From the NCBI GenBank assembly GCA_031280035.1, contig JAITHJ010000010.1, positions 1 through 33,303 on the forward strand: a DNA stretch of 33,303 nt. The letters run 5' to 3'. Under the pieces are notes generated by a model, which saw nothing but the letters and a program-made list of their open reading frames with translations, ran no database searches and had not been told where the DNA came from. This stretch comes from Spirochaetaceae bacterium. Lineage in GTDB: Bacteria > Spirochaetota > Spirochaetia > Treponematales > Breznakiellaceae. A program made the position numbers and the translations under genes. Positions 1 to 33,303 of this stretch are shown one piece after another (the stretch's first letter is position 1; each line of letters starts with the position of its first letter).

Positions 1-12
1 AAGTAACGGCAT
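1..12 (-). CDS. 5' start of an ORF continuing outside the window (ATG CCG TTA CTT...), possibly the missing spike part of VgrG
   Basis: Minus strand reads TAG GAGGTGCGGAT ATG CCG TTA CTT: strong SD (GGAGGT) overlapping the vgrG stop, 6 nt before ATG. Only 4 codons visible. Confidence 0.45.
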
Positions 13-23
13 ATCCGCACCTC

Positions 24-1238
24 CTAGCAATAACGTTTTATAGAATCTTCACCCCAGTCCAGGGCGGTAAACTCAACATTCGCGCGCTCGCCGGTTTCTA
101 TATCCTGCGGCGGCGCGGACAATTCGCGCGGCCATAAAGAACGGGCGTAAACACGCGCTCCGGTTACAACGGCATCCTGCGCGGCGCTGTCTCCCACGCC
201 GTTAAAATGACGGAGCTTAAACTGCAACCCCGGCGCCAGCGCAAGATTGCCGGCCTTGCCCGTCCATTTTTCCTGTTTTAACGCAAATGAAACCGAACGC
301 GCGCTAATAATGCGCTTTATGTCGGCGTCTACTTCCGTTTTTTCCGTACGGTGGTCAAATCCATGAAACAGCGAATCATAACTGCAATAACGGCGGCCCG
401 CCTTAACATCGCCATGTTTCCACTCTTGAGAACCGTAGTTTGATCCCGGATATGAAGCGGTTATTTCAAGACCGTCCACACCTATAGCGTTTTCCATACT
501 CCACGCATCCATTTTCCACAAATTATGCGCTTCGTCATAATCAACAAAATCAAATTGAACAATTTCCGGTATCTGCCGTTTGTCGGAATATTCATAAAAA
601 GGAAGCGGAAACCGCTCTCCTTCAGAAAAATACAAATCAGCGCGGCCGGTGTTGCTTTCAGCGGCAGGATTGTTATGCACAAACATCCAGCTTAAACCAT
701 AGAGACCCATAATCCGCTCAATAAACGCCAAATCAGATTCATTTGACTGTTCAAACATCAGGTTTTTGCTGAAGGTACTCCGGTTTACGTATTCATCGGC
801 AAACTGTCCGCAAATATCGTATTTAGATAAAATCTCTTCTATAATATCAGCGGGAGTTTTTCCGTAATACGGACGGCTAAACCGCGTCCATCGCAGACGG
901 GCAAGCTCGCTTTCAATGGTAATGCAGTAACGGTAACAGAACTCGTTGTTCCCGCCTGTAACAACCCCCAAATTTACAATACCGGTAATTACACCGTGGA
1001 GATTCCGGCTCCGTACTACCGTTCCGCTGGCTATCCGCTGGGAAATAACAAGAGATACGTTTTGATCGAGCAATTCCCGCAGATCTTTTTGCACACGGCG
1101 CGTTTTTGTAAGAACGGTAAGCTGCGCTTTATAGACCTGAGAAAAACCCTCGTCCAATACTAACTCATACGGAAAGAAATCTTTACACGCATCCCCGGCA
1201 ATAGCAAGCGACAGTGACATAGTTCCTTTTTCTGCCAT
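24..1238 (-). CDS. tssI: T6SS VgrG/TssI, gp27/gp44-like N-terminal portion only (404 aa)
   Basis: VgrG-like N-terminal half (FFPYELVLDEGFSQVYKAQLTVLT..., YYGKTPADIIEEILSKY, FEQSNESDLAFIERIMGLYGLSWMF); lies directly downstream of hcp and PAAR genes; stops before any gp5-like OB/beta-helix region. Confidence 0.88.
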   Translation of the reverse strand: MAEKGTMSLSLAIAGDACKDFFPYELVLDEGFSQVYKAQLTVLTKTRRVQKDLRELLDQNVSLVISQRIASGTVVRSRNLHGVITGIVNLGVVTGGNNEFCYRYCITIESELARLRWTRFSRPYYGKTPADIIEEILSKYDICGQFADEYVNRSTFSKNLMFEQSNESDLAFIERIMGLYGLSWMFVHNNPAAESNTGRADLYFSEGERFPLPFYEYSDKRQIPEIVQFDFVDYDEAHNLWKMDAWSMENAIGVDGLEITASYPGSNYGSQEWKHGDVKAGRRYCSYDSLFHGFDHRTEKTEVDADIKRIISARSVSFALKQEKWTGKAGNLALAPGLQFKLRHFNGVGDSAAQDAVVTGARVYARSLWPRELSAPPQDIETGERANVEFTALDWGEDSIKRYC

Positions 1239-1247
1239 ATTTTCCTC

Positions 1248-1535
1248 TTAAACTATAACATTAACATTAGGACAGACCAAAACTGCGGTCGCCACAGGAA
1301 TACCAATAACAGAAACGCCGCTCACCAAACTGCCTATACAGGCTTGCGGCCTGCCTTTGGCCAGTTTATTGAGAGCGGTGGTCATTGTAACAACTCCGGC
1401 TACGCAAAAAGGCCCTGCAACGGCGTCACCCATACAAGCTACAGGCAAACCTTTTATCATCGTTGTAAAGCCGCCCGGACCAATAATCACATCTCCGGTA
1501 GCGGTTAAATTAGCAATAGTAGCGGCAGGCGTCAT
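1248..1535 (-). CDS. PAAR-domain spike-tip protein (95 aa)
   Basis: Small Gly/Pro/Val-rich protein MTPAATIANLTATGDVIIGPGGFTTMIKGLPVACMGDAVAG..., PAAR-like repeats, between hcp and vgrG. Confidence 0.8.
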   Translation of the reverse strand: MTPAATIANLTATGDVIIGPGGFTTMIKGLPVACMGDAVAGPFCVAGVVTMTTALNKLAKGRPQACIGSLVSGVSVIGIPVATAVLVCPNVNVIV

Positions 1536-1562
1536 AGCAACCCCCTATATTACGCAAGCAAC

Positions 1563-1599
1563 TTGACGGCGTTCCGGCAAACCGCCGGAGCGCCGTCAA
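1563..1599 (-). repeat. Hairpin between hcp and PAAR genes (9-bp outer stem plus inner stem, no U tract)
   Basis: TTGACGGCG(1563-1571) pairs with CGCCGTCAA(1591-1599); inner TCCGG/CCGGA continues the stem. Confidence 0.75.
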
Positions 1600-1615
1600 C
1601 CCAACAAGTAGAATA

Positions 1616-2110
1616 CTAGGTATTTGTTACCTGATTCCATTTTGTTTCAATCGCGCCGTCTTTGGTGCCGTCTGGTTTAATCGGCATAACCTTTACAACG
1701 ATCTCCGCCGCAACAAGCTGAACTTCTTCAACCGGCTGCTGTGAAGCTACGTCGTCAGACTTTGGATTGAGCGTTTTGATCTCCGCTTTGGCTACCCGTA
1801 CGCTGTTGAGAGTGATTTCGTATACGGGCGTCTGTGAACCGCCGAGTACACGGCAATACTCAAACTTGGCCTGCTTAATCACCTCTCCCTTCATACAAGA
1901 AAGCTGAAGTTTCGGAGTTGCCTTGTCAACCGCATGAGTAAAGGAAAACGGGATAAACTGCCCCCGCCCCTGTACATCCGATGAAGCCTGCACATTGATG
2001 TTCTGCAAAGCTCCGTGAGAGAATGAGAGAATGTCCAGCCATTTCTCATGCTTCGTGTCAGAAGCCTGTCCCTCAATTCCGTCAAGTTTTAAAAAATAAA
2101 CACTTGCCAT
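1616..2110 (-). CDS. hcp: T6SS tube protein Hcp/TssD (164 aa)
   Basis: MASVYFLKLDGIEGQASDTKHEKWLDILSFSHG... is a typical Hcp N-terminus (IxGES/GQA, WxxILSFSHG), size and context. Confidence 0.93.
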   Translation of the reverse strand: MASVYFLKLDGIEGQASDTKHEKWLDILSFSHGALQNINVQASSDVQGRGQFIPFSFTHAVDKATPKLQLSCMKGEVIKQAKFEYCRVLGGSQTPVYEITLNSVRVAKAEIKTLNPKSDDVASQQPVEEVQLVAAEIVVKVMPIKPDGTKDGAIETKWNQVTNT

Positions 2111-2142
2111 ATTTCGCTCCTTAAAATATTAAAGATATATTT

Positions 2143-2171
2143 ATTATACTTAACAAAAATAAATTTGTCAA
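2143..2171 (-). promoter_or_regulatory. Consensus sigma70-type promoter for hcp-PAAR-vgrG
   Basis: Minus strand TTGACA (2166-2171), 17-nt spacer, TATAAT (2143-2148): both hexamers match consensus exactly with optimal spacing. Confidence 0.75.
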
Positions 2172-2254
2172 TACCCCATTTTAATTTTTCAAAACCGCTC
2201 AACGTAATTAAAAATTATAAAAAAGTCAATAAAAAATAATTCCGGCAAAATCTA

Positions 2255-2284
2255 TTGACCTGAATAGCTAATTCAGATTATAAT
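2255..2284 (+). promoter_or_regulatory. Candidate promoter for tssABC
   Basis: TTGACC (2255-2260), 18-nt spacer, TATAAT (2279-2284), 38 nt upstream of tssA ATG; spacer carries dyad CTGAAT-agcta-ATTCAG. Confidence 0.65.
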
Positions 2285-2321
2285 CTATTTAAGATTAAAA
2301 TATCAACCAAAGGCGGAAATC

Positions 2322-3380
2322 ATGACAATTGAAGAGTTGGCTGTTCCTCTGGAAGGAGAAAACCCTGCCGGAGAAAACCTTGAATATGATACCTTGTATC
2401 TTGAATTGGATACGCTGGCTGTTCCGGTACCGGAAAGTCAGATGGGCGACTCAAAAATAGAAGGACACGAACCGGACTGGAAAAAACTCAAAGATAATTG
2501 TCTGGAATTATGGAAAAGAACGCGCGATCTGCGCGTTGCCGTCTATATCGTTGTGGCTGAAACGGCTGTGGGCGGACTTAAAGAATGCCGCGATGCGCTT
2601 AAGATTGTGGAATTTCTTATGCGCGATATGTGGGAAACCCTGTACCCCAGACTTGATCCTGATGACGGCAACGACCCAACGGAACGTCTTAATATCCTCG
2701 CGATGCTTTCGCCGGATCCTGGCTCATTTAACGATCCCATTATGTTTATCGCAAAATTCAGGCTGCTGCGCCTTATTCCTGCGCTTCCCTATACGCTGCG
2801 CGATTATCTTATCTCTATAAATGAGCTTGAAAGCCCCAGCGGACAAAACATTGACGCAAATCTTATCACCGGCGAATTTATGCGTATCCCGCTGGAAGAG
2901 ATAAGAGAACAGGCCTCTGTCGCGGAAGATATAAAGGAAACAATCGCGGCCATCTGCGCCTGCGCAAATGAAAAAATGGGCGATGCCGGTACGCTTTCTA
3001 TGGCGTCTCTTTCTGCGGAGGTAAACCGGCTCTGCAAATTCTTTGCCGGATATCTGGAATCTTTTGGCGCAGAAGACGCTTCCTCAAACACGGAAGCCTT
3101 TGCCGGCGCAGGGCCGGAACTGGCTCAAATGGCCGGTGGAGGAGGCGCGTTCAATCTTTCATCTTTCCGCGCTTCTTCACGCGCCGATGCGCTCTTGCTT
3201 TTGAGAAAAGGCGCGGAGTACTTTCAGCTTCAAGAACCGAACAGCCCGATTCCGCTGTTAATTAAGCGCGCTATGCGTTTTTCAGAGATGAATTTTATCG
3301 ACTTAATAGAAGATATTGTTCCAGACGCTCTTTCCAGAGGAAAAGAAGTTCTTGGAATTAAAGATGATTCAAATTCATAA
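2322..3380 (+). CDS. tssA: T6SS cap/assembly protein TssA (ImpA-N family, 352 aa)
   Basis: MTIEELAVPLEGENPAGENLEYDTLYLELD...DWKKLKDNCLELWKRTRDLRVAVYI is typical ImpA_N; C-terminal RASSRADALLLLRKGAEYFQLQEPNSPIPLLIKRA typical of TssA; next to tssBC. Confidence 0.92.
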   Translation: MTIEELAVPLEGENPAGENLEYDTLYLELDTLAVPVPESQMGDSKIEGHEPDWKKLKDNCLELWKRTRDLRVAVYIVVAETAVGGLKECRDALKIVEFLMRDMWETLYPRLDPDDGNDPTERLNILAMLSPDPGSFNDPIMFIAKFRLLRLIPALPYTLRDYLISINELESPSGQNIDANLITGEFMRIPLEEIREQASVAEDIKETIAAICACANEKMGDAGTLSMASLSAEVNRLCKFFAGYLESFGAEDASSNTEAFAGAGPELAQMAGGGGAFNLSSFRASSRADALLLLRKGAEYFQLQEPNSPIPLLIKRAMRFSEMNFIDLIEDIVPDALSRGKEVLGIKDDSNS

Positions 3381-3384
3381 CGCC

Positions 3385-3413
3385 TTGACAAATATGGCGT
3401 TATGAAATATAAA
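3385..3413 (+). promoter_or_regulatory. Candidate internal promoter for tssBC
   Basis: TTGACA (3385-3390), 17-nt spacer, TATAAA (3408-3413); -35 sits in the loop of the perfect 9-bp inverted repeat CATAACGCC...GGCGTTATG (3376-3404). Confidence 0.55.
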
Positions 3414-3483
3414 TGTACGGTTGTTTCATGAAATCCGCAGGGTTTCTTTTGGAATAATAAAAATTTAATAGCAGAGGTATAGT

Positions 3484-4029
3484 ATGTCAGGTAGCAGTCA
3501 AGCATTTATTGCAAAAAACCGGGCGCCCCGTGTTCAAATCGATTATGATGTTGAAGTTTATGGAGCGCAGAAGAAGGTCAATATTCCTTTCGTAATGGGC
3601 GTTATGTCGGATCTTTCTGGAAAACCGGAAGAACCTCTGCCCAAAGTCGATGACCGCAAGTCAATGGAATTTACCGCTGATAATTTTAACGAGCGTCTGA
3701 AAGCCATTAAACCACGAGTTGCGTTTACCGTTCCTAACACCCTTGCCGGAGAAGGCAACATCGCTGTAGACATGACCTTCCAGAGCATGGAAGATTTTTC
3801 TCCGGCGGCAATTGCGTCAAAAGTTGACGGTCTCAAGCAGCTTATGGAATCACGGCAGCAGCTTGCCAATTTATTGTCGTATATGGACGGAAAAGCCGGA
3901 GCGGAAGAGCTTTTGACCAAGCTTTTATCAGACCCCGCGCTGCTTAAAGCTTTATCTTCTAAAGCAAAAGATGACGGCGCTGATACGAGTGATCAGAAAT
4001 CCGGTAAAGCCAATAAGAAGGAGAAATAA
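3484..4029 (+). CDS. tssB: T6SS contractile sheath small subunit TssB (181 aa)
   Basis: AFIAKNRAPRVQIDYDVEVYGAQKKVNIPFVMGVMSDLSG... matches the TssB/VipA pattern; immediately upstream of tssC. Confidence 0.95.
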   Translation: MSGSSQAFIAKNRAPRVQIDYDVEVYGAQKKVNIPFVMGVMSDLSGKPEEPLPKVDDRKSMEFTADNFNERLKAIKPRVAFTVPNTLAGEGNIAVDMTFQSMEDFSPAAIASKVDGLKQLMESRQQLANLLSYMDGKAGAEELLTKLLSDPALLKALSSKAKDDGADTSDQKSGKANKKEK

Positions 4030-4031
4030 TT

Positions 4032-5516
4032 ATGGCCGGCGAGCAAAAAATTGAGGCGTTAAGCGCCGATACCGTTGAATTAAATGACTTTGAAAAACTT
4101 GTTCAGCAGGAATTTAAACCGCAGTCTGAAGCGGCGCAAACGGCAGTTCAAGGAGCGGTAAAAACACTGATAAATCAGGCGCTGGAAAACGCGAATATGG
4201 TTTCCACTGACGCCATAAAAACGATAGAAGGAATCATTGCTGAACTGGATAAAAAATTATCGGAACAGGTAAATCTTATCCTTCATCATCCTGATTTTAC
4301 CGGTTTGGAAAGCGCGTGGCGCGGGCTTGACTATCTTGTAAGCAATACTCAAACCAGCGATACGCTGAAAATCAAGGTCTTGAATATATCCAAAACAGAA
4401 GTTTCAAAGACGCTGCGCCGTTTTAAAGGAACGGCATGGGATCAAAGCCCCCTTTTCAAACGTTTTTACGAAGATGAGTACGGCACCGCCGGCGGCGAGC
4501 CTTATGGCGCATTAATCGGCGATTATTATTTTAATCACACGCCGCAGGATATTGAACTTCTGAAAGGAATAGCTCAAATTGCGTCGGCCTCTCATATGCC
4601 GTTTGTTTCTGCAGCCGATCCTTCGATTCTTAACCTTGCTTCATGGCAGGAACTCGCTAATCCGCGCGATATTGCCAAGATCTTTTCCACGCCGGAATAT
4701 CAGGCGTGGCGCGCGTTCCGTAACTCTGACGACAGCCGCTATGTTGCACTGACGCTTCCCCGTGTTTTGAGCCGGACGCCTTACGGCGCAAAAACAAATC
4801 CCGTTGAGGAATTTGACTTTGAAGAAGAAGTAGGCGCCGGAGACAGCGAAAAATATAATTGGATGAACGCCGCCTATGCGATGGGAACAAATATTAACCG
4901 TTCCTTTGCCACGTACGGCTGGTGCGCCAATATTCGGGGCGTTGAATCCGGCGGCGCGGTTCAGGGACTGCCTACTCATACATTTCCTTCAGAAGACGGT
5001 GGCATGGCGCAAAAATGCCCAACGGAAATTGCCATTACAGACCGCCGCGAAGCTGAGTTATCAAAAAACGGATTCCTTCCGTTAATTCATTGGAAAAACA
5101 CTGATTATGCGGTATTTCTTGGAGGACAGACCGTCAACGCTCCGGCGGAGTATGATTCGCCCGATGCAACGGCAAACGCTGCGCTTTCAGCGCGGCTTCC
5201 GTATATCTTTGCGGCCAGCCGTTTTTCACACTTCCTTAAATGCATTGTCCGTGACAAGATAGGCTCTTTCAAAGAACGCCTTGATATGGAGCGGTTTTTG
5301 GGCGACTGGATTGCCCAGTTTGTTACAGGCGATCCCAACGCCTCCGAAGAAGTCAAGGCAAAGTACCCGTTGGCTGAGGCGCGCGTTGAGGTTGAAACGG
5401 TAGAAGGCCAGCCCGGTTACTATAATGCGCGTTTTTATATGAGGCCGCATTATCAACTTGAAGGACTTACCGCTTCTTTAAGGCTTGTAACAAAGGTTCC
5501 AAGCGGAGCGCAGTAA
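4032..5516 (+). CDS. tssC: T6SS contractile sheath large subunit TssC (494 aa)
   Basis: LHHPDFTGLESAWRGLDYLVSNT, EFDFEEEVGAGDSEKYNWMNAAYAMGTNINRSFATYGWCANIRGVESGG: highly characteristic TssC/VipB motifs. Confidence 0.97.
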   Translation: MAGEQKIEALSADTVELNDFEKLVQQEFKPQSEAAQTAVQGAVKTLINQALENANMVSTDAIKTIEGIIAELDKKLSEQVNLILHHPDFTGLESAWRGLDYLVSNTQTSDTLKIKVLNISKTEVSKTLRRFKGTAWDQSPLFKRFYEDEYGTAGGEPYGALIGDYYFNHTPQDIELLKGIAQIASASHMPFVSAADPSILNLASWQELANPRDIAKIFSTPEYQAWRAFRNSDDSRYVALTLPRVLSRTPYGAKTNPVEEFDFEEEVGAGDSEKYNWMNAAYAMGTNINRSFATYGWCANIRGVESGGAVQGLPTHTFPSEDGGMAQKCPTEIAITDRREAELSKNGFLPLIHWKNTDYAVFLGGQTVNAPAEYDSPDATANAALSARLPYIFAASRFSHFLKCIVRDKIGSFKERLDMERFLGDWIAQFVTGDPNASEEVKAKYPLAEARVEVETVEGQPGYYNARFYMRPHYQLEGLTASLRLVTKVPSGAQ

Positions 5517-5530
5517 AATTTGTTTGTATA

Positions 5531-5568
5531 AAAAACACCTTTGTAAAATTACAAAGGTGTTTTTTTTT
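5531..5568 (+). terminator. Rho-independent terminator after tssABC
   Basis: ACACCTTTGTAA-AA-TTACAAAGGTGT perfect stem followed by a T tract, 15-50 nt after the tssC stop. Confidence 0.92.
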
Positions 5569-5664
5569 CATGGCGGACGCACCGGCAACACAATAAAATT
5601 TGCAAGATATTAAACTCCACGCTGAATAAAAAGCATAATCTTGACACAATTTTTTGGTATGACA

Positions 5665-5691
5665 GCCGCAGCGGAATGTCTGCGGCGTTTT
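5665..5691 (+). promoter_or_regulatory. Leader hairpin/dyad upstream of the copper ATPase gene
   Basis: GCCGCAG(5665-5671)-cggaatgt-CTGCGGC(5680-5686) followed by GTTTT, about 25 nt upstream of the ATG. Confidence 0.45.
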
Positions 5692-5715
5692 AATTAGTCA
5701 GGAAAAGAGGATAAA

Positions 5716-8436
5716 ATGGAAAGCAAAACATTAAGCATAGGCGGGATGAGCTGCGCCGCCTGCGCCGGACGGGTCGAGAGGGCTGTGCGGAAAGTTGAAG
5801 GAATTACCGGCGCAACGGTCAACTTCGCAACGGAAAAGCTCTTTGTTGAGTATGAGGGCGCAGAGGTGCTGTCCGCCGTCAAAGAAGCGATTGTGAAGGC
5901 AGGCTACGAAGTGCTGGAAAAGGCAGAAGTCTCCGCCGTAACAATCCCTATCGGCGGGATGAGCTGCGCGGCGTGCGCGGCGCGGGTCGAGAAGGCGCTT
6001 TTGAAACTTGAGGGCGTAGAGAGCGCAAGCGTGAACTTTGCCACGGAAAAGGCGTCGCTGGTCTACAACCCCAAACTGCTGCGGCTTTCTTCTATAAAAG
6101 AGGCCGTTACAAAGGCCGGATACACGCCGCTGGAAGTTTCAAAAGACGGCGCGGTGGACGAAGACCGCCGCCGCAAAGAGCGCGAGATAAAGATTCTCAA
6201 AACAAAGTTCATAGTCGCCGTGAGCTTTGCCGCGCCGCTGCTCTACATCGCTATGGTTCCCATGATAAAATGGTTCAGCCTCCCCTTCCCCAAAGCTCTT
6301 GCCCCAATGAACTTTCCGCTCATCTATGCGCTTGCAGAGCTTTTGCTGGTAATTCCTGTGATCATCGCGGGCAATAAATTCTACAGCGCGGGCTTTAAGA
6401 ACCTCCTGCGCCGCAGCCCCAACATGGACAGCCTCATCGCCATAGGCACAACGGCGGCGGTCGCCTACAGCGTCTACAACCTATTCGAGATAGCAGGCGG
6501 GAACTTCAACGCCGTTGACGCGCTCTACTTTGAGACGGCGGGCGTCATCATCGCGTTGATACTGCTGGGAAAGACGCTTGAAGCCGTCTCCAAAGGCCGC
6601 ACGAGCGAGGCGATAAAAAAGCTCATGGGGCTGGCTCCCAAAACGGCGATTGTCATTGAGGACGGCATCGAGAAAGAAATCCCGATAGACGAGGTGGTTC
6701 CCGGCGACATCATCGTGGTAAAACCCGGCGCGAAAATCCCTGTAGACGGCGTGGTTACCGAAGGCCAAAGCGCCGTTGACGAATCGATGCTCACAGGCGA
6801 AAGTATGCCAATCGACAAAAAAGCGGGGGACAAAGTTTTTGCGGCGACGATCAACGCAAACGGCCTGCTCCGTTTTAAGGCCGAGAAAACCGGCGGCGAT
6901 ACGGCGCTCGCGCAGATCATCCGCCTGGTGGAGGACGCGCAGAGCAGCAAAGCGCCGATAGCCCAGATGGCCGACATCGTGTCCGGCTATTTTGTTCCGG
7001 TGGTCTGCGTTATCGCGCTCATCGCCGGAATTGCGTGGTTTGCCGCCGCGCAGGCGGGCTTCGTTGCGCTGCCCGCGGGAAAGCCGGCGCTGGAGTTCGC
7101 CCTCACAATCTTTATTTCGGTGCTGGTGATAGCCTGCCCCTGCGCGCTCGGCCTTGCCACCCCCACGGCAATCATGGTGGGCACGGGCAAGGGCGCGGAA
7201 AACGGCATCCTCATCAAAGGCGGCGAGGCGCTGGAGACGGCGCACAAAATCACCACGATTGTGTTCGACAAAACAGGCACTATCACCGAGGGCAAGCCGG
7301 AAGTTACCGATGTTGTGAGCGCAGGCGGCGCTGAAACGGAGTATCTTTTGCGGATAACGGCCTCCGCCGAAAAGGGCAGCGAGCATCCGCTCGGCCATGC
7401 CATCGTGCGCGAAGCGGAAAAGCGCGGCCTTGCCCTCCTCGATGTAAGCGCCTTCAAAGCCATCCCCGGCCGCGGCATGGAAGCTGTTATTCAGGGATCA
7501 GGGGTCAGGGATCAGGGGTCAGGGATTTCTGGCCACGATGTGTTACCTAACGCAGATGGCGCAGTTCACTCTGATATACCGGCAAAAACTCCGGCACCCG
7601 GCCCCCGGCCCCCGACCCCCATCCTCGTTGGCAACAGAAAGCTGATGGATGAGCGGGGGATTTCGCTTGCGGAGCTGGAGGGTGATTCTGACAGGCTGGC
7701 CGGAGAAGGCAAAACGCCCATGTATGTCGCGCTGGACGGAAAGCTCTCAGGCATTGTCGCCGTGGCTGACGTGCTCAAAAGTTCCAGCAAGGCGGCCATC
7801 GAAAAGCTGCGCAAAATGGGCATCGAGGTTGTGATGATAACCGGCGACAACAAAAAAACCGCCGCCGCCATCGCCCGAGAGGCCGGCATAAGCCGCGTCC
7901 TCGCCGAAGTCCTCCCCCAGGACAAGGCGGCGGAAGTGAAGAAGTTACAGTTGTCAGTTGCCGGCTGTCAGTTGCCAGTAAATTCAGGACGGGATATGTT
8001 GCCGAACACAGAGCACGCCGTTAGCCCCGATATACCGGACACAAAACCGACAACCGGCAACCGAAAACTGACAACTGTAGTCGCTATGGTCGGGGACGGC
8101 ATCAATGACGCGCCGGCGCTGGCGCAGGCGGATGTGGGGATTGCTATCGGCAGCGGGACGGATGTCGCTATTGAAAGCGCCGGCATCGTGCTGATGCGCT
8201 CCGATTTAATGGACGTTGCCACAGCCATCAACCTCAGCAAGCGGACGATTCGCAACATCAAGCAGAACCTCTTCTGGGCATTCGGCTACAATGTGCTGGG
8301 CATTCCCGTTGCCGCGGGCCTGCTCTATCTGTTCGGCGGGCCGCTTCTCAACCCGATTTTCGCCGCCGCCGCGATGAGCATGAGCTCAGTTTCGGTATTA
8401 ACCAACGCGCTGCGGCTTAAAAGGTTTAAGGCGTGA
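5716..8436 (+). CDS. copA: Copper-translocating P-type ATPase with two N-terminal HMA domains (906 aa)
   Basis: Two [15 protein letters not shown] HMA motifs, TGES, CPC ([13 protein letters not shown]), [37 protein letters not shown]. Two extra segments interrupt the normal sequence in-frame. Confidence 0.96.
7492..7623 (+). repeat. In-frame inserted element 1 (heptamer-repeat arms plus conserved core) in copA
   Basis: GGGTCAG/GGATCAG heptads at the left, CCGGCCC/CCGACCC heptads at the right; core encodes [20 protein letters not shown]; interrupts the conserved GRGMEAV...LVGNRKLM segment. Confidence 0.8.
7945..8079 (+). repeat. In-frame inserted element 2, related to element 1, in copA
   Basis: Left TACAGTTGTCAGTTGCCGGCTGTCAGTTGCCAGT vs right-arm reverse complement TACAGTTGTCAGTTTTCGGTTGCCGGTTGTCGGT; core encodes [20 protein letters not shown]; interrupts [10 protein letters not shown]...[15 protein letters not shown]. 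Confidence 0.85.
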
Positions 8437-8465
8437 ACAAAATATCTTTTTTAGGAGTGTATAAG

Positions 8466-9179
8466 ATGAAGATTACGTTAAATTGTATGAAAATAGCGGC
8501 TGCGCTTATCGCGCTGTCCGCCGCGGCTTCCTGCGCGAAGCTCGATGTGGTTGGAACGGGGAGCGTCCGCTCCTTTGAGAAACTGCTCCAGCGCGTCCCG
8601 CAGCTTGTATCGGCTGATGATATGAACGGCGGCTTGAGATCGGCTGACGATATGAACGGCGGTTGGAGTCTTGCCGCGCCGGACAGCACGGCGCGCTTTG
8701 TGTGGAGCAAGAACTATGCCCAAAGCCCCCTCCACGATGTGATGCTGGAGTTCGACGCCGCCCCGTTTATCGCCGCCGGCCTTGACCCCGCCAAGCTCCC
8801 CGTACAATTTTCCTATTACGAAGGCAAGCTGATGACCGGCGCCAAGCTCGGCGGCGAAGAGATCACATATTCCGGCGATGATGTTACGCCGCTTGCCTCT
8901 TATGAAGCGCTCGTCAGGCTGAAGAGAAAGGCCGTCGGCTATCACGGGGCGCTTGACCATTACGGCATCAATCTGGGAAACGGCAATTTGTTTGAATGGG
9001 CGAAGGACATGGATACCAACGATAAAGACATCGTGTTTGTGCTTGACCCCGCGCCGTTTATCGCCGCCGGCACAGACGTCTCAAAGATAGCGGGCTGGAT
9101 TTTTACCAAAGTTACCGTAGACGATGAAAACGGCAAACCAATTCAAGTTGACAAAATAGTAAAACCGTTCGATTTATAA
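8466..9179 (+). CDS. Small secreted lipoprotein of unknown function, probably co-transcribed with copA
   Basis: Start at MKITLNCMKIAAALIALSAAASC (lipobox SAAASC); AGGAG RBS; 29 nt after the copA stop. The track ORF start at 8433 overlaps copA and is less likely. Confidence 0.7.
   Translation: MKITLNCMKIAAALIALSAAASCAKLDVVGTGSVRSFEKLLQRVPQLVSADDMNGGLRSADDMNGGWSLAAPDSTARFVWSKNYAQSPLHDVMLEFDAAPFIAAGLDPAKLPVQFSYYEGKLMTGAKLGGEEITYSGDDVTPLASYEALVRLKRKAVGYHGALDHYGINLGNGNLFEWAKDMDTNDKDIVFVLDPAPFIAAGTDVSKIAGWIFTKVTVDDENGKPIQVDKIVKPFDL
8610..8669 (+). repeat. 30-bp tandem duplication inside the lipoprotein gene
   Basis: TCGGCTGATGATATGAACGGCGGCTTGAGA then TCGGCTGACGATATGAACGGCGGTTGGAGT, encoding SADDMNGGLR / SADDMNGGWS. 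Confidence 0.9.
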
Positions 9180-9183
9180 CACG

Positions 9184-9221
9184 CGGCACAAGCACACGGA
9201 CATGGATGCGCGCTTGTGCCG
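9184..9221. repeat. Inverted repeat after the lipoprotein gene
   Basis: CGGCACAAGC (9184-9193) and GCTTGTGCCG (9212-9221), perfect 10-bp arms, 18-nt loop, no T tract. Confidence 0.75.
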
Positions 9222-9471
9222 GCAATAGAGATGTGGTTTTGCCGGCAACAGAATTTTAACCGCCGGTAATAGAGATGATTTTGCTGGCAAAGAAAATTTT
9301 ATCGCCGGCAATGGTGATGATTTTGCCGGCAATGGAAGTCTTATCGCCGGCAATGGTGATGATTTTGCTGGCAACGGAAGTTTTATCGCCGGCAATGGTG
9401 ATGGTTTTGCTGGCAAAGAAAATTTTATTGCCGGCAATGGTGATGGTTTTGCTGGCAAAGAAAGTTTTATC
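9218..9471. repeat. Minisatellite: 12 units of a 21-bp repeat (first unit 23 bp), with partly alternating 42-bp higher-order pattern
   Basis: Units such as GCCGGCAATGGTGATGATTTT alternating with GCTGGCAAAGAAAATTTTATC; 23 + 11x21 = 254 nt. Confidence 0.95.
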
Positions 9472-9585
9472 ATCGGCGAAGACGCTGCCGCTCCCTGTCT
9501 GCTGTCTGTGTGTGAAAAGAACAATAAGACGGCATGATTGCCGCGCCGGTCTGCTTACTGCAAGCATGAGTTAATCGGCGTTATC

Positions 9586-10170
9586 TTATACCTTGACGAA
9601 GGTTACGCCGGCGTTATGAAGCGATGTATATGCCTTTTTTGCAGAATCAGCAGGAATATTTACCGCGCGCACGGCGTTTTCCAGCACAAAAACACGGTAC
9701 CCAAGCGCGTTGGCATCCTGCGCGCTGTAAAAAACACAATAATCAAGGGCAAGCCCGCCAAGATAAATGTCCTTTACGCCCAGTACGTCAAGAAAGCCGG
9801 CGAGTCCTGTTGCGGTTTTCTGGTCATTTTCAAAAAAGGCGGAATACGAATCAAGATTCACGCGAAATCCTTTGCGTAAGATAAGGGTAACCGGTTCAAT
9901 ATCCAGCGCGCTGTGAAGGAGCGCGCCATGACTTCCCCATACGCAATGAGCAGGCCACAGCCCGCCTTGTTCACTAAAAGAAGAATGAAGGGGCGGATGC
10001 CAATCCTGCGTTGCAATAACCGGCGCGCCATGAAACGCAAAAGCCTTCGCAAACTCATTTAACGGCTCAATAACCGCATCTCCGTCAAAAACAGCAAGCG
10101 TTCCGCCGGGACAAAAATCATTTTGAACATCAACCATGATAAGCGCCGCACAAGAATAATCAATTTCCAT
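9586..10170 (-). CDS. pncA: Nicotinamidase/isochorismatase-family hydrolase (PncA-like)
   Basis: ALIMVDVQNDFCPGGTLAV, VIATQDWHPPLHSSF, LWPAHCVWGS, LGGLALDYCVFYSAQDA: nicotinamidase motifs with catalytic D/K/C. Start chosen at MEIDYSCAALIMVD; the track's 10200 start adds 10 aa. Confidence 0.88.
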   Translation of the reverse strand: MEIDYSCAALIMVDVQNDFCPGGTLAVFDGDAVIEPLNEFAKAFAFHGAPVIATQDWHPPLHSSFSEQGGLWPAHCVWGSHGALLHSALDIEPVTLILRKGFRVNLDSYSAFFENDQKTATGLAGFLDVLGVKDIYLGGLALDYCVFYSAQDANALGYRVFVLENAVRAVNIPADSAKKAYTSLHNAGVTFVKV

Positions 10171-10213
10171 ATCGCTGCCTCTCTCGCTGTCAGCCAGCAT
10201 AGCGGCTTCCGCT

Positions 10214-10936
10214 CTAAAAGTCTACACAGCAGAGCAAGTCGCCTTTAAGATCGAGGTAGAGTGCGTCTTTTATGCCGATAAATCGCTTGAAAGAATACAT
10301 ATACGGGAAAAAATTGATGTGCAGATCTACCGTGTACCGGTACTCCCGCTGGCGTGGAACAACGATTATCAGCCGCTTTCGCGTTACACGAATTAATTCC
10401 GCAAGAGCCTTGTGCGGTTCGCGGATATGCTCCAGAGCGTGTGTGCAAATGACCACATCAAATGAATCATCGCAAAACGGCAGTGCAGTTATATCAGCCT
10501 GCCTGATTTCAAACGGAACAGAACTTGCAGACGGAGCTATATCAACGCCGGTACAGACTACAGCAGGACTTGCATCCAGTATTTTGTTCAGCAAATATCC
10601 TCTGCCGCACGCGGCATCAAGAATATGCCCCCCCCCCGCGTTAATGGCGTAATAATCCTGAACATTTTGAACTATCCATTGCAGGCACTGTTTATTGCAG
10701 TCAGTATAGCGATTAGAATTGATAGGAACGGCAACTATCGCTCTATAATACTGCGCCAATTCTTCATCGCTCATAAAAGGAAATTTTTCTTTGAAGTCAA
10801 GCAAATATTTTGTCTTATCTCCATAGGCGATCTTCATAAATGGCCTCATGAACCACGCGCAATCCCTCAATACCGGCGGAATTAAATTATCAAGAATATA
10901 ATTGGCAATCAATGTAACATTACGGTCTAGCAGCAT
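10214..10936 (-). CDS. Class I SAM-dependent methyltransferase (240 aa)
   Basis: Motif I HILDAACGRGYLL, TGVDIA, LPFCDDSFDVVICTHALEHI, typical Methyltransf_11 layout. Confidence 0.85.
   Translation of the reverse strand: MLLDRNVTLIANYILDNLIPPVLRDCAWFMRPFMKIAYGDKTKYLLDFKEKFPFMSDEELAQYYRAIVAVPINSNRYTDCNKQCLQWIVQNVQDYYAINAGGGHILDAACGRGYLLNKILDASPAVVCTGVDIAPSASSVPFEIRQADITALPFCDDSFDVVICTHALEHIREPHKALAELIRVTRKRLIIVVPRQREYRYTVDLHINFFPYMYSFKRFIGIKDALYLDLKGDLLCCVDF
10628..10637 (-). repeat. Homopolymeric G10 tract (C10 on + strand) within the methyltransferase CDS
   Basis: + strand aatatgCCCCCCCCCCgcgtt; minus GCG GGG GGG GGG CAT encodes A-G-G-G-H immediately before motif I. Confidence 0.95.
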
Positions 10937-10956
10937 TGTTGTATCCTATTTCGTTA

Positions 10957-11388
10957 TTAAATGACTTTTTTTGTCAAAGTAAGCTGGTTCTTGCCATCAA
11001 TTCTTTTATAATCAACACTATCCATCCATTTTTTCATAATCAAGATGCCAAAACCACCGGCTTCCCGTTCGTTAAGCGAAGCAGAAACTTCAGGCGTTTT
11101 GTACGTCAGTGGATTGAATTCAATACCACTATCTTCAAACCGGATAACAAGAATAGAATCCTTTGTTCCAACAAAAACAGTAACGTTGCTATCGCCGTTT
11201 TGCGCATAAGCGTATTCACAGATATTTACAAATACCTCTTCAGTAACAACAGCAAGCTGGCTGCAAGCTTTAGTAGTACATTGAATATTATCCAAAATAA
11301 CGCTAAGCCAATCCTGAAGTTTATCAAGATCATCTATTTTAGCGGACAACTCAATCCTCTCTTTAAATACAAAAGATATCTCTTCCAT
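10957..11388 (-). CDS. RsbW-like anti-sigma/serine kinase (HATPase_c)
   Basis: N-box EEVFVNICEYAY, G1 DSGIEFNP, G2 GGFGILIMKKWMD; adjacent to a STAS gene. Confidence 0.85.
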   Translation of the reverse strand: MEEISFVFKERIELSAKIDDLDKLQDWLSVILDNIQCTTKACSQLAVVTEEVFVNICEYAYAQNGDSNVTVFVGTKDSILVIRFEDSGIEFNPLTYKTPEVSASLNEREAGGFGILIMKKWMDSVDYKRIDGKNQLTLTKKVI

Positions 11389-11412
11389 AAAAATGTCCTT
11401 CTTAAAACTGGA

Positions 11413-11712
11413 TTAGTTCTCAATAGTAAAAATATTATTAAGACCTGTTATTTCAAATACATCCATAACCTCTCTTCTAACGTTACGAATTACAAATGCT
11501 CCCTCCGCAGAAAATTTTTTCTTTGCACAAAGCAATACTCGCAACCCCGCGGACGCCAAAAAACTAATGTCCTTAAAATCCAAAACTAATTTACTGGCAG
11601 CTCCAACAACAGATTCAATGCACTGATTTAAATCTTGCGTTGCTGCAGCAGTCAGCTTCCCATTCAGTTGTAACGTTACTTCATCTCCGGCTTGTATCTT
11701 TTCAATTTTCAT
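11413..11712 (-). CDS. STAS-domain anti-sigma factor antagonist-like protein
   Basis: LVLDFKDISFLASAGLRVLL (D-x-S-x-L-x-S-x-G-L motif with phosphorylatable Ser), 99 aa. Confidence 0.88.
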   Translation of the reverse strand: MKIEKIQAGDEVTLQLNGKLTAAATQDLNQCIESVVGAASKLVLDFKDISFLASAGLRVLLCAKKKFSAEGAFVIRNVRREVMDVFEITGLNNIFTIEN

Positions 11713-11752
11713 CCGAATTCCTTTGCGATTTACGCTTTATTTTATAATTTTT

Positions 11753-12352
11753 TTATAATTTGTCAAGATTAAATCTTATACACGCCGATACAGGCAAAAT
11801 AAAACCCGCTTTGTTTAAAGACATATCCGTTGCGCCGTTAACATGAAAATCCACCGCAAATCCAGGACAAACATCTATTGCTAACGCAATCAGTGATTTT
11901 GGAAAAAAACACACGCCAAAAAGACCTGTTGCGTTAAATAAAAAATCAAAAAAATCATAAATTCCAAGAGATCCTGAAACACCGGCTCTTAATCCGATAA
12001 ATTTTGTGTCTAATGTAACGTATAAATTGTCTTTAATGCCGAACATAAATTTTTGATAATCCTTAAGAGAAGAATTACCATTGTTTTTTACTTCGTTATA
12101 CTGGTCAGAAAGCGTCATACTGCCAAATGAAAGCAACGAATCATTCTGTATAAAAGGATTGAACAACTGAAGATTAAAACCAATATTATAATTCCAATAA
12201 TCACGTACATAATAATCGTCTTCTTTGGTGATATATTTTCCAATGTTCGGCTTAAAATAACCAGTATCAGCGCCAAACAACACCATATTTTGAGAAAAAG
12301 AATACGGAATAATCATCATGCCCATGACAAATACAAACATAAATTTTTTCAT
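11753..12352 (-). CDS. Secreted, probably outer-membrane protein of unknown function, downstream of tssM
   Basis: Signal peptide MKKFMFVFVMGMMIIPYSFSQ; aromatic/alternating beta-rich sequence ending FNLDKL; 21 nt after the tssM stop. Confidence 0.6.
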   Translation of the reverse strand: MKKFMFVFVMGMMIIPYSFSQNMVLFGADTGYFKPNIGKYITKEDDYYVRDYWNYNIGFNLQLFNPFIQNDSLLSFGSMTLSDQYNEVKNNGNSSLKDYQKFMFGIKDNLYVTLDTKFIGLRAGVSGSLGIYDFFDFLFNATGLFGVCFFPKSLIALAIDVCPGFAVDFHVNGATDMSLNKAGFILPVSACIRFNLDKL

Positions 12353-12373
12353 AATTTCACCTTATTAAAACTT

Positions 12374-15300
12374 CTATTTCTTTTCTACTATCATACCATC
12401 GGACACTTTAAGAACCGGCCAGTTGTTTGACATATACCATGTATCGGATGACGGAACAGGTACATTGAACTCAATTTGGACAAAATACGTGTATTTACCA
12501 GCCTCATCTTCAAGATGAACAGGAATATACCTATTACCCTTATCATCTGCAACATAATCTCTTTGTAAATATAAGTCAAATATAGCCCACGCATTATCAA
12601 ACATGACGGTTGCGCCCGGTTCGGTATCACGTGAAGTACGATAAAATTTAAAAGAAAGTTTGCCGTCAGCAGGGTCTCCCTGAAAAATATCCTGTTTTTC
12701 ATTCATATAAGTACTTATCATACGCGGCGGTTTGTTTTCACAGGTAATCTCAAGATACCTAAACCGGTTTATGGCTAAAAGCTGACGTCTGCTGCCAGCA
12801 AGCTGTTCCTGAATCTCAACAGGAGCCTGATGAAGTTTCCACAAAAGCGGTTTTTGCTGATTAATAACAGCTCCGGTAATCTGCCAAATCGTCTTTGCCC
12901 AATTTTGAATTAAAGACCCCTTAAAAAGATTGTGATACATAGCCGTCTTGAGCGGATTTTCTTCTGTTTCTTCGGAACAGCCTGCGCCAAGAGCATCAAA
13001 AAGGGAATAAATTTCTTGAACATTATCGACCGTCAAAGCTGTATTAACAGGAGAATCGGAACAAAGCGGATATGCCTTATATTGATCGCCACTCATCATC
13101 AATTTTTCAATATTCATTTTGTCGAAATCTCTTGATAAAATCGTAACACCGTCTATAATAAAGCTATTCCACCATCCAATACTAATATCTTCATTGTTTG
13201 AATAGACGGCAAAATACAAACTTTTTAGCTCATCTTCAGGAACACTGCGTAAAATCGTAAAGGCCTCAAATGGATCGGCGGGCAGCGCTGCCCATGCGGC
13301 AAACATTTTTTCACTCTCGGCGCTCAAGAGTTGATTAAGAAAGCCCAATTTATCATTCAATACCGCAAGATACTTGTTTTTCTTTTCAAGCAGCGCGGGA
13401 GACAATACTGAATCATCAACATGGCTGACAAATTCTATGCACTTTAAATATACCGAAAGTAAGACAGAATTAATCTGAAATGATTTGTATTCAGACGAAC
13501 GATACTTAAACGAATCCCATCTTTCTGCAGAGACATATACTTTATCAGGATAACTGCCCCAATAAGAAATATAACTTAAAAGATAGTCTGTAAATGGCTG
13601 CGGCTGATATATTCGTTTATCCAGACTTCGCAAAAACGCCGGAAGTTTTTGCGGATCGCCGCCCGGATTAAAAAGAGCGGCAAACTGCGCTACATCATCT
13701 ATTATTTCTTTAACGCCCGGCGGATCATATCCCCTGTTATAATAGAAAGAGCCAAACAAGCTTTCTATAGCATTTCCTGAAAAAGCGAACAGATCGTTGT
13801 CTTTTGATTTGCTTTCAATAACTACGGCAATATTTCCTTCAAATGTATTAAGAAAAGCAAGAGATGTTGTAAAAATAATATATCTATTGTAATACGCCTG
13901 TGCAAGCAGCATAATACGGGCGTTTGAGATAAGCACAGCGACTTTTTCATTTTCAATATACGGTTTTACAAATACCTCAAAAGCGTCCACTGCCTCTTTA
14001 ATATTGTTTTGTCCAGTTTGCCAATTTTCCTCAAAACCTGTATTTAAAACATCATGCCTTGGAATTGGAATGTTTGACGCAAGATTGACAATTCTTTCAA
14101 CAGTAATAAAAAGTGACGGGGAATCTGGCTTTCCTTCCAATTTGCTGACAAAAAACTCATTGCCTTGAAGAGCGCGCGCACGTTTGCGTATATCAGCAAC
14201 ATCTTCATTTAGATTACCGTTGAACGCTTTATCCTCAGCGATAACTCCTGCAATCGCTTCGCTGCCCTTTGATTTAAGCTCTCTTTTTACAAATTCTATA
14301 TCGGCCTCAAACAGCTGTGTATATTCTTTTACGGCATAACTTATTATCATATCATTAAACAAATAATCGTTAATAAGATTATTGCCAAACGCATCTTGTA
14401 CATTTTTCTTCAACGTTACGCCGGGCAGTCCGCCAGAACCGCCCTTTGAACCGCTGGAAATTTGTATTGAAGGCAGATTTACTTCAAAACCAAGCGGAAT
14501 ATGCGCAGCCTGCAAAAGAATACGGATTTCTTCAAAGATAGAACGTCCGCGTGCAATAAGATTTTGTTGTGTATCTACAATTTTTTTCCATTCATGTACA
14601 GCCGCTTCCACGCCTTCCAGCGAAGATACGTTATGTACACGGTTAAGCGCACCGGTAATCAGTGTATAGTTTATTGTTATCTCTTCTGAAATAAAAACAA
14701 GAGTCCGAAGACGCTCATAAACTGAATTGGGGTAAACTTGCTTTCTTTTCCATGCAGAAAGTATTGTATTCAAAGCCGCCTGCTTTGCCTGTACATAATT
14801 CTGAGAATAGATATAATCTATATCCATTTGCGGCACAGAATAATTATCGTATTTTGGTTTGTAACTGTTCAATAATTCCATTGTATCATTTGATATTTCA
14901 GGCATCAATGAACGAATAATAGGCTCAAGCTTAAAACGCGGGCCGGAAAAAAACTGATAAAAATCAACGCCGTCAAGACTGTCAAGTGCAACAAATGAAA
15001 CAATTACGCCGCGTGTTTCGGTATCAAGAATTTGTTTATCAACTTCATCTATAAGTTTGTATCCTATGTTTTTAATTGCGGGAATTCGAACCATGCTTTT
15101 ATGAAGCTGATTCGCTATAAACGCTTTTTCCCTGTAACCAAGATGTTTGTCAAAGCCGGAAACAATCTTTTCAGAAAGAATAAATCCTGGCGGAAGTGAT
15201 ACTTTTAAATCACGATATGCAACTACATCATGATAAACTTGAAGACGCGATGCAAGAATATCGTCTGACAAAGGTTCTGTATCCAGTACAAAACGGCCAA

Positions 15301-16885
15301 ACGAATCTTTTTTTATCAACGGAGACCGGCTAAAATCAACTTCTTTTAAAATAGAATCAAGCCACTCATAGTACGACTCAATCTGCATAAAAGAAACGCG
15401 CACATGCTCAGATCTAAAGAGCGCGCTGAACAGCCACAAAGAACCAAGCGAAAGCATCGCAACGCACATAAGATACTGCGGAACATGACGGCGTATCGCC
15501 GCTCGTCTGATGAATCCGGCGTGAGGCGAAACAACAAATATTTTCCTGTGCAGCAACTCGCGTATAAAATATCCCCGCAGTACGCTTGTTTTCTTGATAT
15601 ACGGCGCAAGCAAATTTCGGGCGGAATTAAAAGCGACAATAGCCGTTGAAACAGGCTGGATGTCTGCGTTGGCAAGAAGCGGCTGTTCTTCGGCCTTTTT
15701 AAGGGGAAAAGAAACTGTAGGAATTAACACCTCGTCCGTGTTTTGACTGGCAAGCGCGGCAATACTCGGACAAAAGGAAAATCCCATATCTTTAGCGGAA
15801 GTAAAATAAACGCCCTCAAAAAAAGTGTTTTTTGTACCGTGAAAGTTATTTTCACCAAAAAGTATTTCCAAATATATTTTAAGATTTTTATAAAGAGATG
15901 CAAAATTATCGGGAAAAAACCAAATTTTTCCTGACACATCCATACGGTTTTGCGCCATTTCAGTTCCACCGTCGTCCTGAGGAAACAACAGTTGTTTAGC
16001 GCCTGAACGCAGCCGTTCATAAAGCTTATCCCAAAATTCCCTGAATGTTTCTTCATTAAACCACGCTATATTACTTTCAAAACCAAGAATTTGATGTCTT
16101 AAATCTTCATTAAACGCCTTAACATACTCCTGAAATCCGCTTACCATATCAAGCTTTGTAATTACAATATAGCACGGCAGCCGTAAACCGCTCTGTTGCA
16201 GCAGTTTTCCCAGTTCATTGGCGATTAGAATCGCTTTTTTTGAAGAAAGATTGTCATCGTCAGCAAGCAAAGCATCCGCCGGAATCGTTATAATAACGCC
16301 GTCAAGCGCACCGCGCCGCCGTTTCCGGCAAAGCTGCCGGACAATATAACTCCACTCTGCACTGGAACCGTCAAGCCACCGGTCAAAAAATATCTTTCCG
16401 CTTATATCGCAGATTACCGCTTTAGTTCCAAGCCACATTCGTACAGGAAGACTTATCTTTGGGTCTTCCATTGGATTTGATTCCTCCGTAGATGGAACAA
16501 GCTCAAGTTCGCTTGCCTCAAGCAAGGTAGATTTTCCTGAGCGCGGCTCGCCTAAAATTGCATACCACGGAAGAACAGAATAACCTTGAACGCTTTTTGA
16601 GGTCTTGAGAAATCCTTCTTTAAGCAATTCATTTATTCTAACAATATTGTCAGAAAGCTCTTCTTTTGCTTTGTTATGTTCATCGCCGCCTTTTACAAGC
16701 TGGGAAAGATGCCGCCATGTAAAAAGGTCCTTAATAATATCACGGGTTTCTTTTTTCTTGATGCTTTTTAGCCTGAGTTTCCTAATTAAAGGAATCACCA
16801 AAAACAAAACGGCAAGCAGAACTCCTAAAACAACTACTACAGGTCCCCATTGTCCATTCAGCATCGATAATACAAACGCCGGCAT
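12374..16885 (-). CDS. tssM: T6SS membrane complex protein TssM/IcmF (1503 aa)
   Basis: N-terminal TM helices, Walker A GEPRSGKST, WRHLSQL; third TM before the large periplasmic part; follows tssL. Confidence 0.95.
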   Translation of the reverse strand: MPAFVLSMLNGQWGPVVVVLGVLLAVLFLVIPLIRKLRLKSIKKKETRDIIKDLFTWRHLSQLVKGGDEHNKAKEELSDNIVRINELLKEGFLKTSKSVQGYSVLPWYAILGEPRSGKSTLLEASELELVPSTEESNPMEDPKISLPVRMWLGTKAVICDISGKIFFDRWLDGSSAEWSYIVRQLCRKRRRGALDGVIITIPADALLADDDNLSSKKAILIANELGKLLQQSGLRLPCYIVITKLDMVSGFQEYVKAFNEDLRHQILGFESNIAWFNEETFREFWDKLYERLRSGAKQLLFPQDDGGTEMAQNRMDVSGKIWFFPDNFASLYKNLKIYLEILFGENNFHGTKNTFFEGVYFTSAKDMGFSFCPSIAALASQNTDEVLIPTVSFPLKKAEEQPLLANADIQPVSTAIVAFNSARNLLAPYIKKTSVLRGYFIRELLHRKIFVVSPHAGFIRRAAIRRHVPQYLMCVAMLSLGSLWLFSALFRSEHVRVSFMQIESYYEWLDSILKEVDFSRSPLIKKDSFGRFVLDTEPLSDDILASRLQVYHDVVAYRDLKVSLPPGFILSEKIVSGFDKHLGYREKAFIANQLHKSMVRIPAIKNIGYKLIDEVDKQILDTETRGVIVSFVALDSLDGVDFYQFFSGPRFKLEPIIRSLMPEISNDTMELLNSYKPKYDNYSVPQMDIDYIYSQNYVQAKQAALNTILSAWKRKQVYPNSVYERLRTLVFISEEITINYTLITGALNRVHNVSSLEGVEAAVHEWKKIVDTQQNLIARGRSIFEEIRILLQAAHIPLGFEVNLPSIQISSGSKGGSGGLPGVTLKKNVQDAFGNNLINDYLFNDMIISYAVKEYTQLFEADIEFVKRELKSKGSEAIAGVIAEDKAFNGNLNEDVADIRKRARALQGNEFFVSKLEGKPDSPSLFITVERIVNLASNIPIPRHDVLNTGFEENWQTGQNNIKEAVDAFEVFVKPYIENEKVAVLISNARIMLLAQAYYNRYIIFTTSLAFLNTFEGNIAVVIESKSKDNDLFAFSGNAIESLFGSFYYNRGYDPPGVKEIIDDVAQFAALFNPGGDPQKLPAFLRSLDKRIYQPQPFTDYLLSYISYWGSYPDKVYVSAERWDSFKYRSSEYKSFQINSVLLSVYLKCIEFVSHVDDSVLSPALLEKKNKYLAVLNDKLGFLNQLLSAESEKMFAAWAALPADPFEAFTILRSVPEDELKSLYFAVYSNNEDISIGWWNSFIIDGVTILSRDFDKMNIEKLMMSGDQYKAYPLCSDSPVNTALTVDNVQEIYSLFDALGAGCSEETEENPLKTAMYHNLFKGSLIQNWAKTIWQITGAVINQQKPLLWKLHQAPVEIQEQLAGSRRQLLAINRFRYLEITCENKPPRMISTYMNEKQDIFQGDPADGKLSFKFYRTSRDTEPGATVMFDNAWAIFDLYLQRDYVADDKGNRYIPVHLEDEAGKYTYFVQIEFNVPVPSSDTWYMSNNWPVLKVSDGMIVEKK

Positions 16886-17589
16886 TATTTTTTCCTTTGT
16901 GAATCACGCTGAAATTCAAGCGTCGGACGCGAATCATCCGCAGTTTTATCCAAAACGCTTTGATAGCGTCTTGTATTACTAATAAAAGAAATAAGATTTA
17001 TCATAAAACAAATTACCATAAATATCGCGCTTGCGATGAGGGCGTTACGAACCGTAAATCTGCGCTGCCGTGTAAAAAAATGTTTTTTGGGAGGGGGATC
17101 TAAAACCGGTTCGGAATAAATGTCAAAATCGGCCTTCTGCCTGCACTGCAGCATACATTGGCTGACATATCCGCGATCGTAGCGATAAGCGCCGTCAAAC
17201 CCAAGACCGAGCATTATATAGAAAAGCGCCGATGAATTATGCAAATCAGGCTGTTCCAGCGTCTCGGTTAACAGGTTAAAAAATTTCTCATCGCCGGAAA
17301 GTTCTTGATAGTTACGCGAAAGCTCGCGCCATTCTTCTCTAAACGGAAACCGGCCTTCCTTAACCATATAATCTATGAAGAATACCAGTGGTTTTTCTAT
17401 CCATGCATATTCCTGCGCAAGAACCGGATCAAGTTCGGCCTTTTGTTTTGCGCTGTCGAGAAGCGCCGTAATATCCTGTTGAAATTTATCTTTTTCTATT
17501 TCATTGGTAATGGATGCAAGCTGCCAATAATTGCAAATACATAAAAAAACCGGATTACACAGCTTTTCAAGCTCGGTCATGCGCTCCAT
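16885..17589 (-). CDS. tssL: T6SS membrane complex protein TssL/DotU, short form without peptidoglycan-binding domain (234 aa)
   Basis: DotU pattern (YMVKEGRFPFREEWRELSRNYQELSGDEKFFNLL..., FYIMLGLGFDGAYR) and C-terminal TM; 1-nt overlap with tssM. Confidence 0.9.
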   Translation of the reverse strand: MERMTELEKLCNPVFLCICNYWQLASITNEIEKDKFQQDITALLDSAKQKAELDPVLAQEYAWIEKPLVFFIDYMVKEGRFPFREEWRELSRNYQELSGDEKFFNLLTETLEQPDLHNSSALFYIMLGLGFDGAYRYDRGYVSQCMLQCRQKADFDIYSEPVLDPPPKKHFFTRQRRFTVRNALIASAIFMVICFMINLISFISNTRRYQSVLDKTADDSRPTLEFQRDSQRKK

Positions 17590-17591
17590 TA

Positions 17592-18962
17592 TTATTTATC
17601 TCCAATAGTCAAATAAAGCGAAAGCTGAACATTAGGGAACAGCGACTTAACATAGTCAACGACAATGCCTCGCTCATCGGTTATTTCACGCCAGACTCTG
17701 GCCGATTCAACAATATCAAGCTTAAACCAAATTGTTTTGTTAAGAATAGGCAGAAAGCGCGGCGGGTATGGCTCTTCAGTTAGTTTAATGCCGCGTATAC
17801 GCTGCTGTTTTGACTGTGGATTTATAAATTTGAACGTATCGCCTTCCTCAACAGATTTTACAACCGTTTCTTTCTTGCCGTCGCTTGTAACGGCAAGATA
17901 AGCGTCTTTTGCACGGAACGATTCTTCTGGAGTAATCGGCGTATAAAGATACATTCCGTCTTCTAAAGGATTGAAATTAAGCCTGATATAATCAGCGCTG
18001 CCCTCTTGTAAAATAAATGAGCGAATATCTTTTATAATCTCAAAAAATTGAGGAGCGCTGTCATCGTGATTATATCTTAATATAGAACGAATACTATTAA
18101 ACGGATCATACGACATAAGCTCAGAAAGCAAGGACGTAAGTTCCATATACATTTGGAAAGGCGTTGCGTTTTTTGCGGCAAGTAAAGATGAAAGACGCAT
18201 TTCATAGACGTTAAGCGTTTTCAGCCGCAGTATTGTATAAGCATTATAGCCGGAAAGATTTTCATTGGTAAAATTACCTACCGTCAGAATATCCAGCGCT
18301 TTATCACGGCAGCGCCGTATATCAACAACCAAGCCTTGAATTAGGCCAAAAAGCACGCTGTCAGCAGTAAGCACTATAAACGGCGGAAAATATCTTTTAT
18401 TCACTTCCAGCGCGCGCGAGGTTTTGTCATGACTGAGTACGGAAAGTTTTAAGACCGGAAGGATTTGTGCATTCTTATTATCATCAAAATTTGTACGAAG
18501 CTGAACATTCATCCTCCGCGTTATTAGCGTGATTTCATTGTCTCCTGAATTTTCATCACGAACCTGTCTTTTTCGTACAACAAAACGCCGTTTATCTGTC
18601 CCGTCGCTGCCTTCACAAAGATTCGCCTCAAACTCCGACCATAGCGGAAGAGCAATGTACACGGTAATCTCATTTGGATTTTGTGCAAGCACCTCAGTCA
18701 GATCAAGAGGCGACAGCAAACAATTGCCCGGCATTGAAAGTGGAGTTCCATCTCCCAGCACGGCGGAAAACTGCCTTACAACAACTCGTCCCGAAGCAAG
18801 CGCATCGGAGTCAATTTCAAAATTAATAAGTCCCCACGGGTAAGGCAGTGAAAAAGCACGGTTATTCTTGATGTAGTCCATACTTTGTCTCTGAAGATAT
18901 TGAAAATGATGCGGCTGTAAAAACTGACCATTGTTCCAGTGTAATAATTCTTCAAAATGCAT
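17592..18962 (-). CDS. tssK: T6SS baseplate protein TssK (456 aa)
   Basis: LHWNNGQFLQPHHFQYLQRQSMDYI is the hallmark TssK N-terminus. Confidence 0.95.
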   Translation of the reverse strand: MHFEELLHWNNGQFLQPHHFQYLQRQSMDYIKNNRAFSLPYPWGLINFEIDSDALASGRVVVRQFSAVLGDGTPLSMPGNCLLSPLDLTEVLAQNPNEITVYIALPLWSEFEANLCEGSDGTDKRRFVVRKRQVRDENSGDNEITLITRRMNVQLRTNFDDNKNAQILPVLKLSVLSHDKTSRALEVNKRYFPPFIVLTADSVLFGLIQGLVVDIRRCRDKALDILTVGNFTNENLSGYNAYTILRLKTLNVYEMRLSSLLAAKNATPFQMYMELTSLLSELMSYDPFNSIRSILRYNHDDSAPQFFEIIKDIRSFILQEGSADYIRLNFNPLEDGMYLYTPITPEESFRAKDAYLAVTSDGKKETVVKSVEEGDTFKFINPQSKQQRIRGIKLTEEPYPPRFLPILNKTIWFKLDIVESARVWREITDERGIVVDYVKSLFPNVQLSLYLTIGDK

Positions 18963-19570
18963 TAGCGACTTCTCCTGCGGGGTTCAACCCATTGTTCAAC
19001 TTCCTGTGTTTTGTTTTTTGACTTTGATTTTGACTTTGATGATTTTAAGCTTGAAACCTGTATAATTTTCTGCGGTTCAACCAAAACATACAAAGATCTT
19101 GCCAAAATATAACTTTTCTTCATTTTTACAACAAGCAGTCTTGGATCAGCATCAGGATTTGTACCTGAAGTATACGGCAAACTTGCTATAACAAGTATAT
19201 GTGTTGGTTCTTTAAGCTGCCATTTATACCAGATTGGCGCGCGAGACGGCAAAACAAAGGTGGCCTGATTCTCACGAAAAAAAAAGCACGTTTGAGTCTG
19301 GCAACGGCTTCGTATCGAACTGCCCGGCGCAAAATATTTCTCTATGCCGGCCTGCTTAACCTCTCCGGCCTCGCTTTCCGTTATCGCTGCAATATCGACC
19401 TCAATTGTGGGATATTCGGTAAATCTCTCCTGCAGCTCCGGAGAAAATTCCACCACAATCTTGTATTGCGTTACACAACCGGAGAGAAAAATACCGGCAA
19501 ATACGGCTAAGACAGGAGAAATTCCCGCAAGTCGTTTAAAGCAACAGAAAATTTTTACTGTAAAACCCAT
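18962..19570 (-). CDS. tssJ: T6SS outer-membrane lipoprotein TssJ (202 aa)
   Basis: Lipobox GIFLSGC; transthyretin-like TssJ region (PIWYKWQLKEPTHILVIA...); position between tssH and tssK. Confidence 0.8.
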   Translation of the reverse strand: MGFTVKIFCCFKRLAGISPVLAVFAGIFLSGCVTQYKIVVEFSPELQERFTEYPTIEVDIAAITESEAGEVKQAGIEKYFAPGSSIRSRCQTQTCFFFRENQATFVLPSRAPIWYKWQLKEPTHILVIASLPYTSGTNPDADPRLLVVKMKKSYILARSLYVLVEPQKIIQVSSLKSSKSKSKSKNKTQEVEQWVEPRRRSR

Positions 19571-19651
19571 AACTATTCCGCCTTATTCTCCTTAAACAAT
19601 AGCTGATTCAAGCCCTTGTCTACAAGACCCCTGCACAATCCTTTTATCTTG

Positions 19652-22345
19652 TCATTTCGCTTTCTTTTCCTCAAATGAATAAGTAAACGTCTGACCATGC
19701 ACACCAATGACTACTTTTGTAAATTTCTTTCCTTCAAGCGTATTTTGTAAAAATTCCGCGCTTATTTCTGGAAGCAGACTGTTGCCGATAACAGCATCGA
19801 TAAGACGTGCGCCGGAAGCGGCGTTATCACAGCGGCGGATAATTTCATCTTTCACTGCGCCGTCAACTTTAAGCTCCGCGCCATAGTTTTCCATGACCCG
19901 TTTCTGTATCTTGCCAAGCTTTAAATCGATGATACGGCAAAGAGCCTCTTTGCCCAGCGGATAATAAGGAACAATTTGTAGACGGCCAAGCAAAGCCGCA
20001 GGAAACACCCGCATCATGTCTTCCCGTATAGCCGCTTCCAGAACCGGTGTATCAGGAAATTCCTGGCTCTCCGCGCAAAGCCGTTCAATGGTTTGATCTC
20101 CAACATTCGTTGTTAAAAGAATAATTGTGTTACGGAAATTTACAAGCCGGCCTGCACCATCTTCCATTTGTCCTTTATCAAAAACTTGAAAGAAAATTTC
20201 ATGAACATCAGGATGAGCCTTTTCAACTTCGTCAAGCAGCACAACGCTGTACGGCTTGCGGCGGACAGCCTCAGTAAGAACGCCGCCTTCGCCATAACCG
20301 ACATACCCCGGAGGAGCGCCCTTCAATGTAGACACCGTATGCGCTTCTTGAAATTCGCTCATATTGATTGTGATTATCTGTTCCTCGCTGCCGTAAATTT
20401 GTTCGGCAAGAGCGAGCGCTGTTTCAGTCTTGCCAACTCCAGACGGCCCGGCCAGCATTATAACCGCTGTCGGCTTATTTGGGTCAGACAGAGACGCCCT
20501 CGCGGTTAATACACGCTTGGCGATCAGTTTCAGTCCGTGATCCTGTCCAATTACACGGCGGCAAAGTTCTTCATCAAGCGAAAGAATCGATTTAATTTCA
20601 TCTTTTACCATTCTGCCAAGCGGTATGCCTGTCCACTCTGAAATAACGGCGGATACCGCCTGTGTATCAACCTGCGGCAGCACCATCGGATGTTCACCCT
20701 GAAATTCGGCAAGCGTATGGCGTTTTTCTTCAAGCTCAGCCTTATATTTAGTATCAATCTTGTCAGAATCTTTGTCTGCGGCGGCCTTACCCGCAGAGCC
20801 GCTGCTTTGATCTTTTATCTTTGCATAAAGCGAAAGAATTTCAGCGACCATTTTCTTCTCTTTTTCGAACCGGTCATTAATTTCCGCGCGGTTTTTCTGT
20901 TCGGCTTCAAGCTCGTTCTTGAGCGCGGCGATTTTTTCAGCGTGATTTGCGCCGCATAATTCTTCACGTTTCAAAATATCTATCTCAAGCTCAAGCGCTT
21001 CAACACGCCGGCGTGAATATTCAAGCTCAGGAGGCTCGGCATTTTGACTAAGATTTACTTTTGCGCAGGCAGTATCAAGAATACTCACCGACTTATCGGG
21101 AAGTTGGCGGGCAGGCAGATAACGGCGTGAAAGTTTTACCGAAGCGATGAGGGCTTCGTCCATGACGGTAACGCCATGATGTTTTTCGAGCATTGTTACC
21201 ATACCGCGCATCATTCGAGCGCCTTTTTCATCGTCCGGTTCTTCTACAATGATATTCTGGAAACGCCGCGTCAGCGCAGGGTCTTTTTCAAAATACTTTA
21301 TATACTCTTGATACGTTGTTGCGGCAATACAACGGAGTTTTCCACGAGCCAGCGCGGGTTTCAACAAATTGGCGGCGTCATTTTGTCCGGCCTGCCCGCC
21401 CGCCCCGATCATTGTATGCGCTTCGTCAATGAACAGAATGATTGGCGTCTCCGAACTTTGTACGTCTTCAATAACCTGTTTCAATCTGTTTTCAAATTCG
21501 CCTTTCATACTGGCCCCCGCTTGCAAAAGTCCCATATCAAGCGAAAGCAGACGGCTGCCTTTCAGAGACGGCGGCACGTCACCGGAAGCAAGCCGCTGGG
21601 CAAAGCCTTCAACAACGGCGGTCTTACCAACGCCCGCATCTCCGGTAAGGATTGGATTATTCTGACGACGGCGCAGCAAGACATCAATAACTTTTCGAAT
21701 TTCTTCATCACGTCCGACTATCGGATCACTGCGTCCAGCGGCGGCTTCTGCGGTCATATCCAGCGTATATTGCTTTAGGGCTTCACCCTTACCCATTGCG
21801 CCGCCGCTCAAGAGAGCGCCGGCCTGACCTGTAGCCGTTGTTTCGCCCGCCGGCGCGGCAACGGATGTTTCTGAAGAATTTTTTACGATTTCAGTAAATT
21901 TTTCAGCAAGCAAATCGCCGTTTACTTTAATGAATTCGCCGCTCATATCGTGAAGCAGACGGGCAAATTCCGGCGATTGCTTAAGAGCGCAGAGCAGATG
22001 GCCCGTTCTGATAGCTCCTTCGTTAAACACAATTGATGAAATCATCCATGCTTCTTTAATTGCAAGCTGAATTGTATCAGAAAAATCCGAAATAGAAGCT
22101 GATCCCCTAGGCAGGGCATCCATAGCCGCTATCATATCTTTAGCGAGTTTTGCTTCATCAAGCTCAAAATGCCTGACAGCTTCATGCCAGTCAGTCCGCT
22201 CACCCAAAATGATCTGATTAACCCAATGAGTTAATTCAATATAAGGATTTCCCCGCGTTTTGCAGAGAATCGTCGCGCTTTCCAGTGCCTGATACGCTTT
22301 TGCGTCAAGCTTGGAAAAAAGTTGAATCCGTTTTAATTTTGCCAT
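19652..22345 (-). CDS. tssH: T6SS sheath-recycling AAA+ ATPase TssH/ClpV (897 aa)
   Basis: Two Walker A motifs (GDAGVGKT, GPSGVGKTET), ClpB-like architecture, RIQLFSKLDAKAYQALESATILCKTRGNPYIELTHW N-terminus typical of ClpV. Confidence 0.95.
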   Translation of the reverse strand: MAKLKRIQLFSKLDAKAYQALESATILCKTRGNPYIELTHWVNQIILGERTDWHEAVRHFELDEAKLAKDMIAAMDALPRGSASISDFSDTIQLAIKEAWMISSIVFNEGAIRTGHLLCALKQSPEFARLLHDMSGEFIKVNGDLLAEKFTEIVKNSSETSVAAPAGETTATGQAGALLSGGAMGKGEALKQYTLDMTAEAAAGRSDPIVGRDEEIRKVIDVLLRRRQNNPILTGDAGVGKTAVVEGFAQRLASGDVPPSLKGSRLLSLDMGLLQAGASMKGEFENRLKQVIEDVQSSETPIILFIDEAHTMIGAGGQAGQNDAANLLKPALARGKLRCIAATTYQEYIKYFEKDPALTRRFQNIIVEEPDDEKGARMMRGMVTMLEKHHGVTVMDEALIASVKLSRRYLPARQLPDKSVSILDTACAKVNLSQNAEPPELEYSRRRVEALELEIDILKREELCGANHAEKIAALKNELEAEQKNRAEINDRFEKEKKMVAEILSLYAKIKDQSSGSAGKAAADKDSDKIDTKYKAELEEKRHTLAEFQGEHPMVLPQVDTQAVSAVISEWTGIPLGRMVKDEIKSILSLDEELCRRVIGQDHGLKLIAKRVLTARASLSDPNKPTAVIMLAGPSGVGKTETALALAEQIYGSEEQIITINMSEFQEAHTVSTLKGAPPGYVGYGEGGVLTEAVRRKPYSVVLLDEVEKAHPDVHEIFFQVFDKGQMEDGAGRLVNFRNTIILLTTNVGDQTIERLCAESQEFPDTPVLEAAIREDMMRVFPAALLGRLQIVPYYPLGKEALCRIIDLKLGKIQKRVMENYGAELKVDGAVKDEIIRRCDNAASGARLIDAVIGNSLLPEISAEFLQNTLEGKKFTKVVIGVHGQTFTYSFEEKKAK

Positions 22346-23403
22346 GCTTTTGCCCCTTTATGTTCTCTTTGTTTAAGCCGTCCTGCAGCTATTGTCAACG
22401 TTACTTCATCTTCGTCAGGATTTCCAATCCAACAGTTATATCCAAGCTGAGGAGATTCCCAACGAATTTCTTCCAAATCAAATCCAAGCTGTGCAAGCGG
22501 GATTGTCTGGCTCAATACGGAAAAAACCACAACGTAATCCAGCGGTCTATCCAGAAATAGTGCAACAGTATTGGTAAGCAAAGTAAAACCGCTCTGACCG
22601 GCCATAAATTCGTGGTATTCATCAAAAGAAAGCGGCCCAATACGTATCTCGAATTTTCCGGTAATACTCATATATGTCCGGCCAATTTGTAAATTAACGC
22701 CAATTTGAGAATTCTGCACACCAAGAATTGCGTAACAATACGCAGGAATATCGCAAGACGCAGGGATAAATTCCCTTACTTCAATATTAAACTTAAAAGT
22801 CCGGCGCAATACATCTTCAAGTCCCCAGCGGTTTTTTACGGCAAATGAAAAATGCTGGGCGGAATTCAGGGAAATTCGCTCAATTTGGTCTCTTAAAGTC
22901 ATTATATTGGGGGGCAATCCAGAAAGACTTTTGATAATATTGGAAAATACATCGTCGTCTTTACGATCAAAACTTATTGCCTGTTGATTGGCTGCGTAAG
23001 CGCGATAGTAGAAAGAAAGAAACCGGTGATGAATTATATCAAGAAACCGCCGCCATGTATTATCAAAATAGTTGTGAGATCGTCTAAAAACATAGTTTGT
23101 AAATTCCAGCGGCATTGGGCCGTCTACGCCCATAAGTCCAAAAAAATAGACAATAATCGTAGAATCCACCTGAGCGTGCCGGCCGCCCTCAATAATTTCG
23201 GCAATGTCAGACGCAGGAAAATTCAAATACGGCGCCTGTCCAAATCTAACGTTTTCCTGAGCAGGTTTTTTCCCGTATCCCATACGAGGATTATTCCGGT
23301 TTGCGTTTTCAAGTTTTCTCACAAAACCCCAGAAATCAGGAACAGAGATATTATTGCGAAGATTTCTTGCGGCTTTTTTTATTACGCTTCTGATGTTTTC
23401 CAT
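22333..23403 (-). CDS. tssG: T6SS baseplate protein TssG (356 aa)
   Basis: FWGFVRKLE, RFGQAPYLNFPASDIAEI, FFGLMGVDGPMPLEFTNYV, FLDIIHHRFLSFYYRA: TssG motifs. Confidence 0.95.
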   Translation of the reverse strand: MENIRSVIKKAARNLRNNISVPDFWGFVRKLENANRNNPRMGYGKKPAQENVRFGQAPYLNFPASDIAEIIEGGRHAQVDSTIIVYFFGLMGVDGPMPLEFTNYVFRRSHNYFDNTWRRFLDIIHHRFLSFYYRAYAANQQAISFDRKDDDVFSNIIKSLSGLPPNIMTLRDQIERISLNSAQHFSFAVKNRWGLEDVLRRTFKFNIEVREFIPASCDIPAYCYAILGVQNSQIGVNLQIGRTYMSITGKFEIRIGPLSFDEYHEFMAGQSGFTLLTNTVALFLDRPLDYVVVFSVLSQTIPLAQLGFDLEEIRWESPQLGYNCWIGNPDEDEVTLTIAAGRLKQREHKGAKAWQN

Positions 23404-25187
23404 ACCGCAATTTTTCCTGACTGAATTGTATTAAAACTTATTTCCAAAAACGTATTGACCGGAGTAAACGACATCAATATCTCCATCAAAATGCGGGCAA
23501 AAGTATAATACCCCATGCCTGCATAAGCCGTTTCGTTCATCGTAAGCTGTACTTTCCAGCCCCATTCATAAAAAACCGTTCCATTCATAATAAATCTGAA
23601 CGTGGAGCTCTCACTGCGCAAATCAACAATGCCGTCTATCATGCGCTCCATTTCTTCCGCCGGCCTTATCGGATATGAACGCAGCGCTGTTTTAAAGAAT
23701 TCCAGCGGGCGGGTTCCTTCTTGCCATAATAACGCTGAAAGATTCAGTACAATATGCGACAGCCGCACAAAATCTCCATAATTCCCCTTTTCAATCAAAG
23801 GAAAGGCGGGCCGTGTGGGAAGCGCAGTAAAAAACGCCCGCTGTACCATTGATGACGGCGATGAAAATTCGGCGGAACTCTGCAAAAGCAGCGGCAAATC
23901 GCGGTTTGTTACGAGAAGATCGGCGGCAAACTGATAAGCCGATGGAGATGAATCAGATTCATCGGAAGCAAACGATACAAAAACTTCCGTTCCTTCATAA
24001 GTACTGCGTGCGATAGAATGTCTTGTCATAAGTTTTTTACGGCGCTTAACACTGAAGAAATTTCGTTTGTTTTTGCTTCCTGCCGCCGTTTCGTCATAAA
24101 AATTAACGGCGCTGAATATCAGTTCATTGCGTTCATTAAAAAAATCGATGTTTTTTATGGCGACAACTTCATAATCACGCATTGCCGTACGGTCAGGTAC
24201 AACATGAAATTCACAGGCATCCTGTCCCATAGTTACACGGTCTGAACGTTTAGAAAATACATTCAACACAGGAACGCAATTCAGCATTAACGACGAATTT
24301 TTGATATTTGCCGCAAGAGCCTGTTCGCGCCTCTTAAATGTAATAATCAAATCTAACTGCGGGTTTCTTGTTCGTACGGCGGAAGCAAGTCCTCGTATCA
24401 AAAAGAATTTGAAAAAATCAGGGTACGTAAGAAAATTTTGAAGGATTCGCAGACCGCGCGTGTTGGATTTTACTGCAACATTAAAAAGTTTTTCACCTGT
24501 CATCACCGGCACAGAAAAATTTACGCCTGAAAGCAGGCTATATTCATCACTTCCCGGACTTGAAGTATAAACGCCTACAACATCATGAATAAGAAGACGC
24601 ATCAACAAAGAGACATCGGCTTCAGAAAGATTGATAAAAACCTGAACGTCATTGGCAAACAATATACCGTCTCTTCCCGCGCCGGAAAACCGGATACGCA
24701 GAGCCGATTCCGCAACGTTATTTTTAATACCCATAGCCGCAACATCATTTATATACTCCGCGCGGGCTATCGTAAACGGCGCAAGCGGCGTGTCCTCAGC
24801 GCATGAAAACCGGCATGGCGTATTAATTCCGTGAATTGTTGTTTCAAAAAGAGTACCGGCTTTTAGTTTTCCGCCGAATTTAAAACTTTCATCATTCAAG
24901 TTAAGCGCTAAATTCAGCACTGCGCCTGCCGGAATTGGATAAAGAGAACTTGGCGAAATTGAATTCAGCACTGCTTCCAGAAAGGTGTAGTAACCTTCGT
25001 CAAGTTTTTTTTCGACTTTTGCTGACAAAAACGCCGTTCCTTCAAGCAGACGCTCAATATACGGATCTTGGCAATCAAATTCAGAAAGCAAAAGCCGGCG
25101 GGCGATCTTGGGAAATTCGGCGGCGAATTCAGCGGAAAGACCTCTGATATAGTTAAGATTGTCCCGGTAGTAATCCAGTAAATCCAC
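23382..25187 (-). CDS. tssF: T6SS baseplate protein TssF (601 aa)
   Basis: LLDYYRDNLNYIRGLSAEFAAEFPKIARRLLLSEFDCQDPYIERLLEGTAFLSAKV: TssF N-terminus; 22-nt overlap with tssG. Confidence 0.95.
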   Translation of the reverse strand: MDLLDYYRDNLNYIRGLSAEFAAEFPKIARRLLLSEFDCQDPYIERLLEGTAFLSAKVEKKLDEGYYTFLEAVLNSISPSSLYPIPAGAVLNLALNLNDESFKFGGKLKAGTLFETTIHGINTPCRFSCAEDTPLAPFTIARAEYINDVAAMGIKNNVAESALRIRFSGAGRDGILFANDVQVFINLSEADVSLLMRLLIHDVVGVYTSSPGSDEYSLLSGVNFSVPVMTGEKLFNVAVKSNTRGLRILQNFLTYPDFFKFFLIRGLASAVRTRNPQLDLIITFKRREQALAANIKNSSLMLNCVPVLNVFSKRSDRVTMGQDACEFHVVPDRTAMRDYEVVAIKNIDFFNERNELIFSAVNFYDETAAGSKNKRNFFSVKRRKKLMTRHSIARSTYEGTEVFVSFASDESDSSPSAYQFAADLLVTNRDLPLLLQSSAEFSSPSSMVQRAFFTALPTRPAFPLIEKGNYGDFVRLSHIVLNLSALLWQEGTRPLEFFKTALRSYPIRPAEEMERMIDGIVDLRSESSTFRFIMNGTVFYEWGWKVQLTMNETAYAGMGYYTFARILMEILMSFTPVNTFLEISFNTIQSGKIAVWKTSEA

Positions 25188-25196
25188 GCGGCGCTC

Positions 25197-25715
25197 CTAG
25201 TTGTTTTCCATTCGCAGCTCGGCGTTTCCCGATTCGAGGTTGAGTTTTGAAACGAACAAAACCTCCTCATCGACCTCTTTTGAAACGATGACGCCGCCGA
25301 TTTTGAATTCGATACTGCTTGAATCGCTGTTTTTGGTATCGATTTGTTCAATTGCAAGAGATTCGGCATGGAGTCGCGGCTCAAACAAGCTTATTTGCTT
25401 GACGATTTGAGCGCGCAGTTCCTCTCTTGACTGAGTAGAACTCTGCCGTCCGCAAAAATCAGCGATTCCATAGCCAAGTACGGAATTTTCAACTTCTTCA
25501 TATCCCTTTAAATCTTTAAGTCCCGCATGGGAACGCGAATTAAAGAGCATATCTATATTCTCAAAAATATCTTCTTTGATTTGCCTTTCCGTTATGAGCG
25601 TCTCGGCGCGTTCTTTTTTTTCCGAAGGGTCGTTATCAGTGAGCCGTTTAAGCGCGTATGGTTTATAACGCGCGTCTTCTTTTGTAACGCCGTCATTGTT
25701 CTGTACAGGATACAT
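25197..25715 (-). CDS. tssE: T6SS baseplate wedge protein TssE (gp25-like, 172 aa)
   Basis: EVENSVLGYGIADFCG and ISLFEPRL motifs of gp25-like TssE; upstream of tssF. Confidence 0.88.
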   Translation of the reverse strand: MYPVQNNDGVTKEDARYKPYALKRLTDNDPSEKKERAETLITERQIKEDIFENIDMLFNSRSHAGLKDLKGYEEVENSVLGYGIADFCGRQSSTQSREELRAQIVKQISLFEPRLHAESLAIEQIDTKNSDSSSIEFKIGGVIVSKEVDEEVLFVSKLNLESGNAELRMENN

Positions 25716-25922
25716 ATACTATTCTCCCTTATTTTACCAAAACCAAGGTGAAGCCAGTGAAAGACGCGCCGCAGGACTATTTTTTTGTGTTCACCAGTTT
25801 ATCACCCATTTATATAGTACACAATAAACGAAACTACAGGATGTGTCAAGCGGGTATACGCGGGGCAATGAGGATGGGAAGACAGCGCGGGTACACCGGA
25901 TACGCGGTAAAAAGCGGGGCTT

Positions 25923-27371
25923 TCAGTAAATCCTACAGGTTTCCAAATCCCGCAACCGCTCTTCATCAAGCTCAATGGCGAGGTTTTTCTCCTGAGACGG
26001 GATGACCAGACCTTTCGGCCCATTTCTTGCACGCCGAAGGTATTTTACATGGGTAAGAAACAAATCGCCCTTGCCGTACGCGCGGCCCTTTGAGTAAAAA
26101 AGAGCCAAATTACCCGCATCAAGTAAAATATTCAGCGGGATAGTCTTGCCCGCGCGCGCTTTTACAAATACGTATGACCCGGGAAAATCTCTTGTGTGCA
26201 GCCAGAGATCGTTGCCTTTTACATGCTTGCGTAAAAGTTCGTCATTTTCAGCGGCATCTCTGCCTACGGTTAAGAACCATTCTCCACGTTTAAAGAATAT
26301 ACCCGGACGCTGTTTCCCGGCAGATCTAAATGGCTTTGTAGAACGGCTTGTCTTGAGGAGTTTTTGCAGTTTAAGCGGATTTTTTTCCAATAAAAGTTCG
26401 TTAAGAACCGCCTGCTGATGATCTAATTTCGCTTCACATTCGATAATTTCACGCTGAACACGGGACAAACCATGTTTTGCCTTACGGTACTGTTCAAAAT
26501 AATGAGCGGCATTGTCTTGCGGCCTTTTTTGGGGATCGAGTTTGATACGAATCATCGAACCGTCATTAAAAAAATCAGCGGTCTCAAGCCATTCAGAGCC
26601 GCCGGAACTATTTTGAATCGTGGCAAGGATGATTTCTCCGTATTCTTTAAGCCGGTCTGCTTCGAAATATTTCTTTTCTTTTTCTTTTAAGTGTTCAAGC
26701 GCCGCGCCAAGCCGCCCAATGCCGCCTTCAAAAAGCTTTACCGCCTGTGCGCGCAACGCTTCAAGCGAAAAAGCGCCGCCGCGCTCCGCATACCAGTCGT
26801 CTATCTTTTCGTTAAAAGATCCCCCGCCCGGTAATTCGCGGATCAAAAACTCGCATGAAGCCGAAGACGGGCGTGATTGAATCGGCGCGGCGGACGCGGG
26901 GACGCTTTGTCCGGCTTCCGGTACATAGTGTCCGCCGGAAACCTCGCCGCGCTTGGGCAGACGGCGCATCGCATCAATGACTATTCCTTCATCGCCAGTA
27001 AGAATTACATTTGCGGCATTCGACCAAAGCCGGACATAAAGTCTCAGCCTTTCATCGTTTCTACGCAGCCGGAAGCGAATAATACGGTCTGAACCAAGCT
27101 GAACAGCCTCTTCGATACGGGCATTGCATATTCTTGATTTCAAAAGTTCGGAAAAACGCAGAGGTTTCTCGCTTTTGGGCGCAGTGCGGCGCGTTGTATG
27201 CAAGCGGCAAACGCCCGGCGCGATTACAACAAGCAGATTTTGCGCTCCGTCTCTTCCATAAACCGAAAAACAAAGCGCATTATAATCGCTTTGAATTATT
27301 TTTTGTATCTGAGCGCCTTCAAGATGCAGTTCGCTGAGAACAAGATCGATTTCTTTCCAGTTAAGAGACAT
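25923..27371 (-). CDS. NFACT-family RNA-binding protein (RqcH/fibronectin-binding-like)
   Basis: NFACT-N region plus C-terminal NFACT-R/DUF814 segment FKRGEWFLTVGRDAAENDELLRKHVKGNDLWLHTRDFPGSYVFVKARAGKTIP. Start chosen at MSLNWKEIDL (27371); the track start is 27401. Confidence 0.85.
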   Translation of the reverse strand: MSLNWKEIDLVLSELHLEGAQIQKIIQSDYNALCFSVYGRDGAQNLLVVIAPGVCRLHTTRRTAPKSEKPLRFSELLKSRICNARIEEAVQLGSDRIIRFRLRRNDERLRLYVRLWSNAANVILTGDEGIVIDAMRRLPKRGEVSGGHYVPEAGQSVPASAAPIQSRPSSASCEFLIRELPGGGSFNEKIDDWYAERGGAFSLEALRAQAVKLFEGGIGRLGAALEHLKEKEKKYFEADRLKEYGEIILATIQNSSGGSEWLETADFFNDGSMIRIKLDPQKRPQDNAAHYFEQYRKAKHGLSRVQREIIECEAKLDHQQAVLNELLLEKNPLKLQKLLKTSRSTKPFRSAGKQRPGIFFKRGEWFLTVGRDAAENDELLRKHVKGNDLWLHTRDFPGSYVFVKARAGKTIPLNILLDAGNLALFYSKGRAYGKGDLFLTHVKYLRRARNGPKGLVIPSQEKNLAIELDEERLRDLETCRIY

Positions 27372-28446
27372 AACGGTTATCCGTCTGATACGATATATCA
27401 CAAAACATCTGTTTTACATGCTTGAATAGCTCGATAAGCACCGGATCAAAACTTGTTCCCGCGCTGCCTATGATAACCCGCTCCGCAACAATGCGGCTTA
27501 TTGCCCGCCGGTAGGGACGCGCCGATATTAAACCATCATAAACATCGATAATAGACATAACTCTACCAGGCAACGGTATTTCAGATTCTTTAAGACCCTG
27601 CGGATATCCGGTACCGTCCCATTTTTCATGATGAGATCCTGCAAATATTTTAGCGTATTGCAAAAATTGATTGCTTTTTGTCTGCTGTTCAATTTCTTTT
27701 ATCGCGGCAACGCCGAATATTGTATGTTTTTTCATTAATTCAAATTCTTCATGTGAAAATTTTGCCGGTTTATTCAGCAAAATATCACTGATAGCGATTT
27801 TTCCAACATCATAAAGCTGAGCCGCTGGAATAAAATACTCCAAATTCCATTGAGAAACTTCGTCATAGTAAACGCCTTTTTCTATCATCATATCAACAAA
27901 TATTTTAAGATACTTTTGAGTGCGTTTGATACGACCGTTATTTGCATCCTCACGAAATTCGACAAGCTCCGCCACAATACGAAGAATAGCGTTTTGCAGT
28001 TCACTAATTTCGGTATTTTTTTCATCAACAGCTTCCCGCAAATCAATGTTATGTTCTTTAAGCGCCTTGACCGCCTGATACATTGTAAGATGATTTTCGA
28101 TGCGTTTCAAAAACAAGGGCGGCGAAAACGGCTTTGTAATATAGTCAATAGCTCCAAGTTTAAGCCCCTCAAGCTCACTATTCAAATCATCTTTTGCCGT
28201 AATAAAAATCACAGGAATACTGCCGATTGCATCATCCTCTTTTATTTGACTGAGTATTTCATAGCCGTTCATTCCGGGCATTGCGACATCAAGAAGAATT
28301 AAATCAGGACTTATATGAGGAAGCAGTTCAAAGAATGATACGGCTGAATCGGTGGTAAAGACCTCGTACTTTTCTTTGAGAATATTTTTTACAAACGTAA
28401 GATTAACCGCGTTATCGTCAACGACTACCAAAACAGGTTTTTGCAT
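27361..28446 (-). CDS. Two-component response regulator, REC plus HD-GYP domain (361 aa)
   Basis: REC (VVVDDNAVNL, DLILLDVAMPGMNGYE, PVIFITAKD, DYITKPF) and HD-GYP (HHEKWDGTGYPQGL, DVYDGLISARPYR); the usual HD site reads YD. Confidence 0.9.
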   Translation of the reverse strand: MQKPVLVVVDDNAVNLTFVKNILKEKYEVFTTDSAVSFFELLPHISPDLILLDVAMPGMNGYEILSQIKEDDAIGSIPVIFITAKDDLNSELEGLKLGAIDYITKPFSPPLFLKRIENHLTMYQAVKALKEHNIDLREAVDEKNTEISELQNAILRIVAELVEFREDANNGRIKRTQKYLKIFVDMMIEKGVYYDEVSQWNLEYFIPAAQLYDVGKIAISDILLNKPAKFSHEEFELMKKHTIFGVAAIKEIEQQTKSNQFLQYAKIFAGSHHEKWDGTGYPQGLKESEIPLPGRVMSIIDVYDGLISARPYRRAISRIVAERVIIGSAGTSFDPVLIELFKHVKQMFCDISYQTDNRYVS

Positions 28447-28456
28447 TATACTTTCC

Positions 28457-31400
28457 TTATTGTGGAGCTTCCATTGTCAAACAGCCGCTGCTGTCTATGT
28501 ACCATGCCGTACCATCGCTTGGCGTTACGGCAAGCCGGAGATAATTGCCGGTAATCTGATTTGTTACGCCGGACAAAACGGATATTCCTGTGTTATACTC
28601 CGCCGGCGTTATTGTCGCCACCGGCACGGCTGCCGTAAGCGTCCTGTCAATTGTGATGGTTTTGCCGTTTGCTAGGTAGACATCGTTATTACCGGCCACC
28701 CGCGCGCTGCCGGACATCGTAAGAGATCCTCCGCCCATATATACGCCGCCGCCATCACTGCCGGCATTATTGTTATGGATGCTACCGTTTGTCAGCGTTA
28801 ATTTTGTAGATGACGCCATAGCTATGCCGCCGCCGGAGCTGGCCTGATTATACCGTATTTCCGCGCCCGTTCCGCCTATAACCGCTTCCGCGCCGCTCTC
28901 AAGCAAAACAGCGCCCCCATTCCCCGTATTGGCATTGTTTTGCAAAATCGCTCCGTTCAGCAGGGTAAGTTTTGCACTGGAACCGCTCACATGAATGAGC
29001 CGCGCGCTGACAGTTATTCCAGTATTACTTACGCCGAAAGCCGGAAAAGGCGGGTTTGCGCCGCCTACCCACACCGCGCCTCCGTCCACGATAATGTTCT
29101 CCAGCACAAGCTGTCCATTCACCGTAAAAAGATCGCCGGTATTTCCTGCACGCTTGAGGACACGCGCCGGGCCCGTGGCAGAAACAAGCTTAATATGTTT
29201 AGCGGCCAGTATCGAGATGTTGCTTTCGGCTGCCATATCAATATCTGAAAGCACGGTAATCACATCCGGCGCGGCTGATGTTCCGTCCGCCATTGCAAAA
29301 GCATCTCTTAAGTCAGCGTAAGCAAGAACATCCGCGCCTTGTGTGCGCGTTGCCACTGCCGGAAACAGCGCCTTTTCCGATGAGACTGCCCAATAATTGC
29401 CGCCGGAAGGCGTTACCATGAATTTTTTATAGGCAGCGGTGTTGCTATTAGAAGTCAAAACCATGACACCGGTGTTGTACGTCTGAGGCGTTATTCTATA
29501 AAAGGATTCAAGGGGACTTGCCGGAGCGAAAGACGCAATTATTTTACTGTTATCAGATAAATAAATATCGTCGTTAAAGGCAATTTGCACTCTTTCAGAA
29601 TCTAATTTCAGAGTGGATTCGTTTCCTGCGGAAGAACTTACCATAACACCGGCGCCAGATGCCGATACCACCGTATTTCCAGAAATAAGTCCGCTCGTAA
29701 AGCTGGCGTTACTGCCGAATTTTATATACAGACCGCCCCCGCCTTCACTTGCCGCATTACCGCTAAAGACTACAGACGAGAAGGCTACAGACGAGGAGTA
29801 AAGCGACATTCCTCCGCCAAATGTCTGCGATGTGTTATTGCGGATAATGCAATTAGCTATGGTATTAGGCGCTATTAAATTACTCACGTTAATGCCGCCG
29901 CCTTCATAGCCGTCATTATTTTCTATAACGCCGCCGGTTATTGTTACATTGGAATTAAGCGCATAAAGGCCGCCGCCATAATAGCCTGTATTATTCGTTA
30001 TAGCGGCGCTGCCGGACATCTTAAATTCAGCATTCGAAATTAGAATGCCGCCGCCGCCTACAACCGTAGAGCCGGCTGCTGTTGTATTATTCTTAATAAC
30101 GCCGCCCATGAAGATGAATTTTGTATTTGAAATAGTACCACCGTGGACAAAGACGCCGCCAGCCCCTGTGCCTTTTGATGTGGGTGAAGCGGAATTATTC
30201 ATGATAACTCCGCCGGTCATGACAAATTGCGCGTTGGAGATAACATCTACGCCGGCGCCTGCGTCTATTACGCGGCCGCCGGTTATAACGCCGCCATTCA
30301 TTGTAAAACAGCCTCTGTTCTTAACAACTGTGCCGCTGCCGCCATTCATTTTAAGCGTAAGGCCGCTTCCAAGCAATACATCGGCTCCGGCCTGAACAGT
30401 AAAAACATCACCGTTGCTTTGTATAACGCCGCCGCCGCCATATCCTTGAAATAACAGCTTCTTTCCATTTGGAATAGTTACGGCTTCTGTCAACGCGCCA
30501 CTAATATTTATTCTTGCAACTGATTGGCCTGCCCCATTCATTACTATTAGAGCCTTGTCTACTGTCTTATACGGATTATCTATCTGACCATTACCGGTAT
30601 TGTCATTGCCTGAAGCGGAGACATAAATGTTAGGAATAGATTCTGAGCTGACTTCAACCCTGAACGTGTTCTTTGTAACACCGTCTCTTGCGGTAACGGC
30701 AATCACAACAAGATAAAAGCCGGCTGTACCAGCGTTAATAGTTACCGCATTACTGGAAATAGACAAGGGTGTTTCAATACCGTTATGAAAATACTCCGCC
30801 GTTATATCTTGTCCTTGAATACCGGAAAAGCTAATAGTATAATTTGACAAAGAACTGCTGGAATGGTAAAGAAACGGATCTGTGGCATCTGGAGTTAAAT
30901 CAGAAAGAGTTAATATCGCATTTGAAAAATCAAAATCTGTCTCCCAAAACGTAAGCTTATCTACCAAGCTGCCGTCCGATGGATTAACCCATTTCCCGCT
31001 TACAAGATTCCCCCGCACAATAATCGACTCAAACTGAGTTTTTGCCGTACTGCCGTCTTTTCTGTAAAACGTCATTTTGAAAAAATACGCGCCCGCCGCA
31101 ACCTGAGATTTTGCAAACTGTATTTCGGAATACCCTTCAGAAGGCTCCGGAATAGTACTAATACTGCTATATAAAGAAATATTCCTTTGATAATTATCAA
31201 AAGAATTATACAAAGCGCTATCAACGCGCTCTATTTTCTGCAGAGGGCCGCTAAAATTGTTATAAAAACGTATTGTCAGATCAATATCGCCTGTTCCCTC
31301 TGTCAGCGTAAAGACATCAACAGTGATACTATTGTTTTGTATCATTGCTGAAGAAAGCGCAGCCCAGCCTTTTCCTATTATCTTACCATCACTATTATTC

Positions 31401-31732
31401 TTACATTCAATATAAAACACATCGCCGGCGGTGGGCGCGTAAACATCACTGTCGTAAAACACTGCAACGCCGGAATCAATAGGTTTATTGGTTATTATTG
31501 AGATACCGCCGCGCGTTATATTCAGAAAAAAGCTGTATTCTGCCGATGGCACATCCGGCATAATGGTACGCGCACCGCTAGATGCCGCCGGCTCAACCTC
31601 TTTTCCATCAATACGAAGCTTCACAGCAAAAGAACCTGCGGCAGGTTTATCATCCCTGTATTCATCCACATCCATAAAATTACATGCCGCTAAAAAGACT
31701 ACACTAAAAAACAAAATAGTACGTTTTAACAT
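28457..31732 (-). CDS. Large surface lipoprotein with right-handed beta-helix/polymorphic-outer-membrane-like repeats
   Basis: Lipobox MLKRTILFFSVVFLAAC; DNPYKTVDKAL and repeated GGVI.NN.....GGG(I/V)xV motifs. Start chosen at 31732 (MLKRT); the track start is 31768. Confidence 0.82.
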   Translation of the reverse strand: MLKRTILFFSVVFLAACNFMDVDEYRDDKPAAGSFAVKLRIDGKEVEPAASSGARTIMPDVPSAEYSFFLNITRGGISIITNKPIDSGVAVFYDSDVYAPTAGDVFYIECKNNSDGKIIGKGWAALSSAMIQNNSITVDVFTLTEGTGDIDLTIRFYNNFSGPLQKIERVDSALYNSFDNYQRNISLYSSISTIPEPSEGYSEIQFAKSQVAAGAYFFKMTFYRKDGSTAKTQFESIIVRGNLVSGKWVNPSDGSLVDKLTFWETDFDFSNAILTLSDLTPDATDPFLYHSSSSLSNYTISFSGIQGQDITAEYFHNGIETPLSISSNAVTINAGTAGFYLVVIAVTARDGVTKNTFRVEVSSESIPNIYVSASGNDNTGNGQIDNPYKTVDKALIVMNGAGQSVARINISGALTEAVTIPNGKKLLFQGYGGGGVIQSNGDVFTVQAGADVLLGSGLTLKMNGGSGTVVKNRGCFTMNGGVITGGRVIDAGAGVDVISNAQFVMTGGVIMNNSASPTSKGTGAGGVFVHGGTISNTKFIFMGGVIKNNTTAAGSTVVGGGGILISNAEFKMSGSAAITNNTGYYGGGLYALNSNVTITGGVIENNDGYEGGGINVSNLIAPNTIANCIIRNNTSQTFGGGMSLYSSSVAFSSVVFSGNAASEGGGGLYIKFGSNASFTSGLISGNTVVSASGAGVMVSSSAGNESTLKLDSERVQIAFNDDIYLSDNSKIIASFAPASPLESFYRITPQTYNTGVMVLTSNSNTAAYKKFMVTPSGGNYWAVSSEKALFPAVATRTQGADVLAYADLRDAFAMADGTSAAPDVITVLSDIDMAAESNISILAAKHIKLVSATGPARVLKRAGNTGDLFTVNGQLVLENIIVDGGAVWVGGANPPFPAFGVSNTGITVSARLIHVSGSSAKLTLLNGAILQNNANTGNGGAVLLESGAEAVIGGTGAEIRYNQASSGGGIAMASSTKLTLTNGSIHNNNAGSDGGGVYMGGGSLTMSGSARVAGNNDVYLANGKTITIDRTLTAAVPVATITPAEYNTGISVLSGVTNQITGNYLRLAVTPSDGTAWYIDSSGCLTMEAPQ

Positions 31733-31827
31733 AAACCGATTCCACCCATCGTTTAAAATTTTCTTCAATGATAATTATAAAAAGAGAGGATTTCAAGGCT
31801 TCACAGCGTTTCGTCCAAGAAAGAACG

Positions 31828-32928
31828 CTAACCTTCTGTTGCCGTACGTTTTAACAGTTCTTCCCGTGCGGAAAGTTTGAGCGCGTCAAATAATTCGCTT
31901 AAATCACCCTGCATTATTAAATCAAGTTTATAAAGCGTTAGATTGATCCTGTGATCGGAGAGTCTGTTCTGGGGAAAATTATAGGTGCGTATGCGCTCTG
32001 AACGGTCGCCGGAACCAACCTGACTCTTTCGCGCTTCAGAGCGTTCGGCATTCTTGCGGGACTCTTCAAGCTCGAACAGACGCGCACGCAGTACGCGCAT
32101 TGCCTTGGCCTTGTTCTTTATCTGGCTTTTCTCGTCCTGTTGAATTACGACAAGCCCTGTTGGAAGGTGCGTCAACCGGACAGCGGAGTCCGTTGTATTC
32201 ACGCATTGGCCGCCCGGTCCGCCGGCGCGCATAACGTCAACGCGAAGGTCTTCCGGTTTAATTTCAATTTCGGTTTCCTCAGCTTCAGGCAGCACGGCGA
32301 CCGTAACGGCGGACGTATGTATCCGGCCTGAGCTTTCCGTTTCCGGTACCCGTTGAACACGATGCGCGCCGGATTCATAGCGAAGATTTTCGTAGACATT
32401 GCCGCCCGTTATGGAAAACACGATTTCCCTATAACCGCCAAGTTCCGTTTCACTGGCGTTCATTATTTCAAATTTCCAGCCCTTTGTTTCGGCGAACCGC
32501 GCATACATACGGTAAAGATCCGCGGCAAACAGCGCCGCTTCCTCACCGCCTGTTCCGGCGCGGATTTCCATGATGATATTCTTTTCATCAAGCGGGTCGC
32601 GCGGAATTAGCAGCATTTTCTGATGCTCTTCAGCAGTCTGTAATTTGGATTCAAGTTCGGCAAGCTCGGTCTTGGCAAGCTCCCGCATCTCCGGATCTTT
32701 TTCCGTTTGAACCAGCGCTTTTATGCCGGAAATCTGCGAGAGAACTGACTCGATCTCTTTTTGAGATTCAGCGACTTCGTTTAAGCGCGTCCACTCTTTC
32801 ATTAAATCACGATAGGCATTCTGGTCTTTTACCACATCAGGATTCTGAATCATGACGGAGAATTCTTCGTGTTTCTTTAGTATTGCGGCAAGTCTTTCGT
32901 TCACAGTGATAGTTATAATAACTTGCAC
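31828..32928 (-). CDS. prfA: Peptide chain release factor 1
   Basis: GGPGGQ motif ([26 protein letters not shown]), [56 protein letters not shown] at 32904 (VNERLAAIL) is an alternative start. Confidence 0.96.
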
Positions 32929-33030
32929 GCCTTTTGTAAATACATCAAGAAACGCAGGGACTTGAAACTCACGCTAAAATAGTCAATACTATGCTCATGC
33001 TGACCAGCAATTTGAGCCGTATTTACTCTG

Positions 33031-33038
33031 CCCCCCCC
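33031..33038. repeat. C8 homopolymer upstream of the final lipoprotein gene
   Basis: tctgCCCCCCCCgcac, about 75-82 nt before ATG at 33113. Confidence 0.9.
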
Positions 33039-33112
33039 GCACATAGTGTGCCGTCTAACGGTGAAAATTGGCGCGGCGTTTCTATCTTTTTTCATTTCAT
33101 GGAGGATTGATT

Positions 33113-33303
33113 ATGGTTATTTACCAAACATCCGCTCAGGCGGATAAAACGGCGCGGGCGCACGGCCTTGCCGGACGATACCGCGCCGCTCAGACGGCGC
33201 TCGCGCTGATTGCGGCGGCGGCGGTTTGTATGACGGCTGCCTGCACGATTGAAGGCGAATCGGACGATGACGGGCGCAGCCCTCGTCCGGGCGTTCCCGT
33301 CTA
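33113..33303 (+). CDS. N-terminus of a putative lipoprotein, truncated by window end
   Basis: GGAGG 7 nt before ATG; MVIYQTSAQADKTARAHGLAGRYRAAQTALALIAAAAVCMTAACTIEGESDDDG...: signal peptide with lipobox-like MTAAC; frame open to window end. Confidence 0.6.
   Translation, partial: MVIYQTSAQADKTARAHGLAGRYRAAQTALALIAAAAVCMTAACTIEGESDDDGRSPRPGVPV

Follow-up and report, generated by a model that had tools for sequence, protein, structure and literature searches.

We identified a run of ten consecutive guanines inside a methyltransferase gene of a spirochaete genome, and its position in the gene, its frequency against chance and the repeats found in orthologous genes together point to a probable slipped-strand ON/OFF contingency switch of a putative envelope-glycan methyltransferase. 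The run lies at positions 10,628–10,637 of the window (the whole 33,303-nucleotide stretch of DNA that was analyzed). It is on the minus strand, appearing as C10 on the plus strand, and occupies codons 100–103 of an open reading frame (10,214–10,936, minus strand) that is intact at the G10 length and encodes a class I SAM-dependent methyltransferase of 240 amino acids. The match to Pfam family Methyltransf_11 scores 60.8 bits (E = 2e-16; cut-off 21.2), and related families of the Methyltransf_11/25/31 type also match. An AGGAT that resembles a ribosome-binding site (10,943–10,947, minus strand) precedes the ATG and may serve in that role.

The run is read as GCG GGG GGG GGG CAT (Ala-Gly-Gly-Gly-His) and leads immediately into HILDAACGRGYLL, within the SAM-binding motif I region HILDAACGRG (10,598–10,627, minus strand); an alignment of methyltransferase homologs shows that LDAACGRG is conserved. 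This placement, right before motif I, agrees with the first-pass annotation of the sequence. Its further claim that a slip of one base removes the catalytic region is borne out by the computed products, which are 115 amino acids after loss and 106 after gain of one G, compared with 240 at the G10 length, so that the catalytic core is lost in both cases. The region that holds the run is a linker ahead of the first core strand. The length of this linker varies in the family alignment, and the enzyme should therefore cope with length changes of three bases. AlphaFold2 modeling of the methyltransferase from a two-sequence input gave a mean pLDDT of 40, and the model was set aside. The nearest solved structures are mixed methyltransferases, including a D-glucose O-methyltransferase (6uv6, 1.4e-7).

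The features of simple-repeat translational phase variation that can be read from sequence are present: an in-frame repeat in excess of expectation, truncation with each unit gained or lost, and ON and OFF alleles between species. In the mechanism that we propose, slipped-strand mispairing during replication would add G to the run or remove G from it. A length of 10, or any other length of 3n+1, would permit read-through to an intact methyltransferase (ON); lengths of 3n or 3n+2 would bring a stop shortly after the run and leave an N-terminal piece of 106–115 residues (OFF). In the ON state the enzyme would place a methyl group on a sugar of an envelope glycan. Switching would then generate populations with mixed methylated and unmethylated surfaces, which may be of benefit against phages, host factors or competitors. 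The scheme presumes that the length of the run changes frequently and reversibly in living cells.

G runs across the genome and the family

The genome that contains the window is a draft metagenome-assembled genome (MAG) of 1.43 Mb (64% complete, 74 contigs). It carries 37 runs of at least nine G, 32 of which have at least ten. Based on Markov models of order 1–3 fitted to the window sequence, the expected number of runs of at least ten G is 0.001–0.013 per window and 0.04–0.5 per 1.43 Mb. GGG accounts for 8.2% of the glycine codons in the window, and the probability of three consecutive GGG codons at a Gly3 site is about 5e-4. The window contains 12 stretches of at least three glycines; only one, the G10 site, is encoded entirely by GGG, and the other 11 are not. 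Given the genome-wide excess of runs and the rarity of GGG in the window, we conclude that the G10 run is a member of a genome-wide class of runs and not an accident of codon usage.

Two genomes from the same genus contain 46 and 61 such runs, a 1.1-Mb single-contig relative from what is apparently the same order (G034) contains 33 runs of at least nine G, and counts for other genomes of the family range from 4 to 307; these counts are approximate, because some runs at contig ends in relatives, for example G90 and G36, resemble dark-cycle poly-G artifacts. Loss of mismatch repair was ruled out as the cause of the many runs, since the window's genome and relatives G001, G002 and G010, the last with 307 runs, all have MutS and MutL domains. 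In G013, with 156 runs, MutS is present and the search for MutL gave no match.

Of the 37 runs that the window's genome carries, about 12 are intragenic, in ~1% of its genes. As judged in the stretches around the runs, about nine are in frame and three out of frame. The run-bearing genes include GT2, an adjacent second methyltransferase, MBOAT, PMT_2, DUF6541-like, sulfatase-family, GDPD and permease genes. The frame of the MBOAT acyltransferase terminates just past its run, as does that of the DUF6541-like membrane protein past its own (here the Pfam match is weak, just under the cut-off), and the PMT_2 glycosyltransferase is split at its run. The PMT_2 ortholog in G001 (66%) is intact and has a G10 run at another codon. 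An MBOAT gene with a run just upstream is found in both the window's genome and G002. On contig C7 of the window's genome (L039:1,259–3,082), the adjacent GT2 and Methyltransf_23-like genes each contain an in-frame G13 run, and they are candidates for a second, linked pair of switches.

Other runs occur in recurring contexts. In G002, about ten runs of G12–17 directly follow TTGAC (at L071, L073, L074, L075, L086, L095, L101, L102, L105, L107 and L112), several of them with a TATAAT-like hexamer 15–20 nt further on, as if the run were a promoter spacer in the arrangement of tp0126 and porA. Eleven more runs in this genome follow TTTAC. Neither the TTGAC nor the TTTAC type of context was found around the runs of the window's genome or of G001. 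The G002 genome also contains a dispersed element of ~160 bp that has C and G runs at opposite ends and an outward-facing TTGAC, and the conserved core of which is TTAACAAA.G..AAG.GCTTTTT. Copies are located at L073:86–247, L074:1,474–1,632, L094:1,499–1,659, L101:1,497–1,657, L102:848–1,006 and L107:1,495–1,653, and the element is a candidate vehicle for G runs, whether mobile or multiplied. In the window's genome, a common context, (C)TGCGC-G(n)-CGAAG, surrounds intergenic runs at L061, L062, L066 (two runs), L038, L043, L056 and L047, which suggests a further dispersed repeat with G runs.

Orthologs and turnover of repeats

Matches to the methyltransferase at E ≤ 1e-12 were found in five of 200 genomes of the family, the window's own included. 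Each species is represented by one genome, and the comparison is thus one between species. The ortholog in G438, from another genus and 63% identical, has an in-frame G16 run at the homologous codon site (IIMGGGGGILDAACGRG), and that in G002, from the same genus, has only G3 there (AACGGGACC). Interruption of the tract in relatives, which the first-pass annotation had regarded as evidence against switching, therefore gives a mixed picture. About 35 codons downstream of this site the G002 gene contains a G12 run, between GVDIAPPADIA and MNPFNIQQADIT, and the two halves of the protein occupy different frames that part exactly at the run. As G002 is one short-read style draft, the frame split could be an assembly error in run length. 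The ortholog in G440 has no G run; the gene contains a 21-bp unit repeated 16.9 times (L156:799–1,152) and its C-terminus is changed. At L156:2,158–2,239 of the same genome, a perfect 7-bp repeat of 11.7 copies is located ahead of a GtrA gene.

A G run is therefore present in three of the four close orthologs of the family, at two sites, with another type of repeat in the fourth. The lengths and states between species are G10 (ON) and G16 (ON) at the same site and G12 (OFF) at the other. Given that in-gene runs touch ~1% of the genes in the window's genome, this recurrence is unlikely to arise by chance, although the pattern was spotted post hoc, after looking at the orthologs. The run shared by the window's genome and G438 was possibly inherited from a common ancestor. 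More distant homologs in G545 (36%) and G170 (43%, outside the family) have no run, nor does a homolog that is 57–59% identical (L029:4,983–5,714). The latter comes from a MAG of a different phylum (labelled Chitinivibrionia) and was the sole close homolog recovered in one homology scan of genome contigs; it is probably explained by horizontal transfer or misbinning.

Repeats differ in kind and position within single genes: G10 or G16 at one site, G12 at a second and a 21-bp array in the methyltransferase gene, and runs at two sites in the PMT_2 gene. A tentative extension of the switch reading, to which we give somewhat less than even weight, is that a set of switchable genes may be kept while the repeats turn over in the family, with selection in these gut symbionts acting on the switchability of a gene and not on a given tract. 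Several orthologs bear different repeats, and turnover of contingency loci is thus directly testable.

The main alternative to a selected switch is that the run is a by-product of a lineage that makes or tolerates long G runs through biased slippage, in which case it would slip as a liability without a selected role. Consistent with this, runs are many and genomes of the family differ widely in their number (4 to 307), many runs are intergenic, and G002 has only G3 at the G10 site. However, in-gene runs are few (about 12 of 37 in the window's genome), whereas three of the four close orthologs of the methyltransferase have one, and the in-gene runs, as read from the stretches around them, lie largely in envelope-glycan genes. 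We consider the by-product explanation rather unlikely and favor the contingency switch.

Gene neighborhood and predicted substrate

The window includes a type VI secretion system (T6SS) gene set between positions 24 and 25,187 (Hcp, VgrG-like, VipA/B, TssK, TssM, TssF and ClpV-like). The first-pass annotation placed the methyltransferase at the tail of this operon, a placement that we do not find convincing. The gene follows a STAS-like (anti-anti-sigma-factor-like) gene with a 99-amino-acid product (11,413–11,712, minus strand; named from sequence alone) and an anti-sigma-factor-kinase-like HATPase_c_2 gene (10,957–11,388, minus strand; Pfam 9e-21), and between this pair and the T6SS operon is a sigma70-like site, TTGACA-16-TAAAAT (11,739–11,766, minus strand). 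The site matches the consensus at 11 of 12 positions in a scan that as a whole was not above chance; it is only suggestive of a possible promoter belonging to the downstream group. Past the methyltransferase stop, after 13 nt, begins a nicotinamidase/pyrazinamidase gene (9,586–10,200, minus strand; NCBIfam NF008623, 183.2 bits, cut-off 174), which may be subject to polar effects of OFF states. The STAS-like, HATPase, methyltransferase and nicotinamidase genes, in this order, may form an operon. Two other repeat features are located in the window: tandem repeats downstream of the nicotinamidase gene at 9,174–9,567 (PLPAKSSPLPAIK in one frame), and a heavy-metal P-type ATPase-like open reading frame (5,716–8,436) with two similar 33-residue inserts that resemble an in-frame dispersed repeat element.

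The neighbors of the homologs are DUF6056 in G002, GT2 in G438, GtrA in G440, GT2 genes flanking the homolog on either side in G545 and, in G170, a GT2-GtrA protein. Because the homologs adjoin such genes, the substrate is most likely a sugar of an envelope glycan, as judged from these neighbors alone. No glycan genes were found beside the window copy or beside the L029 homolog, and the window copy is displaced relative to the glycan settings of its homologs.

It is very improbable that the methyltransferase is a member of the T6SS operon and acts, when switched, on a target linked to T6SS or to regulation. Directly upstream there is indeed a genuine T6SS operon (TssM, TssK, ClpV, TssF, VipA/B and Hcp), and all genes from TssM to STAS are on one strand. 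However, none of the methyltransferase homologs examined had T6SS genes close by in the stretches read (short around some), those in five further genomes from the phylum lie among glycan genes, STAS/HATPase homologs in relatives have no such methyltransferase alongside, and the promoter-like site separates the two units. Of the first-pass proposal of a phase-variable gene tied to T6SS, the switch is supported by the genome-wide excess of runs, by G16 in G438 and by the frame split at G12 in G002; the tie to T6SS is not, as homologs are found elsewhere, among glycan genes. A sequencing or assembly artifact, with the run spurious or its length wrong, is scarcely credible: although the genome is a draft MAG and contig-end runs in relatives (G90, G36) look like dark-cycle poly-G, this run lies well inside its contig, with 10.6 kb to one end and 22.7 kb to the other, has unique coding sequence on its flanks, leaves the frame intact through G10 and has a counterpart, G16, at the same site in the independent genome G438.

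Comparison with known phase-variable systems

Most known examples of phase variation by poly-G tracts come from mucosal pathogens and Treponema pallidum. The lineage of the window is uncultured and probably from termite gut. Our search, confined to open-access literature, returned no account of phase variation in spirochaetes of the termite gut. The less ordinary part of our results is the very large number of runs in this lineage together with the turnover of repeats within one gene. Genomes with MutS and MutL contain dozens to hundreds of G runs, those in genes largely in envelope-glycan genes. This suggests that strong selection on the cell surface, possibly phage-driven, also operates on insect-gut symbionts.

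In phasevarions, too, a simple repeat switches a methyltransferase. The possibility that the window gene is a DNA methyltransferase of this kind was ruled out, as its Pfam matches are only to families of the Methyltransf_11/25/31 type, without a DNA-methyltransferase or restriction domain.

In T. pallidum, which apparently belongs to the same bacterial order as the lineage of the window, poly-G runs at tprE/G/J, tprL and tp0126 differ in length within isolates, with effects on transcription (PMC7864442). Those runs are of similar size (about G 7–11) and variable length. The named examples are promoter runs of outer-membrane protein genes, whereas the G10 run is intragenic and would act on translation.

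The closest parallel in architecture is cj1426 of Campylobacter jejuni, a capsule heptose 6-O-methyltransferase that is phase-variable via a polyG tract (PMC8437040). The organism is a different one, the sugar-modifying role is known for cj1426 and proposed for the window gene, and no glycan cluster was seen around the window copy. The likeness considered here is one of architecture: in both, a methyltransferase gene has an internal G run, for which in-frame lengths are ON, or are predicted to be so in the window gene, and other lengths OFF.
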